From Alphaproteobacteria bacterium (GTDB lineage Bacteria > Pseudomonadota > Alphaproteobacteria > Caulobacterales > Maricaulaceae), in the NCBI GenBank assembly GCA_016124675.1, contig WGNG01000009.1, positions 62,001 through 126,000 of the forward strand: 64,000 bases of DNA. The letters are read 5' to 3'. Made by a program: the position numbers and the translations under genes. Each line of letters begins with the position of its first letter. Position 1 is the first letter of the stretch. This document shows, one piece after another, positions 1 to 64,000 of this stretch. Below the pieces are notes generated by a model. The model ran no database searches. It was not told the DNA's origin and was given only the letters and a program-made list of their open reading frames with translations.

Positions 1-1231
1 TCGGGCTGGTGGGATCATCCTCGGCGGCCGGATTGGTCACGTCATTGGCGCCGATGACGAAGGCCACATCCGCCGTGGCGAATTCGGCGTTGATGTCTTC
101 CAGCTCGAACACCTCGTCATACGGCGCCTGGGCCTCGGCCAGCAGCACGTTCATATGCCCCGGCATACGGCCCGCCACCGGGTGGATCGCGTAAGAGATG
201 TCAACGCCTTCGGCCTTGAGGGTGTCGGCCATTTCCTTCAGGGCGTGCTGGGCCTGCGCCACCGCCATGCCATAGCCTGGCACGATGATGACCTTGCCGG
301 CGTTCTTCATGATGAAGGCCGCGTCCTCGGCCGAGCCCAGCTTCACCGCGCGGTCCACCTGGCCGTGAGCGCCGGCGGAGGCGGCGTCGGCGCCAAAGCC
401 GCCCAGGATCACCGAGATGAAGGACCGGTTCATGCCCTTGCACATGATGTAGGACAGGATGGCGCCTGACGAGCCCACCAGCGCGCCCGTGATCAGAAGG
501 GCGGTGTTCTCAAGGGTAAAGCCGAGCGCCGCCGCGGCCCAGCCCGAATAGGAGTTGAGCATGGACACGACCACCGGCATGTCGGCGCCGCCAATCGGGA
601 TGATCAGAAGCACGCCCAGCACCAGCGCGATCACCGTGATGATCCAGAACGCCGTCTTGTTGTCGCCGCCGCTGGCGGTCAGGAAAACAATGAAGACTGC
701 CGCGGCGACGCCAAGACCGAGATTGAGCCAGTGCTGTCCCTTGAACACGATAGGCGCGCCGCTCATCAGGCCTTGCAGCTTCATGAAGGCGACGACCGAG
801 CCGGAGAAGGTGATCGCGCCGATGGCCACGCCGATGGCCAGCTCCACCAGAGACAGCGCCTTGAGCCCGCCGTCCGGCGCGGAAATCCCGAACGCCTTGG
901 GCTCGTACAGGGCCGCAGCCGCCACCAGCACGGCGGTGAGACCGACCAGCGAGTGGAAGCCTGCCACAAGCTGGGGCATGTCGGTCATGGCGATCCGGCG
1001 CGCGATCACCGCGCCAATGCCGCCGCCGACGATCACCGCGCCCAGAATGAGGAGGATGGCGAGCCCGTTGAGTTCGACAACCCAAAGCGTGGTCCCGACC
1101 GCCACGGCCATGCCGGCCATGCCCAGATAATTGCCCTGACGCGAGGTCTCCGGGCTCGAAAGGCCCCGCAGCGCCATGATGAACAGAATCCCGGAGACGA
1201 GATACAGAAGGGCGGCGAAATCAGCACTCAT
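1..1231 (-). CDS. pntB: NAD(P) transhydrogenase subunit beta, C-terminus cut by window edge
   Basis: Beta subunit of the proton-translocating NAD(P)+ transhydrogenase, which couples hydride transfer from NADH to NADP+ with proton entry across the inner membrane. The 410 codons visible run from ATG at 1231 off the left edge; the family is about 460 residues, so only the end is missing. The N-terminal half is a series of glycine- and alanine-rich membrane helices, and the C-terminal part begins the NADP-binding domain (motif VIVPGYGMAVAQAQ, then AGRMPGHMNVLLAEA). Upstream, GGAG lies nine bases before the ATG, inside the end of the HEPN gene, which overlaps this start by 11 bases, so translation is probably coupled to that gene. 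Identity is certain from the motifs. Confidence 0.96.
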   Translation of the reverse strand, partial: MSADFAALLYLVSGILFIMALRGLSSPETSRQGNYLGMAGMAVAVGTTLWVVELNGLAILLILGAVIVGGGIGAVIARRIAMTDMPQLVAGFHSLVGLTAVLVAAAALYEPKAFGISAPDGGLKALSLVELAIGVAIGAITFSGSVVAFMKLQGLMSGAPIVFKGQHWLNLGLGVAAAVFIVFLTASGGDNKTAFWIITVIALVLGVLLIIPIGGADMPVVVSMLNSYSGWAAAALGFTLENTALLITGALVGSSGAILSYIMCKGMNRSFISVILGGFGADAASAGAHGQVDRAVKLGSAEDAAFIMKNAGKVIIVPGYGMAVAQAQHALKEMADTLKAEGVDISYAIHPVAGRMPGHMNVLLAEAQAPYDEVFELEDINAEFATADVAFVIGANDVTNPAAEDDPTSP

Positions 1232-1572
1232 CCGGACGGTCTCCAATCGCGCGCTCGAAGCGCTCACACAGGGTTGGCAGGTGATCGCGGACCGTCGAAA
1301 CCAGCATGCCGGCGTCGACAGCGTGATAACCATGGATAATTCTGTTGCGCATGGCGATGATCTGGCTCCATGCGATGAACGGCATTGCCGCCTGATCTGC
1401 TTGCGGGACCCGGTTCGCCGCTTCCCCGATCAACTCGACGGCCCGGCAGACAGCGTAGGCTTTTTCCCTTGTTCCCAGCCAATTGCGCCGCGTCAAGTTC
1501 TCCAGGGAAGCCCAAAGCGTCGCATGCGAAAGTGAGCATATCTTTCAGATGATTTGGGGCCTTGGATTCCAT
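1221..1572 (-). pseudogene. HepT-like HEPN (DUF86) toxin gene with an internal frameshift
   Basis: HepT proteins are HEPN-domain RNases or RNase-like toxins, normally paired with an MNT nucleotidyltransferase antitoxin. The N-terminus typical of the family (MESKAPNHLKDML, then ALGFPGEL) is read from ATG 1572. The rest (AVELIGEAANRV, then the RNRIIHGY motif matching the catalytic RX4HXY) is read in another frame ending at 1221. The two join near 1470-1480 at a GGG/AAAAA run, where one extra base breaks the gene. The downstream part could alternatively start at TTG 1496 (91 residues). No intact antitoxin gene is present; only a 19-codon open frame starting near 1639 lies between pntAB and this gene. 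It sits inside the pnt operon and overlaps the pntB start. It may be a true pseudogene, a sequencing error, or a gene rescued by slippage. Confidence 0.75.
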
Positions 1573-1656
1573 CAAGCCGCTACCAGCTGCGGATCGCATC
1601 CAGCACCTGAGCGAGAGAAATATCGGCGCCGTGCGTCATGGCTGGCTTGATGCTCC

Positions 1657-1986
1657 TCAATCCGGACGGCCTGGCTTGGCCGGACGTTCCTTCTTCTTGT
1701 ACATCGCCAGCATGCGTTGGGTGACGAGGAAGCCGCCAAAAATGTTGATGCTGGCCAGCAGCACGCCGAGCACGCCGAGCCCCTTGGCGAACTGGGCGCC
1801 TTCGCCGGCGGCGGCGGCCGCCGCCGCGATCAGCGCGCCGACGATGATCACCGACGATATCGCGTTGGTCACGCTCATCAGCGGCGTATGCAGGGCCGGG
1901 GTCACCGACCAGACCACATAATAGCCCACGAAAACGGCGAGCACGAAAATCGCCAGGCGGAAGACGTTGGGATCGACTGCGTCCAT
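1657..1986 (-). CDS. pntAB: NAD(P) transhydrogenase subunit alpha part 2
   Basis: A 109-residue integral membrane subunit of the split-alpha transhydrogenase found in alphaproteobacteria. It supplies the alpha-side helices of the proton channel, while PntAA carries the NAD(H) domain. Three hydrophobic segments are visible (about residues 10-27, 42-60 and 70-90). The [18 protein letters not shown] stretch is the family signature, and the tail [13 protein letters not shown] is basic. It starts at ATG 1986 and follows the 29-aa peptide gene by 28 bases. A HEPN gene separates it from pntB, which normally follows directly. Identification is secure. Confidence 0.95.
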
Positions 1987-2014
1987 GTCAGGCTCCGTAA
2001 GGCGGCGGCGGGGT

Positions 2015-2104
2015 CTAGCCCGCGATGAAGGCGGCGGCGGCGAAGGCGCTGAGCGTGACGATGGCCGTCACGGCGATGGCGATCTGGATGATGCGGCGTT
2101 TCAT
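2015..2104 (-). CDS. 29-aa single-pass membrane peptide inside the pnt operon
   Basis: A short open frame from ATG 2104 to TAG at 2015. It begins MKRRIIQ and continues as one uninterrupted hydrophobic stretch rich in Ile, Ala and Val, as expected for a single transmembrane helix with a positive N-terminus. Its ATG overlaps the pntAA stop (ATGA), the classical arrangement for translational coupling, which supports real expression. I do not recognise a family. By position it could be an accessory subunit or assembly factor of the transhydrogenase, but that is inference only. A chance open frame is possible given its length. Confidence 0.5.
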
Positions 2105-3234
2105 GACTGGCTTCCTGTGAGGGTGGGATGGATGATCTCGCCATCCCGGGTCAGCGCCATGCCCTTGATGATGTCGTCGTCCCAGTGGGGGCTGAGCGCA
2201 CCGTCTTCGCCGCGCACAAGCGGGAAGAGATTGACCAGGTTGCGCGCCAGCAGGTTCGAGGAATCGGCGGCCAGGCGCGAGGGCAGATCGCCATAGCCGG
2301 CGATCTTCACGCCGTTGTGGATGACCAGCTCGCCCGATTTTGTCAGCTCGCAATTGCCGCCATTGGCCGCCGCGATGTCGATGATCACCGATCCCGGCTT
2401 CATGGTGTCCACCATCGCCCTGGTCAGCAGGCGCGGCGCCGGACGTCCCGGGATCAGCGCCGTGGTGATGATCACGTCCTGCTTGAGGATGTGCGCGGCG
2501 ACGAGCTCGGCCTGCTTGGCCTTGTACGCGTCGCTCATTTCCTTGGCGTAGCCGCCGGCGGTTTCGGCGGCCTTGAACTCGTCATCCTCGACGGCGACGA
2601 ACTTGGCGCCCAGCGAGGCGACCTGTTCCTTGGCCGCCGGGCGCACATCGGTCGCCGTGACGATGGCGCCGAGGCGCCGGGCCGTGGCGATCGCCTGCAG
2701 GCCCGCCACGCCGACGCCCATCACGAAGACGCGCGCCGCCGCAATGGTGCCGGCCGCCGTCATCATCATCGGGAAGGCGCGCCCGTAGAGCGTGGCGGCC
2801 TCCACGACGGCGCGGTAGCCTGCGAGGTTGGACTGCGACGACAGCGCGTCCATGGACTGGGCGCGTGTGATGCGCGGCGTGAACTCCATGGCCAGCACAT
2901 TGACGCCCGCCTTGGCGCAGGCGCCGGCGAAGTCGACGGCGCCATGAGGCTCGAACAGCCCGACCATCACCGCGCCCCGTCTGAGCCCGGCAATCACGTT
3001 CGCATCCGGCCGGCGCACGCAGAACAGCACGTCGGCGTCCTTGACGATCTGGCCGCGTGCGCCCGTGCTGGCGCCCGCAGCCTCATACGCGGCGTCAGCG
3101 AAATCGGCGCGCGCCCCGGCGCCCGCCTCCACCAACACGTCCGCGCCCGTCTTGACGAGCGCTTTGACGCTATCAGGCGTGGCGGCCACGCGGGTCTCGC
3201 CCGGATGGGTTTCGGCAAGGATGGCGACTCGCAT
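2101..3234 (-). CDS. pntAA: NAD(P) transhydrogenase subunit alpha part 1
   Basis: A 377-residue soluble NAD(H)-binding subunit (domain I) of transhydrogenase, related to alanine dehydrogenase. It starts MRVAILAETHPGETRVAATP, which is characteristic of the family, and carries the dinucleotide-binding glycine motif VMGVGVAGLQAIATARRLGA around residue 170 and the loop SVIIDIAAANGGNCE later. Its length matches the roughly 380 residues of split alpha-1 subunits. It is the first pnt gene of the minus-strand operon, and its stop overlaps the start of the 29-aa membrane peptide. The alternative assignment, alanine dehydrogenase, is excluded by the downstream pntAB and pntB. Confidence 0.96.
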   Translation of the reverse strand: MRVAILAETHPGETRVAATPDSVKALVKTGADVLVEAGAGARADFADAAYEAAGASTGARGQIVKDADVLFCVRRPDANVIAGLRRGAVMVGLFEPHGAVDFAGACAKAGVNVLAMEFTPRITRAQSMDALSSQSNLAGYRAVVEAATLYGRAFPMMMTAAGTIAAARVFVMGVGVAGLQAIATARRLGAIVTATDVRPAAKEQVASLGAKFVAVEDDEFKAAETAGGYAKEMSDAYKAKQAELVAAHILKQDVIITTALIPGRPAPRLLTRAMVDTMKPGSVIIDIAAANGGNCELTKSGELVIHNGVKIAGYGDLPSRLAADSSNLLARNLVNLFPLVRGEDGALSPHWDDDIIKGMALTRDGEIIHPTLTGSQS

Positions 3235-3325
3235 GCAAATCCCTTGGATGGCGCAGCTTTGGCTTGAGGCCCAAGCATGCGCGACTCGGCTGGAAAGGCA
3301 ATTGATTTCTGGCCGGCGGAACGGC

Positions 3326-3622
3326 TCAGGCGCTGGCGAGCAGCATCACCATGGCGCCGGAGATCAGGGCGGTGACCGCTAGCACGCCCAGCGAGGCCCA
3401 GTAACGCGGGCCCTGCTTGAGCACGACCCCGGTCAGCCCGCCGGTGATCAGCGCCACGATGAGGGCGGTGATCCAGCTCATGCCGGCGCCGAACACCAGG
3501 GTGAGGTAGAGAACGATCAGGCCGAGAAGCGCCGAGACGAACACCGACACCGCCATTACGGCGTCATAGGTCATCTTGTGATGGGAGATGTCCATCTGTC
3601 CGCGGTTATAGTCTTCAGCCAT
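3326..3622 (-). CDS. aa3-type cytochrome c oxidase subunit IV
   Basis: A 98-residue protein of the small bacterial aa3-oxidase subunit IV family. The N-terminal segment MAEDYNRGQMDISHHKMTYD carries the family's conserved MDIS...K.T(Y/F)D signature ahead of three predicted membrane helices (about residues 24-45, 50-66 and 74-96). ATG 3622 was chosen because AAGGA lies just upstream and the signature starts there; the frame remains open further upstream without family similarity. The other oxidase genes are not in this window. It precedes pntAA by about 90 bases on the same strand, so both may be transcribed together. Confidence 0.85.
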   Translation of the reverse strand: MAEDYNRGQMDISHHKMTYDAVMAVSVFVSALLGLIVLYLTLVFGAGMSWITALIVALITGGLTGVVLKQGPRYWASLGVLAVTALISGAMVMLLASA

Positions 3623-3729
3623 CGTCACAGTCCTTGTCCGGAAAAGGCCTTGAGGCGCGCTCGCCCCTCTCCCGGGCGCCTCTAGCATGGCCGTGCGCCT
3701 GCGCCAAGGCGGCACGCGCGGCAGGGGCC

Positions 3730-4653
3730 TCAGCGCGGGGCCCAGCCCTCGATCAGCGCATCGAGGGCCGCGACGACGGCGATCGGGTCGTCAAGGATAA
3801 GATGGTGACGCGCACGCGGCACGGTGACAAAGGGCGAGGCGGTGAACACCGAGCGCATATAGGCCCACGTCTCGGCGTTCATCAGATCGGAGCGCTCGCC
3901 GCGCACAAACGCCAGCGGACAGCCCAGCGCCGCTGCCGCGGCCTCGGGATCGCGGCGCTGATAGGTGAGCTTTGCCCACAGATCGGGATCGAACCACCAG
4001 GTCCAGCCGCCCTCGGCGTCGCGCAGCGAACCGCGCGCCACATGGTCCACCAGCCACACATTCTCGCAGGGCTGGGCGGGCAGCAGCCGGAATCGCGCCA
4101 GCGCGGCCGCCAGGTCAGGATAGACCTTGCCGCCCCGGCGCGGCGGCGACCCCTCGCGCTGTTTTTCCGGTTTGCGGATCGGGCTGTCGAGGATGATCGC
4201 GGCGCGCAGATCGGCCCCGAACGTGGTCGCGGCCTGCAGCGTCACGAACCCGCCGAAGGAATGGCCGACAAATATGGGCTTGCCGCCTTCGAACGCACCG
4301 GCGTCTCCAGCCGCCGCGCGCATGTCGGCGGCGTGACCGGCCATGGCGTAGACCTCGCGCCAGCCGCTCTGGCCCATGCCGGACAGATCCGGCGCGATCA
4401 CACGGCGTCCGGGCGCCGCCAGAAACGGCCCCAGCGCATCCCACCAGCCCTTGTGCGCCGTGCCGCCATGGATCAGCACCAGGGCGGGATCGCCGCGCCG
4501 CCCCCAGGCTTTCCAGACCAGCCGCACGCCGTCGCGCTTCACCGCGCCCGCCTCGAACGGAACCGCCAGCGCATCACCAAACCAGTCCGGCGCAGGCACA
4601 GGCGCACCGGCGAATTGCGCCAGCGGCGGAGGCAGGGGGGCGGGTTCGGTCAT
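3730..4653 (-). CDS. alpha/beta hydrolase
   Basis: A 307-residue alpha/beta-hydrolase fold enzyme. The oxyanion-hole motif LVLIHGGTAHKGWWD is near residue 60 and the nucleophile elbow GHSFGGF near residue 133. A late His in the ARHHLILDDP segment fits the catalytic triad. The middle third contains a cap-like insertion with many Trp and Arg residues. No signal peptide is visible, so it should be cytoplasmic. The substrate cannot be read from the sequence; epoxide hydrolase, haloperoxidase-like and carboxylesterase activities are all possible. It stands alone on the minus strand, divergent from tacA. Confidence 0.85.
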   Translation of the reverse strand: MTEPAPLPPPLAQFAGAPVPAPDWFGDALAVPFEAGAVKRDGVRLVWKAWGRRGDPALVLIHGGTAHKGWWDALGPFLAAPGRRVIAPDLSGMGQSGWREVYAMAGHAADMRAAAGDAGAFEGGKPIFVGHSFGGFVTLQAATTFGADLRAAIILDSPIRKPEKQREGSPPRRGGKVYPDLAAALARFRLLPAQPCENVWLVDHVARGSLRDAEGGWTWWFDPDLWAKLTYQRRDPEAAAAALGCPLAFVRGERSDLMNAETWAYMRSVFTASPFVTVPRARHHLILDDPIAVVAALDALIEGWAPR

Positions 4654-4754
4654 GGGTGTGGGAGCCTGAAAATTATGACGGGAAACAAGCAGAAGGGTTA
4701 GCCCTCGTGCTGCGGCGCGTCAAATACAAGTCCGGAAACGCTGGCAGCCCCCCG

Positions 4755-4769
4755 CTAACCCTTTCTTTA
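4755..4769. promoter_or_regulatory. candidate CtrA-box-like site upstream of tacA
   Basis: CTAA, seven bases, then TTTA: one mismatch in each half of the CtrA consensus TTAA-N7-TTAA. It lies 167 bases upstream of the tacA ATG in a locally AT-richer part of the intergenic region. In Caulobacter, tacA is a direct CtrA target, which is why this degenerate match is listed. Sequence support alone is weak. Confidence 0.3.
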
Positions 4770-4935
4770 CCCTAACCAAATCTCACCGCGCCTTACACGT
4801 GATCTTTACCGGGCATGTCCCATAACGGTGCGCATCAAGACGGGAGGCGGCCGCGGGGCCGGGACGGGGAACACCCTGGCCGGCTCCGCAGCAGAAGCCG
4901 CCCCCAGTGGATGGGACCGAAAGGGCTTGGGTGTA

Positions 4936-6417
4936 ATGGCGAAGACCGTACTGGTCGTCGATGACGATCCGACCCAGCGCCGCCTGATGCAGGCGGTGCT
5001 GGAGAAGCAGGGCCATGTGTTCCAGGGCGCGCATGACGGCGATTCCGGCCTCGCCGCCGTCAAGCGCGGCGGGATCGACGTGGTCATGCTCGACATGATC
5101 ATGCCCGGCATGGACGGGGTGGAGACCCTGGAGGCGATCAAGGCGCGCGAGCCGGATCTGCCCGTCATCATGCTCACCGCCCAGGGCGGCATCGAGACCG
5201 TGGTCAAGGCCATGCGCGCCGGCGCGGTTGACTTCTTTGTCAAGCCCGCGAGCCCGGAGCGCATCGCCGTGTCACTGCGCAACGCCCTGAAGGTGAGGGA
5301 TCTGTCGGGCGAAGTGGCGCGCCTGACAAAAACCCGCTCCGGCCAGCTGGGCTTTGCCGACATGATCGCCGGCGCCCCGGCCATGCGCCAGGTGGTGCGG
5401 CTGGGCGAGCGCGCGGCCAAATCCAACATCCCGATCCTGGTCACCGGCGAAAGCGGCGTCGGCAAGGAATTGGTGGCGCGCTCCATCGCGGCGGCGTCCG
5501 ACCGGGCGGGCCGCCCCTTCGTGGCGGTCAATTGCGGGGCGATCCCTGAAAACCTGGTGGAATCCACCCTGTTCGGTCACGAGAAGGGATCGTTCACCGG
5601 CGCCGTGTCCAAGCATCTGGGCAAATTCCAGGAGGCCGATGGCGGCACGCTCTTCCTGGACGAAATCGGCGAGCTGCCGCTCGACATGCAGGTCAAGCTC
5701 CTGCGCGCCCTGCAGGAAGGCGAGGTCGATCCGGTCGGCTCGCGCCGCCCGGTCAAGGTGGATGTGCGCATCGTCTCGGCGACCAATCGCGACCTGGCCG
5801 AACAGGTCAAGACCGGCGCTTTCCGCGAGGATTTGTTTTACCGGCTCAATGTCTTTCCCATCGAGGTGCCGTCTTTGGCCCGGCGCCGCGAAGACATTCC
5901 GGCGCTGGTGCGCCATTTCATCGCCCGCTTCAATGCACAGGAAGGCAAATGCGTGCTCGACGCCACCGGCGATACCATGGACCTGCTCGCCCGGCACGAA
6001 TGGAGAGGCAATGTGCGCCAGCTTGAGAACGCCGTGTTCCGCGCCGTGGTGCTCAGCGACGGGGATTATCTCACGCCGGAGGACTTCCCGCAGATCTCCG
6101 GGCTGACGCCCACCCTGCGCGACGCCGAGCCTGCGCCGGCGGCGCCCCCCGCCCCGGCCCCGCAGGCGCGTGTGGAGACGCTTGACGCCGCCTCGCCGCC
6201 GGCCGAGGACGATGCGCTGCGCGTCGACATACTCGACGCGGGCGGTCACCTGCGCTCGCTGGAAGCGATTGAACGCGATCTGATCGCCTTTGCCATCGAG
6301 ACCTATTCGGGGCGCATGGCCGAGGTCGCCCGGCGCCTGGGCGTGGGACGCTCGACCCTCTATCGCAAGGTGCGCGAATACGACCTCGCCGTCGATGATT
6401 TCCGCGAAGCAGGATGA
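4936..6417 (+). CDS. tacA: sigma-54-dependent response regulator, TacA-like
   Basis: A 493-residue NtrC-family activator. A receiver domain (residues 1-120) has phosphoacceptor Asp53 and Lys103. The AAA+ sigma-54 interaction domain runs from about 140 to 385, with Walker A GESGVGKE at 171-178 and the sigma-54 contact loop GSFTGA at 218-223 (Ser in place of the usual Ala). After a proline-rich linker, a Fis-type helix-turn-helix ends the protein (VARRLGVGRSTLYRKVREY). Length and the start MAKTVLVVDDDPTQRRLMQ closely resemble Caulobacter TacA, which is phosphorylated through ShkA/ShpA and drives stalk genes such as staR. ATG 4936 was chosen because family similarity begins there, although the frame is open upstream to 4828. 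No kinase gene is adjacent. Confidence 0.85.
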   Translation: MAKTVLVVDDDPTQRRLMQAVLEKQGHVFQGAHDGDSGLAAVKRGGIDVVMLDMIMPGMDGVETLEAIKAREPDLPVIMLTAQGGIETVVKAMRAGAVDFFVKPASPERIAVSLRNALKVRDLSGEVARLTKTRSGQLGFADMIAGAPAMRQVVRLGERAAKSNIPILVTGESGVGKELVARSIAAASDRAGRPFVAVNCGAIPENLVESTLFGHEKGSFTGAVSKHLGKFQEADGGTLFLDEIGELPLDMQVKLLRALQEGEVDPVGSRRPVKVDVRIVSATNRDLAEQVKTGAFREDLFYRLNVFPIEVPSLARRREDIPALVRHFIARFNAQEGKCVLDATGDTMDLLARHEWRGNVRQLENAVFRAVVLSDGDYLTPEDFPQISGLTPTLRDAEPAPAAPPAPAPQARVETLDAASPPAEDDALRVDILDAGGHLRSLEAIERDLIAFAIETYSGRMAEVARRLGVGRSTLYRKVREYDLAVDDFREAG

Positions 6418-6424
6418 GCCTGGC

Positions 6425-6453
6425 GGGCGCCGGGCCGGATCAGTCCGGCGCCC
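6425..6453. terminator. hairpin between convergent tacA and ASCH genes
   Basis: A nine-base-pair GC stem (GGGCGCCGG / CCGGCGCCC) with an 11-base loop just after the tacA stop. It overlaps the last codons of the convergent ASCH gene. There is no T-run on either side, so it may act as a 3'-end stabiliser or a weak terminator. Confidence 0.4.
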
Positions 6454-6904
6454 AGACCCGCTCGAAGCGTTCACAGACCACGGCCAGATCATCTGAATAG
6501 TCAAATCCGTGACGGTCAGCTTCCCGCCGCCAGAACGCGCGGTGGGCGTCGAGCCACCAGGCCAGGGTCTTGTCGCCCTCGCCTTCGGCCAGGGCGAAAT
6601 CGGCGGTCACCTCGCTCACCCGGCAGATATCGACGCGAAGGGTCCGGATGACGCAGACCGGCTCGCCCGCGCCGTCGAGGATCAGCGCCAGATCGCCCGG
6701 CCTTGGCCGGGTCTCGTCGTCATACCAGCGGTCCAGCGAGGCGGAGGCGCGCTTGTCTCCCGCCATCACCAGCGCGGCGAGATCATCCTGCATGTCCGGA
6801 TTATCGCCGAAGGCGTCCACAAAGCGCGGGCCATCGGCGTCGCAACCGGTGGCGGCCCGGAAACGCGTCCAGAATGCGTGTTGCCCTGGGGTCAGCTTCA
6901 TCAT
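6440..6904 (-). CDS. ASCH domain protein
   Basis: A 154-residue ASCH-fold protein (PUA-related, predicted RNA or nucleotide binding). The family motif GDKRASASLDRWYDDE lies around residues 49-64, followed by a PGDLALILDGAGEPVCVIRT beta segment and a C-terminal stretch GEGDKTLAWWLDAHRAFWRRE typical of this subgroup. Some members are amidohydrolases acting on N4-acetylcytidine (YqfB type), but that family is shorter, so I leave the activity open. It ends against tacA and starts just after the HxlR gene on the same strand, with only a five-base gap, suggesting co-transcription. Confidence 0.8.
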   Translation of the reverse strand: MMKLTPGQHAFWTRFRAATGCDADGPRFVDAFGDNPDMQDDLAALVMAGDKRASASLDRWYDDETRPRPGDLALILDGAGEPVCVIRTLRVDICRVSEVTADFALAEGEGDKTLAWWLDAHRAFWRREADRHGFDYSDDLAVVCERFERVWAPD

Positions 6905-6909
6905 CCCGA

Positions 6910-7572
6910 TCAGCCTGTCTTGGCTCTTGCCGGCAGCGGAAACAGCGTGGCGAAACGCTGCGCCAGTGCGCTATCGCCTTCAACTGACAGGCCCGCCCCG
7001 CGCACCGCGTCCAGCGTCATGGCGCCATAGACCAGCCCCGCCACCAGGTTCGGGTCGCCCGACAGGGTGAAGGCGGGCTGCGCGGCTTCGCCCATCGCGA
7101 TATCCAGCTGCGAATCCTTGATGCGCACCCGATGGGGCACGCCATCGAGCACCAGCGCGGCTTCGACATCGAGGCCGGCGGCGCGCTCTGCGTTGAACAT
7201 CGTCCGGAACGACAGCATCACTGACGCCGCGCTCATCGGCTTGCCCGGCGCGAGCGTCGGCGATTGCGCCGCCCAGCGGCCGAGACCCTTGATCAGCGGC
7301 TCCAGCGCCGCGCCCCATGGGGTGAGCGCATAGACTTGCGACGCCGCGGGCGGCGGCAGCTTGCGGCGCACGAGGATGTGACCCGCCTCCAGCTCCGCAA
7401 GGCGCGTGGTCAGGATATTCGTGCTGATGCCGCACAGCGCGGCTTTCAGGTCGCTGAACCGCTTGGGTCCGGGGATCAGCTCGCGCACGATCAGCAACGC
7501 CCAGCGCTCGCCGATCAGATCGAGCGCATGAGCCGTCGCACATCCATCCTCATAAGGCTTCTTGCGGGCCAT
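6910..7572 (-). CDS. HxlR-family transcriptional regulator with C-terminal SCP2-like domain
   Basis: A 220-residue regulator. Residues 1-95 form an HxlR winged helix: GCATAHALDLIGERWALLIV and FSDLKAALCGISTNILTTRL are diagnostic, and the early Cys11 is a possible redox or electrophile sensor. The remainder resembles an SCP2-like sterol/lipid carrier fold, a combination seen in other HxlR proteins. It is transcribed away from the DUF1428-VOC pair across a 95-base gap, so control of that pair and autoregulation are likely. The ASCH gene follows directly. Confidence 0.85.
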   Translation of the reverse strand: MARKKPYEDGCATAHALDLIGERWALLIVRELIPGPKRFSDLKAALCGISTNILTTRLAELEAGHILVRRKLPPPAASQVYALTPWGAALEPLIKGLGRWAAQSPTLAPGKPMSAASVMLSFRTMFNAERAAGLDVEAALVLDGVPHRVRIKDSQLDIAMGEAAQPAFTLSGDPNLVAGLVYGAMTLDAVRGAGLSVEGDSALAQRFATLFPLPARAKTG

Positions 7573-7667
7573 GCGCGAGAATTAAGTTGATTCTGCGAAT
7601 TATCCAGTTGCTTTTTTGAACTAGAAAGTCGACCCTCCGCCTCGTTGCAAACCCAGGAGAGATGTTC

Positions 7668-8015
7668 ATGGCCTATGTCGATGGCGTATTGCTGCCGGTC
7701 CCGACTGACAAGAAAGACGAATACCGCGCCCACGCCGAGCGCGCGGCGCAGGTGTTCAAGCGCTACGGCCTGATCTCCAGCACCGAATGCTGGGGCGATG
7801 ATCTGCCTGAAGGCAAGATCAACTCCATGCACACGGCCGTGCTGCGCGAACCCCATGAGAGCGTGGTGCTCAACTGGATGGTCTGGCCCTCCAAGGAGGT
7901 GCGCGACGCCGGCTGGGCGAAAATCATGGACGATCCCGACATGGCTGGCATGGAGATGCCGTTTGACGGCAAGCGCATGATTTTCGGAGGCTTTGAGATT
8001 CTCCTGGAAGTCTGA
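7668..8015 (+). CDS. DUF1428 family protein
   Basis: A 115-residue protein of the DUF1428 family, a dimeric alpha/beta-barrel fold of unknown role. Typical features are MAYVDGVLLPVPTDKKDEYR at the start and the central EVRDAGWAKIMDDPDM segment. ATG 7668 is chosen over ATG 7662 because AGGAGA ends seven bases before it. The gene lies opposite an HxlR regulator and is followed eleven bases later by a VOC protein, suggesting a small detoxification or stress operon under HxlR control. The biochemical activity is unknown. Confidence 0.85.
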   Translation: MAYVDGVLLPVPTDKKDEYRAHAERAAQVFKRYGLISSTECWGDDLPEGKINSMHTAVLREPHESVVLNWMVWPSKEVRDAGWAKIMDDPDMAGMEMPFDGKRMIFGGFEILLEV

Positions 8016-8026
8016 GGGAGGCTGCG

Positions 8027-8491
8027 ATGGAGTTCAAATCGCCTGTCCGAACCTGCCTCTTCCTGCCATCACAGGCCGAGGAGGCGGCCCGCTTCTATGT
8101 CGACCTGATCGCAGACAGCGCCATTGACCTCATCCACCGCCCGGACCCGGACGGTCCGGCGCTGGTGGTCGAGTTCACGCTGGGCGGCGCGCCCTACATG
8201 ACGATGAACGGCAATCCTGATCCGGTCGCCAGCTACATGACCTCGATTTGCATCCTGACCGAGGACCAGGCCGGGACCGACCGGCTCTGGGACGCCCTGA
8301 CCAAGGGCGGCGAAGCCAGTATGTGCGGCTGGCTGAAGGATCGTTATGGCGTTCACTGGCAGATCGTGCCCGAGGCTTTGCCACGCCTGATGGGACGCGG
8401 TGGCGACACCGCACAGCGCGTGTCCGCCGCGCTGATGAAAATGACCAAGATCGACATCGCCGCGCTGGAAGCCGCCGCGGCGGGCGGCTGA
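8027..8491 (+). CDS. VOC family protein, PhnB-like (3-dmu-9_3-mt)
   Basis: A 154-residue vicinal-oxygen-chelate fold protein of the PhnB-like group. Markers are TCLFLPSQAEEAARFYVDL at the start, GGAPYMTMNG in the middle, and the closing motif WLKDRYGVHWQIVPEALP. Paired beta-alpha-beta-beta-beta units form the metal site in related enzymes, but this subgroup often lacks a full metal triad and its activity is unassigned. It follows DUF1428 by eleven bases with GGGAGG upstream of its ATG, so the two are co-translated. Confidence 0.88.
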   Translation: MEFKSPVRTCLFLPSQAEEAARFYVDLIADSAIDLIHRPDPDGPALVVEFTLGGAPYMTMNGNPDPVASYMTSICILTEDQAGTDRLWDALTKGGEASMCGWLKDRYGVHWQIVPEALPRLMGRGGDTAQRVSAALMKMTKIDIAALEAAAAGG

Positions 8492-8599
8492 CGTCTACCG
8501 GTTTCGGCGCCCCGGCTCTTGAGCCGGGAGCCGGGCTCGGGTCTGATGGGGGCGCTCAGACCGGGCCCATTGCGGCCCGGACGTTTCGGAGACGCCGCC

Positions 8600-10354
8600 A
8601 TGATCCGCACCTTCGCCCTCGTTGTCGCGCTCGCTTTCGCGCCCTCTGCCGCCGCTCACGCACAGGCCGATGGGGCAGGCGCCTTCACCGCCCTCATCGC
8701 CGACTATGAAACCTTCATTGAAGAGCGCGATGTCATGGCGCGCGGGCGGCGTGGCGATCTGGACGCCGCCTCGCGCTGGCCTGACGCAAGTTTCCAGGAA
8801 GTGGCGGCCTGGGATGAGGCCATGGCCGGTTTCCACGCCCGGCTGGAAGAGATCGATCCGGGCACGCTGACCGGAACCGATGTGGCGAGCCACGCCGTGC
8901 TCGCCTACACCCTGCGCTACGCCATCGAGCTGCCGCGGGCGCAAAGCGCCATGATCCCCTTCACCAATGATAGCGGGTTTCATACCTCGCCCGATTTCGC
9001 GGCCATGAGCGCGCGGGTGCGCACCGTGGAGGAGGCGCAGGCCTGGATCGCCCGCATCCGCGCCCTGCCCGGTTATTTCGCCCAGCATCAGGCCTGGCTG
9101 GAGCGCGGGATCGAGACTGGCTTCACCCAGCCGCGCGCCATTCTGGATGGGGTGGCTGACCAGATCGCGGCGCAGATCACGCCGGCTGAAGACAGCGCGC
9201 TGCTCATGCCCATCGCCAACCTGCCCGAGAGCCTGCCCGAAGCCGAGCGCGCGCGCCTGCGCGCCGAGGCGCTGGACGCCATCGAGGCGGCCGCCCTGCC
9301 CGCCCTGCGCCGGCTGCATGACTTCTTTGTATCGACCTACATCCCCAACGCCCGCGAGACCCTGGGCGCGCGCGACCTTCCCGGCGGCGAGGCGTTCTAT
9401 CCCGCCCTGGTGCGCCAGCACACCACCCTTGACCTCAGCCCTGAAGAGATCCACCAGACCGGGCTCGACGAGGTCGCACGCATCCGCGCCCAGATGGAGA
9501 CCGTGATCGCGGATACCGGATTTGAGGGCGATTTCGCCGCGTTTCTCGACTTCCTGCGCACCGATCCGCAATTCTATGCGCAAAGCGAGATGGAGCTGAT
9601 GATGCGCGCGGCCTGGCTCTCCAAGCTGGCCGACGACCAGATGCCCGCCTTCTTCAACCGCCTGCCGCGCCTGTCCTATGGCGTGCGGCCCGTGCCCGCC
9701 GCGATCGCGCCCAACTACACCACCGGCCGCTACTGGTCGGGCGACGCCGAGACCGGACGCGCGGGCGGCTATATGGTCAACACCTACCGGCTGGACCAGC
9801 GCCCGCTCTATGAACTGCCCGCCCTGACCCTGCACGAGGCCGTGCCGGGCCATCACCATCAGATCGCGCTGGCACAGGAGATCGAGGGTCTGCCCGAATT
9901 CCGCCGCCGCATCTACATCACCGCCTTTGGCGAAGGCTGGGGCCTCTATGCCGAGTATCTCGGCCTCGACATGGGTTTCTACCAGGACCCGTACGAGAAT
10001 TTCGGCCGGCTGACCTATGAGATGTGGCGCGCCTGCCGCCTGGTCGCCGATACCGGCCTGCACTGGTTCGGCTGGACGCGCGAGCAGGCCGAGGCCTGCT
10101 TCCTGGAGAACTCCGCGCTGGCGCCGCTGAACATCACCAACGAGGTGTCGCGCTATATCTCCTGGCCCGGCCAGGCGCTGGCCTACAAGACCGGCGAGAT
10201 CCTGATCCGGCGCCTGCGCGCGCAGGGCGAAGCGGACCTCGGCGAAGCGTTTGACCTCGCCGCCTTCCACGACGCCCTCCTGGAAGAGGGCGCTGTGCCG
10301 CTGGATTATCTCGAAGCGCGGATGGAGGCGTGGCTCGCCGATCAGGCTCAGTAG
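8600..10354 (+). CDS. secreted DUF885 family protein, putative metallopeptidase
   Basis: A 584-residue protein with an N-terminal signal peptide of about 21 residues ending AHAQ, so probably periplasmic or exported. The DUF885 hallmark LHEAVPGHHHQIAL (an HE...GHH motif thought to bind zinc) is near residue 413, and conserved C-terminal segments FGEGWGLYAEYLG and GQALAYKTGEILI follow. DUF885 is related to M2/M3-type helical metallopeptidases, but the substrate is unknown. ATG 8600 was chosen for the signal peptide; the frame is open 81 bases further upstream. It ends 15 bases from the convergent sqdB. Confidence 0.87.
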   Translation: MIRTFALVVALAFAPSAAAHAQADGAGAFTALIADYETFIEERDVMARGRRGDLDAASRWPDASFQEVAAWDEAMAGFHARLEEIDPGTLTGTDVASHAVLAYTLRYAIELPRAQSAMIPFTNDSGFHTSPDFAAMSARVRTVEEAQAWIARIRALPGYFAQHQAWLERGIETGFTQPRAILDGVADQIAAQITPAEDSALLMPIANLPESLPEAERARLRAEALDAIEAAALPALRRLHDFFVSTYIPNARETLGARDLPGGEAFYPALVRQHTTLDLSPEEIHQTGLDEVARIRAQMETVIADTGFEGDFAAFLDFLRTDPQFYAQSEMELMMRAAWLSKLADDQMPAFFNRLPRLSYGVRPVPAAIAPNYTTGRYWSGDAETGRAGGYMVNTYRLDQRPLYELPALTLHEAVPGHHHQIALAQEIEGLPEFRRRIYITAFGEGWGLYAEYLGLDMGFYQDPYENFGRLTYEMWRACRLVADTGLHWFGWTREQAEACFLENSALAPLNITNEVSRYISWPGQALAYKTGEILIRRLRAQGEADLGEAFDLAAFHDALLEEGAVPLDYLEARMEAWLADQAQ

Positions 10355-10369
10355 CCGCCATGCGCTCTC

Positions 10370-11563
10370 CTACTGCGCCGCGCCCTCCTGCGCCGCTTCC
10401 CGGGCGCGGTTCCAGTAGGAGACGCATTTGACCTTGGAGCGGTCGCACCGGCCGGCATACTTGCGCGCGATATCGGTGACCTCTTCCATGAGGCCCTCGG
10501 CCAGCGTGATGGGATTGAGCCCCAGCGCCAGGAAGGCCGCGTTCTCCACATGGAGGTCATTCTCGTCCGCCTCATTGCGCGGATTGGGCAGGAAGGCCAC
10601 GTCCGCGCCCGTGAGCTTGGCGATCAGGCCCGCCAGATCGCTGACCCGGTGGGTCTCGGTCATCTGGTTCATGATGCGCACCCGGTCGCCGGTCTGGGGC
10701 GGGTTCTCCACCGCCAGCTGGATGCAGCGCACCGTGTCCTGGATGTGGATGAAGGCGCGGGTCTGCCCGCCCGTGCCGTGCACGGTAAGCGGAAAGCCGA
10801 TGGCGGCCTGCATCAGGAAGCGGTTGAGCACCGTGCCGTAATCGCCGTCATAGTCGAAACGGTTGATCAGGCGCTCGTCCTTGCGGGTGTCTTCAGTCTG
10901 GGTGCCCCAGACAATGCCCTGGTGCAGATCGGTGATCTTGAGCTTGTCGTTCTTGTTATAGAACTGGAAGAACAGCGCATCCTGGGTCTTGGTCATGTGA
11001 TAGATGGAGCCGGGATTGGCCGGGTACAGGATCTCGGTGTCCACCAGGCCCTGGGGCGTATCCACCTTCACCTTGAGATAGCCTTCGGGGATTTTCATCC
11101 CCGCCGTGCCATAGCCGTAGACGCCCATCGTGCCGAGATGGACGAGATGGATGTCCAGCCCCGTCTCCACGATCGCGGCCAGGACGTCATTGGTGGCGTT
11201 GAGATTATTGTCCACGGTGTAGCGTTTGTGGCGCGCCGACTTCATCGAGTAGGGCGCGGCGCGCTGCTCGGCGAAATGCACCACGGCGTCGGGTCGCTCG
11301 GCCAGAAGCAGATTGACCAGCTCCTGATAATCCTTGCCCACGGTCAGGTCGTGGAAGCTGATGGTGCGGCCTGAAATCTCTTTCCAGGCGGCCAGACGCA
11401 CGCTCATGGGGGCGATGGGGGTGAGGGAGTCCACCTCCAGCTCCACGTCAATCTTGCGGCGCGACAGATTGTCGACGATCACCACATCATGACCGCGCGC
11501 CGACAGGTGCAGCGCCGATGGCCAGCCGCAAAACCCATCTCCACCCAGAACCAGAACCTTCAT
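10370..11563 (-). CDS. sqdB: UDP-sulfoquinovose synthase
   Basis: A 397-residue SDR-extended enzyme of the SQD1/SqdB group, which makes UDP-sulfoquinovose from UDP-glucose and sulfite, the headgroup donor for sulfolipid SQDG. Visible features are the Rossmann motif GGDGFCGWPSALHLS at the N-terminus, TMGVYGYG as the catalytic Thr region, YHMTK as the YxxxK pair, and downstream LHQGIVWGTQT and HGTGGQTRAFIHIQDT, which closely follow plant SQD1. ATG 11563 is preferred over GTG 11575 because GAGG lies about seven bases before it. No sulfolipid glycosyltransferase (sqdX/sqdD) is adjacent in the window. Confidence 0.88.
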   Translation of the reverse strand: MKVLVLGGDGFCGWPSALHLSARGHDVVIVDNLSRRKIDVELEVDSLTPIAPMSVRLAAWKEISGRTISFHDLTVGKDYQELVNLLLAERPDAVVHFAEQRAAPYSMKSARHKRYTVDNNLNATNDVLAAIVETGLDIHLVHLGTMGVYGYGTAGMKIPEGYLKVKVDTPQGLVDTEILYPANPGSIYHMTKTQDALFFQFYNKNDKLKITDLHQGIVWGTQTEDTRKDERLINRFDYDGDYGTVLNRFLMQAAIGFPLTVHGTGGQTRAFIHIQDTVRCIQLAVENPPQTGDRVRIMNQMTETHRVSDLAGLIAKLTGADVAFLPNPRNEADENDLHVENAAFLALGLNPITLAEGLMEEVTDIARKYAGRCDRSKVKCVSYWNRAREAAQEGAAQ

Positions 11564-11617
11564 CAGGCGCCTCACTCGAAAAAATGACCGGTAAAATCCG
11601 CGTTAGTCATTGCAGGC

Positions 11618-11632
11618 CGCGCGCGCGCGCGC
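11618..11632. repeat. alternating CG dinucleotide tract
   Basis: Fifteen bases of strict C-G alternation in the 202-base gap between sqdB and gap, followed by further GC-rich alternation. Such tracts favour Z-DNA under negative supercoiling. It lies between two divergent genes; a regulatory role is speculation. Confidence 0.5.
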
Positions 11633-11765
11633 AAGCGGGCGCGCCCAGCGGCGCCCCCCGTATGGACGCCCGGGCATGAAGCGTCTAAACCCGCGCGCGA
11701 CAGTCACCGGCGCTGCAGCCCGGACCCGGTCCGCGCGCCCATCACCGGATTGAGGAGCGAGCATC

Positions 11766-12776
11766 ATGGCCCTTCGCGTGGCGATCACCGGGTTTGGACG
11801 CATCGGCCGCCTGGCCTTGCGCGCCGTGCTGGAGCAGCAGCGCACGGGTGAGCTCGACGTGGTGGCGATTAATGATTCCTCCACGCCGCAGACCAATGCC
11901 CACCTTCTCAAATATGACAGCGTCCACGGCCGCTATCCGGGCGAGATCACCGTCGGCGAGGACTGGATTGATGCGGGCTTTGGCCGCATCGCCAAGGTGT
12001 CGAGCCGCGATCCCTCCAAACTGCCCTGGGCCGATCTCGGCGTTGATATTGTCCTGGAATGCACCGGCGCGTTCAATTCAAAGGACGCCGCCATGGCCCA
12101 TATCCGGTCCGGGGCCAAGCGCGTGCTGGTGTCGGCGCCCGCCAAGAACGCCGACAAGACCATCGTCTATGGCGTCAATCACGACGCGCTGACGGCAGAC
12201 GACATCATCGTGTCCAACGCCTCATGCACCACGAACGGCCTGGCGCCCGTGGCCAAGACCCTCAATGACGCCATCGGCATCGAGCGCGGCCACATGACCA
12301 CGATCCACGCCTATACCGGCGACCAGCCGACGCTGGACCGCAATCATTCTGACCTGCACCGCGCCCGCGCCGCCGCCCTGTCCATGGTGCCCACCACCAC
12401 CGGCGCGGCGAAAGCCGTGGGCGAGGTGCTGCCCGAGCTCAAAGGCAAGCTCGACGGCTCGGCGATCCGCGTCCCGACGCCCAACGTGTCGGTGATCGAT
12501 CTGGTGTTCACCCCGGGCCGCGCCACGTCGGTCGAGGAGGTCAACGCCGCGATCCGCGCCGCTGCCGACGGACCCCTGAAGGGCATCATGGGCTATGATG
12601 ACCTGCCGCTGGTCTCCATCGATTACAATCACGACCCGCGCTCCTCGGTGGTGGCGCTGGGCAAGACCAATGTCATCGGCGGCCAGCTTGTGCGGGTGAT
12701 GACCTGGTATGACAATGAGTGGGGTTTCGCCTGCCGCATGATCGACACCACGGTGGCGATGGGGCGGCTGCTATAG
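11766..12776 (+). CDS. gap: type I glyceraldehyde-3-phosphate dehydrogenase
   Basis: A 336-residue GAPDH that oxidises glyceraldehyde-3-phosphate to 1,3-bisphosphoglycerate with NAD(P)+. The N-terminal Rossmann motif is GFGRIGR, the catalytic cysteine motif is NASCTTNGLAPVAK near residue 154, and TIHAYTGDQ carries the catalytic His. ATG 11766 follows a GAGGAG ribosome site. It is the first gene of a gap-pgk-fba cluster covering consecutive glycolytic and gluconeogenic steps, and pgk follows after 35 bases. Confidence 0.96.
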   Translation: MALRVAITGFGRIGRLALRAVLEQQRTGELDVVAINDSSTPQTNAHLLKYDSVHGRYPGEITVGEDWIDAGFGRIAKVSSRDPSKLPWADLGVDIVLECTGAFNSKDAAMAHIRSGAKRVLVSAPAKNADKTIVYGVNHDALTADDIIVSNASCTTNGLAPVAKTLNDAIGIERGHMTTIHAYTGDQPTLDRNHSDLHRARAAALSMVPTTTGAAKAVGEVLPELKGKLDGSAIRVPTPNVSVIDLVFTPGRATSVEEVNAAIRAAADGPLKGIMGYDDLPLVSIDYNHDPRSSVVALGKTNVIGGQLVRVMTWYDNEWGFACRMIDTTVAMGRLL

Positions 12777-12811
12777 GCTCCCTCTGGGCCGCGCCAAAGG
12801 AAGGAGCCACC

Positions 12812-13999
12812 ATGATCCGCCGCATTGAAGACGCCGATATCGCTGGAAAGCGTGTCCTGGTCCGCGTGGACTTCAATGTCCCCATGGAGGGCATGCGCGT
12901 CGCTGACGATACGCGCCTGCGCGCGGCGCTGCCAACCATCAACCATCTGCGTGATGGCGGGGCGATGGTGATCCTGGCGGCGCATTTCGACCGGCCGCGC
13001 GGCCGGCGCGTGCCGTCCATGTCGCTGGCGCCGGTGGCCTCGGCGCTGGAGGATTTGCTGGGCGCGCCGGTGAAATTCGTCTCCGACTGCATCGGCCCCG
13101 ACGCCGAGGGCGCGGCGGGCCTCCTGAAGCCCGGCGGCGTCCTCTTGCTGGAGAACACGCGCTTTCATCCCGGCGAAGAGGAGAATGATCCTGAGTTTGC
13201 GGCATCGCTGGCGCGCCTGGCCGATATCTATGTCAATGACGCCTTCTCCGCCGCGCACCGCGCCCATGCTTCCACTGAAGGCGTGGCCCGCCTGATGCCG
13301 AGCTATGCCGGCCTCGCCCTGCAGCGCGAGATCGATCACGTGACGGCGGCGCTGGAAGCGCCCCAGCGGCCCCTCCTCGCGATTGTCGGCGGCGCCAAAG
13401 TCTCCACCAAGATCGACCTTCTCAAAAACCTTGTCGCCAAGGTGGACCGGCTGTTCATCGGCGGCGCCATGGCCAATACCTTCCTGGCCGCGCGCGGCCA
13501 TTCGGTGGGATCAAGCCTGTATGAGCGCGACCTGCTCGATACGGCGCGCGCCATTGAAGAGGCGGCGGGCCGGGGCGGCTGCACGCTGATGCTGCCGGAG
13601 GACGTTGTGGTGGCGCGCGAGTTCAAACCCCATGCCGACCGGCGCGTGGCGGAGCTGGATGACGTGCAGGGTCCGGACATGATCCTCGATTGCGGGCCGC
13701 AGACCATTGACCGCCTGGCCGACGCCATCGAGACCGCGCGCACCCTGGTCTGGAACGGACCGCTGGGCGCGTTCGAGACGCCGCCCTTTGACACTGGCAC
13801 GGTCGAGGCGGCGCAATTTGCCGCCCTGCGCTGCCGCGAGCACGGGCTGACGGCAGTGGCCGGCGGCGGCGACACGGTCTCGGCGCTGAACCGGGCCGGA
13901 GCGGCGGATGATTTCACCTTCGTCTCGACCGCCGGCGGCGCCTTTCTGGAGTGGCTGGAAGGCAAGACCTTGCCCGGAATCGCCGTTCTTGAAGGCTGA
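12812..13999 (+). CDS. pgk: phosphoglycerate kinase
   Basis: A 395-residue phosphoglycerate kinase, transferring the acyl phosphate of 1,3-bisphosphoglycerate to ADP. Typical motifs are VLVRVDFNVPMEG near residue 14, HFDRPRGRR (usually HLGRP; here FD replaces LG), VNDAFSAAHRAHAS, and VAGGGDTVSAL in the nucleotide-binding C-domain. ATG 12812 is preceded by AAGGAG. It lies in the gap-pgk-fba run, 35 bases after gap and 77 before fba. Confidence 0.96.
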   Translation: MIRRIEDADIAGKRVLVRVDFNVPMEGMRVADDTRLRAALPTINHLRDGGAMVILAAHFDRPRGRRVPSMSLAPVASALEDLLGAPVKFVSDCIGPDAEGAAGLLKPGGVLLLENTRFHPGEEENDPEFAASLARLADIYVNDAFSAAHRAHASTEGVARLMPSYAGLALQREIDHVTAALEAPQRPLLAIVGGAKVSTKIDLLKNLVAKVDRLFIGGAMANTFLAARGHSVGSSLYERDLLDTARAIEEAAGRGGCTLMLPEDVVVAREFKPHADRRVAELDDVQGPDMILDCGPQTIDRLADAIETARTLVWNGPLGAFETPPFDTGTVEAAQFAALRCREHGLTAVAGGGDTVSALNRAGAADDFTFVSTAGGAFLEWLEGKTLPGIAVLEG

Positions 14000-14076
14000 C
14001 ATCTTGACCCTGCTCACGGGCGGGGACACACAGGCGGCGCAAATCTCAACCGCAAATCAAAAAGGGGGCAGACGCC

Positions 14077-15108
14077 ATGGATCTCGACCAGCTCAATGAA
14101 ACAGCCATCGCCTTGACGGCGCCGGGCAAGGGCATTCTGGCGGCGGACGAGTCCACCTCCACCATCAAGAAGCGCTTTGACTCGATCGGGCTCGCCTCCA
14201 CGGCGGACAGCCGGCGCGACTGGCGTGAAATGCTGTTCCGCACCCGCCCCGCGATGACCGAATACGTCTCGGGCGTGATCCTGTATGACGAGACCATCCG
14301 CCAGTCCGCCGCCGACGGCACGCCGCTGGCAAAGCTGATCACGGATGCCGGCTCGATCCCGGGCATCAAGGTGGATGCAGGCGCCAAGCCGCTGGCCGGT
14401 TCGCCCGGCGAAACCGTGACCGAGGGCCTGGATGGCCTGCGCGGCCGGCTGGACGAGTATTACAAGCTCGGCGCCCGCTTTGCCAAATGGCGCGCGGTCA
14501 TCGAGATCGGCCGCGGCGGCGACGAGAGCATCCCCTCGCAATACTGCATCAACGTCAACATGCACGCGCTCGCGCGCTACGCCGCCCTGTGCCAGGAAGC
14601 CAATATCGTCCCCATCGTCGAGCCTGAGGTATTGATGGACGGCGACCACCCCATCGAGCGCTGCTATGAGGTCACCGAGTTCGCCCTGCGCCGCCTCTAT
14701 GCCGAGCTGTTTGATCAGGGCGTGGTGCTCGAAGGCACGGTCCTGAAGCCGAACATGATCATCGCCGGCGCCAAATGTCCCGATCAGGCCAGCCGCGAGG
14801 AAGTGGCCGAGATGACGGTGCAATGCCTGATGAACACCGTGCCCGCCGCCGTTCCGGGCATCGCCTTTTTGTCCGGCGGCCAGTCCGATGAGGACGCCAC
14901 CGCGCACCTGTCCATGATGAACGAGGGGTTTGACCTGCCCTGGCCGCTGACCTTCTCCTACGGCCGCGCCCTGCAGGCCGCGCCGCTGAAAGCGTGGAAC
15001 GGCTCGAATGTCGAAGCCGGCCAGCGCGCCTTCAACCACCGCGCCCGCATGAACTCGCTGGCCGCGCTGGGCCAGTGGTCGCTCGACCTCGAACGCGACG
15101 CGGCATAG
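14077..15108 (+). CDS. fba: class I fructose-bisphosphate aldolase
   Basis: A 343-residue class I (Schiff-base) aldolase splitting fructose-1,6-bisphosphate. The family start GKGILAADESTSTIKKRFD is present; the Schiff-base Lys lies in VLKPNM, and EPEVLMDGDH is the acidic active-site region. Class I aldolase excludes a zinc-dependent class II enzyme for this locus. It closes the gap-pgk-fba cluster; a GC-rich hairpin (15122-15143) lies just downstream. ATG 14077 has AAAGGGGG upstream. Confidence 0.95.
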   Translation: MDLDQLNETAIALTAPGKGILAADESTSTIKKRFDSIGLASTADSRRDWREMLFRTRPAMTEYVSGVILYDETIRQSAADGTPLAKLITDAGSIPGIKVDAGAKPLAGSPGETVTEGLDGLRGRLDEYYKLGARFAKWRAVIEIGRGGDESIPSQYCINVNMHALARYAALCQEANIVPIVEPEVLMDGDHPIERCYEVTEFALRRLYAELFDQGVVLEGTVLKPNMIIAGAKCPDQASREEVAEMTVQCLMNTVPAAVPGIAFLSGGQSDEDATAHLSMMNEGFDLPWPLTFSYGRALQAAPLKAWNGSNVEAGQRAFNHRARMNSLAALGQWSLDLERDAA

Positions 15109-15121
15109 GGGGCAGACCGTT

Positions 15122-15143
15122 CCTCCCCCGCTTGCGGGGGAGG
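15122..15143. repeat. palindromic intergenic hairpin downstream of fba
   Basis: A ten-base-pair perfect stem (CCTCCCCCGC / GCGGGGGAGG) around TT, followed by GGGTCCGAAGGGCCAC. This pattern is common in intergenic palindromes of alphaproteobacteria and recurs in related form after ligA. It is placed between the convergent fba and M16 genes and could end both transcripts, although no T-run follows. Confidence 0.55.
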
Positions 15144-15235
15144 GGGTCCGAAGGGCCACAGGGGCGATGGCGCCGCCCGCTGCCGGGTCGTCAGGGGCCG
15201 CCTTCAGCGGCGCCCCTCCGGAGCCCCGCCAATTA

Positions 15236-18184
15236 TCAGCCCCTGTCCGCGTCCTCCGCATCCAGCCCTTCAGGCGTCTCCGCCACGGTCTGGGGCAGGA
15301 TGGTCAGGCGGAAGGCGCGGTCCGGATCCAGCGTCTCGCGGGCGAGGCTGACGATTTCCTCCACGCTCACCTCGCGATAGTGCGCTTCGGCGGTGCGCAG
15401 ATCCTGCAGCCTTTGCGGGTCGGTCTGGGAACGCGCCAGCGCGTTGATCCAGAACGGGTTGCGCTCGCGCTGCTCGCGCAGTTGCTCCAGTATGGGCTGG
15501 CGGGCGCGCTGCAATTCGTCTTCGCTGACCTCGCCGGCCGCCATCACGCCGGCGATCTCGTCGATGATGGCGTACATGCGCGCAATGTCGTCCACCGCCA
15601 CATCAAGCCCCACCCAGACAAACCCGAAGCCGGGGAAGACCAGGGAGGGCTGGCCCTGCACGATCGGCGAATAGGTCGCCCCTTCGCGCTCGCGGAAACG
15701 CTCGGTGGCCTTGAGCGAGAACACTTCGGCCATCAGGTTGAGCGCCCGGCCCCGGCGGCGGTCCAGACCGTCGCCGACTGGGAAGTAGACATTGGCCATG
15801 CCCTGATAGTCCTGGCCGTCGAAATAGATCACCTCCGGCTCGGGCCCGGGCTCGGGGAAGCGCAGCTGGCGGTTGGCCGCGTAATCGGGCCAGCCTGCCG
15901 CGCGCTGCGGCAGGGCGCCGAAGGTCGCGGCGGCCACCTCTTCGGCGCGCTGCACCGTGATGTCACCCACAATGGTGATCTCCACCGGCGCCTCGGCCAA
16001 AGCCGGCGCGAGCATCTCGCGCGCGTGGTCCATGGTGAAGTCTGCGATCTCCTGCGTGGTGGGAAAGCCCCAGCGCGGATCACCACTGCGCAGCATGCGC
16101 CCGCCGCGATTGACGGCGACCTGCACGGCCTGCGCGTTCTGGCCGCGGCGCACTTCCTCGGCGATGGCGCGGAACTGGTTGAGCCCGTCCTCGCGCCAGC
16201 CCGGCGCCGTCATGAACGCGGCCAGAACCTGCATCTGCAGTTCAAAGTCTGACGGGGTCGTGGCGTTGGAGAAGAAGAAGCTCTCCTCGCCCACGCCCAG
16301 GCCATAGCCCACCGAGCGGCCCGCCAGCAGGCGCTGCAGATCGTCCCGGTCATGGGCTTCCAGCCCGCCGCCGCCAAAGGCGGCGCCCAGGATCGAGCCG
16401 GCCGCGGGAACCGGCTGGTCGGTCATGTCCCCGGCGCCGAAATCGACGCGCACGCGCACCACGCGCGATTCAAAGTCAGTGGGCTTCACATTCACCCGTA
16501 CGCCATTGGCGAAGGTCAGGCGGGTGACGCCGAACTCATCGCCCGTGTCGCGCGCAACCACCTCGCCGGCGGGTCCGAAATCGGTGTAGGCGAACGCACC
16601 CGAACCGGCCTCCGCGGGCGGGTCGACCCGCTCGGCGGTGGACGCGAGCCAGGCTTCGCGCACCGCCGCCTCGCCATCGGCGAGATCCTCGTTGAGGGCG
16701 ACCATGACGTGGGGCGGCGCCGCCGCCCAGGCCTCGCGGAACGCCGCTTCGACCCGCGCGACGGTGATGGAGTCTTCGAGAGCGTCAAACCACTCGCGCA
16801 CAAAGTCGGGATGGTTGAACACCGATCCGCGCAGCCAGCTCGACCAGAGGCTATCGGCCAGGCTGGTGGTCTGGCGGGTGGACGCCTGATCGGCGGCGTT
16901 GCGCACGGCGGTGCGCGTATTGGCCAGCTGCTCGTCAAGCTCGCTGCGGGTGAAGCCATGCTCGAGCGCACGGCGCAGCTCCTGCTCCACCATCGCCACG
17001 CCCTCGCGCCAGCGGTCCGGCGAGGACACGGCGAACACGCCTGCGCGCGTGGCCATATCAAACTCGCTGACATAGGACAGGCTGGCCTGAACCAGCGGAG
17101 AATCGCCGCGATTGATGCGCGCCTGCAGGCGGCGCTGCACGATGGACTGGCCAAGCTGGCGCAGCAGCGCCTGCTCGCGCGCTTCGCGCGTGTCCAGCGC
17201 GCCCGGGCCGGGCTCGACCATGTCCACCGTGATCAGGGTGAACACGCCCGGATCATGGAAGAAGCCGAAGCGGGGCCCGTCCGCGCGGGTCACCGAGCCC
17301 GGATCAGGATCCGCGCCCGGCTCGCCCGGCTGGGTCCAGCTGGCGAAGCCTTCAACCCGCTCCACCTCCAGGCCCGGCACGCTGATATCGAAGCCGTCGC
17401 GGATCATCGCCTCGACCTGGCCGCTATCAAAATCGCCCGTCACCACGAGCAGCGCCCGCTCCGGCCGGTAATACGCCTGGTAATAGCGCACGAAGGCCTC
17501 ACGCGGCGCGGTCTCGATCACGCCGGTCAGGCCGATCGGATCGCGCTCGGGCACGCGCGTGCCGGGATAAAGGAAGCGGTAATAGGCCGACAGGAAACGG
17601 TTGACCGGCGTATTGCGGAACCGCTCCTCGCCCAGGATGACGCCCCGCTCGGACTCTATTTCCGCCTCCGCAAAGGTAAGCTGCGACGCCGTTTCGCGCA
17701 TCAGGAACAGGGCGACCTTGAGCAGATCCTCATTGGCCTGCGGCAGGTTGAGCTGATAGCCGACCACCTCATGCCCGGTGAAGGCGTTGGTGTCCGGACC
17801 AAAGGCAAGGCCGTAGCGCTCCAGAAGGCGCACCATCTCGTTGCGCGGCACGTTGGTCGAGCCCTTGAAAGCCATATGCTCGATGAAATGCGCCAGCCCG
17901 CGCTGATCCTCATCCTCGGCCAGCGAACCGGCATCGAGGACGAGACGCACCGCAGCGGTGTTCGACGGGGTGGCATTGGGCATGACGGCATAGCGCATGC
18001 CGTTTTCCAGCACGCCATAGCGCACGCCCGGATCGGCAGGGATGTCGCTGGCCTCGTGGGGGAAGTCGGCCGCCTCGAACGCGGCGCGCAGATCGGCCGG
18101 CGGCGCGTCCGGCTCCCCGCAGCCCGCCATCGCCAGCCAGCCCAGCGCCGCAAGCGGCGCCAGCACATTGCGCCAGTTCATCAT
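15236..18184 (-). CDS. M16 family (insulinase/pitrilysin-like) zinc protease, lipoprotein
   Basis: A 982-residue double-length M16 protease. The signal peptide ends in a lipobox-like AMAGC (Cys22), so it is probably anchored in the outer or inner membrane facing the periplasm. The inverted zinc motif HFIEH is at residues 99-103, and the distal Glu is in the EIESERGVILGE segment near 180. Four M16 repeats follow, the second half lacking the zinc motif as is usual. ATG 18184 is chosen (GAGG eight bases upstream); a second ATG follows at once. The likely role is degradation of periplasmic peptides. Confidence 0.9.
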   Translation of the reverse strand: MMNWRNVLAPLAALGWLAMAGCGEPDAPPADLRAAFEAADFPHEASDIPADPGVRYGVLENGMRYAVMPNATPSNTAAVRLVLDAGSLAEDEDQRGLAHFIEHMAFKGSTNVPRNEMVRLLERYGLAFGPDTNAFTGHEVVGYQLNLPQANEDLLKVALFLMRETASQLTFAEAEIESERGVILGEERFRNTPVNRFLSAYYRFLYPGTRVPERDPIGLTGVIETAPREAFVRYYQAYYRPERALLVVTGDFDSGQVEAMIRDGFDISVPGLEVERVEGFASWTQPGEPGADPDPGSVTRADGPRFGFFHDPGVFTLITVDMVEPGPGALDTREAREQALLRQLGQSIVQRRLQARINRGDSPLVQASLSYVSEFDMATRAGVFAVSSPDRWREGVAMVEQELRRALEHGFTRSELDEQLANTRTAVRNAADQASTRQTTSLADSLWSSWLRGSVFNHPDFVREWFDALEDSITVARVEAAFREAWAAAPPHVMVALNEDLADGEAAVREAWLASTAERVDPPAEAGSGAFAYTDFGPAGEVVARDTGDEFGVTRLTFANGVRVNVKPTDFESRVVRVRVDFGAGDMTDQPVPAAGSILGAAFGGGGLEAHDRDDLQRLLAGRSVGYGLGVGEESFFFSNATTPSDFELQMQVLAAFMTAPGWREDGLNQFRAIAEEVRRGQNAQAVQVAVNRGGRMLRSGDPRWGFPTTQEIADFTMDHAREMLAPALAEAPVEITIVGDITVQRAEEVAAATFGALPQRAAGWPDYAANRQLRFPEPGPEPEVIYFDGQDYQGMANVYFPVGDGLDRRRGRALNLMAEVFSLKATERFREREGATYSPIVQGQPSLVFPGFGFVWVGLDVAVDDIARMYAIIDEIAGVMAAGEVSEDELQRARQPILEQLREQRERNPFWINALARSQTDPQRLQDLRTAEAHYREVSVEEIVSLARETLDPDRAFRLTILPQTVAETPEGLDAEDADRG

Positions 18185-18268
18185 CGCACATCCTCTACAG
18201 CCCACCCGCGAGTGCGGAGGATAGGCGCCCGGGGCCGCGCAGCAAATGAAATTGCAGACACGCGCCGG

Positions 18269-20119
18269 TCAGGCTGGCTCCAGCACTCCGGCGAGCGTCT
18301 CGATGGGATCATGCTCTGCAACCCAGTGGCCGGGCGCGACCTCGATCAGCTTGGGCCGGTATTGCTCGGCGTCGGGATCATCGATCAGTTTCGACTTCAG
18401 GAAGCGCAGCTGCGCGCGGCTGTCGAGGGGGCTCGGAAGATCGCCGGACAGCTTGATGCGCTGGCGCGACTTCTCGATGGACGGGTCCGGGATCGGCGCG
18501 GCGCTGATCAGCGCGCGGGTATAGGGATGGCGCGCGTCGGAGTAGATCGTGTCGCGGTCGGCCAGCTCCACCACCCGGCCCAGATACAGCACCATGACCC
18601 GGTGGGAGACCTCGCGCACCACCGACAGATCGTGGGAAATGAACAGCATGGACAGGCCGAGATCGTCCTGCAGTCCGACCAGCAGCTCGATGATCTGGGC
18701 CTGGATGGAGACGTCCAGCGCACTGACCGCCTCGTCGCAGATCACCAGCTTGGGCTGCAGGATCATCGCCCGGGCGATGCCCACGCGCTGGTTCTGCCCG
18801 CCGGACAGCTCGTGGGGATAGCGGTTGATCATGTCGGGATCGAGTCCGACGCGCTCCATCATGGCGCGCACCTCGGTTTGGCGCTCGCGCCCGCTCATGA
18901 AGCGGCGATAGGTCAGCATGGGTTCGGCGATCGACGCGCCGATGGTCATGCGCGGATTGAGCGAGGCCATCGGGTCCTGGAACACGATCTGCAAATCCTG
19001 GCGCGCGGCGCGCATCTGCTTGCGGTTCAGCGCCAGCAAATCCTTGCCGATCCAGCTCACCGCCCCGGCCTTGGCGGGGACCAGGCGCAGGACGGCGCGC
19101 GCCAGCGTGGACTTGCCGCAACCGGACTCGCCCACAATCCCCAGCGTCTCGCCCGGCAGAAGCGCGAAGCTCAGCCCGTCCACCGCCTTGAGCGGCTTGG
19201 TCCTGGGAAACAGCCCGCCGCCAATTTTCACGGGGAACTGGACTTTCAGGTCCACCGCCTCCAGCAAAGGCTGATCGGTGTCAGCGCCCTTGCGCGGCGT
19301 GGCCCCGGTCAGCTTGCCCGGCTGGTCGAGACGCGGCATCGCATCGAGCAGCATGCGCGTATAGGCGTGGCGGGGCGTGCTGAAGATGTCGTGCACCTCG
19401 CCGGTTTCCACATAGGCGCCGTCCTTCATCACCTGGACGCGGTCGGCCATGCGCGCCACCACGCCCATGTCATGGGTGATCAGGGCGATCGCCGCGCCGG
19501 TCTCGGCCTTGAGTTCATCCATGATGTCCAGCACCTGGGCCTGGACCGTCACGTCGAGCGCCGTGGTCGGCTCGTCGGCGATCAACAGGTCCGGCTCGCA
19601 CAGCATGGCCATGGCGATCATGACGCGCTGGCGCATGCCGCCCGACAGCTCATGGGGATACTGGCCCAGCCGCCGGCGCGCTTCCGGAATCCGCACGCGC
19701 TCCAGCCAGTCCACGCAGCGCTTCTCAGCCGCCGCGCCGCGCAGCTTCAGGTGCACGTCGAGCACTTCCTTGAGCTGGTCGCCGACGCGCATATGCGGGG
19801 TCAGCGAGGTCAGCGGATCCTGGAAGATCATGGTCATCTTGCGCCCGCGCACCCGGTTGAGCCTGTGCGGCGCGAGATTGAGAATCTCCTCGCCCGCATA
19901 GCGGATCGAGCCGGTCGCCTTGCCATTCGACGCCAGGAGGCCCATCGCCGCCAGAAAGGTCTGGCTCTTGCCCGAGCCGGACTCGCCCACAACGGCCAGG
20001 CATTCGCCCCGTTTGATCTCCAGGCTGACGCCGCGCACTGCGTTGACGGCGCCGTCAGGCGTGTCGAAGGTGACCTGCAGGTCGGACACCTGAAAGATTG
20101 GCGAGGTCGTCTGGGTCAA
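18269..20119 (-). CDS. oligopeptide/dipeptide-type ABC transporter, two fused ATPase domains
   Basis: A 616-residue fusion of two ABC ATPases of the Opp/Dpp class (YejF-like). Domain 1 has Walker A GESGSGKS near residue 41 and signature LSGGMRQR. Domain 2 has Walker [10 protein letters not shown] near residue 336 and signature LSGGQNQR. Each is followed by the oligopeptide-transporter C-terminal cap ([24 protein letters not shown]). It would energise uptake of peptides or related solutes. No permease or binding-protein gene lies beside it in this window, which is unusual for the family. Confidence 0.92.
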
Positions 20120-20258
20120 GGCGCAAATCCTGAAATCGTGGGCGAGGGATCGTCAGAACGCAGCATACCGCCTCGATTGGCCATGGCCAGCGCGCGCGGC
20201 GCCCGTGCTGGCGCGCCTGCCCCAACGCCGCAGGACAAACCCGCTGTATACTGACGCC

Positions 20259-21242
20259 ATGGCCGATTCGCAGAGTCATCCCGCACACGGCGCACCGGGC
20301 GCGTCAGACGACGCCGCGCTGGCGAGCCTCACCTGGCGCGCGCTGTTCGATGCCTTGCCCGACCCGGCCGCCGTGCTGGATTCGCGCGGGATGATCGCAG
20401 CCGTGAACGCCGCCTTCACCGCCGCTTACGGACCCGGGCGCTGGACCGGGCGCGCGCTGGATGACGCAGCGCCTGGCTTCACGCGCCGCCCCGGTCCGGA
20501 CGGGCTGCAAATCGCATTCGCCGCGCCGCGCGCACTTGAACAGCATGCCGCCGCGCTGGAGCGGTCCAACCGCGAGCTCGAGCGGTTCGCCACCGTGGCC
20601 TCCCACGACCTTCAGGAACCGCTGCGCAAGATTTCCGCCTTCGCCAGCCTTCTGGCGCGGCGCTATGAGGACAGGCTTGACGCCGAAGGCCGCCAGAGCC
20701 TGGCCTATCTCGTTGACGCCGCAGTGCGCATGCGCGGGCTGATTGATGATCTGCTGGCCTACTCACGCACCTCCAACCGCGATCTGGAGATCGAGCCGGT
20801 GGACCTCAACACCGTTCTGGCGGCGGCGCTGGACGAGCTCAGCCTGATGGCCGCCGAGGCCTGCGCCGAGATCGAGTGCGGACCCCTGCCGAGCGTGCGC
20901 GCCGACCTCATTCTGATGCAGCTCCTGTTCCAGAATCTGCTCAGCAACGCCTTGAAATACCGCAAGGGCGCGCATGTGCGCATCGTGGTGCGCGCCGAGC
21001 GCGAGCGTGCGGCCTGGCGCATCACCGTGGCCGATGACGGCATCGGCTTTGATCCGCGATTCTCCGAGAAGGTGTTCGCCCCGTTCCAGCGCCTGCACAA
21101 CCGCGAGGCCTATGCCGGGACGGGGATCGGCCTGGCGATCTGCCAGCAGGCGGTGGAGCGTCATGGCGGGCGGATCTGGGTGGACACCGAACCAGGCTTT
21201 GGCGCCCGCTTCCACTTCACCCTGCCCGACCCGGCCCCCTAG
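20259..21242 (+). CDS. PAS-domain sensor histidine kinase
   Basis: A 327-residue cytoplasmic histidine kinase without membrane segments. Residues 25-75 resemble a degenerate PAS domain, followed by a short helix into the dimerisation box VASHDLQEPLRKIS with His116. The HATPase domain shows LLSNALKY (N box), VADDGIGFD (G1) and GTGIGLAICQQ (G2). The H box is of the type found in phytochrome-like kinases that phosphorylate stand-alone receivers; such a receiver is encoded nearby (22038-22454). ATG 20259 is chosen by similarity. Its end overlaps the convergent SDR gene by four bases. Confidence 0.9.
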   Translation: MADSQSHPAHGAPGASDDAALASLTWRALFDALPDPAAVLDSRGMIAAVNAAFTAAYGPGRWTGRALDDAAPGFTRRPGPDGLQIAFAAPRALEQHAAALERSNRELERFATVASHDLQEPLRKISAFASLLARRYEDRLDAEGRQSLAYLVDAAVRMRGLIDDLLAYSRTSNRDLEIEPVDLNTVLAAALDELSLMAAEACAEIECGPLPSVRADLILMQLLFQNLLSNALKYRKGAHVRIVVRAERERAAWRITVADDGIGFDPRFSEKVFAPFQRLHNREAYAGTGIGLAICQQAVERHGGRIWVDTEPGFGARFHFTLPDPAP

Positions 21243-21997
21243 GGATCGACCCGTTCGCCCGCCCAGTCGAAAACCTGTCCGGACTGAGCAGGCCCGATCG
21301 CATCGATCACACCCAGCAGCCGGGCTGCGGAATACTCGGGCGTGAACAGCTTGCCCTCGGGCACATTGCGCTGGAACGGCTTGGACAGGCCGGTATCCAC
21401 CGTGCCCGGGTGCAGTCCGATGCACGCGGCGCCCGGCGCCTTGCGCGCCAGCTCCACCGACAGCGTGCGGATCATCTGGTTCAGAGCGGCCTTGGAGGCG
21501 CGATAACCATGCCAGCCGCCAAGCCGGTTGTCAGTGATGGAACCCACCCGCGCCGACAGCGCCGCCCAGACGGCTTTTTCCGGCGCGTCACGTGGACCGC
21601 GCGCCAGCCGGTCCAGCGTGTGGCGGGCGATCAGGGACGGGCCGATCACATTGACCCGCAGCACCTGCGCAAGCTGGTCCGCATCGAGATCGCGCCAGGA
21701 TTTCTCCGGCTGCAGCGCCGTACCCTCGTGCAGAATGCCCGTGGCCGCGATCACCAGATGCAGCGCACCGTCCGCTCCCGCCGCTTCGGCCGCTGCAGCG
21801 ATGCTGTCAGGGTCGCTGAAATCGGCTTGCAGGGTGGTCGCGCCGGGCAGGTCGAGCGGGCGGCGCGACACGGCGAAGACGGCGCCGCAGCGAGGGTCTT
21901 CGGCCAGGGCGCGCACGAAGGCGCCGCCAAGTCCGCCGCCGGCCCCGAAGACCAGCGCGCGGTAGTTTTGCGCAAAGGATTGAAGTGACACGCTCAT
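21239..21997 (-). CDS. short-chain dehydrogenase/reductase, CsgA-like
   Basis: A 252-residue SDR. The nucleotide loop is FGAGGGLGGAF near residue 17, and the catalytic pair lies in GYRASKAALNQM (YxxxK). The NNAG-type motif is changed to AATGIL. It belongs to the cell-cell communication CsgA-like branch, whose substrates are mostly unknown. It lies between the histidine kinase and the lone receiver, convergent with the kinase. Confidence 0.85.
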   Translation of the reverse strand: MSVSLQSFAQNYRALVFGAGGGLGGAFVRALAEDPRCGAVFAVSRRPLDLPGATTLQADFSDPDSIAAAAEAAGADGALHLVIAATGILHEGTALQPEKSWRDLDADQLAQVLRVNVIGPSLIARHTLDRLARGPRDAPEKAVWAALSARVGSITDNRLGGWHGYRASKAALNQMIRTLSVELARKAPGAACIGLHPGTVDTGLSKPFQRNVPEGKLFTPEYSAARLLGVIDAIGPAQSGQVFDWAGERVDP

Positions 21998-22037
21998 GGA
22001 GCGCTGAGCTAGGGCGCGGCGCGCTCGCGTCCAGCGT

Positions 22038-22454
22038 CTAGAGCATCAGGGCGTCGCGGTCGCGCCTGGCGGCGTCCATCACGCGCTGCAAGAGTTCGGC
22101 GCCCCGCCGCGATGCGCGCCCGTCGAAATAGAGGTTCTTGTCGAGCAGGGTGATGTCAGACCCGATCTTGCCCGCATCAATCCCCGCCGACCCGGTGAGC
22201 ACCAGGATCGGCGCGTCTCCGGCATGTTTCTGCAGCAGGCCGACCGTCTCGTTCGGATCCGAGGAATCGGGCAGGCGCAGATCGGCGATGATCAGGTCAT
22301 AGGCGCGCCGGCGCAGCTTGAAACCCGCATCACGCAGGGTGCGCACGACTTCGAAACTGAACGCGTACGCGCCCGCGTCGAGCAGCGCCTGCTGCAGCAG
22401 CATGGCGTCCGCAAAATCATCCTCGACATGCAGCACGTCCAATTGCGCAGACAA
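22038..22454 (-). CDS. stand-alone response regulator receiver
   Basis: A 138-residue single receiver domain with no output domain. The acidic pocket is ED at 11-12, the phosphoacceptor is Asp58 (IIADLRLPDS), Thr87 is in VLTGSAG, and Lys106 is in LLDKNLY. The overall pattern is that of Rcp1-type receivers served by phytochrome-like kinases, which suits the kinase encoded 800 bases away. It likely acts as a phosphorelay intermediate or through protein contact. Confidence 0.88.
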   Translation of the reverse strand: MSAQLDVLHVEDDFADAMLLQQALLDAGAYAFSFEVVRTLRDAGFKLRRRAYDLIIADLRLPDSSDPNETVGLLQKHAGDAPILVLTGSAGIDAGKIGSDITLLDKNLYFDGRASRRGAELLQRVMDAARRDRDALML

Positions 22455-22508
22455 TGGAGCCCTCCTTCAGCGGTCCGGTAGCGGTATGCTCACAGGCTTA
22501 AGGGAGCG

Positions 22509-23450
22509 TTAAGACGTGAGCATGCGGGCGGCAGGTTCCGGCAGGTCAAGGCCTGCACGCCGCGCCGCCGCCGCCAGCGTGTTGACGAGCAGCATGGCGA
22601 TGGTCATCGGCCCGACCCCGCCCGGCACAGGCGTGATGTAACCGGCCGTGGCCAGCGCCCCCTCAAAGTCCACATCGCCCACCAGCCGGCTGGACCCATC
22701 GGGACCGTCCACCCGGTTGATGCCGACATCGATCACTGTGGCGCCAGGCTTGATCCAGTCCACGCCGACCATGCCGGGCCGCCCAGCCGCAGCGACCAGG
22801 ATATCGGCCTGGCGCGCCAGCGCGGGCAGGTCACGGGTGCGCGAATGGGCGAGCGTCACCGTGCAATCGGCCTGAAGAAACAACAGCGCCGCCGGCTTGC
22901 CCACCAGAATGGAGCGCCCGATCACCACGGCATGGCGCCCCGACAGCTCGCCCAGCGCCTCACGCGCCAGATAGACGCACCCTGACGGCGTGCAGGGGCG
23001 AAGGCCCGGCGCGCCCAGCACCAGCGCGCCAGCGCTTGCGGCGGTGAGCCCGTCCACATCCTTGGCCGGATCAATGGCCTGCACGACCCGGGTCGCGTCC
23101 AGCCCCGCCGGCAGCGGCAGCTGGACGAGGATGCCGTCCACATGAGCGTCGGCGTTGAGCCGCGCCACCAGCGCCAACACCTCGTCCTGGCTCACGCTGG
23201 CGGGCAGACGATGCTCCCGCGATGTCATTTCGGCGCTTTCAGTCCGCCGAATCTTGTTGCGCACATAGACCTGGCTGGCCGGGTCCTCGCCCACCAGCAC
23301 CACGGCCAGGCACGGCTTGCGGCCGAGCCGTTCAGCCAGGGCCAGCGCGCCTTCGCGCGCCGCGGCGTCCACCCGGGCCGCTGCAGCCTTGCCGTCGATC
23401 AGGACAGCGCGCGAGCCGGAAGGGCGAAGGATCGGATCCATTGCGGTCAT
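22509..23450 (-). CDS. folD: methylenetetrahydrofolate dehydrogenase/cyclohydrolase
   Basis: A 313-residue bifunctional FolD, interconverting 5,10-methylene-, methenyl- and 10-formyl-tetrahydrofolate for one-carbon metabolism. Signatures are [15 protein letters not shown] with the catalytic Yxxx[15 protein letters not shown], the Rossmann segment [19 protein letters not shown], and [16 protein letters not shown] near the end. The start may be ATG 23450 or ATG 23441; neither has a strong ribosome site. It follows the YggT gene on the same strand, a frequent neighbour in alphaproteobacteria. Confidence 0.95.
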
Positions 23451-23496
23451 GGCGCGCGCTCATGGACCCGCCGTGCGGCGCCCGTCAAGGGCGCCA

Positions 23497-23802
23497 TCAG
23501 CCCAGCGCGTTCCACAGCAGGTCCGCGACCAGCCAGTCGCGCACGAAGAACACGACGAGCAACAGCACGAGCGGCGCAAAATCGATCCCGCCCAGCGTCG
23601 GCAGCACCCGGCGGATGGGGTTGAGCAACGGGTCCGTGATCGCCTGCGTGGTGCGCCCGATCATATTGACCAGCTGATTGCGCGGATTGACCACGTTGAA
23701 CGCGACCAGCCAGCTCAGGATCACGTTCACGAAGATGACGATCACCAACAGGGTGAGCACGGGGTGAATGAAATAGATGATCAGCGCCTGTCCGAACGTC
23801 AT
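23497..23802 (-). CDS. YggT family membrane protein
   Basis: A 101-residue YggT protein with two hydrophobic regions (about residues 8-33 and 73-97) separated by the family motif NPRNQLVNMIGRTTQAITDP with LLNPIRRVLP. ATG 23802 is preceded by AGGAGG at good spacing, which settles the start. YggT proteins are implicated in osmotic tolerance and cell-division factor placement in various bacteria, but the molecular role is not settled. It precedes folD on the same strand. Confidence 0.9.
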   Translation of the reverse strand: MTFGQALIIYFIHPVLTLLVIVIFVNVILSWLVAFNVVNPRNQLVNMIGRTTQAITDPLLNPIRRVLPTLGGIDFAPLVLLLVVFFVRDWLVADLLWNALG

Positions 23803-23941
23803 GAATCCTCCTTGCCGGGCGAAGCGGCGTCCTTGCACCTGCCTTACTCGGCGCGAAGGCGCCGGGCAAGGCGTGGTCAGCGCTGGCCGGAGCGCTTGAC
23901 AACACAGGGGCGCATCCGTATCGGATCGCGCCTCTGGAAAC

Positions 23942-24017
<76 letters not shown>

Positions 24018-24130
24018 GACCGCTTCCTTTTCAGCCTCCGCAGGGTTTTGCCAGACCATGACGCCTCGATTCGGCGCCTGGCGGCTTGAACGCATCCCCA
24101 AGGAACGTTACGAGACACGCAGCTATGGAC

Positions 24131-24146
24131 GGCCTGTTGACAGGCC
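24131..24146. promoter_or_regulatory. hairpin in the tRNA-galE gap
   Basis: A perfect six-base-pair stem (GGCCTG / CAGGCC) around TTGA, about 35 bases before the galE start. It may be a tRNA transcript end or a leader structure for galE. There is no T-run after it. Confidence 0.35.
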
Positions 24147-24179
24147 GCCGCCCTGGGGGGGGATTGATTGGGGGGACGA

Positions 24180-25187
24180 ATGACTGTTCTTGTAACAGGC
24201 GGGGCAGGTTATATCGGCTCACACATGACGCTTGCGCTGCTGGATGCAGGCGAGTGCGTGGTGGTCCTGGACAATCTGGTCACCGGGTTTGACTGGGCGG
24301 TCGATCCCCGCGCCCACTTTGTGCGCGGCGATGCCGGGAACATGGAGCTCGTGTCCAGGCTGATCGCCGAGCACGCCATCTCAGACATCATCCATTTCGC
24401 CGGATCGGTGGTGGTCCCGGACTCGGTGGCCGATCCCTTGAGCTATTACGCCAACAACACCGCCGCTTCTCGCAATCTCATCGAGGCCGCCGCCGTAAAC
24501 GGCGTGAAGCGCTTCATCTTCTCCTCCACCGCCGCTGTTTACGGCATGGCCGGCGACGAGCCGGTGAGCGAGGACGCCTCTCTGGCGCCTCTGTCGCCCT
24601 ATGGCCGCTCCAAGCTCATGACCGAATGGATGCTGGCCGACACCGCCGCCACCGGGGCGCTGGAGTTCGGCGTGCTGCGCTATTTCAACGTCGCGGGCGC
24701 CGACCCGCAGGGACGCTCAGGCCAGTCGACAGCGAAGGCGACCCATCTCATCAAGGCCGCCTGCCAGGCCGCGCTGGGCGTGCGCGAGCGCCTCGATATC
24801 TTCGGGACTGATTATCCCACGCGTGACGGAACGTGTGTTCGCGACTATATTCATGTCAGCGATCTGGTGGACGCCCACGCCATGGTGCTCGCCCACTTGC
24901 GTTCCGGACACGGCAGCGTCACGCTCAATTGCGGCTATGGCCGCGGCGCCAGCGTGCGCGAGGTCGTCGAGACGGTCAAAGCCATCTGCGGCATTGACTT
25001 TGAAGTGCGCGAAACGGAGCGCCGACCCGGCGATCCCGCCGCGATCGTGGCGAGCGCGCAACGCCTGAGGACCGAGCTGAACTGGACGCCGAAATTTGAC
25101 GATTTGACGCAGATTGTCGCCTCCGCCTGGGCCTGGGAGCAGGCTTTGCGCAGGCGAAACGCTCCTGAACCTTCCGACGCTATGTGA
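24180..25187 (+). CDS. galE: UDP-glucose 4-epimerase
   Basis: A 335-residue extended SDR that interconverts UDP-glucose and UDP-galactose. The NAD motif GGAGYIGS starts at residue 7, FAGSVVVPDSV is near 80, the catalytic SSTAAVYG and YGRSK (YxxxK) pair follows, and FNVAGADP marks the sugar-binding region. ATG 24180 follows a G-rich ribosome site. It lies 95 bases upstream of the giant glycosyltransferase gene on the same strand, so it may supply a galactose-type nucleotide sugar for that protein. Confidence 0.93.
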   Translation: MTVLVTGGAGYIGSHMTLALLDAGECVVVLDNLVTGFDWAVDPRAHFVRGDAGNMELVSRLIAEHAISDIIHFAGSVVVPDSVADPLSYYANNTAASRNLIEAAAVNGVKRFIFSSTAAVYGMAGDEPVSEDASLAPLSPYGRSKLMTEWMLADTAATGALEFGVLRYFNVAGADPQGRSGQSTAKATHLIKAACQAALGVRERLDIFGTDYPTRDGTCVRDYIHVSDLVDAHAMVLAHLRSGHGSVTLNCGYGRGASVREVVETVKAICGIDFEVRETERRPGDPAAIVASAQRLRTELNWTPKFDDLTQIVASAWAWEQALRRRNAPEPSDAM

Positions 25188-25282
25188 GCCGGCCCCTTGC
25201 TGGCCCAGATCAGATGCCTGTCTGACGTGACGACCTTGCCTGACGCGCCTGTTTTTGTGCAGATAGAGGACGATTGGACCCG

Positions 25283-28200
25283 ATGAACCAGCCGGTGATG
25301 AGCGCTACGCCGCTTGAGCAGGAATACCAGGACCTTTTGGCCAAGCTGCCGAGCCGGGCGCCGATCTATCTGCCGACCGACAAGATCCCGCTCGAGGACA
25401 AGATTCGCGGCGTCCGCCACGTCATTCAGATCTACAAGCATGATCTTGATGCGGTTTACCGGCCCCGCCTGCGCGCTCTGCGCGAACAATACAAGGGCCG
25501 AAAGCGCTGCTTCCTGATCGGCAACGGGCCCAGCCTGAACGAAACCGATCTGGCCGTGCTCAAGGACGAAGTCACGTTCGCGGTGAACGGCTTCTTCCTC
25601 AAGGCCGCCGACCTCGAGTGGAAACCCACCTTCTACGTTGTTGAAGACCATCTGGTCGCCGAAGACCGCGCGTCGTGGATCAATGACTTCAAGGGGCCGA
25701 TCAAGCTGTTTCCAGCCTATTTGGGCTATATGTTCGAGGCCAGCGAAGACACGCTCTTTTACAACCACCGCCCGCGCAAGAGCTATCCTCACGGCTTCGA
25801 CTTCTCGATGGAAGCCGACAAGATCACCTATACCGGCTGCACCGTCACCTTCTCCATGATGCAGCTTGCAGCCTATCTGGGCTTTGAGGAGATTTACCTC
25901 ATCGGCGTGGATGCGAGCTACGCCATCCCGGAGGACGCCAAGGAGAGCAAGGATTACGGCGTGGGCGTGCTGGACATGAAGTCCGACGACCCCAACCATT
26001 TCGACCCGAATTATTTCGGCAAGGGGTTCCGCTGGCACGACCCCCAGGTCGACAAGATGATCGAGGCTTATGCCGAGGCGCGCCGCACGCTCGAAGGCAC
26101 CGGCCAGATGATCTATAATGCCGGGATTGGCGGCCAGCTTGAAGTGTTCGAGCGCCGCTCCTTCCATAGCCTGTTTCCGAACGCGCGCCCGCCCGAAGTC
26201 GTGCTGGCCCAGGGCCATGCGCGCGTCTATCCGCGGCTCTTGCTCCTGGACATGACGCCGTTCGCCAATGGCACCGCCACCGGCGAAATCAAGGCCAATC
26301 TGTTCGCCGGCTGGCCCGCGGACCGCTTGCTGCAGGTGGCGCGCCAAGGCAAGGACGGGTTCGCGCTGTCGCGTCCGGACGCCGGCAAGGGCTTCGCGAC
26401 GAAGCCGTGCTCAGAGCTTGCGGCCCGTGAAGCCGCCCTGGGCTTCCAGGCTGACGTCGTGCTCTACCGCCCCGTTCCGGACGTACCCTATCTGCATGCT
26501 CTCGCCATGAGCCTGGTGAAGGAAATCGGCAAGCCGGCTGTGGCCTGGGTGATGGACGACTGGCCGCACGACCTGGCCGAGCGCGATCCCGAGCAATGGC
26601 GCGTGCTGAGGCCAGACCTTCTCGGCCTGCTCGAGCATGCCCACACGCGGCTGTCGATTTGCGATGCCATGTCATCGGCGTTCGAAGCGCGCTATGGCGT
26701 TCCTTTCAAGGCGCTGGCCAATGGCGTGCGGGTGAGCGACTGGCCCGAGCGCCCGGCCCATTCCGGGCGCCGGCTGCGCATCCGCTATGCCGGCGGCCTG
26801 GCCGCCAACATGCAGCGCGCCAGCGTGCTGCGCCTGGCGCGCGCTGTGGAGAGGCTGGGGAAGTCCGGCCACGCGATATCGCTGGAGATCAACACCCAGC
26901 CCTGGTGGATGCGCGAGGCGAAGGATGATTTCGCGTCCTTCGAGTTTACCTCAGTGACCGACGAGACGCGCCCGCTGGACGTGTACCGTGGCTGGCTTCG
27001 CCGCGCGGACGCCGTGGTGATCGCCTATAACTTTGATGAAGATACGCTGCGCTATGTGCGCTATTCGATGGCCAACAAGATGCCCGAATGCCTGGCCTCC
27101 GGCGCGGTGCTGCTGGCCCACGGACCTGCGGACGCGGCCACGATCGGGTATCTGAAGGAGCATGGCCTGGGCCTGGTCGTCGATCAGGAGGACGAAGCCG
27201 CGCTTGAAAAGGCGCTGCTGGACCTGCTCAACGACCCCGACCGCCGCCAGGCCCTCAGCGAGGCTGCGCGGGCTTTCGTCTTTGAAAACCACAACCTGGA
27301 TATCCTGCACGAGCGTCTGCGCCAGATCGTCGTGGACGCCGCCCAGTCTGACACGGGGGCAATCCCCCTGGCGGTCCGCCAGGATGAGCCGCCGGTCATC
27401 GCGCCGCCGCCTCAGCCGGCCGCTTCTCCCGCGCCTCGGGATGCAGTGGTGACAGCGTCCCAGCCCGCAGCTGCAGCACCTGCACCTGCGCCTGCCCCTC
27501 AGCCTCAACCTGTGAAAGCGCCGGAGCCTGCTTCCGCCCCGAGCACCAGCGAAACGCCATCGCGGCCGGCGCCTCAGCCGGCGTTCACGGGCATTACCCC
27601 TCCAAAGCCGCCGCTCAGCCGTCCCTGGTATGCGCCGGCCGGCGATGCGATGCGCCAGATCGCGCCCGGCCTCTTCCCAATGCTGCGGCAAGCACGCCGC
27701 GCCCTCTGGAAATCCGGCAGTTCGGTTCTGATCGCGGCCGGGGGCGTTGTGGCGTTGGGCGTTCTGCTGTTCGCGGCGTTCGGGCCCGGGCTTCCGGGGA
27801 CGCGTCTGGTTTTGGCCGGCGCCGTGCTGGGCTTTGGCGTCGTGCTTGGCGTCGGCGCCCTCGGCTTGCGCTTGCGCAAAGCCGTCAGGACATTGTCAGC
27901 CGAAAACCGTCAGCTGGCGGAGGAAATCGCCCGCATTCACGACCTCGCCGCCGGACGCGAACGGCGCGTCGAGCGCCTCTTGAGTGAGCAGATCGACTTC
28001 GAAGACCGGTTAAGCCAGGTCAGGGGCCTGCAGGCGCGGGGCGCCCACGCGCTGGAAGCGCAGCTGGCCGCACTCAAGGATGAGCACGGCCGCACGCTGG
28101 CCGCCCTCAAGGCCGAGATATCGCGCAGCAGCGCCTCCGCCCGGTCCGGCGCTGAAGCCGCCTTGCGCGAGGAGCTGAGCCATCTCGAGGGCAAGCAGGC

Positions 28201-30415
28201 CCGGATCACGCAAATGCTCAGAAGCGAGATCGCCAACGCCGGCGCGTCGGCGCGTTCCGGCGCAGAAGACGCGCTGCGCGCCGAGCTGGCGCAGCTGGAG
28301 GACCGGCAGGCCCGGCTGGCCGGCGCCCTGAGGCAGGAGATCGCCAACGCCGGCGCCGCTGCACGTTCCGGCGCAGAAGACGCGCTGCGCGCCGAGCTGG
28401 CGCAGCTGGAGGACCGGCAGGCCCGGCTGGCCGGCGCCCTGAAGCAGGAAATCGCCGACGCCGGCGCAGCGGCGCGTTCCGGCGCTGAAGACGCGCTGCG
28501 CGCCGAGCTGGCCAGACTTGAGGCGGAACAGGCGCGGACTGCGCAAAGCCTTAAGGACGAAATCTCCCAGGCCAGCGAAGCAGCCCGGGAAGGGGCGCAG
28601 GCGGGCTTGCGCGCCGAACTCGCGCGGCTGGAGTCCGAGCAAGCGAGAGTGACGAACGTCCTCAAGGGTGAGATTGCCGAGATCGGTAGAAAGGCGCTGT
28701 CTGGCGGCGAGGCCACGCTCAGGTCGGAGATCGCTGCGCTTGAGGCCCGGCTCGAAGCCGGTCAGTCGTCAAAGACCGCAGCGCTCAAGGACGAGCTCAA
28801 GCAGCTGCAGGATGCGCTGGAGCAGAGACTGATGGCCCGCGCCGCCAATGCGGCCGCCAGCTTCAGCCAGGCGGCCCAGCTTGCCCGGCAGCGCGAGTTG
28901 GAGCTGAAGGCGCGGATCGACGAGATCGGCGAAAAGGCCCTCGCTGGCGGCGACGCCGCACTGAAGGCTGAGATCGAAGCCCTCGAGACGCGCATGCGTG
29001 ACAGCCATGCCGCGAATGCGGCAGCGCTGAGAGACGAGCTCAGGCGCTTGCAGGAAGCGCTCGAGCAAAAGCTCCTGGCCCGTGCTGCAAGCACAGCCGC
29101 CAGCTTTGGTCAGGCGTCACAGCTGGCCCGGCAGCGCGAGGCCGAGCTGCGCGAGCAGATCGCCGCCCTGCAGCAGGCGGTCAAGAAAACCGAAGAGGAG
29201 GCGCTGACGGCGCAAACGCTCGCAAAGGCGGGCGACGAGACGCTGCACGAGGAGATCCGGGCGGTCCGCCAGGGACTGGAACAGCGTCTGCGTGCCGAGG
29301 TGGATGAGGCGACCAGTGAATCCTTCGGGCGTCTCACCGAGCGCCTTGAGGCTGTCGCGCTCACAGCCGGCGAGGCGGATGCAGGCCTGCGCCAGGAACT
29401 CGAGGCCCTGAAGACGGCGCTGGAGCAGAAGCTTGAAGCGCGCACCGGCGCCGCGATGGCCAGCCTTGACCGGGTCTCCCAGGGCTCCAGGCAGCGCGAA
29501 GCGGAGCTGCAGGCGCAGATCGCCGCCCTGCAACAGGCGCTCAAACGCACCGAAGAGATCGCCTCTGCGGCCCAGTCGAGCGCCCGGGAGGGCGGCGATA
29601 CGCTGCGCGAGGAGCTGAAGGCCGTGCGGGAGGGATCGGCCGAGATGGGCGCCACGCTGCAAGCGTCGCTCAAAAATGTTGCAACGCGCCTTAGCACAGC
29701 CGAAGCGCATTCTGTCTCCCTGCATGTCACCAGCGCCTTGCGTGCCATGCGGCCCCTCTGGACCGGCGGCAGCGCAGTGCAGGCGCTCAAGGAGCAGGCC
29801 GAGGTCGAGCACGGTCATGAGCTCCTCATGGCGGTGCTGGCCGATGAGGAGAAGGCCTCGCCCGGCAAGTTGTCAGGCAAGACCCTGATTGAGATCGGAA
29901 CCACCCGGGAAAATGTACCGGCTCAGGCCTCCACTCAGAAACTCGGCGTCTTTTCCGCCCTCACAGGACTGCGCTTCATTACCGTGGACATGGATCCGGC
30001 CAACACGACAGCGGCCAGAAACATCCTGCGCTACATCAATCCGGGGGCGCAGGCGCTGACGCAGAAGGGCGAGACCTATTTGCGCCAGCACCCTGCGCCA
30101 CTTGAATATGTCTATCTGGACGCGTTCGACTACGATCACGGCAAACATTCCGACGAGCGTCAGGCCAGCTATCGCAAGTATCTGGGAACCGACATCAATG
30201 ATGCGGCCTGCTGGAAAATGCACGAGGACTGCGCCGATACGATCATTGCGCGCATGGTCAAAGGCGGGATCGTTGTCCTGGACGACACGTGGACCGATGA
30301 GGAAGGACGCTATGCCGGCAAGGGCAAGCTTGCCGCGCCGCTGCTGCTGGAAAGCGGCTTCAGGTTGATCGCCCGGACCCGCAAGACCCTGGCCCTGCGC
30401 CGCGGTGACGGATAG
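25283..30415 (+). CDS. giant fusion: DUF115 + glycosyltransferase + membrane hairpin + coiled coil + methyltransferase-like domain
   Basis: 1710 residues. Residues 72-290 are a DUF115 (MAF/MptE-like) module: GNGPSL at 80-85, then FAVNGFFLKA and YLIGVDASYA. Residues 305-690 form a GT-B-like glycosyltransferase (PAVAWVMDDWPHD, IRYAGGLA, MANKMPECLASGAVLLAHG). A Pro/Ala-rich linker (690-805) leads to two hydrophobic helices (about 812-834 and 842-866), then some 600 residues of Ala/Glu/Leu-rich coiled coil with internal repeats. The C-terminal domain (about 1480-1710) resembles class I methyltransferases (TLIEIGTTRE, FITVDMDP, GGIVVLDDTW). Two helices would put both ends in the cytoplasm. ATG 25283 is favoured; TTG 25274 and ATG 25298 are alternatives. 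I infer a role in surface or flagellar glycan assembly near galE, possibly with the coil acting as a length ruler. Confidence 0.8.
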   Translation: MNQPVMSATPLEQEYQDLLAKLPSRAPIYLPTDKIPLEDKIRGVRHVIQIYKHDLDAVYRPRLRALREQYKGRKRCFLIGNGPSLNETDLAVLKDEVTFAVNGFFLKAADLEWKPTFYVVEDHLVAEDRASWINDFKGPIKLFPAYLGYMFEASEDTLFYNHRPRKSYPHGFDFSMEADKITYTGCTVTFSMMQLAAYLGFEEIYLIGVDASYAIPEDAKESKDYGVGVLDMKSDDPNHFDPNYFGKGFRWHDPQVDKMIEAYAEARRTLEGTGQMIYNAGIGGQLEVFERRSFHSLFPNARPPEVVLAQGHARVYPRLLLLDMTPFANGTATGEIKANLFAGWPADRLLQVARQGKDGFALSRPDAGKGFATKPCSELAAREAALGFQADVVLYRPVPDVPYLHALAMSLVKEIGKPAVAWVMDDWPHDLAERDPEQWRVLRPDLLGLLEHAHTRLSICDAMSSAFEARYGVPFKALANGVRVSDWPERPAHSGRRLRIRYAGGLAANMQRASVLRLARAVERLGKSGHAISLEINTQPWWMREAKDDFASFEFTSVTDETRPLDVYRGWLRRADAVVIAYNFDEDTLRYVRYSMANKMPECLASGAVLLAHGPADAATIGYLKEHGLGLVVDQEDEAALEKALLDLLNDPDRRQALSEAARAFVFENHNLDILHERLRQIVVDAAQSDTGAIPLAVRQDEPPVIAPPPQPAASPAPRDAVVTASQPAAAAPAPAPAPQPQPVKAPEPASAPSTSETPSRPAPQPAFTGITPPKPPLSRPWYAPAGDAMRQIAPGLFPMLRQARRALWKSGSSVLIAAGGVVALGVLLFAAFGPGLPGTRLVLAGAVLGFGVVLGVGALGLRLRKAVRTLSAENRQLAEEIARIHDLAAGRERRVERLLSEQIDFEDRLSQVRGLQARGAHALEAQLAALKDEHGRTLAALKAEISRSSASARSGAEAALREELSHLEGKQARITQMLRSEIANAGASARSGAEDALRAELAQLEDRQARLAGALRQEIANAGAAARSGAEDALRAELAQLEDRQARLAGALKQEIADAGAAARSGAEDALRAELARLEAEQARTAQSLKDEISQASEAAREGAQAGLRAELARLESEQARVTNVLKGEIAEIGRKALSGGEATLRSEIAALEARLEAGQSSKTAALKDELKQLQDALEQRLMARAANAAASFSQAAQLARQRELELKARIDEIGEKALAGGDAALKAEIEALETRMRDSHAANAAALRDELRRLQEALEQKLLARAASTAASFGQASQLARQREAELREQIAALQQAVKKTEEEALTAQTLAKAGDETLHEEIRAVRQGLEQRLRAEVDEATSESFGRLTERLEAVALTAGEADAGLRQELEALKTALEQKLEARTGAAMASLDRVSQGSRQREAELQAQIAALQQALKRTEEIASAAQSSAREGGDTLREELKAVREGSAEMGATLQASLKNVATRLSTAEAHSVSLHVTSALRAMRPLWTGGSAVQALKEQAEVEHGHELLMAVLADEEKASPGKLSGKTLIEIGTTRENVPAQASTQKLGVFSALTGLRFITVDMDPANTTAARNILRYINPGAQALTQKGETYLRQHPAPLEYVYLDAFDYDHGKHSDERQASYRKYLGTDINDAACWKMHEDCADTIIARMVKGGIVVLDDTWTDEEGRYAGKGKLAAPLLLESGFRLIARTRKTLALRRGDG
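28150..28705 (+). repeat. 111-bp tandem repeats encoding 37-residue coiled-coil units
   Basis: Within the giant gene, about five tandem units of 111 bases (37 residues) carry the pattern ARSGAEDALRAELAQLE then QEIANAG. The copies at 28261-28371 and 28372-28482 differ at only about six of 111 positions; the flanking copies are more diverged. A second, longer repeat of 243 bases (81 residues), starting near 28694 and 28937 (ALSGGEATLRSEI, ALAGGDAALKAEI), follows. This suggests growth of the coil by unequal recombination. Confidence 0.9.
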
Positions 30416-30473
30416 CCCCACCCACCCGCGCCCGCATACCAATCCTTTACGCAAGCGGGCGCATCATCGCGTC

Positions 30474-30911
30474 ATGATGCGTTCGGCCTTGATCCTTGCT
30501 GTCCTCGCCGCCCTCGCGCCGGCGCCAGGTGCGCTGGCGGCGGGGCCGGATGCACCGGCCGCGCCGGCAGCGTCGACCGGGCGCCATATCACCACCGCCC
30601 AGACCTATCTCGCCCAGACCCCGGTGCACGCGCCGGTGCGCGCGCGCGGGCTCACGGCGGCGCAGTTGCAGATCACGTTCGGGCTCGACATTCCCCGGCG
30701 CGAGGACCGGGCGCTGGTGGAGGAACGCCAGCCCTGGCTGCGCGACGCCTACACCCGCGCCGTGCTCAATTATGCCGGGCGCCAGTATGACTGGCCCGGC
30801 GTGCCGGACGCCGAAGGCGTCGCCGCGCTCCTTCAGGCGGAAACCGACCGTCTGCTGGGCCCCGGCCGGGCGCGGGTTCTGCTCGACACGGTGATGGTCC
30901 ATTCCGGCTGA
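30474..30911 (+). CDS. secreted FliL-like protein
   Basis: 145 residues starting with a signal peptide (MMRSALILAVLAAL, cleavage probably after ALA). The mature part has a short Ala/Pro-rich stretch. A domain of about 80 residues (LQITFGLDIPRREDRALVEE, WLRDAYTRAVLNY, LLQAETDRLLGPGRARVLL) follows the FliL C-terminal pattern: helix with R/E, then a long helix and a final strand. FliL stabilises flagellar stators, but true FliL has an N-terminal membrane anchor, so this may be a periplasmic relative. ATG 30474 is chosen for the signal peptide. It follows the giant gene by 58 bases. Confidence 0.6.
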   Translation: MMRSALILAVLAALAPAPGALAAGPDAPAAPAASTGRHITTAQTYLAQTPVHAPVRARGLTAAQLQITFGLDIPRREDRALVEERQPWLRDAYTRAVLNYAGRQYDWPGVPDAEGVAALLQAETDRLLGPGRARVLLDTVMVHSG

Positions 30912-30923
30912 GCCGGCGGGGCC

Positions 30924-31205
30924 TTACCGCGCTGCGGTCTCGATATACTCGGCGAGCTCCCGGTCGAGCGTTGTCACCCCGTCCGCGTCATGGGTCGACA
31001 GGGTGATGTCCACCGTGTTGTAGACATTGAACCATTCGGGATGGTGGTCCATCTGCTCGGCCTTCAGCGCCACGCGCGTCATGAAGGCAAAGGCGGTCTT
31101 GAAATCGTCAAAGCGGAACACTTTTCGCACCGCGTCGCGCCCCTCCACCGCCTGCCAGCCGTCCAGCGCCGTCACCAGCGCCGCTGCTCCGATCCGTTCC
31201 GCCAT
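30924..31205 (-). CDS. phhB: 4a-hydroxytetrahydrobiopterin dehydratase
   Basis: A 93-residue PCD/DCoH protein. It dehydrates 4a-hydroxytetrahydropterin, regenerating the cofactor of phenylalanine hydroxylase or salvaging pterins. The signature [20 protein letters not shown] contains the two adjacent catalytic histidines, preceded by [19 protein letters not shown] 31205 is preceded by GGAGA at suitable distance. No phenylalanine hydroxylase gene is in the window, so the physiological partner is open. Confidence 0.92.
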
Positions 31206-31347
31206 GAGGGTCTCCTGCTTGCTGTTCCGATGGGGCGCAAACTGAACCGCCCGTCCGGCGCGGGCAAGGCATGCGGCCGCGCGTTTACGGAAAAATGACG
31301 CCGCCATGCCATTGTAATGCATCAGACCCGCAACCAGGGAGGCGGAC

Positions 31348-31620
31348 ATGACGCGTTACCTTGTCTCCGACGACAATCCGGCCGGCTTGAAGCTGGAGGA
31401 CATCCTTCTGGCGCTGCGCGCCGAAGTTCTGGTGCGATGCACGAAAATCTCCAGCGATTTCAGGCCCGAGGCGCTCCATGTGCTGGCCAATAACGTGAAG
31501 GTGCTCGAACATCTCACCGCCGCCATCGAGCTGGCGAGCGATTCCACTGTCACACTGAACCGCGCCTTCGGCCCGTCCGGAGCCGGCCATGGGGGTCCGC
31601 CGCGCATTGGCGTGGCCTGA
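31348..31620 (+). CDS. small conserved-looking hypothetical protein
   Basis: A 90-residue soluble protein beginning [20 protein letters not shown]. It is predicted largely helical up to about residue 66 ([34 protein letters not shown]) and ends in a Gly/Pro-rich tail. GGGAGG lies upstream of the ATG. I do not recognise an annotated family. It is divergent from phhB and convergent with the PEPC-like gene, so context gives no function. Confidence 0.7.
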
Positions 31621-31628
31621 ACCGCAGC

Positions 31629-34463
31629 CTATCCGAACGCCCGGTAATAATGGCTGATCGCCACGGTAATCTGCAAGATCATCGGGTGCAGCTCGGCCAG
31701 CGGCGCGACGATGCGCGCCTGAATTTCCGGATAGCCGCGCCGCGCGGGCTCGTCGGCGCCGGTCTGCTCGTCAATCGCATCGAGCAGGTCCAGGCCCGGC
31801 CGCGACGCGGGAAAAATCTCCTGAAGCGCGGTTACGGCTTCGGGCAGGCGCAGGGCGAACACCAGATCGATCAGGTCCTCGCGCATCAGATCATGGCGGC
31901 GTGAAAACGCCGGCAGGCGTGAAATGATCAGGAAAGCCTGCATGATCAGCGCCTGCCGGATGGCGTGCAGCGCCTCCACCGCGCGCCGGTCGGGATCGTC
32001 GCGCCAGGCATGGCCGGAGCCGTCCGCGATGCGGTCAAACCGCATCAGATCCGCCGACAGATGATTACTGAGCCGGGTCAGCGCCGTCTGGCGCGACTGG
32101 TCGGACAGACGCCCCGCCAGGGCCAGAAAGGCGCGGCCGGCGGCTTCGGACTGCGCTGCGGCCGCCCGCCCGGTCCACTCGCTGGCGTCGAACAGGCGCG
32201 CATAGCCGCGCAGCGCATTGAGGCTGGTCAGGGTGCGCGCCCGCGAAATCATGCCGCGCAGCGCCGCCATGCGCGGCGAGCGCTCCAGAAACGCCGCCAT
32301 GCGTTCAGGCTCCGAGCCGATGGCGGCGCCCAGCCCGCCCGACACATTCACCGGAATGCCCAGCTGCTGCAGCGCCGCGTTATGCGGGATGGCGCGCAGC
32401 ATGGACAGATCGAGGCTCTGGCCCGGCGCGCCCGGCCGCTTGGCGCGGCGCGAGCCGCTGCGCACCAGCATGCTGGGTGCAAACGCCGTCACCGCCGTGC
32501 GGTAATCGGCATTGTCGAACAACGCCTCCTGCCAGGCTTTCAGCGCCCGGTAGACGTCCCAAGTATAGTCGATCTCAGCATAGAACGGATCGCCGCCCGG
32601 CGCGTCCGGCGCTGCCAGCAGATGGCGCGCCGTCGCCATGATCACTGATCGCGCCAGCTCCGGCCGGGCGAAGTGCACAAATCCGTCCCCGCCCTGATAG
32701 CTGGTCTCGTGGATCACCGGCGCGCCGGCCGCGGCGAACCTGGCCCGCGCCCAGGGGGTGAGCAGATGATCGAGCCGCCCGGTGAACCCGCCGGGATGCG
32801 CGCCGCGCCCCATGGATTCGCCATGGGTGTTGAACACCACCACCGCCACGCCCTTCACGCCATAGCGCGCCAGCGCCCGGGCGGTGAGGATGTGCAGGCG
32901 CTCGATGGCGAGCTGCGCGCCCGCCTGACCCATGAAGCGGCCCGAGTCCGAATAGCCCAGCTGGATGGCGAGCCGCCCGCGTCCGGTGATGTAGTCGCGA
33001 TAGACCGGCTCGGCCAGCAGGCGCTCGATCAGCCGCCCCCCGCGCTCCAGCGCTTCGGGCGTCTCGAACAACGGCGAGATGTCGACCTGATCGGCCACGC
33101 CGTAAAGCCGGGCGAGATACAGCGCCCCCATCACCGTCGCCGCCGTCTCGCATTCGGCGATCAGGAAGCGGATGGGCGCGCCGTCGTCCACGTGCTTGAG
33201 AAGCTGGGCGCACAGCATGAACTGGCGCCGGGCCGTCATCTGCTCGAGAAACACCGAAGCGAAGCTGACTGCGCGCACCGTCGCCCCGGCCGCCCGCTCG
33301 GCGGCGCGGGTGAGGGCCAGGCGCCCGAAATCGTCTGAATCATCCTCCAGCCCCAGATCGGCGCGCACCGCGCCGCGCAGCTGGGCTGCGTTGATGCGCA
33401 GATGGACATGCGCCGCGCCCAGGCCCGCCGCCTTCATCTCCGCGCGCAACAGCACCAGCCGCGCCGCCACGTCATCGTCTGCGTCACCGATGGCGCGATC
33501 GAGTTCGGCGACGGGCCCGGAGAGGCTGGTCAGGCGCTCTGGATACGCCGCCGTCAGCGCATTGGCCGCGCGCACCACCGCGGACGGGTCATCGAGGTCG
33601 GCTTCGAACAGGGCCGCGTGCGCCGCGCTCGCCTGGCCCGCTGCACGCAGCCGTGCGGCGAGCGGCGCCAGGCCCGAGGCGCCCGACGCTTCAGCCAGCG
33701 CCGCATAGCGCATGAGCTGGCGGGATTTTTCCTGCAGGCGCAACGCGATGGAGCGGCCCCAGTGAATATCGGTGCGGCCATCAAGATCATATCCCACCCA
33801 GCTTGCCAGCGAGATCAGGTCGGGATCGAGCGTGCGCCAGCGGTCCGGGAAGGCCTTGCGCGCCACATCCAGCGCCAGCGCGTTGAGGGCGGTGAGCGCA
33901 TCGCGCGCCGCCTCCACCGCAGCCATCGCCTCGTCATGCTCATGGATCAAGGTGACATCATCGTCGGGCCCGTGGACATGACCCGCGCCCACCAGCGCGT
34001 CCGCCTCGCCCGTCACCGCCGCGCCGGCGAGCGTATCGCGCACCGTGCGCGACAGGGCGAAAGTCGGGTGAGCGGTGAACACGATCCCGCCGCGCTTGCG
34101 CGTCACCACAGCGGCGAAGGCGTCAAACCCGTCCCCCGCCAAGGCTTCAAGCTGGCTGCGCACATCGCGTTCCGCCACGCCTGACAGGCCCTCTGCATGG
34201 AGCGCCGCAAGCGCGCGCGCCCGCGCCGCCAGCCCCACATCGGCGAAATGCTGGATCAGGGCTTTAAGCCCCTCCACCGACACCGCCCCCCGGCGCAGGC
34301 CGGAAAACAGCTCGGCGGCCAGATCGCCCACCGGATTGACCAGCGGCGCGTCCCAGTCCTCGCCCCATCCACCCCCCAGCGCCTTGAGGCAGTAGGCCGC
34401 CAGCGCCTCCGGCGCGCCGGGCAGGCGCGCGCCCAAGGCGCTCTCGGTGTCGTTCAGAGGCAT
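31629..34463 (-). CDS. divergent phosphoenolpyruvate carboxylase-like protein
   Basis: 944 residues with clear PEPC ancestry: VFTAHPTF with His132, AQLGYSDSGRFMG near 502, THGESMGRGAHPGG near 541, and LRAIPHNAALQQLG near 660. Canonical enzymes have TAHPTE, GYSDSxKDAG and FHGRGGxxGRGG and end in QNTG. Here the Glu, the Lys, the first Arg-Gly-Gly of the loop and the C-terminal NTG (replaced by RAFG) have changed. It may carboxylate PEP with altered kinetics, act on another substrate, or be regulatory. No frameshift or stop is seen and the length is normal, so it is not decaying. Confidence 0.85.
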   Translation of the reverse strand: MPLNDTESALGARLPGAPEALAAYCLKALGGGWGEDWDAPLVNPVGDLAAELFSGLRRGAVSVEGLKALIQHFADVGLAARARALAALHAEGLSGVAERDVRSQLEALAGDGFDAFAAVVTRKRGGIVFTAHPTFALSRTVRDTLAGAAVTGEADALVGAGHVHGPDDDVTLIHEHDEAMAAVEAARDALTALNALALDVARKAFPDRWRTLDPDLISLASWVGYDLDGRTDIHWGRSIALRLQEKSRQLMRYAALAEASGASGLAPLAARLRAAGQASAAHAALFEADLDDPSAVVRAANALTAAYPERLTSLSGPVAELDRAIGDADDDVAARLVLLRAEMKAAGLGAAHVHLRINAAQLRGAVRADLGLEDDSDDFGRLALTRAAERAAGATVRAVSFASVFLEQMTARRQFMLCAQLLKHVDDGAPIRFLIAECETAATVMGALYLARLYGVADQVDISPLFETPEALERGGRLIERLLAEPVYRDYITGRGRLAIQLGYSDSGRFMGQAGAQLAIERLHILTARALARYGVKGVAVVVFNTHGESMGRGAHPGGFTGRLDHLLTPWARARFAAAGAPVIHETSYQGGDGFVHFARPELARSVIMATARHLLAAPDAPGGDPFYAEIDYTWDVYRALKAWQEALFDNADYRTAVTAFAPSMLVRSGSRRAKRPGAPGQSLDLSMLRAIPHNAALQQLGIPVNVSGGLGAAIGSEPERMAAFLERSPRMAALRGMISRARTLTSLNALRGYARLFDASEWTGRAAAAQSEAAGRAFLALAGRLSDQSRQTALTRLSNHLSADLMRFDRIADGSGHAWRDDPDRRAVEALHAIRQALIMQAFLIISRLPAFSRRHDLMREDLIDLVFALRLPEAVTALQEIFPASRPGLDLLDAIDEQTGADEPARRGYPEIQARIVAPLAELHPMILQITVAISHYYRAFG

Positions 34464-34882
34464 GGCTTGTCTCGCGCGGCGTCTGGACGCGACATTATGC
34501 GCCAGAGCCTGCAGATGTCATCGCCCGCCGCTGTTGCAGGTGCGAGATGACTAGAGTTGGCAGCTGGCGGAAAGGCTCTGGCCACCGCCGTGCTTTGCTC
34601 TCCCGCATGTGGTGGGGGGACAAGACGGCCTGGGTTCCAACGACATGCGACCCTACCTTTCCGTCGTTCCTTGCCGGGCCATTTTCGCAAGCGTCGCAGG
34701 CTGTCATGGACGACCGGGCCTTGCTCGGTCGCCGCACGCGGCGGCCCGAAGGGCCGTCCTTGACTGCCTGCGATCGCCTTGCGGTTTCCTCCAGCATGGA
34801 CCGATGGAAAGTACGGACCCCCGGAGCCCGCCAAGGCCGCCGGCGGCCAGTGGCATCGCCTCGAGCAAGATTCGTCTGCCCC
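34464..34882. other. 419-base gap with no supported gene
   Basis: It separates the start of the PEPC-like gene from the end of folC. It should contain the promoter of the former. Around 34730-34760 nested GC palindromes occur (CCGCACGCGG, then GGCCCGAAGGGCC). Open frames exist on both strands but have no recognisable protein pattern. The texture, with a downstream stretch unlike coding sequence, suggests a degenerate repeat or gene remnant. Confidence 0.5.
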
Positions 34883-36208
34883 CTAGCCCGGCGTCGTCTG
34901 CACGGCCTCGTCCGTCCCCAGCGCCAGCACCTCGCCCGCCAGATAGAGCGAGCCGCAAATGACGATGCGCGGCTGGTCGTAATCTTCCAGCGCGTCATGG
35001 ACCGCCTCGCTCACCCCCGCCGCCGTCTGGGCGGGCAGGCCCGCCTGGCGGGCTGCGCCGGCGATGGACTGGGCGCTGTGCGCGCCCTCGCGCCCGCCCG
35101 AAAAGCTCACAGCGATCACCCGCGCCGCCAGGGTGGAGAACCAGGCGAAGAAGCCTTGCGCATCCTTGTTGCGCGACATGGCGCAGATCAGCACCAGCGG
35201 GCGTTCGCGCGCCGCCTCCATCTCGCCCAGCGCCGCCGCCAGCGCCTGCGCCGCCGCCGGGTTGTGCCCGCCATCAAGCCAGAGCTCGGCGCCGCCCGTC
35301 TTGGCGATATCCGCCAGCGGCCCCGCCGTCAGCCGCTGCAGCCGCGCGGGCCAGCGCGCATTGGCCACGCCCGCGCGCACGGCCTCAAGCCCATAGCCGC
35401 ACACCCGCGCCGCCGCCACCGCCACCGCCGCGTTGGCCATCTGATGGGCGCCCTTGAGGCCCGGCGCGGGCAGGTCCCACAGGAGGTTCTCCTCCTCATA
35501 GACCAGGCCGCCATGCTCGGGCCGGATGGTGAAATCGCGATCCCAGACCCGGATGGGCGCGCCCCAGCGCCGGGCCGCCGCCTCGATCGCCATCAGCGCC
35601 GCCTCGTCCTGGGGCCCGCAGATCACCGGCGCGCCGGGCTTGATGATCCCGGCCTTTTCGCCCGCGATCTGCACGATCGTGTCACCCAGAAACGCCTGGT
35701 GATCGAGGCTCACCGGCGTGATCACCGTGCACTGGGGGTCGGGAATCGTATTGGTCGCATCCAGCCGGCCGCCCAGCCCCGTCTCCAGGATCAGCCGGTC
35801 GGCGGGCGTCTCGGCGAACAAGAGGAAGGCGGCGGCTGTGGTGATTTCAAAGAAGGTGATATCCGCCCCGTCATTGGCCGCCTCACACCGCGCAAACGCC
35901 GCGCGCAGGGCTTCGTCGCTGACGATCTCTCCGGCCAGCACAATGCGCTCGTTGAAACGCACCAGATGCGGCGAGGTGTAGACATGCACCCGCTCGCCCG
36001 CCGCTTCCGCGATGGCTTTCAGGAAGGCGGCGGTGGAGCCCTTGCCATTGGTGCCGGCGATATGGATCACCGGCGGCAGGCGCTTTTGCGGATCGCCCAG
36101 CGCGCCCAGCAGGCGCTCGATGCGCCCCAGCGACAGATCGATGGATTTGGGGTGCAGGCGCGCCAGGCGCGCCAGCCCCGCCTCTATGGTTTCGGCGCCC
36201 TGGTTCAT
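34883..36208 (-). CDS. folC: bifunctional folylpolyglutamate synthase/dihydrofolate synthase
   Basis: A 441-residue Mur-ligase-like enzyme adding glutamate to dihydropteroate and folates. The ATP loop HIAGTNGKGSTAAFL is near residue 48, the folate segment SPHLVRFNERI near 79, LETGLGGRLDATN near 148, and LDGGHNPAAA near 312. It starts at ATG 36208. The GST gene is upstream on the same strand with a 36-base gap. Together with folD elsewhere in the window, it is part of folate metabolism, not a single operon. Confidence 0.95.
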   Translation of the reverse strand: MNQGAETIEAGLARLARLHPKSIDLSLGRIERLLGALGDPQKRLPPVIHIAGTNGKGSTAAFLKAIAEAAGERVHVYTSPHLVRFNERIVLAGEIVSDEALRAAFARCEAANDGADITFFEITTAAAFLLFAETPADRLILETGLGGRLDATNTIPDPQCTVITPVSLDHQAFLGDTIVQIAGEKAGIIKPGAPVICGPQDEAALMAIEAAARRWGAPIRVWDRDFTIRPEHGGLVYEEENLLWDLPAPGLKGAHQMANAAVAVAAARVCGYGLEAVRAGVANARWPARLQRLTAGPLADIAKTGGAELWLDGGHNPAAAQALAAALGEMEAARERPLVLICAMSRNKDAQGFFAWFSTLAARVIAVSFSGGREGAHSAQSIAGAARQAGLPAQTAAGVSEAVHDALEDYDQPRIVICGSLYLAGEVLALGTDEAVQTTPG

Positions 36209-36244
36209 GACGGCATTCTGTTTGCGCCCCCGGCGCCCGCGATA

Positions 36245-36877
36245 TCAGTCCGCGCTGGCCTTGCGCCAGGCGGGGCGCGCCTTGATGCGGTCGAAATAGG
36301 CTTTCACCGGTTCGGGCGCGCCATCGAACTGCTTCACGATCTTCAGAAGGTAGAACATATAGCCCATCGAGATATCGGCGGCGGTAAAGCGCCCGGCGGC
36401 CAGCCACTCGCGCCCGTCGCCCAGGCCCCGCTCGGCCACCTGCACCAGCTGGCGGTTCACATTGGAGAGCGCCCACTGGGCCAGCGCCGGATTGCGCTGT
36501 TCCTGCGGCAGCAGCATGGTGTGGGCCAGCGTCAGGTTCACCGACATGGACATGGTCGCTTCGGCGAAATGCAGCCATTCGAGATAGCGGCCATAGTCCG
36601 GCTCGTCCGGCGTCACCGCCAACGGGGTGGGTCCGTATTTCGTGACCAGATATTCAAGGATGGCGGTGGATTCCAGGATCACCTGATCGCCGTCTTTGAG
36701 CGCCGGCACTTTCTGCATCGGGTTGACCGCCCGGTAGGCGTCCCCGCCCACATTGCCCCGGTCGAACGCCACCCGCTCCAACGTGTAGGGCAGGCCCATC
36801 TCTTCGAGCGCCCAGCGCGGACGGATGGAACGGGTCATGGGCGCGTGAAACAGGGTGAGATCAGGCTGGGCGGTCAT
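36245..36877 (-). CDS. glutathione S-transferase family protein
   Basis: 210 residues with an N-terminal thioredoxin-like domain (LTLFHAPMTRSIRPRWALEE, where Ser or Thr near residue 15-17 would be the catalytic residue; MQKVPALKDGD with the cis-Pro; ESTAILEYL binding the glutamyl part). An all-helical C-terminal domain follows, with the N-capping box AGRFTAADISMGY. ATG 36877 is taken because the fold begins there; an upstream GTG-type extension is possible. It sits before folC on the same strand. Substrate unknown. Confidence 0.9.
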   Translation of the reverse strand: MTAQPDLTLFHAPMTRSIRPRWALEEMGLPYTLERVAFDRGNVGGDAYRAVNPMQKVPALKDGDQVILESTAILEYLVTKYGPTPLAVTPDEPDYGRYLEWLHFAEATMSMSVNLTLAHTMLLPQEQRNPALAQWALSNVNRQLVQVAERGLGDGREWLAAGRFTAADISMGYMFYLLKIVKQFDGAPEPVKAYFDRIKARPAWRKASAD

Positions 36878-36947
36878 GCGGGCGGTCTCCTCGGTCGGAA
36901 CAGGCGCGCACTTCACTGCAAACCGACCGGCCGGGCAAGGCGGCTGG

Positions 36948-37550
36948 TCAGAAGGGCCGGGCGCCCAGCGCCAGCGTCACGATGATCAGGATCACTGCAA
37001 GCACCGAGAGGCCAAACAGCAGCGCGGCTCGCATGCCGTCGCTGGACGCGACCGCCTTGCGATTGTCGCGCTTGCTGGCGGCGGCGGCGTCCATCGCGCG
37101 CGCGATCAGGCGCAGCTGGGTGTGCGGGTGCGCCAGAGGGTCGACGCCCTGCGCCAATGTCTGCAGCCTGTCGGCTTGCTGGCTGGCGCCCTCCCCGTCA
37201 GCCCTGGCCGCCGCCACCGCCAGTATCGCCAGCGTACGCGCTGCATAGCGCGCCGGATCGTTGCCCTTGAGGCTCCAGGCCTCCAGATGCGGGGCATACT
37301 GCACCATAGGCACAACCGAGCCCGCAGCCCCGATCAGCCAGGCGATGTCCGATACCCGCAAGGTCGCGAAAAACGCGACGACGCCGACTGCAACCACGCC
37401 AAACGAGGCCCAGGGTCCCGACATCCCGCGCCGCAGAAACAGCCAGCGCATGGTCTGCGCCTCTCGCCAGACGGCGCGGGCGAGCGCGAGGGTGAAGCCC
37501 GCGTCGATCAGACGGAGAATTTCCCGGTCTTTCAGGCCAAGTGTGATCAT
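36948..37550 (-). CDS. uncharacterised membrane protein
   Basis: 200 residues. An N-terminal soluble segment (MITLGLKDREILRLIDAG) precedes two membrane helices (about residues 48-63 and 66-82), a cytosolic helical region rich in Ala and Arg, and a last helix before the C-terminus (LLFGLSVLAVILIIVTLAL). I recognise no family. ATG 37550 has GAGAGGGG upstream. It is divergent from the 31-aa peptide-zapE pair across 75 bases. Confidence 0.7.
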   Translation of the reverse strand: MITLGLKDREILRLIDAGFTLALARAVWREAQTMRWLFLRRGMSGPWASFGVVAVGVVAFFATLRVSDIAWLIGAAGSVVPMVQYAPHLEAWSLKGNDPARYAARTLAILAVAAARADGEGASQQADRLQTLAQGVDPLAHPHTQLRLIARAMDAAAASKRDNRKAVASSDGMRAALLFGLSVLAVILIIVTLALGARPF

Positions 37551-37625
37551 GCCCCTCTCCGGCGCGCAGTGTGCAACCGGGGCGCCGCTTTGCCAAGTTG
37601 GCCGTGGCAGGCTAATCGGGTGGGC

Positions 37626-37721
37626 ATGCGCCGCATTGAACGCCCTGCCCTTTTGATCCTCGCCGCCGCGATGGCTGCCGCGCTCATGGGCGGCGCCATT
37701 GCCGTGTGGCTCATCGCATGA
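37626..37721 (+). CDS. 31-aa single-pass membrane peptide coupled to zapE
   Basis: ATG 37626 to TGA 37721. It starts MRRIERP, followed by one continuous hydrophobic stretch of about 22 residues (AAAMAAALMGGAIAVWLIA). Its stop overlaps the zapE start (ATGA), pointing to translational coupling. No family is recognised. A positive N-terminus and single helix suit a small inner-membrane protein that could tether or modulate ZapE, but it could equally be a leader peptide that only recruits ribosomes. Confidence 0.5.
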   Translation: MRRIERPALLILAAAMAAALMGGAIAVWLIA

Positions 37722-38809
37722 CGCCGCTGGAGGCGCTGGACGCCGCCGTGGCGGACGGGCGGCTGCAGGCCGACCCTGAGCAGCGCGCCGCAGCGCAGCG
37801 CCTCTCCGCGCTGGCCGGCGAGATCGCACACTGGAAGGGCGGCAAGAGGGGCCTGCTCGGCCGGTCCCGCCCTGCCCCGCGCGGGGTGTATCTGTGGGGC
37901 GGGGTGGGGACGGGCAAATCCCTGATGATGGATCTGTTCTTTGACGCCGCGCCGATCGGGGCCAAGCGCCGCGTGCATTTCCACCAATTCCTGCAGGAGC
38001 TGCAGGCGCGCATCACCCACGAGCGCATGCGCCAGCAATCTGATCCCCTGCCGCGCGTGGCCCAGGCGCTGGCGCGCGAGACGCGGCTCTTGTGCTTTGA
38101 CGAGCTGCAGGTCACCGATGTGGGCGACGCCATGGTGCTGGGCCGGCTGATCGACCATCTGTTTGCGCAAGGCGTGGTGCTGGTGGCCACCTCCAACCGC
38201 CCGCCGGATGATCTTTACAAGGACGGTATCAACCGCGCGCTCTTCCTGCCCTTCATCGCCGCCATCAAGGCGCGCCTTGACGTGATGCGCCTCGATTCAG
38301 GACGCGATTACCGGCTGGAGCGGCTGGAGGCCGCCCCGGTCTACTATGCGCCCCTGGGCAAGGCGGCCGACGCGGCCATGGACGCGGCGTTCGAGCGGCT
38401 GACGCTGGGCGCGCAGGCGCGCGCCTGCGAGCTGACCATTCAGGGGCGCACGCTGGCCGTTCCGCGCGCGGCAGCGGGCGTGGCGCGCTTCAATTTTGAG
38501 CAGCTGTGCGGCCAGGCGCTGGGTCCGGCCGATTACCTGACGCTCGCCGAGCGCTTTCACACGCTGATGATCGACCACGCGCCGACGCTCGGTCCCGCGC
38601 GCCGCGATCAGGCCAAGCGCTTCGCCACCCTCATCGATGCGCTGTACGAGGCGCGCACCAAGCTGGTGATGAGCGCGCAGGCCGAGCCGCAGGCGCTCTA
38701 TGTCGAGGGCGATTACGCCTTCGAGTTCCAGCGCACGGTCTCACGCCTGATGGAGATGCGCAGCCATGACTATCTCGCCGCGCCGCGCCGGGCGGGCGCG
38801 GCAAGCTAG
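37718..38809 (+). CDS. zapE: cell division protein ZapE (AFG1-like ATPase)
   Basis: A 363-residue AFG1/ZapE P-loop ATPase. Walker A GGVGTGKS is near residue 68 and Walker B LLCFDELQV near 125. The family motifs RVHFHQFLQELQ and VATSNRPPDDLYKDGI are present, and the C-terminal YVEGDYAFEFQRTVSRL matches the family end. ZapE acts at the division ring in E. coli and is linked to membrane-protein quality control in mitochondria. ATG 37718 is chosen from the start of similarity and the overlap with the 31-aa peptide stop. Confidence 0.93.
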   Translation: MTPLEALDAAVADGRLQADPEQRAAAQRLSALAGEIAHWKGGKRGLLGRSRPAPRGVYLWGGVGTGKSLMMDLFFDAAPIGAKRRVHFHQFLQELQARITHERMRQQSDPLPRVAQALARETRLLCFDELQVTDVGDAMVLGRLIDHLFAQGVVLVATSNRPPDDLYKDGINRALFLPFIAAIKARLDVMRLDSGRDYRLERLEAAPVYYAPLGKAADAAMDAAFERLTLGAQARACELTIQGRTLAVPRAAAGVARFNFEQLCGQALGPADYLTLAERFHTLMIDHAPTLGPARRDQAKRFATLIDALYEARTKLVMSAQAEPQALYVEGDYAFEFQRTVSRLMEMRSHDYLAAPRRAGAAS

Positions 38810-38821
38810 ACCGTCCTGGTC

Positions 38822-39505
38822 CTAGTCCTCGTCATCATCGTGGTCGCGGGCGGGCTTGCGCTTGGGCTTGCCGAACAGCTCGTCCAGCGTGGTGGGCGAG
38901 CTGCTGGGCGCGTCATATTCCTCGGCGGGCTTCAGCACGTCTTCCTCGACCTTGACCGTGCCGTCCTTCTCCATCTGGGCGCGGCGCGACGATGCCTTGG
39001 TCACCTGGGCGTCCAGATCGATCTGCGTGCACAGGCCCAGCGACACCGGGTCGGTCGGCTTGATGTTGGACGAATTCCAGTGCTCGCGGCTGCGCACCGA
39101 CTCGATGGTCGATTTGGTGGTGCCGATCAGCTTGGAAATCTGCCCGTCGGTCAGTTCGGGGTGATTGCGCACGAGCCAGGCGATGGCGTCAGGCCGGTTC
39201 TGGCGGCGCGACAGCGGCGTGTAGCGCGGGCCCTTGCGGCCCGTGTCCTGGTATTCGGCGTATTTCGGCTTGCTCGAGACCATGCGGTAGGACGGGTCGG
39301 CTTCGGCCTTGGCCAGCTCGTCGCGGTCCAGCTGGCCGGCGGAGACCGGATCGGCCCCGCGCACGCCCGCGGCGACGTCGCCATCGGCGATGCCCTTGAT
39401 CTCCAGATGGTGCAGACCGGTGAAATCAGCGATCTGTTCGAAGGTCAGCGCGGTGTTGTCCACCAGCCAGACCGCCGTCGCTTTCGGCATGAGAATGTCA
39501 GCCAT
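38822..39505 (-). CDS. trcR: DUF1013 protein, TrcR-like cell-cycle transcription regulator
   Basis: 227 residues of the alphaproteobacterial DUF1013 family. The N-terminal part is a helix-turn-helix-like module (ATAVWLVDNTALTFEQIADF), and a second one follows (DAIAWLVRNHPELTDGQISKLIGTT split by short loops). The C-terminus is acidic (DHDDDED). The Caulobacter homologue TrcR associates with RNA polymerase and controls cell-cycle genes. ATG 39505 with GAGG upstream is preferred over ATG 39526. An intrinsic terminator-like hairpin lies only 22 bases before this start. It is convergent with zapE. Confidence 0.88.
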   Translation of the reverse strand: MADILMPKATAVWLVDNTALTFEQIADFTGLHHLEIKGIADGDVAAGVRGADPVSAGQLDRDELAKAEADPSYRMVSSKPKYAEYQDTGRKGPRYTPLSRRQNRPDAIAWLVRNHPELTDGQISKLIGTTKSTIESVRSREHWNSSNIKPTDPVSLGLCTQIDLDAQVTKASSRRAQMEKDGTVKVEEDVLKPAEEYDAPSSSPTTLDELFGKPKRKPARDHDDDED

Positions 39506-39527
39506 GTCGTCCAACCTCGTTTGCAAT

Positions 39528-39553
39528 AAAAAAACCCGGCGCGGACCGCCGGG
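39528..39553 (-). terminator. intrinsic terminator/attenuator in the trcR leader
   Basis: Read on the minus strand: a seven-base-pair stem CCCGGCG / CGCCGGG, a five-base loop, then seven T residues. It is a textbook rho-independent terminator. It stands 22 bases before the trcR ATG and 120 bases after the end of the upstream quinone oxidoreductase gene. It can therefore end that transcript or, if the trcR promoter lies upstream of it, attenuate trcR. Confidence 0.85.
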
Positions 39554-39622
39554 CTCTCCGTCGACCGACCCTTCATCACCGGCGCATCCGCATCCACACG
39601 ATGAAAGGATTTATTCGCCGTG

Positions 39623-39651
39623 CTTATAGCCTGCGCGCGCGGCCATGAAAA
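39623..39651 (-). promoter_or_regulatory. candidate sigma-70-type promoter of trcR
   Basis: On the minus strand, TTTTCA and TATAAG are separated by 17 bases (-35 at 39646-39651, -10 at 39623-39628). This would give a leader of about 110 bases that includes the terminator hairpin at 39528-39553. The -35 match is moderate. Confidence 0.4.
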
Positions 39652-39672
39652 CATCAGTTTGCAACCGCGCGG

Positions 39673-40653
39673 TCACGGCCTCAGCAATATCTTGCCGGCA
39701 TGGGCCATGGCGTCCATGCGGGCGTGGGCTTTGGCGGCATCCTCCAGCGCAAACACCGAATCGATCACTGGCCGCACCCGGCCCGCCGCAATCCACGGCC
39801 AGACCTGGGTATGAACGCCGCGTGCGATCGCGGCTTTCTCTGCGGCGGGACGGCTGCGCAGGGTCGAGCCGGTGATCGTCAGCCGTTTGAGCATGACGCG
39901 CATCAGATCGAGCTCAACCTGCGCGCCTCTGAGGAAGGCGATCATCACCAGGCGCCCGTCCAGATTCAGGAGCGACAGATTGCGGGCGGCGTAATCGCCG
40001 CCGACCATGTCGAGGATCACATCCGCCCCGCCGCTGGCGCGCACCGCGTCGGCCCAGTCTTCAATGCGGTAATCGAGCACGAGGTCGGCGCCGAGTTCCC
40101 GGCACAGATGGCATTTTTCCGCCGAGCCGGCCGTGGCCATCACAAACGCGCCGTGGGCCTTGGCCATCTGGATCGCCGTCGTGCCGATGCCGCTGGCGCC
40201 GCCATGGACGAGGAAGCGCTCGCCGGGCTGCAGCCGGGCGCGGTCGAACACATTGCTCCAGACCGTGAAGACGGTTTCGGGTAGGCCCGCCGCATGGATC
40301 AGGTCCACGCCGTCAGGCGCAGGCAGCACGCAACCCGCATCCGCGCGCGCGATATCGGCATAACCGCCACCGGCCGCGAGCGCCACCACCGCATCGCCGG
40401 CGCGGACATGGGTGACGCCGTCGCCGGTCTCGCGCACATGGCCGGACACTTCCAGCCCCAGCCCCTCGGGCGCGCCGGGCGGCGGCGGATACAGCCCCAT
40501 GCGCTGGAACACATCCGGCCGGTTGACGCCCGCCGCCGCGACATCAATCAGCACCTCGCCCGGTCCCGCTGGGGAGAGATCGCGCGTTTCGATGCGCAGG
40601 GCGTCGGGGCCGCCGGGCGCCGGCGCGGTGATGATGCGGGTCGAATGGATCAT
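39673..40653 (-). CDS. NAD(P)H quinone oxidoreductase (zinc-free MDR family)
   Basis: A 326-residue medium-chain dehydrogenase/reductase of the quinone-oxidoreductase/PIG3 type. The catalytic-domain segment AAGVNRPDVFQRMGLYPPPP is near residue 45, EGLGLEVSGHV near 70, and the NADPH motif HGGASGIGTTAIQMA near 148. The zinc-ligand cysteines of alcohol dehydrogenases are absent. It probably reduces quinones or enones with NADPH. It starts at ATG 40653, divergent from DUF1192 across 73 bases, and its transcript would run towards the terminator in front of trcR. Confidence 0.9.
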   Translation of the reverse strand: MIHSTRIITAPAPGGPDALRIETRDLSPAGPGEVLIDVAAAGVNRPDVFQRMGLYPPPPGAPEGLGLEVSGHVRETGDGVTHVRAGDAVVALAAGGGYADIARADAGCVLPAPDGVDLIHAAGLPETVFTVWSNVFDRARLQPGERFLVHGGASGIGTTAIQMAKAHGAFVMATAGSAEKCHLCRELGADLVLDYRIEDWADAVRASGGADVILDMVGGDYAARNLSLLNLDGRLVMIAFLRGAQVELDLMRVMLKRLTITGSTLRSRPAAEKAAIARGVHTQVWPWIAAGRVRPVIDSVFALEDAAKAHARMDAMAHAGKILLRP

Positions 40654-40726
40654 GGAAGACGGGACTCTGCTGCTGTTCGGCGCTAAGGTGACAGACTTTG
40701 GTGAAGAACGGAAAGCGGGACGCGTC

Positions 40727-40918
40727 ATGTTTCAGGATGAACCGCATACGGAGCCTGCCGGCGCCATCCGGCCCGGCGAGGACCTGTCATTGATGGCGGT
40801 GGCTGAACTTGAACGGCGCATCGAGACCTTGCGCAGCGAAATCGCCCGCGCCGAGGCGATGATCGCCCACAAGCGCGACAAGCTGAGCGCCGCTGAGGCG
40901 GTGTTCCGGCGCGGGTGA
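40727..40918 (+). CDS. DUF1192 family protein
   Basis: A 63-residue protein of the alphaproteobacterial DUF1192 family. A short N-terminal loop is followed by one amphipathic helix (MAVAELERRIETLRSEIARA), likely a coiled-coil dimer. ATG 40727 with GGGA upstream is chosen; longer upstream starts have no similarity. DUF1192 genes usually lie beside DUF1465 (rcdA), as here, which suggests a functional connection, but its role is unknown. Confidence 0.85.
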   Translation: MFQDEPHTEPAGAIRPGEDLSLMAVAELERRIETLRSEIARAEAMIAHKRDKLSAAEAVFRRG

Positions 40919-41025
40919 GACAGGCCGCATGGCGGCTCTGGCCCCTGGCTTGCTTGGAGAGCCGGGCATGCAGGGCCGCCTGACCGGCAGCCGGGGGGAT
41001 AGACTTTGAAGGGACTGCGCAATTG

Positions 41026-41550
41026 ATGAGCCCGGTTGACAGCGACCGCGCGCCTGGCGTTGAAAGCCGGGTGTCCGAATTTGCAGCCTCAGAGCTGTTC
41101 CGCCGCCTGTTCCGCGACGGCATGGAGCTGGTGGAGGAGACCGCAGGCTATCTCGACGGCGCCGGGCGCGAGGACGCCAAGCGGCTTGGCCGCTCCGGCG
41201 CGCTCGCCTATGCGTCGGAATCCATGAGCCTGACCACACAGCTGATGCAGTGCGCGTCCTGGCTCCTGACCCAGCGCGCCGTGGCCGAAGGCGACATGAA
41301 CCCTGTCGAAGCCGCCGAACAGCGCTACCGCCTCACCCCGGCGCGCCGCAAGGACGCGCTCTGGCCGGCCGGCGATGATCACTGCCCGCCGCGTCTCGGC
41401 GATCTGGCGCTGCGCGCCGCGACCCTGCATGAGCGCCTGGCGCGGCTCGACCGGTCGCTATTCGACGGCGAGGCGGCCCAGCCCGCGCCCAATCCGGTGG
41501 CCGGTCACCTGTCGCGCCTGAACGACGCCTTCGGGCGCAGCAGCGGTTAG
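41026..41550 (+). CDS. rcdA: RcdA-like protease adaptor (DUF1465)
   Basis: A 174-residue DUF1465 protein, the same length class as Caulobacter RcdA, an adaptor that works with CpdR and PopA to deliver CtrA and other substrates to ClpXP. The body is a three-helix bundle (ASELFRRLFRDGMELVEETA, ALAYASESMSLTTQLMQCAS, ARLDRSLFDGE) with a flexible tail. ATG 41026 is chosen; TTG 41023 is adjacent and has slightly better spacing to the upstream GGGA. It follows DUF1192 by 107 bases. Confidence 0.88.
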   Translation: MSPVDSDRAPGVESRVSEFAASELFRRLFRDGMELVEETAGYLDGAGREDAKRLGRSGALAYASESMSLTTQLMQCASWLLTQRAVAEGDMNPVEAAEQRYRLTPARRKDALWPAGDDHCPPRLGDLALRAATLHERLARLDRSLFDGEAAQPAPNPVAGHLSRLNDAFGRSSG

Positions 41551-41558
41551 GTCCGGCG

Positions 41559-41583
41559 CCGGGCCGCCGCAAGGACGGCCCGG
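41559..41583. terminator. hairpin between convergent rcdA and thiolase genes
   Basis: Eight-base-pair stem CCGGGCCG / CGGCCCGG with a nine-base loop, centred in the 59-base gap between the two convergent stops. No T-run. A likely bidirectional 3'-end structure. Confidence 0.5.
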
Positions 41584-41609
41584 ACCCGGTTCGAAGGCTT
41601 GCTCCGGCG

Positions 41610-42794
41610 CTAGATCAGCTCGATCGCCATCGCCGTGGCTTCGCCGCCGCCAATGCACAGCGAGGCGACGCCCTTCTTCAGCCCGCGCGTCTCCAGCGCC
41701 GCAATCAGCGTCACCAGGATGCGCGCGCCCGAGGCGCCGATGGGGTGGCCCAGCGCGCAGGCGCCGCCATGCACGTTCACCACGTCATGACTGATGCCCA
41801 GCTCCTTCATCGCGATCATCGGCACCACCGCGAACGCCTCGTTGATCTCCCACACATCCACGTCCGCCGCGGTCCAGCCGGCGCGCTCGAGCACCTTGCG
41901 CATGGCCGGCACCGGAGCGGTGGTGAAATAGGCCGGCTCATGGGCATGGGCGGCGGACGCGACGATTTTCGCCAGCGGCTTCAGCCCCCGGCGGTCGGCC
42001 TCGGACCGGCGCATCAGCACCAGCGCCGCCGCACCGTCGGAAATCGCCGACGCGTTGGCGGCCGTCACCGTGCCGTCCTTGGAGAAGGCGGGTTTGAGCT
42101 GCGGGATCTTGTCGGGACGCGCGCGCTTGGGCAGCTCGTCAGTGTCCACCACCGTGTCGCCGCCGCGGCCGGGAAGGGTCGCCGGGGTGATTTCGCGCCT
42201 GAACGCGCCGGTCTCGGTGGCTTTCAGCGCCCGCGACAGCGTCTCCAGCGCATAGGCGTCCTGGTCTTCGCGGGTGAACTGGTGCTCGCGCGCGATCATG
42301 TCGGCATACACGCCCATGGCCTTATGCTCATAGGCGTCTTCCAGACCGTCCAGCGCCATGTGGTCCTTGACCACATCATGGCCGTACTTGAAGCCGGTGC
42401 GGTGGGTGGGCAGGAGGTGCGGCGCGTTGGTCATGGATTCCATGCCCCCGGCCACGATCACCGAAGCCTCGCCCGAGGCGATGGCCGCGCGCGCCATGAT
42501 GGCCGCCTGCATGCCCGAGCCGCACATCTTGTTGAGCGTGGTGGCCTCCACCGATTTGGGCAGGCCGCCCTTGATGGCCGCCTGGCGGGCCGGGGCCTGG
42601 CCCTGACCGGCGCCGAGCACATTGCCCATATAGATCTGGTCCACGTCGTCGCCGGCGATGCCGGCCTCGGCCAGCGCGGCCCTCACCGCCAGCGCGCCCA
42701 GCTCATTGGCGGACAATGCAGACAATTCACCCAGCAGGCCGCCCATTGCGGTGCGCGCCATGCCGACGATGACAATCGGATCTTCGGAACTCAT
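41610..42794 (-). CDS. acetyl-CoA acetyltransferase (thiolase)
   Basis: A 394-residue thiolase. The active-site Cys lies in TTLNKMCGSGMQAAIMA near residue 90, the second region is NEAFAVVPMIAM, and the C-terminal GGACALGHPIGASGARI carries the catalytic His, with the last Cys in SLCIGGGEATAM. It condenses two acetyl-CoA or cleaves acetoacetyl-CoA (PHB synthesis or fatty-acid breakdown). No phaB, phaC or fad genes adjoin, so direction is undetermined. ATG 42794 is preceded by AGGAG. Confidence 0.93.
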   Translation of the reverse strand: MSSEDPIVIVGMARTAMGGLLGELSALSANELGALAVRAALAEAGIAGDDVDQIYMGNVLGAGQGQAPARQAAIKGGLPKSVEATTLNKMCGSGMQAAIMARAAIASGEASVIVAGGMESMTNAPHLLPTHRTGFKYGHDVVKDHMALDGLEDAYEHKAMGVYADMIAREHQFTREDQDAYALETLSRALKATETGAFRREITPATLPGRGGDTVVDTDELPKRARPDKIPQLKPAFSKDGTVTAANASAISDGAAALVLMRRSEADRRGLKPLAKIVASAAHAHEPAYFTTAPVPAMRKVLERAGWTAADVDVWEINEAFAVVPMIAMKELGISHDVVNVHGGACALGHPIGASGARILVTLIAALETRGLKKGVASLCIGGGEATAMAIELI

Positions 42795-42985
42795 AGTCCG
42801 TCTCCTGAAATCTGTGTGGGCCGGGCCGCGACAGGCGGCTTCCGGCGGATGGCGCGCAGATGACCCTTTCCTACCGCGCCGCGTCAAGCCTTCTCGCAGA
42901 CGCAACACGACGCTCAGTGCGCGCCATGGGGCGCAGGGGCGGATGTCTGCCCCGAAACCGGCCCCCCCAATATTCTACTTAAAGC

Positions 42986-43016
42986 TTTACATCTGCCGGG
43001 TTCGTGCAATTATACA
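42986..43016 (+). promoter_or_regulatory. candidate promoter of the DUF2589 pair
   Basis: A markedly AT-rich stretch in a GC-rich background holds TTTACA (42986-42991) and TATACA (43011-43016) with a 19-base spacer, then about 25 bases to the first start codon. The spacer is long for sigma-70. The base composition is the main support. Confidence 0.4.
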
Positions 43017-43040
43017 ATTTCAGATACCCGGGCGGCCTAT

Positions 43041-43694
43041 ATGATCTCCCTTGAATCCTTCGTCACAGCGGTGAAGTCGGCGGTGCACCAGGCCGCGCAC
43101 ATGGCGCGGGAGCAAAACCTGCAGATGGTCTACCGCTTCTTCGAGGTGCGTGAACCCCGCGCCCCGCAGCCGCCGCCTGCGCCGCCGCCGCCCGGCCCCG
43201 CCCGGCCCCAGGACGGCCTGCCGCTCGCGGCGCGCAAATCCCGCTCCGCCGGCGCCGCTGGCGGCGGCGCAGGCGGCGAGCCGCCAGCGGTCCCGCCATC
43301 CGACCCGGAAGGCCCGCCACTCCTGACCCCGCGCATGGTGGCGTTCGAGTATCCGGTGGACACGCCCGACGGGCCAGCCGTCCACACCACCTACGCGCCG
43401 CTGATCAGCCTCGTTGGCATGCAGGCCCTCGAGATCGCCGAGTTCCGCATGGTGCTGAAGGTGCATCTCGCCGACGACGGCAAGTCGGTGTCCATCGCGT
43501 TTCCCGGCGCGCCCCAGACCGGCGCGGCCGCGCGCGGGCGCCGGTCCCGCCCGGACGGCGAGACAGCCCCTGCGCTCTCCGACACCGAAGCCGGCACGAT
43601 CGAGATCGTGCTCAGAAGCGTCGATCCGCCCAGCGGGTTTTACGAAATCATCCGCGGCTATGACCGCGCCCTGCGCGCCAACATCCCGGGGTGA
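43041..43694 (+). CDS. DUF2589-associated protein
   Basis: 217 residues. It opens with an amphipathic helix (MISLESFVTAVKSAVHQAAH), followed by a Pro/Gly/Ala-rich spacer (residues 36-92) and a beta-rich region whose pattern (VAFEYPVDTPDGPAVHTTY, LISLVGMQALEIAEFRMVL) matches the strand segment of DUF2589 proteins. A last strand TIEIVLRSVDPPSGFYEII ends the fold. There is no signal peptide. I take it as a distant partner or paralogue of the DUF2589 gene 44 bases downstream. Function unknown. Confidence 0.65.
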   Translation: MISLESFVTAVKSAVHQAAHMAREQNLQMVYRFFEVREPRAPQPPPAPPPPGPARPQDGLPLAARKSRSAGAAGGGAGGEPPAVPPSDPEGPPLLTPRMVAFEYPVDTPDGPAVHTTYAPLISLVGMQALEIAEFRMVLKVHLADDGKSVSIAFPGAPQTGAAARGRRSRPDGETAPALSDTEAGTIEIVLRSVDPPSGFYEIIRGYDRALRANIPG

Positions 43695-43738
43695 AGCCGG
43701 GCCGGGATCCCGATTTAACCTGAACAGGAGACCTAGAC

Positions 43739-44449
43739 ATGGCGGAGAATAACGAACTTGTTTCAATGGCCCAGGCCTTCACCGGCCTGCCCATGCGCGA
43801 CCTCATCGGCGGCCCGCTCATGGCCGCCACCGAAGCCAACAACCAGATGGTCATGACCCAGACCAAATACATTCTGGACACCGGCTTCAACCGGATCCCC
43901 AACGATCCCAAGGACCCCAAGAAGGGCTATCAGTACGAGCCGATCATGGTGAACATGGTGCTCAAGCGCCCCGTGATCATCGAGCCGGGTCCGGACAAGG
44001 ACGGCAAGCCGCAGCCGCCCGTGATTGAAACCGTCACCAGCCAGGTGGACGTGCCGATCATCTCGCTCATGCCGATCCCGACGCTGGGCGTGGACGAGGT
44101 CGACATCACCTTCGACATGGAGGTCAAGTCGAGCTACGGCTCCACCCAGTCCAGCTCGCAATCTGAAAGCCTCGCCGAGCAGGGCAGCTTCGAGGCGAAG
44201 TTCGGCTACGGGCCGTTCTCGGTGTCGGTCAAGGGTTCGGTCTCCCACAACCAGTCGAGCCAGTCATCGAGCGATACCACCCACACCGCCTCCAATTCGG
44301 CGCACTACCATGTGGAGGTCCACGCCTCGCAGCAGCCCGTGCCCAAGGGCCTGTCGCTGATCCTCGAAGCCTATGCCAAGAATATCGGGCCGTTCACCCT
44401 GCCCACGGATGACGGCAAGAAGACCCAGAAACAGCTCGAAAGCGCCTGA
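43739..44449 (+). CDS. DUF2589 domain protein
   Basis: 236 residues. The start has the family pattern LPMRDLIGGPLMAATEANN, followed by strands with VDVPIISLMPIPTLGVDEVDI (split by Ile/Val), a Ser/Gln-rich repeat-like middle (SSYGSTQSSSQSESLAEQG), and the closing VHASQQPVPKGLSLILEAYA. AGGAGA precedes ATG 43739. DUF2589 proteins are small beta-rich proteins of unknown role found in scattered proteobacteria. Together with the upstream gene it forms a two-gene unit with its own promoter. Confidence 0.8.
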   Translation: MAENNELVSMAQAFTGLPMRDLIGGPLMAATEANNQMVMTQTKYILDTGFNRIPNDPKDPKKGYQYEPIMVNMVLKRPVIIEPGPDKDGKPQPPVIETVTSQVDVPIISLMPIPTLGVDEVDITFDMEVKSSYGSTQSSSQSESLAEQGSFEAKFGYGPFSVSVKGSVSHNQSSQSSSDTTHTASNSAHYHVEVHASQQPVPKGLSLILEAYAKNIGPFTLPTDDGKKTQKQLESA

Positions 44450-44459
44450 TGATTTGCGG

Positions 44460-44486
44460 CCGGGCGCGCGCTAGGCGCGCGCCCGG
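44460..44486. terminator. strong hairpin between DUF2589 and mnmA
   Basis: Eleven-base-pair perfect stem CCGGGCGCGCG / CGCGCGCCCGG with a five-base loop, covering the mnmA stop codon. It separates the convergent DUF2589 and mnmA genes and should work on both strands, although T-runs are lacking. Confidence 0.65.
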
Positions 44487-45715
44487 TCCGTTCCTGCAAT
44501 CCAGCCGCCGCCCAGCACGCGGTCATGATCGTCCGGACTATAGAACACGCACGCTTGTCCCGGCGCCACGCCCTCTTCGCCCGTGTTCAGCAGCACATGC
44601 ACGCCGCCGCCCGCGTCCAGCTCCAGCACGGCGGGAACCGGCGGACGGGTGGAGCGCACTTTCACGCCGACGCGCGCGCCGTCCGCGCTCATCAGATCGC
44701 CCTCACCCAGCCAGTTCACGTCCTTAAGGGCAATGCGGCGCACGGCCAGCGCCTCGCGCGGGCCGACCAGAACCCGGGCCGCCCCGGCATCCAGCGCAAT
44801 GACATAGAGCGGCTCGCCCGCCGCCACGCCCAAGCCCCGCCGCTGGCCCACCGTGTAGTGGATCACGCCCTCATGGCGGCCCAGCACCCGGCCGTCGAGA
44901 TGCACGATCTCTCCGGGACGCGCCGCGCCGGGGCGCAGCTTTTCCACTACCCGCGCATAATCGCCGTCGGGCACGAAGCAGATATCCTGGCTGTCGGGCT
45001 TGGCCGCCACGATCAGCCCGAAAGCCTCGGCCAGCGCGCGGGTCTGGTCCTTGCTCAGATGACCCAGCGGGAAACGCAGGAAATCAAGCTGCTGCGCCGT
45101 GGTGGCGAACAGGAAATAGGACTGGTCCTTGCCTGCATCGGCGGCCCGGCGCAGCTGCGCTTTGCCGTCGCGCACCTCGCGGCGGATATAGTGGCCGGTG
45201 ACCAGCGCATCGGCGCCCAGCTGCTGGGCCGTGGCGAGCAGATCGGCGAACTTGACTGACTGGTTGCAGCGCACGCAGGGGATGGGCGTGGCGCCGGCCA
45301 GATAGGTGTCGGCGAAATCCTCCATCACCGCTTCTCGGAAACGGGTCTCGTAATCGAGCACATAGTGCGCAAACCCCATGGCCTCGGCCACGCGGCGCGC
45401 GTCGTGAATGTCCTGGCCGGCGCAGCACGCGCCCTTGCGCTGGATCGCCGCGCCATGATCGTAGAGCTGCAGGGTCATGCCCACGACCTGATAGCCGGCG
45501 CGGTGCGCCACAGCCGCCACCACAGAGGAATCCACCCCGCCGGACATGGCCGCGACAATGCGGTGGCTGGCGGGATCGCCGCCCAGGTCGAGGAAATCGC
45601 CGGTCAGGCCGAACTGCCCCAGCAGCGCATCAACACGCGCCGCGTCCATCACCGGGACGCCGGGCGCACGGCGCGGCGCATCCGCGCGCGGCGGATTGGA
45701 AATCAGGGTCGTCAT
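44471..45715 (-). CDS. mnmA: tRNA-specific 2-thiouridylase MnmA
   Basis: A 414-residue enzyme that thiolates U34 of tRNA-Lys, -Glu and -Gln. The PP-loop is [13 protein letters not shown] (near residue 57). The catalytic Cys pair lies in [11 protein letters not shown] and [13 protein letters not shown], and [15 protein letters not shown] is conserved. An N-terminal extension of about 50 residues precedes the PP-loop. Three successive ATG codons (45721, 45718, 45715) are possible; the last is best spaced from GAGAGG. Confidence 0.94.
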
Positions 45716-45813
45716 CATCACCTCTCCCCCGCCGGGTCAAGGCCGACGGCGAATAGCATCACGGCCCTTGCATATAGGGGAAAGGAGGGGGCTGCGCCAG
45801 ACAGGGCCGCCCC

Positions 45814-46764
45814 TCACGCTGAGCAGCTGGCGCCGCCGAGCACGCAGAACTGGGCGCAGAATTTGTGCTGCAGCTTCACCGGCCTCAGGGACGCCTCGAG
45901 CGTCCCGCCCATCTCGAACGCATCGTGATAGGGCAGGAGCGTGCACGATATGACGCTGGCGCGGGCAGCGCCCTTGCGCTTCACCACCATGCGGCTCGAC
46001 GCGCACATGATGGTTCGCGGATCAAGGTGGAGGATGCCCCAGCAGGCGGTGGTGATCTCGGGCGGGTTGGCGGCCGGGTTCATTTCGGGAAACAGCACCA
46101 GACGGCCGGGATCGTGCGCGGGGATGTCCACGCTGAGCCGCTCGAACAGCTCGGCAAAGCCGGCGCGGGCTTCGGCCTCGCTCTCGGCCATGGCGATGCG
46201 CCCGGCGCAGGAGAGGCGGAAGCCATGGTCCGCAAGCCAGCTCAGGCCCTCGATCGTGGCGTCGAACGCCCCTGGCCCTCGTTCGGCGTCGTGCACCGCC
46301 GCGCTGTGATGATCGAGGCTGATGCGCAAGCTCAGCCGGTTGCCATGGCGCTCTTTCAGCGCCAGCAGGCCCGCCTGCACGGCAGGGCGCATCATCGGCC
46401 GCATGGCATTGGTCAGCACCAGCGCCGTATGGCCGCGCTCAAGCGCCATTCCGGTGAGCGTGTTCATGTGCGGGTTGAGATAGGGCTCGCCGCCGGTGAA
46501 GCCGATCTCCACCGGCCCGGCGCCCATGGCGTCGATCTCGTCCAGAAACGGTGCAGCGTCGTCCGGCGTCAGATAGACCAGACGGTCATTGGACGGCGAG
46601 CTTTCGATATAGCAGTTGACGCATTCGATATTGCACAGCGTGCCGGTGTTGAACCACAGCGTTTTGAGCCGGTCGAACGCCACATGTGCGCGCGCTTCGC
46701 CCTTCGCCGTCACATCAGGGTCAGCGAAAGGGGCAGGCCAGATCGGCTGGGCGGTGTCGGGCAT
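45814..46764 (-). CDS. radical SAM protein
   Basis: A 316-residue radical SAM enzyme. The cluster motif CNIECVNC (CX3CX2C) lies near residue 44, and the SAM-binding region FTGGEPYLNPHM follows. C-terminal cysteines (ACWGI, and the end CAQFCVLGGASC) may hold an auxiliary cluster. The product is unknown; the absence of peptide-precursor genes nearby argues against a RiPP locus. ATG 46764 has AGGA ten bases upstream; ATG 46791 is an alternative. Confidence 0.85.
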   Translation of the reverse strand: MPDTAQPIWPAPFADPDVTAKGEARAHVAFDRLKTLWFNTGTLCNIECVNCYIESSPSNDRLVYLTPDDAAPFLDEIDAMGAGPVEIGFTGGEPYLNPHMNTLTGMALERGHTALVLTNAMRPMMRPAVQAGLLALKERHGNRLSLRISLDHHSAAVHDAERGPGAFDATIEGLSWLADHGFRLSCAGRIAMAESEAEARAGFAELFERLSVDIPAHDPGRLVLFPEMNPAANPPEITTACWGILHLDPRTIMCASSRMVVKRKGAARASVISCTLLPYHDAFEMGGTLEASLRPVKLQHKFCAQFCVLGGASCSA

Positions 46765-46974
46765 GGGCGCGAATTCCTGCAAAAGGTTCATGCAGGACGC
46801 TAGGCCAGCGCGATGACGCGCTCAACCCGTGCTCACGCAAGCGTGCGCGGCGCGAACAGGCGTGTGAGGCTGACAGGGCGCTTTTGCCGCGCGCCGGGAT
46901 CGGCTAAACCTTGTGCCCCGCGCCCCTTGCGGGCTCAATGCGCCCGCCCGCGCCGCCGGACAGAAAGTCACGTG

Positions 46975-47808
46975 ATGAAGCATGCCCTGCGCCTGATCGC
47001 GCTCGCCGCCGCCGCTCTGGCCCTCGCCTCGTGTGCGGGTCGCGAGCGCAATGAGCTCGCCTATGTCGAGCGCCCCGTCGAGCAGCTCTACAATGATGGC
47101 TTCGAGCAGCTGGAGCGGCGCAATTTCGACCGGGCCGCCGCGTTCTTTGACGAGGTGGAGCGCCAGCATCCCTTCTCCGAATGGGCAAGGCGCTCGATCC
47201 TGATGGGCGCCTATTCCCATTACCGCGCCAACCGGTACGAGCAGGCGATCGCCAGCGCCGAGCGCTTCATCGCCCTGCATCCGGGCAGCTCCAGCGCTCC
47301 TTATGCCTATTATCTCATCGCGATCAGCCATTATGAGCGCATCATGGATGTGGGCCGCGACCAGTCCACGACCGAGGTTGCGCTTGACGCCCTGCAGCAG
47401 GTGGTGCGCCGCTATCCTGAAAGCCCCTATGCGCGTGACGCCCGCGTCAAGATCGACATGACGCGCGATCACCTGGCCGGGCGCGAGATGAGCGTGGGCC
47501 GCTGGTATCTGCGCAACGGCTTCTATCTCGCCGCCGCCAACCGGTTCCAGAATGTCATCCGCGACTATCAGACCACCAACCACACGCCCGAGGCGCTGCA
47601 CCGCCTGGTCGAAGTGTATGTGGCGCTGGGTGTGGATGAAGAGGCGCGCATGGTCGCCGCCGTGCTCGGCCATAACTTTCCGGGCTCCGACTGGTATGGC
47701 GACAGCTACCGGCTGATGACCTCGCGCGGGATCGACATGGAGGGCCTTGAGCGCTCCGAAGAGAATCCCGGCCTGTTGCAGCGCGCGATGAGCCGTATCT
47801 TCGGTTAG
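46975..47808 (+). CDS. bamD: outer membrane assembly lipoprotein BamD
   Basis: A 277-residue BamD. The signal peptide ends in lipobox LASC (Cys20), so it is anchored to the outer membrane's inner face. Tetratricopeptide repeats follow (YNDGFEQLERRNFDRAAAFF, ALDALQQVVRRYPESPYARD, TPEALHRLVEVYVALG). It cooperates with BamA in inserting beta-barrel proteins. The neighbouring recN starts 28 bases downstream, matching the bamD-recN-ligA order usual in alphaproteobacteria; lpxC, often upstream, is not here. Confidence 0.94.
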   Translation: MKHALRLIALAAAALALASCAGRERNELAYVERPVEQLYNDGFEQLERRNFDRAAAFFDEVERQHPFSEWARRSILMGAYSHYRANRYEQAIASAERFIALHPGSSSAPYAYYLIAISHYERIMDVGRDQSTTEVALDALQQVVRRYPESPYARDARVKIDMTRDHLAGREMSVGRWYLRNGFYLAAANRFQNVIRDYQTTNHTPEALHRLVEVYVALGVDEEARMVAAVLGHNFPGSDWYGDSYRLMTSRGIDMEGLERSEENPGLLQRAMSRIFG

Positions 47809-47835
47809 GCGGGGAAGGCGGATATCGGCGCACCC

Positions 47836-49548
47836 ATGCTGGTTTCGCTCTCCATCCGGGATGTTGTGCTGATCGACCGGCTGGATCTGGTCTTCGGACC
47901 GGGATTGTCCGCGCTGACGGGTGAAACCGGCGCAGGCAAATCCATTCTTCTGGGCGCGCTGGGCCTGGCCTGCGGGGATCGGGCCGAGCGCGGCCTGGTG
48001 CGCACGGGCGCCGATCAGGCCAGCGCCAGCGCCGTGTTTGAACCGGCCGATGATCATCCGGTCTGGGCGGTGCTGGAAGAGGCCGGTGTCAGCGCCGGAC
48101 CGGGCGAGCCGGTCATCCTGCGCCGCACGCTGGGCGCTGACGGCCGCTCGCGCGCCCATGTCAATGACCAGCCGGCCAGTGTCGGCCTGCTGGCGCGCCT
48201 TGGCGAATTGATGGTCGAGATTCACGGCCAGCATGACGGGCGCGGCCTGCTCGACCCCAAAACCCATCGCAGCCTGCTGGACGCGTTCGCCGGCGCCGAC
48301 GCCGCCCGGGCCGCTGTCGCCGGCGCCTGGGGCGCTGTCACCGCTGCCCGCACCCGGCTGGAGCGCCTGACCGGGGATCGCGCCCGCGCCGCCGACGAGG
48401 AGAGCTTCCTGCGCGCCAGCCTGGACGCCCTCGCCGCGCTCGACCCGCGCACCGGTGAGGACGCGGCGCTGAGCGATGAGCGCAAATTCCTCCAGCAGGC
48501 CGAAGCTGCGCTCGGCGAGCTGCAGACCGCCGCCGAAGCCCTCTCCGGCGGCCAGGGGCTGAGCGCGCGCCTGACCACGGCCCTGCGCGGTCTCGAACGC
48601 GTGCGCGCCGCTCTGGGCGCAGGCGCCGGTGAGGGGGATGGCGAGCCGGGCGGCGCGGCGTCGGCGCGCACGGCGGTCGACCGCGCCGCCAGCGCGCTGG
48701 ACCGCGCCCTGATCGAGTTCAACGAAGCCGAAGATGCGCTCGGCGACGCCGCCGCCGCGTTCGAGGTGGAGCCCGGCCGGCTGAACGCCGTCGAGGAGCG
48801 CCTGTTCGCCCTGCGCGCCGCCGCGCGCCGCCACCAGGTCGAGCCCGACGCCCTGCCAGCCCTGCGCGCAGACCTCGCGGCCCGGCTCGACCTCATCGAT
48901 CATGCCGGCGACCGCGTCCAGGAAGCCGAAGCCGCGCTGAAAGCCGCACAGGCCGACTACGCCAACGCCGCAGAGGCGCTCACGGCGCTGCGCCAGGACG
49001 CGTCACGGCGTCTGTCTGCCTCGGTGGAGGCCGAGCTTGCCCCCCTCAGGATGGACAAGGCGCGCTTTCGCGCCAGCGTCATCCCCGACCCCGCCCATCC
49101 CGGGCCGGCCGGCTGGGACCGGGTGAACTTTGAGGTGTCCACCAATCCAGGCGCGCCCTTCGGCCCGCTCGACAAGATCGCCTCGGGCGGCGAGCTGTCG
49201 CGCTTTGCCCTGGCCCTGAAGGTCTGCCTGACCGGCGGCGCCGGCAAGGTGATGGTGTTTGACGAGGTAGATCAGGGCGTTGGCGGCGCAGTGGCCGATG
49301 CCGTCGGGCAAAGGCTGGCGCGCCTGGCTGCTTCGGGTCAGGCCCTTGTGGTCACCCACGCGCCGCAAGTGGCCGCCCGCGCCGAGGCCCATATGCGCAT
49401 TGATAAATCGGACAGCGAGGCGGGCGTGCGCACCACCGTGCGCGTCCTGACGCCTCCCGAACGCCGCGAGGAAATCGCCCGCATGCTGTCGGGCGCGCAA
49501 ATCACCGACGCCGCCCGCGCCGCAGCGGACGAGCTGATGGCGCGGTGA
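47836..49548 (+). CDS. recN: DNA repair protein RecN
   Basis: A 570-residue SMC-like ATPase promoting double-strand break repair. Walker A TGETGAGKS is near residue 29, GQHDGRGLLDPKTHRSLLD follows the head, the middle is a long Ala-rich coiled coil, and the C-terminal head has KIASGGELSRFALALK (signature) and VFDEVDQGVGG (Walker B). It starts at ATG 47836, 28 bases after bamD, and should be in the same transcript. Confidence 0.95.
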   Translation: MLVSLSIRDVVLIDRLDLVFGPGLSALTGETGAGKSILLGALGLACGDRAERGLVRTGADQASASAVFEPADDHPVWAVLEEAGVSAGPGEPVILRRTLGADGRSRAHVNDQPASVGLLARLGELMVEIHGQHDGRGLLDPKTHRSLLDAFAGADAARAAVAGAWGAVTAARTRLERLTGDRARAADEESFLRASLDALAALDPRTGEDAALSDERKFLQQAEAALGELQTAAEALSGGQGLSARLTTALRGLERVRAALGAGAGEGDGEPGGAASARTAVDRAASALDRALIEFNEAEDALGDAAAAFEVEPGRLNAVEERLFALRAAARRHQVEPDALPALRADLAARLDLIDHAGDRVQEAEAALKAAQADYANAAEALTALRQDASRRLSASVEAELAPLRMDKARFRASVIPDPAHPGPAGWDRVNFEVSTNPGAPFGPLDKIASGGELSRFALALKVCLTGGAGKVMVFDEVDQGVGGAVADAVGQRLARLAASGQALVVTHAPQVAARAEAHMRIDKSDSEAGVRTTVRVLTPPERREEIARMLSGAQITDAARAAADELMAR

Positions 49549-49552
49549 GGGG

Positions 49553-49660
49553 TTAGCGCTCGCGGCGCTTGCGCCACTCGTCGCGCACGACCGGGATGAG
49601 CAAAACGCCAAGCAGAAGAAAGATGGCGAGTGTGGCGATCGGCAAGGCAAGCGGATCCAT
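49553..49660 (-). CDS. 35-aa single-pass membrane peptide
   Basis: ATG 49660 to TAA 49553. One hydrophobic segment (LPIATLAIFLLLGVLLIPVV) is followed by a positively charged end (RDEWRKRRER), giving a likely C-in helix. AAGGA lies upstream of the ATG, and only three bases separate it from the preceding 117-aa gene, suggesting a bicistronic unit. No family recognised. Confidence 0.55.
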   Translation of the reverse strand: MDPLALPIATLAIFLLLGVLLIPVVRDEWRKRRER

Positions 49661-49663
49661 GTC

Positions 49664-52153
<2,490 letters not shown>

Positions 52154-52157
52154 GGAA

Positions 52158-52317
52158 GCTGCCTTCCCTCCCACTCGTGGGGAGGGTGGCTGAGCGAAGC
52201 GAAGCCGGGTGGGGGCGCCGCCGAAAGGCGGCAACTTAAAATCCTGCACCGGGCGGCGCTTCACCCCACCCGACCCGGCGCTGCGCGCCGGCCCACCCTC
52301 CCCATCAAGGGGAGGGA
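52158..52317. repeat. palindromic intergenic repeat block after ligA
   Basis: Two large inverted arms, CCCTCCCACTCGTGGGGAGGG on the left and CCCTCCCCATCAAGGGGAGGG on the right. They enclose related GC-rich sub-palindromes (CGCCGCCGAAAGGCGGC; CCGGCGCTGCGCGCCGG) and the arms GGGTGGGG / CCCCACCC. This is the architecture of paired REP/RUP-like elements. It is placed between the convergent ligA and DUF418 genes; a shorter relative occurs after fba. Confidence 0.75.
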
Positions 52318-52354
52318 AAGAAAAACGACTCGCTGGCTCCTTTTCACCAGAGTC

Positions 52355-53482
52355 TCACCGCGCCGGCCAGACCTGCGTGATGAGCTGCGCCAGCGCGCGC
52401 AGGGCGCCGTCAAACGGCCCGCGCGTCCAGACGGCTTTCCAGATCATCGCCAGCACGGTCACCGCGACCCAGATGGCGACAGCCATGCCCAGCAGCGCCG
52501 CGGGGCCCAGCGTTCCGAACAGGCCAAAGCCCCATCCGTGGAAGATAATCCCGGCGATCAGGCCCTGCATAATATAGCCTGACAGTGGCATGGACCCGGC
52601 GGGCATTAGAACGCCGAGCCGGCCCGAGCATTGCAGGACGACATGCACGTAAACCGCCGCCAGCGCCGGCGCGCCGATGGTCAGGGCGGAGTATCCCAGC
52701 GCGCTCAGCCATGCGCCCGGCAGGAAGCCCATGACCGCCGCCGCATAGATGGCATTGGCCGGCACGGCGATCAGCGCCAGAAGCGGCCAGCGGCGCGCCA
52801 GCACGGCCTGACCCTTCGAGCCCGGCTCGAAAAACCCGGCCTTCTGCGCGGCAAGGCCCAGACAGAAGGCGCCAAACGCCAGCGGTCCGTTGAACAGCGC
52901 CACCACCGTCAGGGCCATGGGCCAGTCGTTGAGACGCTGCATCACCGTGCTGGCGTATGACCCGGCATAGCCTGCGCTGGTGAGGTCAAACCCGGACTCT
53001 GTCAAAGCCTCTGCGGCCTGCGACAACGCCCCCAGGGCGGCGAAAGTGAGCGCGGACACCAGACCCATCGCCAGCGCCAGCTGCACCAGGCGCCGGGGCG
53101 GCGCATCGCGCAGCGGCCACAGGCCAAGCCCGAGCAGCGCATAGGCCAGCAGGATATCGCCCTGGAACACCAGCACCGCGTGAAGCACGCCGAATATGGC
53201 CAGCGCCATGAGCCGCGCCCGGTACCGGCCCCACGGTTGCGCACCCGCGCGCGCCGCGGACGCCAGCTGCACGCCAAAGCCCCAGCCGAAGAGAAACGAA
53301 AACAGGACGAAAAACTTGCCCTCGAACAGTGCGCTCACAGCGAACCGGGCGGCGATATCGATCAGATCGGGCGGGAGCGCCATGGCCGCGGCTGCGGGCA
53401 GGGCGAGATAGGGCAGGTTGGCGATTCCGATGCCCAGCAGCGCGAAGCCGCGCAAGGCATCAACAGGCTGAGTGCGGGACAT
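52355..53482 (-). CDS. DUF418 family membrane protein
   Basis: A 375-residue inner-membrane protein with about ten predicted helices. The start QPVDALRGFALLGIGIANLP is the hallmark of DUF418 proteins (YeiB type), and the C-terminal segment MPLSGYIMQGLIAGIIF followed by WGFGLFG also matches. The function of the family is unknown; transport has been proposed. It is transcribed away from a TetR gene over a 78-base gap containing two palindromic operators. ATG 53482 is preceded by GGAGTG. Confidence 0.9.
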   Translation of the reverse strand: MSRTQPVDALRGFALLGIGIANLPYLALPAAAAMALPPDLIDIAARFAVSALFEGKFFVLFSFLFGWGFGVQLASAARAGAQPWGRYRARLMALAIFGVLHAVLVFQGDILLAYALLGLGLWPLRDAPPRRLVQLALAMGLVSALTFAALGALSQAAEALTESGFDLTSAGYAGSYASTVMQRLNDWPMALTVVALFNGPLAFGAFCLGLAAQKAGFFEPGSKGQAVLARRWPLLALIAVPANAIYAAAVMGFLPGAWLSALGYSALTIGAPALAAVYVHVVLQCSGRLGVLMPAGSMPLSGYIMQGLIAGIIFHGWGFGLFGTLGPAALLGMAVAIWVAVTVLAMIWKAVWTRGPFDGALRALAQLITQVWPAR

Positions 53483-53498
53483 GAGGCCACTCCTTCGA

Positions 53499-53514
53499 TT
53501 GAGCGCGTGCTCAA
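53499..53514. promoter_or_regulatory. TetR-type operator 1
   Basis: TTGAGC-N4-GCTCAA, an inverted repeat with perfect six-base arms, 17 bases upstream of the DUF418 start. Identical arms occur in the second site 27 bases away, indicating a dimeric regulator, most likely the divergent TetR. Confidence 0.75.
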
Positions 53515-53525
53515 TGTAGGGCGCC

Positions 53526-53541
53526 TTGAGCAGCTGCTCAA
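53526..53541. promoter_or_regulatory. TetR-type operator 2
   Basis: A perfect 16-base palindrome, TTGAGCAGCTGCTCAA, 20 bases upstream of the TetR start. It shares its arms with operator 1. Placement suggests repression of both divergent genes. Confidence 0.8.
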
Positions 53542-53560
53542 TAGCTGATATTCCATTCTT

Positions 53561-54154
53561 ATGAGTTCTGACCGCCGCACCGCGATCCTCGACGCCGCCG
53601 CCGCTCTGGTCCGTGAACAGGGCGTCGCCGCTGTGCGCACCCGTGACGTCACCACCCGCGCGGGCGTCGGGATCGGCCTGCTCAATCATTATTTCCGCTG
53701 GAGCGCCCTGCGCGCCGAAGCCGCCGCTCTGGCGCTGGACGCCGAGATTGATGCGCTGTTTGCCTCGGGGGCATCGCCGCCGGACCAGCTGCAGGCGTTT
53801 CTGGCGCGCGCTTTCACTGATGACGCCGATGCGCTGTGGCGGCTGTGGATCGAAGCCACGGACCTGGCCCTGACCGATGACGACATGGCGCGCGCCATGT
53901 CCGCCTGCGCGCAGCGCCTGGTGAGCCGGGTCGAGACCATGCTGGCGCTGGGCGCGGACGCCGGCGACTGGACCTGCGCCGATCCGCACGCCGCCGCCAT
54001 GCGCATTCTCGCCTTCCATGACGGGCTGGTCGGATTTGTCCTGACCGGCCTGCCGCAACTCAGCCGCGCCGGCGCGGCTGCACATTTGCGTCATTTCGCC
54101 CGGTTCGAACTTGGCCCCGCGGCCGATCCGGGGTCAAATCAGGCCCGGACCTGA
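53561..54154 (+). CDS. TetR family transcriptional regulator
   Basis: A 197-residue TetR. The N-terminal helix-turn-helix (ILDAAAALVREQGVAAVRTR then VTTRAGVGIGLLNHYFRWS) is followed by an all-helical ligand/dimer domain, similar to BetI-like members. It is divergent from the DUF418 gene with two palindromic TTGAGC operators between them, so it probably represses both. The ligand is unknown. ATG 53561 lies 19 bases after operator 2, leaving little room for a leader. Confidence 0.9.
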   Translation: MSSDRRTAILDAAAALVREQGVAAVRTRDVTTRAGVGIGLLNHYFRWSALRAEAAALALDAEIDALFASGASPPDQLQAFLARAFTDDADALWRLWIEATDLALTDDDMARAMSACAQRLVSRVETMLALGADAGDWTCADPHAAAMRILAFHDGLVGFVLTGLPQLSRAGAAAHLRHFARFELGPAADPGSNQART

Positions 54155-54208
54155 GGGGCGCCGCGTCACCGGTGACGCGCGCCCGCATGCCAATCCAAGG
54201 AGACCGAT

Positions 54209-56137
54209 ATGAAACTTCTCACAACCGCCGGGCTCGCCGCCCTCATGGCCATGAGCGCGCCTGTGCTGGCGCTGGCGCAAGGGCCCGAGCGCGTCACGCG
54301 CGGCAATCTGGTGATGGAGAACATCCCGGAGATCCCGGGCAGCGTGCGCGAGCGCCTGCGCCAGTACCAGAATGTGCGCAGCGCCGGTTTCTCCGACTTT
54401 GCGCCCGATGGCGGCGTCTACATCGTCACCCGCTTTGGCGAGACCAACCAGATCCACCATGTCGCCTCGCCCATGGGCATGCGCCGCCAGGTCACCTTCT
54501 ATGACGAGCGCACCAGCGGCGCCAGCGTGCGCCCGGACGGGTCGGGCCAGTTCCTGTTCACCCGCGATGTCGGCGGCGACGAGTTCTTCCAGGGCTTCCT
54601 GTTCGATCCCGAAAGCGCGCGCTCGGTGCAGTTCACGCAAGATCAGACCCGCAATCAGGGCTTCACCTGGGCGCCGGACGGCTCGTTTGTCGCCTTCGCC
54701 TCCACCACCTGGGACAATCCCGACTACACGATCTTCACTGCTGACCCGGCTGACCCCGCCTCGGTGCGCGCAGTGTTTGCCGGCGAGGGCGCGATCACGC
54801 CCGCCGACATATCGCCCGACGGAACGCGCATGGTGATCGGGCGCTATATCTCGATCAACGAAACCCGTCTGCAGCTTCTCGACATCGCCAGCGGCGAGGC
54901 GTCCCCCATCAATCCCGGTGTGACGGCGGCTTATGGCGCAGTCAGCTTCTCGGCTGATGGCGGGAGCCTGTTCGTGGTCAGCGACGAGGGCTCTGAGTTC
55001 CGGCGCATTCTGGAGATCGATCTGGCCGGCAATGCCAAGCGCGTGGTCGCCGAACATGACTGGGACGTGCAGGCCATGGACCTGTCCCCGGACGGGTCCC
55101 TGATCGCCTATACGACCAATGCCGGGGGCATATCCGAGTTGCACATCATCGAGGCGGCCACCGGCGCGGCGCGCCAGGGTCCTGATCTGCCCGTCGGCAT
55201 TATCGGCGGGGTCAGCTTCAGCCCGGACGGATCGCGCATCGGCTTCAGCCACAGCTCGGCCGGGTCGCCGGGTGATGCCTGGACCTATGATCTGGCCAGC
55301 GGCGCTCTGACCCGCTGGACGCAGTCGGAAGTCGGCGGGCTCGACACCTCGCGCTTCGAGGCGCCGGAGCTCATCGAGTATGAAAGCTTTGACGGGCTTC
55401 AGGTGCCCGTGTTCGTCCACCGGCCGCAGGGCGAGGGCCCGCACCCGGTGATCATCTCCATCCATGGCGGACCTGAGGCGCAGTCGCGCCCCGGCTTCAA
55501 CGCCACCTACCAGTACTGGATTCATGAGCTCGGCGCGGCGGTCATTGTACCCAACGTGCGCGGCTCGTCCGGCTACGGCAATGAATACGTCAATCTCGAC
55601 AATGTGCTCAATCGCGAGGATTCGGTGCGCGATATCGGCGCGCTGATCGACTGGGTGGCGGCCCAGCCGGAGTTCGATGCAGACCGCATCGTGGTCTATG
55701 GCGGCTCCTATGGCGGGTATATGGTGCTGGCCAGCCTGATGCACTATTCCGACAAGCTGGCGGGCGGCATCAATATCGTAGGCATCTCCAATTTCGTGAC
55801 CTTCCTGGAGAACACGGCCGGCTACCGCCAGGATCTACGCCGGGCCGAATATGGCGATGAACGCGATCCCGGCGTGCGCGCCTATCTGGAAAGCATCTCG
55901 CCGGCCAACCACGCCCATCGCATCACCGCGCCGCTCTTCATCATACAGGGCGCCAATGATCCGCGCGTGCCCTTGTCCGAGGCCGAGCAGATTCTCGCCG
56001 CCGTGCGCGAGGCCGGGGGCGATCCCTGGTATCTGGTGGCGATGGACGAGGGCCATGGCTTCGCCAAGCAGTCCAACCGGGACTTCCAGCGCGAGGCCGA
56101 GACAATGTTCCTGACCGAAATACTCGGTCTGGAATAG
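54209..56137 (+). CDS. S9 family peptidase (prolyl oligopeptidase type), secreted
   Basis: 642 residues. A signal peptide of about 24 residues (ending ALAQ) implies periplasmic location. Residues 50-380 form a beta-propeller of WD40/TolB-like repeats (FSPDGSRIGFS, LSPDGSLIAYT). The C-terminal hydrolase has nucleophile Ser500 in GGSYGGYM, Asp584 in GANDPRVP and His616 in DEGHGF. It probably trims oligopeptides in the periplasm. AAGGAG precedes ATG 54209. It lies downstream of the TetR gene but its control is not evident. Confidence 0.93.
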   Translation: MKLLTTAGLAALMAMSAPVLALAQGPERVTRGNLVMENIPEIPGSVRERLRQYQNVRSAGFSDFAPDGGVYIVTRFGETNQIHHVASPMGMRRQVTFYDERTSGASVRPDGSGQFLFTRDVGGDEFFQGFLFDPESARSVQFTQDQTRNQGFTWAPDGSFVAFASTTWDNPDYTIFTADPADPASVRAVFAGEGAITPADISPDGTRMVIGRYISINETRLQLLDIASGEASPINPGVTAAYGAVSFSADGGSLFVVSDEGSEFRRILEIDLAGNAKRVVAEHDWDVQAMDLSPDGSLIAYTTNAGGISELHIIEAATGAARQGPDLPVGIIGGVSFSPDGSRIGFSHSSAGSPGDAWTYDLASGALTRWTQSEVGGLDTSRFEAPELIEYESFDGLQVPVFVHRPQGEGPHPVIISIHGGPEAQSRPGFNATYQYWIHELGAAVIVPNVRGSSGYGNEYVNLDNVLNREDSVRDIGALIDWVAAQPEFDADRIVVYGGSYGGYMVLASLMHYSDKLAGGINIVGISNFVTFLENTAGYRQDLRRAEYGDERDPGVRAYLESISPANHAHRITAPLFIIQGANDPRVPLSEAEQILAAVREAGGDPWYLVAMDEGHGFAKQSNRDFQREAETMFLTEILGLE

Positions 56138-56162
56138 GCTCGCGCCGGCCGTTGTGTCCGGT

Positions 56163-56182
56163 CCCGGCGTGCGCACGCCGGG
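56163..56182. terminator. palindrome downstream of the S9 peptidase gene
   Basis: A perfect 20-base palindrome (CCCGGCGTGC / GCACGCCGGG) 25 bases past the stop. Likely a 3'-end hairpin; there is no T-run. Confidence 0.45.
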
Positions 56183-56309
56183 GCCGTGACGTCTGGACTG
56201 TGTGGTTCTGGCATGTCCGGCGCCGGTACGCGGCAAAACCGGTTCCCACTTGTCCTCGAAAGGCGCTAGTTTGCCCGCAACCGCACCGGTTTCACGAGGA
56301 CCCTGACCC

Positions 56310-57059
56310 ATGATCCGCGCCCTTGCCCCCGCCTTTGCCGCCCTGATCGCCCTGGCCGCCTGCAACGCGCCGCCCGCATCGGAGCCGGCGCCCGAAACCG
56401 CTCCGGACGAAACCGCTCCGGCTGAGTCCGCCCCGGCGGACACCGAAGCGCTGACGGCCGAAGAGCGCGAGGTCGCCGATATTCTGGGCGCCTTCATCGA
56501 GAACCATGAGGAGGAAGCCGCCATCGCCCCCGAGATCAATCAGCGCGTCGCGCAGGCGCGCGCCTGCAGCGCCAGCGGCCGTGAGGCTGCGCCCTTCACC
56601 CTGCCTGAGCGGGCATCCGATCAGAACACCGCCCAGTACAATGCGGCGGTCTCGGCCGCCTTCCTTGAGGCCAACGCCAGCCAGCCCTGCGTCTTCACCC
56701 TGCCCTCGGGTCTTCAGTTCCGCATTGATCAGGCGGTGGAAGACGCCCCGTCCTTGCTCCGGTCCGGCGAGCGGGTGCAGGTCCATTATGAAGGCCGGCT
56801 CATTGACGGAACGGTGTTTGATTCCTCCTTCGCGCGCGGCGCACCGGCCGTGTTCCCGTCCGACCGCCTGATCGCCGGCTGGGTCGAGGCCCTGCCGCTG
56901 ATGCATCTGGGCGAAGAGTGGACGCTCTTCATCCCGGCCAATCTCGCCTATGGCGCGGACGGCACCCGCGGCGGACCCATCGGCCCCAACCAGGCGCTGA
57001 TTTTCCGCCTCGCTCTCCTCGGCCTGCCCGACCAGGGCGTGTCGGCAGAGCCGCGCTGA
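56310..57059 (+). CDS. FKBP-type peptidyl-prolyl isomerase, lipoprotein
   Basis: 249 residues. The signal peptide ends in lipobox LAAC (Cys18), followed by a Pro/Glu/Ala-rich spacer, a helical part (residues 48-115) and a C-terminal FKBP domain with VQVHYEGRLIDGTVFDSS near 153 and FIPANLAYG near 207. Mip-like proteins of this design fold or rearrange envelope proteins. argE starts five bases after its stop, so they share a transcript although the functions are unrelated. Confidence 0.92.
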   Translation: MIRALAPAFAALIALAACNAPPASEPAPETAPDETAPAESAPADTEALTAEEREVADILGAFIENHEEEAAIAPEINQRVAQARACSASGREAAPFTLPERASDQNTAQYNAAVSAAFLEANASQPCVFTLPSGLQFRIDQAVEDAPSLLRSGERVQVHYEGRLIDGTVFDSSFARGAPAVFPSDRLIAGWVEALPLMHLGEEWTLFIPANLAYGADGTRGGPIGPNQALIFRLALLGLPDQGVSAEPR

Positions 57060-57064
57060 TCCGC

Positions 57065-58222
57065 ATGACCCTGCCCCGCACTGCGCGCGACTGGCTCAAA
57101 GAGCTGGTCGCGTTCGACACCACCTCGCGCCATTCCAATCTGGCCCTGATCGATCATGTGGAAGCCTATCTCGCCAACCTCGGCGCACGCTGCGAGCGCG
57201 TGCCGAGCGCCGACGGGACCAAGGCCAATCTGCATGCGGTGATCGGACCGGATGTGGATGGCGGCGTCGTCTTGTCGGGCCACACCGATGTGGTGCCGGT
57301 GGATGGGCAGGCCTGGTCCAGCGATCCCTGGACGCTCACCGAACGGGCCGGCAAGCTCTACGCGCGCGGGTCCTGCGACATGAAGGGCTTCATCGCCTGC
57401 GCATTGGCCGCAGCGCCGGACTTTGCGCGCGCCAGGCTGAAACGCCCGGTGCATTTTGCCCTCTCACACGACGAGGAAGTGGGGTGCCTCGGCGCCCCGG
57501 CCATGATCGCGCGCATCGCCGCGCACAGCCCCCGCCCGTCCTGTGTGATCGTGGGCGAACCCACCGGAATGCAGGTGGTAAGCGGGCACAAGGGCCTCTA
57601 CTCGGTGCGCGTCGAGCTCACCGGCAAGGAAGCCCATTCCAGCCTGGTGGAAAGCGGCGCCTGCGCCGTCACCCACGCCGCCGGCCTGATGCACTGGCTG
57701 ACGCAGGAAGCCGCGCGCCTGAAGGCCGCCGCGCCGGCCGACAGCCCGTTTGACCCGCCCTATGGCACGCTGACCATCGGGCGCATGGGCGGCGGCTCGG
57801 CGGTGAATATTCTGGCGCGCGACGCCTGGTTCGAGGCGCTGATGCGCCCGGCGCCCTGGGATGACGGGCCGGGCCTGGGCGCCCGGCTGGTTGAGCAGGC
57901 GCGCAAGGTCGAAGCCGAGATGCGCCGCACCGCGCCGGACGCGCGCGTCACCGTCACCGTGATGTCTGACGTGCCGCCCTTGCGCCCGGAAGACATGGGC
58001 GAGGCCGAAGCCTTGGCGCGCGCCCTCACCGGCGACAACGCCCCGCGCGTGGTGGCCTATGGCACCGAGGGCGGGCAGTTCCAGGAGGCGGGCTTCTCCA
58101 CCGTCATCTGCGGGCCGGGCTCCATCGCGCAGGCCCACCAGCCCGACGAGTTCATCGCCGCCAGCGAGCTTGACGCCTGCATGGCCTTCCTGAAAAAGCT
58201 GGAGCAGCGCCTGTCGGCGTGA
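57065..58222 (+). CDS. argE: acetylornithine deacetylase
   Basis: A 385-residue M20-family metalloenzyme releasing acetate from N-acetylornithine in arginine synthesis. Metal and catalytic motifs are LSGHTDVVPVDGQAW near residue 78, YARGSCDMKGFIA near 105 and SHDEEVGCLGA near 138, with the dimerisation domain SGHKGLYSVRVELTGKEAHS. The late His is in GSIAQAHQPDEF. ATG 57065 is the only good start after the FKBP stop. It is convergent with panD, which ends six bases away. Confidence 0.92.
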   Translation: MTLPRTARDWLKELVAFDTTSRHSNLALIDHVEAYLANLGARCERVPSADGTKANLHAVIGPDVDGGVVLSGHTDVVPVDGQAWSSDPWTLTERAGKLYARGSCDMKGFIACALAAAPDFARARLKRPVHFALSHDEEVGCLGAPAMIARIAAHSPRPSCVIVGEPTGMQVVSGHKGLYSVRVELTGKEAHSSLVESGACAVTHAAGLMHWLTQEAARLKAAAPADSPFDPPYGTLTIGRMGGGSAVNILARDAWFEALMRPAPWDDGPGLGARLVEQARKVEAEMRRTAPDARVTVTVMSDVPPLRPEDMGEAEALARALTGDNAPRVVAYGTEGGQFQEAGFSTVICGPGSIAQAHQPDEFIAASELDACMAFLKKLEQRLSA

Positions 58223-58228
58223 GGATCG

Positions 58229-58594
58229 TCAGGCCGCCTTGGGCGGATTGACGACGTCGTTGCGCTCATCCAGCAGCACGACCGTCGGCTGGAACACGCG
58301 CGCGGCTTCCGCGTCCATCGCCGCGTAGGACACCACGATGATCCGGTCGCCGGGCTGGGCCAGGCGCGCGGCGGCGCCATTGATCCCGAACGTCTTCGAC
58401 CCGCGCGGCGCCGTGATGGCATAGGTGGTGAAGCGCAGCCCGTTATTGATGTTCAGCACATCGACCTGTTCGTGCGGCAATATGCCGGCAGCGTCGAGCA
58501 GATCGGCGTCGATGGAGATCGACCCTTCGTAATGCAGGTCGGCCTGCGTCACCACGGCGCGGTGAAGCTTGGCTTTCATCATGGTGAGCTGCAT
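58229..58594 (-). CDS. panD: aspartate 1-decarboxylase
   Basis: A 121-residue pyruvoyl enzyme making beta-alanine for pantothenate and CoA. The self-cleavage site is Gly24-Ser25 (HYEGSISID), and the catalytic environment includes GLRFTTYAI and the [18 protein letters not shown] core. ATG 58594 is preceded by AAGGAG at eight bases and puts the cleavage site at the canonical position 25, so the start is secure. Other pan genes are not nearby. Confidence 0.96.
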
Positions 58595-58785
58595 GGCCTC
58601 TGCTCCTTGCACGCGGCCCGTCCCACCCGGGGATAAGGCCGTATTGTGCAGCGCATATAGCGCGTCCGATGCGCCAGCGCACCCCCCTTTGCGTGACGAA
58701 TCCGTCATCCGCCCGGCCGGTAAGGCTTGGCCTGCAGGCCCGGCGCTGGCTAGGCTGACGCCCGTCCCCGCAAGGAGCGCCGCCG

Positions 58786-59685
58786 ATGACCCAGCCCGTC
58801 ACCACCCACCAGGCCGAAGACGATGCGCGCAATGAGGATATCCTCATCTGGGTCAATGGCGCGCTGAAACCCAAAGCCGAGGCCCTGGTCAGCGTCTATG
58901 ACAGCGGCTTCATGCTGGGCGACGGGGTGTGGGAGGGCTTGCGGCTCTATAACGGGCGCTGGGCGTTCCTCGATGAGCATCTCGACCGCCTGCTCGAGGC
59001 GGCCCTTGCTATCGATCTCGACATCGGGCGCACGAAGGCGGACCTCGCCGCCGCGCTGGAGGAGACCCGCGCAGCCAACGACATGGTCCATGACGCCCAC
59101 GCGCGCCTTATGGTGACGCGCGGGGTCAAGACACGACCCTTCCAGCACCCCTCCTTGTCCCGTCAGGGGCCCACTCTTGTCATCATCATGGAGCATTCGC
59201 GCCCGGCCATTGGGCGCCCCGTGCGCCTGGCCACCGTGCCGCATATGCGCGGTCTGCCCATGACCCAGGATCCCAAGCTCAACTCCCACTCCAAGCTGAA
59301 CTGCATTCTGGCCTGCATCGCCGCCGAGAAAGCAGGTGCAGACGAGGCGCTGATGCTGGATGTCCATGGGTTTGTAAATACCACAAACGCCTGCAATTTC
59401 TTTATTGTTCGCAAGGGCGAGGTTTGGACCTCTACCGGCGATTACTGCATGAATGGCATTACGCGGCGCAAGGTGATCGAATTGTGCCGCGCCAACGCAA
59501 TCCCGGTATTTGAGCGCAATTTCTCGCTGGTTGACTGTTACGGCGCGGATGAGGCCTTCCTCACCGGCACGTTCGGCGCCCAGACCCCGGTCGGCCTGAT
59601 AGACGGGCGGGTGATCGGAACCGGCGGGGCCGGGCCGGTCACAACGCGAATTCGCGAACTGTACAAACAGCTTGCCGGAGCCTGA
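58786..59685 (+). CDS. class IV PLP-dependent aminotransferase
   Basis: A 299-residue fold-type IV aminotransferase related to branched-chain and D-amino-acid enzymes. [20 protein letters not shown] is the N-terminal signature, Lys170 in NSHSKLN binds PLP, and [11 protein letters not shown] ends the cofactor pocket. It differs from typical IlvE in the region around residue 160, so the substrate is uncertain. The sulfotransferase-like gene follows after two bases, and fused versions of such a pair exist in plants and fungi. Confidence 0.85.
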
Positions 59686-59687
59686 CC

Positions 59688-60431
59688 ATGCGCCTTGCCA
59701 TGTGGTCCGGCCCCCGCAACCTCTCCACCGCCCTGATGTATGCCTTCGCCTCGCGCGCCGATTGCGCCGTGATCGACGAGCCCTTCTACGCCGCCTATCT
59801 CGCCCGCACCGGCCTCGACCATCCCATGCGCGATGCGGTGATTGCGGCGGGCCAAACCGATCCAGACGCCATGATCGCGCGCCTCACCGGCCCGGTCCCG
59901 GCTGGCAAAGCCCTGTTTTATCAAAAGCATATGTGCCACCACATGCTGAACGGCTTTGACCGGGACTGGATCGCGTCCTGCGCCAACGTGTTCCTGATCC
60001 GCCATCCCGCGCGGGTCGCGGCGAGCTTTGATGCGCGCCATGAAAACCCATCGCTCGAGGATCTGGGCGTGCCCCAGCAGAGCGCGCTCTATGACGAAGT
60101 CACCGCGCGCGGCCTGCCGGCCCTCATCATCGACAGCGCCGATATCCGCGCCGATCCGCGCGCGGCCCTGTCCGCCCTGTGCGCCGCGCTGGGCATTGCG
60201 TTCGACCCGGCGATGCTGAACTGGACCAAGGGCGGACGCCCCGAGGACGGGGTGTGGGCGGCGCACTGGTACGCCTCGGTCCATGCGAGCACTGGCTTCG
60301 CCGGCCCGGAGGGCGACCTGCCCAGACTGTCCCCACGCCTGCAGGCCGTCGCGGACGCCGCGATGGAGGATTATCAGCGCCTGCATTCCCTGCGCCTTCG
60401 CCCAGGGCTGGACGCGACCGGCGCACGCTAG
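59688..60431 (+). CDS. sulfotransferase-like P-loop protein
   Basis: 247 residues. The start MRLAMWSGPRNLSTALMYAF is a P-loop-like phosphosulfate-binding segment seen in PAPS sulfotransferases and in HAD-unrelated ATPases of this group. Further features are VIDEPFYAAYLA, the segment FLIRHPARVAASFD (with Arg and Ser for 3'-phosphate binding), and WTKGGRPEDGVWAAHWY. It is translated directly behind the aminotransferase. The pair suggests amino transfer and sulfation (or phosphate transfer) of one metabolite, but the substrate is unknown. Confidence 0.8.
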   Translation: MRLAMWSGPRNLSTALMYAFASRADCAVIDEPFYAAYLARTGLDHPMRDAVIAAGQTDPDAMIARLTGPVPAGKALFYQKHMCHHMLNGFDRDWIASCANVFLIRHPARVAASFDARHENPSLEDLGVPQQSALYDEVTARGLPALIIDSADIRADPRAALSALCAALGIAFDPAMLNWTKGGRPEDGVWAAHWYASVHASTGFAGPEGDLPRLSPRLQAVADAAMEDYQRLHSLRLRPGLDATGAR

Positions 60432-60868
60432 CGATCAGGGTGACCCCGTCCCCACCCGTCAAACAGGTAGGCGCTGGATGCGGGCGGATCGAGGATGCGG
60501 CATTCGGCGGTGATCATGCCGGTCCCGAGTGTGAAGCGCGCGACGCCGAGCCCGTCGCGCCCCGGGGAGAACACCAATGTTTCATCAATCAGCAGCCCTG
60601 TAACCGCGCCCCATACGTGCGGGCTGTCGGGGTGCAGCAAGTAATGGCCCGATCCGTCGATCATGGCCGCAGAGCCGGTACGGCCGCGCTCAAACGCGCC
60701 GGTGCGCGAATTGAAAAGCATGAAGCGTGCACCGATCTCGTACTCGTCTCTCCCTGTCTCGAAGCAATACTGGTCATAAGCGCGCTCGCGCGAGGCGGCC
60801 GGTTCTGGCGGCAGCGACGCGGAGCAGGACGCCAGAAACGCAGCGCAGAGGGTGGCAGGCATCATCAT
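60428..60868 (-). CDS. putative lipoprotein of unknown function
   Basis: About 146 residues from the MMMPATLCAAFLASC start, with a lipobox LASC (the three ATG codons at 60868-60862 are alternative starts, and the frame is open up to 60940). The mature part contains Cys residues and beta-like stretches (ARFMLFNSRTGAFERG, HVWGAVTGLLIDETLVF). No family recognised. It ends convergent with the sulfotransferase-like gene, overlapping by four bases. Confidence 0.6.
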   Translation of the reverse strand: MMMPATLCAAFLASCSASLPPEPAASRERAYDQYCFETGRDEYEIGARFMLFNSRTGAFERGRTGSAAMIDGSGHYLLHPDSPHVWGAVTGLLIDETLVFSPGRDGLGVARFTLGTGMITAECRILDPPASSAYLFDGWGRGHPDR

Positions 60869-61045
60869 GGCGCCAGCATGCGCACCCATGGCGAGCACCC
60901 GCCATCCCCTGTTCAGGGCGGGCGCAAAGGTCTGCGACATCCTGCCGCATGCCTATGTCAATGCGGACCGCTTCCGCAGACGCGGTGCGAGGCGCATCTG
61001 TATGGAAGCCGGAGTATTACCGGTCTTTTTTGAGGTGTTCTTTCA

Positions 61046-61306
61046 ATGACTGACATCCTTGTGCGCGCGCCTCGCCGCGCGAGCCTCGCCGACGCGGCAG
61101 CCGCCGCGACGGGGTCCCTGTTCTGCGGGGTGTGTCTGTTCTGCGCGGCGGGCGCCTTCATCTGGGCGATGGGCGCGCTGGCCGGCCTTCCGATGATCGT
61201 GATCGGCGCCGCCGAAGCGGTCACCGCGGCGGTCAGCCTCGCCATTGTGTGGCTTCTTTTCCGCGCCGGGACTGCCTACGCCGCCAGCGGGTTTCAGGGC
61301 GGCTGA
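61046..61306 (+). CDS. small two-helix membrane protein
   Basis: 86 residues with a basic N-terminus (VRAPRRASLADA) and two membrane helices (about residues 24-44 and 48-71), the first containing Cys27, Cys30 and Cys33. GAGGT lies about ten bases before the ATG. I recognise no family. It is flanked by the lipoprotein gene (divergent) and grpB. Confidence 0.65.
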   Translation: MTDILVRAPRRASLADAAAAATGSLFCGVCLFCAAGAFIWAMGALAGLPMIVIGAAEAVTAAVSLAIVWLLFRAGTAYAASGFQGG

Positions 61307-61381
61307 CGCGGCCCCGTTCCGGACGGGCGCGAATTGGGCTAGGCAGAGCACGCTTCTGCCCGCCAGCCACCGGACGCGACG

Positions 61382-61990
61382 ATGAAAAAGGACCCCGTCG
61401 ATGTGACGCCGCCCGATCCGGGCTGGGTGGACGAGGGACATGAATGGGCCGAGCGCGTGGCGGGCGCCCTGCGCGCCCTGGCGCTGCGCGTCGATCATGT
61501 CGGCTCCACCGCCGTGCCCGGCCTGCCGGCCAAGAACGTGATCGATATCCAGGCGATGGTGTTCCGGCTGGATGAACCCGAGGCCATCATCGCGGCCATG
61601 ACCGGGGCGGGCTTTCGCCACGCGCCGGAGAACACGGGCGACACGCCGCATGCCGATGCGGCGCCGGTGCTGGGCGAGGATGACTGGCGCAAGCTGTATT
61701 TCCGCGAACCCAAGGGATCTCGCCGGGTGCATGTGCATGTGCGCCGCAATGGCGCAGCTGCGGCGCGGCGCACCTTTCTGATGCGCGATTATCTGCGGGC
61801 AGACGCCGCCGCGCGGCGCGATTACGGGGCCTTCAAGCTGGCGCTGGCCGAAAAGACAAGAAAGGACCGGGCCGCCTATCAGGCGATCAAGAGCCCGTTT
61901 ATCGAGACCGTCATGCGCGCCGCCGAAGGCTGGGCCGAGCTCAGCCGCTGGCAGACCGGCGCGCCGGACGCCTATTGGAGGAGCGAGTGA
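61382..61990 (+). CDS. GrpB family protein (UPF0157)
   Basis: A 202-residue GrpB/UPF0157 protein of the nucleotidyltransferase superfamily. The signature VDHVGSTAVPGLPAKNVIDI is near residue 40, the WRKLYFREP segment near 100, and VHVHVRRNG and FLMRDYLRADAAARRDYGAF follow. Many members are annotated near CoaE, but their activity is not established. Its stop overlaps the start of the MTA phosphorylase gene (TGATG), so the two are coupled. Confidence 0.9.
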   Translation: MKKDPVDVTPPDPGWVDEGHEWAERVAGALRALALRVDHVGSTAVPGLPAKNVIDIQAMVFRLDEPEAIIAAMTGAGFRHAPENTGDTPHADAAPVLGEDDWRKLYFREPKGSRRVHVHVRRNGAAAARRTFLMRDYLRADAAARRDYGAFKLALAEKTRKDRAAYQAIKSPFIETVMRAAEGWAELSRWQTGAPDAYWRSE

Positions 61991-62874
61991 TGGCGGAGCG
62001 CTTTGTGCTGGGCGTGATCGGCGGGTCGGGGCTGTACGCCCTTGACGGGCTGAGCGATGTGCGCGCGACGCGCGTGGAGACCCCCTGGGGCGCGCCGTCG
62101 GGCGCGCTGGTGCGCGCGCGCCTCGAAGGCCTCGACATCGTTTTCATGCCCCGCCATGGCGAGGGTCACGCCGTGCCGCCCAGCGCCATCAATTACCGCG
62201 CCAATATCGATGCCCTCAAGCGCGCCGGGGTAACCGATATTTTGTCGCTCTCCGCCTGTGGCTCGCTGCAGGAACACCTGGCGCCCGGCCATTTTGTCGT
62301 GGTGGACCAGTATGTCGACCGGACGTTCGCCCGCCAGAAAAGCTTTTTCGGCGCCGGGTGCGTGGCCCATGTGGCCATGGCCGACCCGGTCTGCGCGCGC
62401 CTGTCAGGCCTGGCCGCCGACGCGGCGGAGGCTTCTGGCGTGGCGCATGTCCAGCGCCGGGGGACCTATCTCGCCATGGAGGGTCCGCAATTCTCCAGCC
62501 GCGCCGAAAGCGCGCTCTACCGCTCCTGGGGGCTGGATGTGATCGGCATGACCAACATGCCCGAAGCCAAGCTCGCCCGGGAAGCCGAGCTGCCCTATGC
62601 CAGCGTGTGCATGGTCACCGATTATGATTGCTGGCGCGCGCCGGACGCCGATGTGGCGATCGCCGAAATCCTGAAAGTCATGGCCGCCAACACCCACCAC
62701 GCCCACGCCATGCTGCGCGCCCTCGCCAAAACCCTGGCCGGCCAGACCCGCACGCCCTCGCCCCAGGGCATCGAGCGCGCGCTGGACCACGCCATCATCA
62801 CCCCGCCCTCGCATCGCGATCCGGTGCTGGTCGCCAAGCTCGACGCCGTCGCCGGCCGTGTGCTCAGGCCCTGA
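61990..62874 (+). CDS. mtnP: S-methyl-5'-thioadenosine phosphorylase
   Basis: A 294-residue purine nucleoside phosphorylase-fold enzyme cleaving methylthioadenosine to adenine and methylthioribose-1-phosphate in methionine salvage. Motifs: IGGSGLYALDG at the start, MPRHGEGHAVPPSAINYRAN near 55, YLAMEGPQFSSRAES near 165, and MTNMPEAKLAREAELPYASV, whose Asn-Met pairing with later YDCW is typical. ATG 61990 overlaps the grpB stop, and GGAG lies upstream. Confidence 0.93.
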   Translation: MAERFVLGVIGGSGLYALDGLSDVRATRVETPWGAPSGALVRARLEGLDIVFMPRHGEGHAVPPSAINYRANIDALKRAGVTDILSLSACGSLQEHLAPGHFVVVDQYVDRTFARQKSFFGAGCVAHVAMADPVCARLSGLAADAAEASGVAHVQRRGTYLAMEGPQFSSRAESALYRSWGLDVIGMTNMPEAKLAREAELPYASVCMVTDYDCWRAPDADVAIAEILKVMAANTHHAHAMLRALAKTLAGQTRTPSPQGIERALDHAIITPPSHRDPVLVAKLDAVAGRVLRP

Positions 62875-62878
62875 CGGC

Positions 62879-64000
62879 CTATCCCCGGGCGCTGAGCGCG
62901 GGGGAGCCCGATGCCGCCCGGCGGGCGGGCGGAAGGCTGGCGATCAGGCCGGTCAGGGCGCCGGCCACGAAGGTGAGGGCGATCACGCCCGGATTGAGCT
63001 CAAACGGGAAGCGCGCAAACGTCTGCGCCAGCCCTGCCCCGGCCATGACCAGAGCCGACCCCGCCACCGAGGCTGCCAGCCCGATGATCAGCCCCTCGAT
63101 CAACACCTGCGCTGTGATCAGGCGCCCGGTCGCGCCGCTCATCATCTGCAGGGCGATCTCACGGCGGCGCATATCCACGGCCGCATTGGCCGCCGCCGCA
63201 TAGCCGGTCAGCGCGACGGCGACAGTCACCGCCGCGATTGTAATCAACAGCCGGCCAATCAGGTCGCGCTGACGTTCCAGCGCCCGGGTGGGGGCGGCCG
63301 GATCGGCATACTCGAACGGAGAGACCTGCGCTTGCGGCACGCCGTGGCTTCGCCTGAGGGTCTGGTCGGCAGTCATCAGCGCCGCCCTGCGCCGCGTCTC
63401 GGGGGTCAGGACGATGGTCAGCTGGCTCACTTCATTGGGCCCGGCCGAGCCAAAAGCGTCGGCGTTCTCGAAATAGCGCGCGGCGGCGGTAAAGGGTGCA
63501 AACACGCTCTGGCGATACCGCTCGGCCAGCTGGTTCTCCGCTTCGGCGAACACGCCTACCACGTCGCAGGAGATGCCATTGATCCTGATCGCCTCGCCGA
63601 CTGCAGGGTCGTTCCGGAACAGCTGGCGCGCTGCGCCGGCGCCAAGCACGCACAGCCGGTCAGCGCCTTGCGTCTCGGCCAAGGTGAGGGCGCGCCCGGC
63701 CTGCAGAGGCATATCGGCTTCGCGCCGGTAATCGCCCAGCACGCCGCGCACCGGAAGATTCGCCTGCTCACGCCCATAACGCACATCGCCTGTCGCAGAC
63801 CGCCAGGCGGCCCAGGCCTCGACGGAGTCTCTCAGCGCCTCCTGCAGGCGGGGGATGTCCGCCAGGCGCGGCGGGCCGAAGCGGTCGTCCAGAAACGTAT
63901 TCTCCGTGATCACCAGCGAGCGCGCATAGGCGCCGAACGTCATTCTCTCCATCTCGCGGGCGTAGCCAGACATCACCCCTGCCGCCACGGCGACGCCCGC
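62879..64000 (-). CDS. ABC transporter permease, MacB/FtsX type, 5' end cut by window edge
   Basis: The coding frame runs through the right edge, so the N-terminal membrane helix is partly missing; about 370 residues are visible. The large periplasmic domain (residues 20-250) resembles MacB_PCD, and the C-terminal FtsX domain has three helices (LIGRLLITIAAVTVAVALTG, LIIGLAASVAGSALVMA, VIALTFVAGALTGLIAS) with the motif AAVDMRRREIALQMMSGATG. It is part of an export or lipoprotein-release ABC system whose ATPase probably lies beyond the edge. It is convergent with mtnP. Confidence 0.88.
   Translation of the reverse strand, partial: AGVAVAAGVMSGYAREMERMTFGAYARSLVITENTFLDDRFGPPRLADIPRLQEALRDSVEAWAAWRSATGDVRYGREQANLPVRGVLGDYRREADMPLQAGRALTLAETQGADRLCVLGAGAARQLFRNDPAVGEAIRINGISCDVVGVFAEAENQLAERYRQSVFAPFTAAARYFENADAFGSAGPNEVSQLTIVLTPETRRRAALMTADQTLRRSHGVPQAQVSPFEYADPAAPTRALERQRDLIGRLLITIAAVTVAVALTGYAAAANAAVDMRRREIALQMMSGATGRLITAQVLIEGLIIGLAASVAGSALVMAGAGLAQTFARFPFELNPGVIALTFVAGALTGLIASLPPARRAASGSPALSARG

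What the first reader, a model, noticed from the sequence alone, without database searches (positions are those of the whole stretch)
25283..30415. Giant fusion protein: two sugar-transfer modules, membrane hairpin, repetitive coiled coil and methyltransferase
One 1710-residue reading frame joins a DUF115 module, a GT-B-like glycosyltransferase, a Pro-rich linker, two membrane helices, about 600 residues of coiled coil and a class I methyltransferase-like domain. In known O-antigen systems (WbdD/WbdA) a methylating terminator linked to a coiled coil acts as a ruler that sets chain length, but the polymerase is separate. Here transferase, ruler-like coil and possible terminating methyltransferase appear in one polypeptide beside galE. 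I infer a self-contained glycan polymerising and length-setting machine, which I do not know to be described. The similarity to WbdD is architectural only.
Basis: partly seen in the sequence, partly recalled or inferred. Interest (0 to 1): 0.8.

Follow-up and report, generated by a model that had tools for sequence, protein, structure and literature searches.

The report
Modular membrane-anchored glycan-building and capping enzyme
One very large bacterial protein carries sugar-transferring enzymes at one end, a membrane anchor and a long rod in the middle, and a methyltransferase-like enzyme at the far end; related species keep the anchor and rod but swap the enzymes at both ends, as expected of a machine that builds and caps a surface sugar chain.

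Summary
The frame is real: 1710 aa, window 25283-30415. It holds a DUF115/Maf-like module, a GT-B-like module, a Pro-rich linker, a two-helix membrane hairpin, about 600 aa of proline-free coil with 37-aa repeats, and a C-terminal domain predicted to fold as a class I methyltransferase. What looks new is the variant. Hairpin and coil form a chassis shared across the order; heads and tails are exchanged. Tails are two kinds of methyltransferase or a sulfotransferase (8 of 8 sulfotransferase tails pass Pfam's cut-off). In five related genomes differently assembled alleles sit beside galE at one tRNA-Ala site; a sixth has the empty site. Coil length ranges from 219 to 699 aa. Best reading: a WbbB-like glycan polymerase-ruler-terminator in inverted order with swappable methyl or sulfate caps. 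Catalysis and length control are untested; no exporter was seen at the locus and the genome has no Wzt_C match.

The parts
23942..24017 (+). tRNA-Ala(CGC); the island begins 4 nt after its 3' end
   Evidence: ARAGORN; alignment with the empty site of G012
24022..30424 (.). accessory island (galE + mega-gene), replaced by 224 bases in G012
   Evidence: blastn window against L082: flanks align at 81.5% and 84.3%, gap here; gene order
24168..25187 (+). galE, UDP-glucose 4-epimerase
   Evidence: TIGR01179 421 bits, cut-off 262; orthologues 63-88% identical in 7 of 19 loci examined
25283..30415 (+). mega-gene, 1710 aa: DUF115 - GT-B-like - Pro linker - membrane hairpin - coil - methyltransferase-fold tail
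25442..25924 (+). DUF115/Maf-like module (residues 54-214)
   Evidence: PF01973 over cut-off; profile of 5 heads: 9 of 9 PDB hits are Maf 5mu5 or sialyltransferases, E 0.008-0.073
26201..27352 (+). GT-B-like glycosyltransferase module (residues 307-690)
   Evidence: PF13524; weak PDB profile match to 3okc mannosyltransferase, E 0.0025
27380..27619 (+). Pro/Ala-rich linker (residues 700-779)
   Evidence: translation
27620..27892 (+). chassis: RPWYAP motif and two-helix membrane hairpin (hydrophobic within residues 811-865)
   Evidence: hydropathy; alignment A2; profile searches
27893..29713 (+). coil (residues 871-1477)
   Evidence: no proline, hydrophobic period 3.68, 0 of 300 shuffles
28148..28702 (+). 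five strong 37-aa repeats (residues 956-1140)
   Evidence: profile count; DNA repeats
29714..30412 (+). tail A, methyltransferase-fold domain (residues 1478-1710)
   Evidence: AlphaFold, Foldseek, viral relatives

Best explanation
A membrane-bound glycan assembly enzyme that works like the WbbB/WbdD coiled-coil terminators. The N-terminal DUF115 and GT-B modules build, or help to build, a lipid-linked glycan at the cytoplasmic face, probably with galactose-type sugars supplied through the adjacent GalE. A two-helix hairpin anchors them, with both ends in the cytoplasm. The coil projects from the membrane and holds a sugar O-methyltransferase at a set distance; when the chain reaches it the tail caps the end and stops growth, so coil length sets chain length. 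In relatives the cap is a sulfate or comes from another methyltransferase, and the head makes another sugar sequence, so one gene at a tRNA-Ala site acts as a module-swapping glycan-type locus. Shown by sequence or predicted fold: modules, order, chassis, swapping, synteny, empty site, methyltransferase fold. Inferred: catalysis, topology, polymerisation, capping, ruler function.
For: Tail fold: MeT1, a polysaccharide methyltransferase, is the best PDB match (its role in PMC9883506, passages). Tail swapping: among 16 chassis proteins measured, 3 tail A, 8 sulfotransferase, 2 Methyltransf_24, 3 none; in 13 of 13 tailed proteins the tail follows the coil (families). One Methyltransf_24 tail (L066) also passes the cut-offs of TylF and of rhamnosyl O-methyltransferase/CmcI. 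Free-standing viral relatives of tail A; in the one locus scanned, neighbours match methyltransferase, dehydrogenase and glycosyltransferase PHROGs. Coil lengths 219-699 aa and 0-7 copies of the 37-aa repeat in six close relatives. Same locus, different modules in 5 genomes; empty site in a sixth. Head and chassis occur in the same 5 of 15 genus members (Fisher p 0.0003, ignoring kinship). In G009, which lacks the chassis, two DUF115 proteins lie within 10 kb on either side of a Wzt_C protein on one contig, so DUF115 modules go with ABC-exported glycans in this genus.
Against: No activity shown. The usual SAM loop is not conserved in tail A (EIGxTRE instead). 3 of 16 chassis proteins have a coil and no tail. 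Only two transferase modules here; C15 has DUF115 alone before its chassis, with GT modules in a neighbour protein. In G005 and G008 the head is a separate protein. No ABC exporter among the neighbours scanned and no Wzt_C in the five carriers of the locus. An inverse link of head size and coil length was not robust.
Confidence: 0.45

Rival explanations
1. Tethered decorator without a ruler: the coil is an oligomerising scaffold and reach arm, and the tail methylates or sulfates sugars of a glycan whose length is set elsewhere.
For: Tail-less members with coils exist (G040, G280, G367). FkbM methyltransferase modules sit in several heads, so modification need not be terminal. Coil-bearing proteins are also described as membrane-associated scaffolds (PMC11231755).
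Against: In 13 of 13 tailed proteins the tail is at the far end of the coil; coil length differs by whole repeats between alleles of one locus; the published analogues measure chain length (PMC11231755).
Confidence: 0.3
2. Protein (flagellin or surface-layer) glycosylation by a Maf-like DUF115 enzyme with accessory domains.
For: DUF115 is the Maf family; the head profile's best PDB hit is 5mu5, a Magnetospirillum Maf by my recall. Caulobacter modifies flagellins with pseudaminic acid (PMC7591256, passages).
Against: Caulobacter crescentus has no Maf orthologue and uses FlmG (PMC7591256). No flagellar family among the window proteins scanned (19 of about 55 called). Eight of the nine PDB hits are lipooligosaccharide-type sialyltransferases. 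A second DUF115 protein (L005:8508-10637) lies near a PseC-like aminotransferase gene and is a better candidate.
Confidence: 0.1
3. Tail A is a non-catalytic fold relic that only binds glycan or partners.
For: Atypical SAM loop, no Pfam hit, no convincing PDB sequence relative.
Against: 57 invariant columns across 2 bacterial and 3 viral copies at about 41% identity; other alleles carry domains of known enzyme families in its place.
Confidence: 0.1

Closest known systems
WbbB (Raoultella terrigena / Klebsiella O12; PMC11231755 Discussion part 1; PMC9587256 abstract start in a listing)
   Same: Polymerase GT modules, coiled-coil ruler and terminator in one polypeptide
   Different: WbbB has the terminator (beta-Kdo transferase) at the N-terminus and the polymerase at the C-terminus; here the order is inverted, an integral hairpin lies between polymerase and coil, and the terminator is a methyltransferase or, in relatives, a sulfotransferase. 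No WbbB entry among the PDB hits of the heads
Klebsiella O7 ORF6 (PMC11231755)
   Same: Methyltransferase, coil and GT modules in one protein
   Different: O7 has a kinase beside the methyltransferase, N-terminal, and GT2 modules; here methyltransferase alone, C-terminal
WbdD (E. coli O8/O9a; PMC3482155, passages)
   Same: Methyltransferase joined to a coil; the O8 enzyme is methyltransferase only; coil-bearing region about 250 aa
   Different: WbdD has no polymerase and recruits WbdA; tail A has no WbdD entry among its PDB sequence hits
Maf flagellin glycosyltransferases (DUF115, PF01973)
   Same: Same Pfam family for the head
   Different: Fused to GT, chassis, coil and tail; no flagellar family among the neighbours scanned

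Membership tests
Coiled-coil polymerase-ruler-terminator proteins (WbdD/WbbB kind) | Terminating enzyme at the far end of a long coil, away from polymerase modules | tested here: met
   Order in the window protein and in 13 of 13 tailed relatives measured; that the tail terminates is inferred
Coiled-coil polymerase-ruler-terminator proteins (WbdD/WbbB kind) | Sequence homology of terminator or polymerase to WbdD/WbbB | tested here: not met
   No such entry among the PDB sequence hits; that the PDB copy holds both is recalled, not checked
Coiled-coil polymerase-ruler-terminator proteins (WbdD/WbbB kind) | Polysaccharide ABC exporter (Wzm/Wzt) | tested here: inconclusive
   Not at the locus. Contig C2 has an ABC2_membrane protein beside an ATPase whose best match is Wzt/RfbE, 239 bits under a cut-off of 400
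Coiled-coil polymerase-ruler-terminator proteins (WbdD/WbbB kind) | Wzt_C cap-recognition domain (as in O9a; not universal) | tested here: not met
   2 of 15 genus genomes match PF14524 (G009, G012); none of the five carriers
Coiled-coil polymerase-ruler-terminator proteins (WbdD/WbbB kind) | Coil length sets glycan length | not testable with these tools
   Only coil-length variation was measured
DUF115/Maf (PF01973) | Pfam profile over its cut-off | tested here: met
   45.9 bits vs 34.6
Class I SAM methyltransferase (tail A) | Class I methyltransferase fold | tested here: met
   Model pLDDT 82, pTM 0.85; best PDB match E 6.3e-8, TM about 0.5, rmsd 6.0
Class I SAM methyltransferase (tail A) | E/DxGxGxG SAM-binding loop | tested here: not met
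   Conserved motif is EIGxTRE in 5 of 5 sequences; the loop as given in PMC11231755
Sulfotransferase (tails of relatives, not in the window) | PF00685 over its cut-off | tested here: met
   8 of 8 tails; for L062 only the isolated tail (23.9 vs 22; whole protein 19.2)

The most novel reading that the evidence does not exclude
A single-gene, plug-and-play glycan-type locus: a shared membrane-hairpin and coil chassis on which different polymerase heads and different chain caps (methyl or sulfate) are exchanged as cassettes at a tRNA site, giving ruler-controlled polysaccharides that include sulfate-terminated ones.
Probability: 0.3. Interest if true: 0.82.

Novelty: new variant of a known kind. 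Interest (0 to 1): 0.62.

Why it matters
How coil length is turned into glycan length has been shown for only a few enterobacterial proteins. Here natural alleles of one locus differ in coil length, polymerase and cap, so ruler, polymerase and terminator could be tested as separable cassettes in environmental bacteria. A sulfotransferase in the terminator position would add a new kind of chain end, and exchanging whole modules inside one gene would be an unusually compact way to change surface glycan type, for example under phage pressure (inference).

Tried and rejected
Head size against coil length: looked inverse by eye among the 6 closest proteins, not robust (rho -0.52, p 0.08, n = 12 tailed; rho -0.22, p 0.43, n = 15); dropped. 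Classical Wzt_C-coupled export: not supported. Pterin kinase (the MptE name of PF01973, with folD nearby): rejected, because the head profile's PDB hits are Maf and sialyltransferases and folD lies in the flank outside the island. Integrative element: the island edge is at the tRNA 3' end, but no second copy of that end within 3 mismatches in the window; the genes seen in the island are galE and the mega-gene, and no integrase search was run; mobility stays open. The GT-B AlphaFold model was unusable (pLDDT 47.6). Tail A in other Alphaproteobacteria: 1 of 385 genomes of a class sample, its own; 2 of 41 relatives. PDB sequence search with the tail alignment gave 3 weak hits (E 0.059-1.2), two of them an unrelated bacterial effector and one an O-methyltransferase; not used.

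Rows dropped before counts: of 17 order-level genomes with a chassis hit, G248 and G337 (short partial matches) and the second G356 hit were not measured; G062 is cut by the contig end inside its coil; G149 (E 9e-4) is by my reading another, EAL-like protein. G260 is incomplete at its N-terminus and was left out of the correlations.

Full report
WHAT IS THERE. The open frame is as described: 1710 aa, 25283-30415. PF01973 (DUF115/Maf) passes its cut-off at residues 54-214; the GT-B-like module at 307-690 is weak in the window protein but passes in orthologues. A Pro-rich linker is followed by two hydrophobic helices within 811-865. Basic residues flank both outer ends of the hairpin, which by the positive-inside rule (my reading, not computed) puts head and coil in the cytoplasm. 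The rod has no proline in 612 residues and a hydrophobic period of 3.68, close to an 11-residue coil, with 0 of 300 shuffles as strong; in 15 of 16 proteins measured at most 3 of 300 shuffles reach the observed power (G216: 24 of 300).

THE TAIL. No Pfam hit, no meaningful NCBIfam hit and no PDB sequence hit for the single sequence; it matches PHROG 24975, of unknown function (40.3 bits). Three viral contigs encode free-standing relatives at 40-45% identity; in the one whose neighbours were scanned (L073) some match methyltransferase, dehydrogenase and glycosyltransferase PHROGs. With these in the alignment AlphaFold gave pLDDT 82 and pTM 0.85. Foldseek's best PDB match is Mycobacterium hassiacum MeT1 (E 6.3e-8, TM about 0.5, rmsd 6.0); of the 50 rows shown nearly all are methyltransferases by title or name, with exceptions such as AzeJ (8rye) and the unnamed TT0836 (1ufk). 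The fold class is therefore well supported and the specificity is not. MeT1 blocks the 1-OH of a mannan precursor (PMC9883506, passages). The usual SAM loop is not conserved: the motif is EIGxTRE in 5 of 5 sequences.

A FAMILY WITH A SHARED CHASSIS. A profile of the hairpin region (5 sequences) found 7 of 137 genomes of the family (one, G149, set aside) and 17 of 398 in an even draw of the order, 8 of 59 genera. Among 16 proteins measured the tail is tail A in 3, a sulfotransferase in 8, Methyltransf_24 in 2 and absent in 3. All 8 sulfotransferase tails and both Methyltransf_24 tails pass Pfam's cut-offs; for L062 this holds for the isolated tail (23.9 bits, cut-off 22), while its whole protein scored 19.2. 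The sulfotransferase profile's own PDB hits are individually weak (E 0.056-0.76); 13 of 14 are sulfotransferases. Heads combine DUF115, GT2, GT-B and FkbM methyltransferase modules. The G013 protein carries a window-like head (85% identical over 695 aa) followed by a G005-like head (69% over 824 aa), then chassis and sulfotransferase.

ONE LOCUS, MANY ALLELES. In G000 (window), G011, G013, G005 and G008 the order folD - YggT - tRNA-Ala(CGC) - galE - mega-gene - small ORF - PEP carboxylase is conserved. FolD and PEPC are about 80-95% identical between them while the mega-genes differ: window and G011 share heads (86%) but have different tails; window and G008 share tails (75.5%) but their heads give no BLAST match at 1e-12 over 120 aa or more. 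G012, with flanks 81.5% and 84.3% identical in DNA, has 224 bases in place of window 24022-30424, and the left break falls 4 nt after the tRNA. galE, head and tail (G+C 0.642, 0.638, 0.621) are poorer in G+C than folD and PEPC (0.707, 0.704), the coil is not (0.694). The second member of this genome (contig C15, 1458 aa, tail 83-84% identical) also has galE, a 973-aa GT fusion gene and a tRNA gene (Leu) beside it. No repeat of the tRNA end was found in the window. Head and chassis occur in the same 5 of 15 genus members; the head is fused in three and a separate 796-801 aa protein in two.

RULER-LIKE FEATURES. Coil lengths from LSAENR to the tail: window 607, C15 699, G011 522, G013 381, G008 292, G005 219. 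Copies of the 37-aa repeat over 8 bits, same order: 6, 2, 7, 3, 2, 0. WbdD's coil-bearing region is residues 460-708 (PMC3482155, passages). These are evolutionary hints, not proof of length control.

COMPARISON WITH THE KNOWN. PMC11231755 (abstract, passages and part 1 of 2 of the Discussion seen; [quoted passage not shown] So the principle is known; the inverted order, integral anchor, sulfotransferase tails and single-gene module swapping are the new elements. Literature searches on sulfotransferase with coil and chain length or terminators (4 papers, 9 papers), on Caulobacterales and Hyphomonas terms (none) and on the named carriers (8 of 86 papers listed) showed no title describing this family. 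The library is open-access only, and the DOI that I recalled for the original WbbB paper is not held; its details beyond PMC11231755 are recalled.

EXPORT. None seen among the neighbours scanned. Three ABC2_membrane proteins exist in the genome: one on contig C2 beside an ATPase whose best NCBIfam match is Wzt/RfbE of galactan export, under its cut-off; one on C15 with a DrrA-type ATPase; one on C21 like PRK15066 permeases, under its cut-off. Wzt_C is absent from the five carriers and present in G012, which has the empty site, and in G009. In G009 two DUF115 proteins lie on either side of the Wzt_C protein. This fits cap-independent ABC export or another route.

VERDICT. A real, modular, probably glycan-synthesising protein. 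I put 0.45 on polymerase-ruler-terminator, 0.3 on a tethered decorator without length control, and 0.1 each on protein glycosylation and on a non-catalytic tail.

Noticed in passing
L004:8419-16994 (contig C15 of the same genome): A second island-like set: galE, a 973-aa glycosyltransferase fusion gene and a 1458-aa chassis protein with the same tail, next to a tRNA-Leu gene.
   Followed up: partly
L073:3944-4504, L074:3992-4552, L075:3926-4486: Viral contigs carry free-standing relatives of tail A; in L073 near other glycan-type genes.
   Followed up: partly
L005:8508-10637 (contig C15): Another DUF115 protein (GT2 + DUF115, 709 aa) near glmS and a PseC-like aminotransferase gene.
   Followed up: partly
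window 31629-34463: The PEP carboxylase matches PF00311 over only 127 residues (65.7 bits) and is found in 6 of 15 genus genomes: a divergent, patchily held copy.
   Followed up: no
L027:3502-10638 (G013): A 2378-aa allele that looks like two heads in tandem, one window-like and one G005-like, before one chassis.
   Followed up: partly
window 16352-20254 (+): A 1300-aa open frame without Pfam hit lies antisense to an M16 peptidase and an ABC ATPase gene; probably a chance frame in GC-rich DNA.
   Followed up: no
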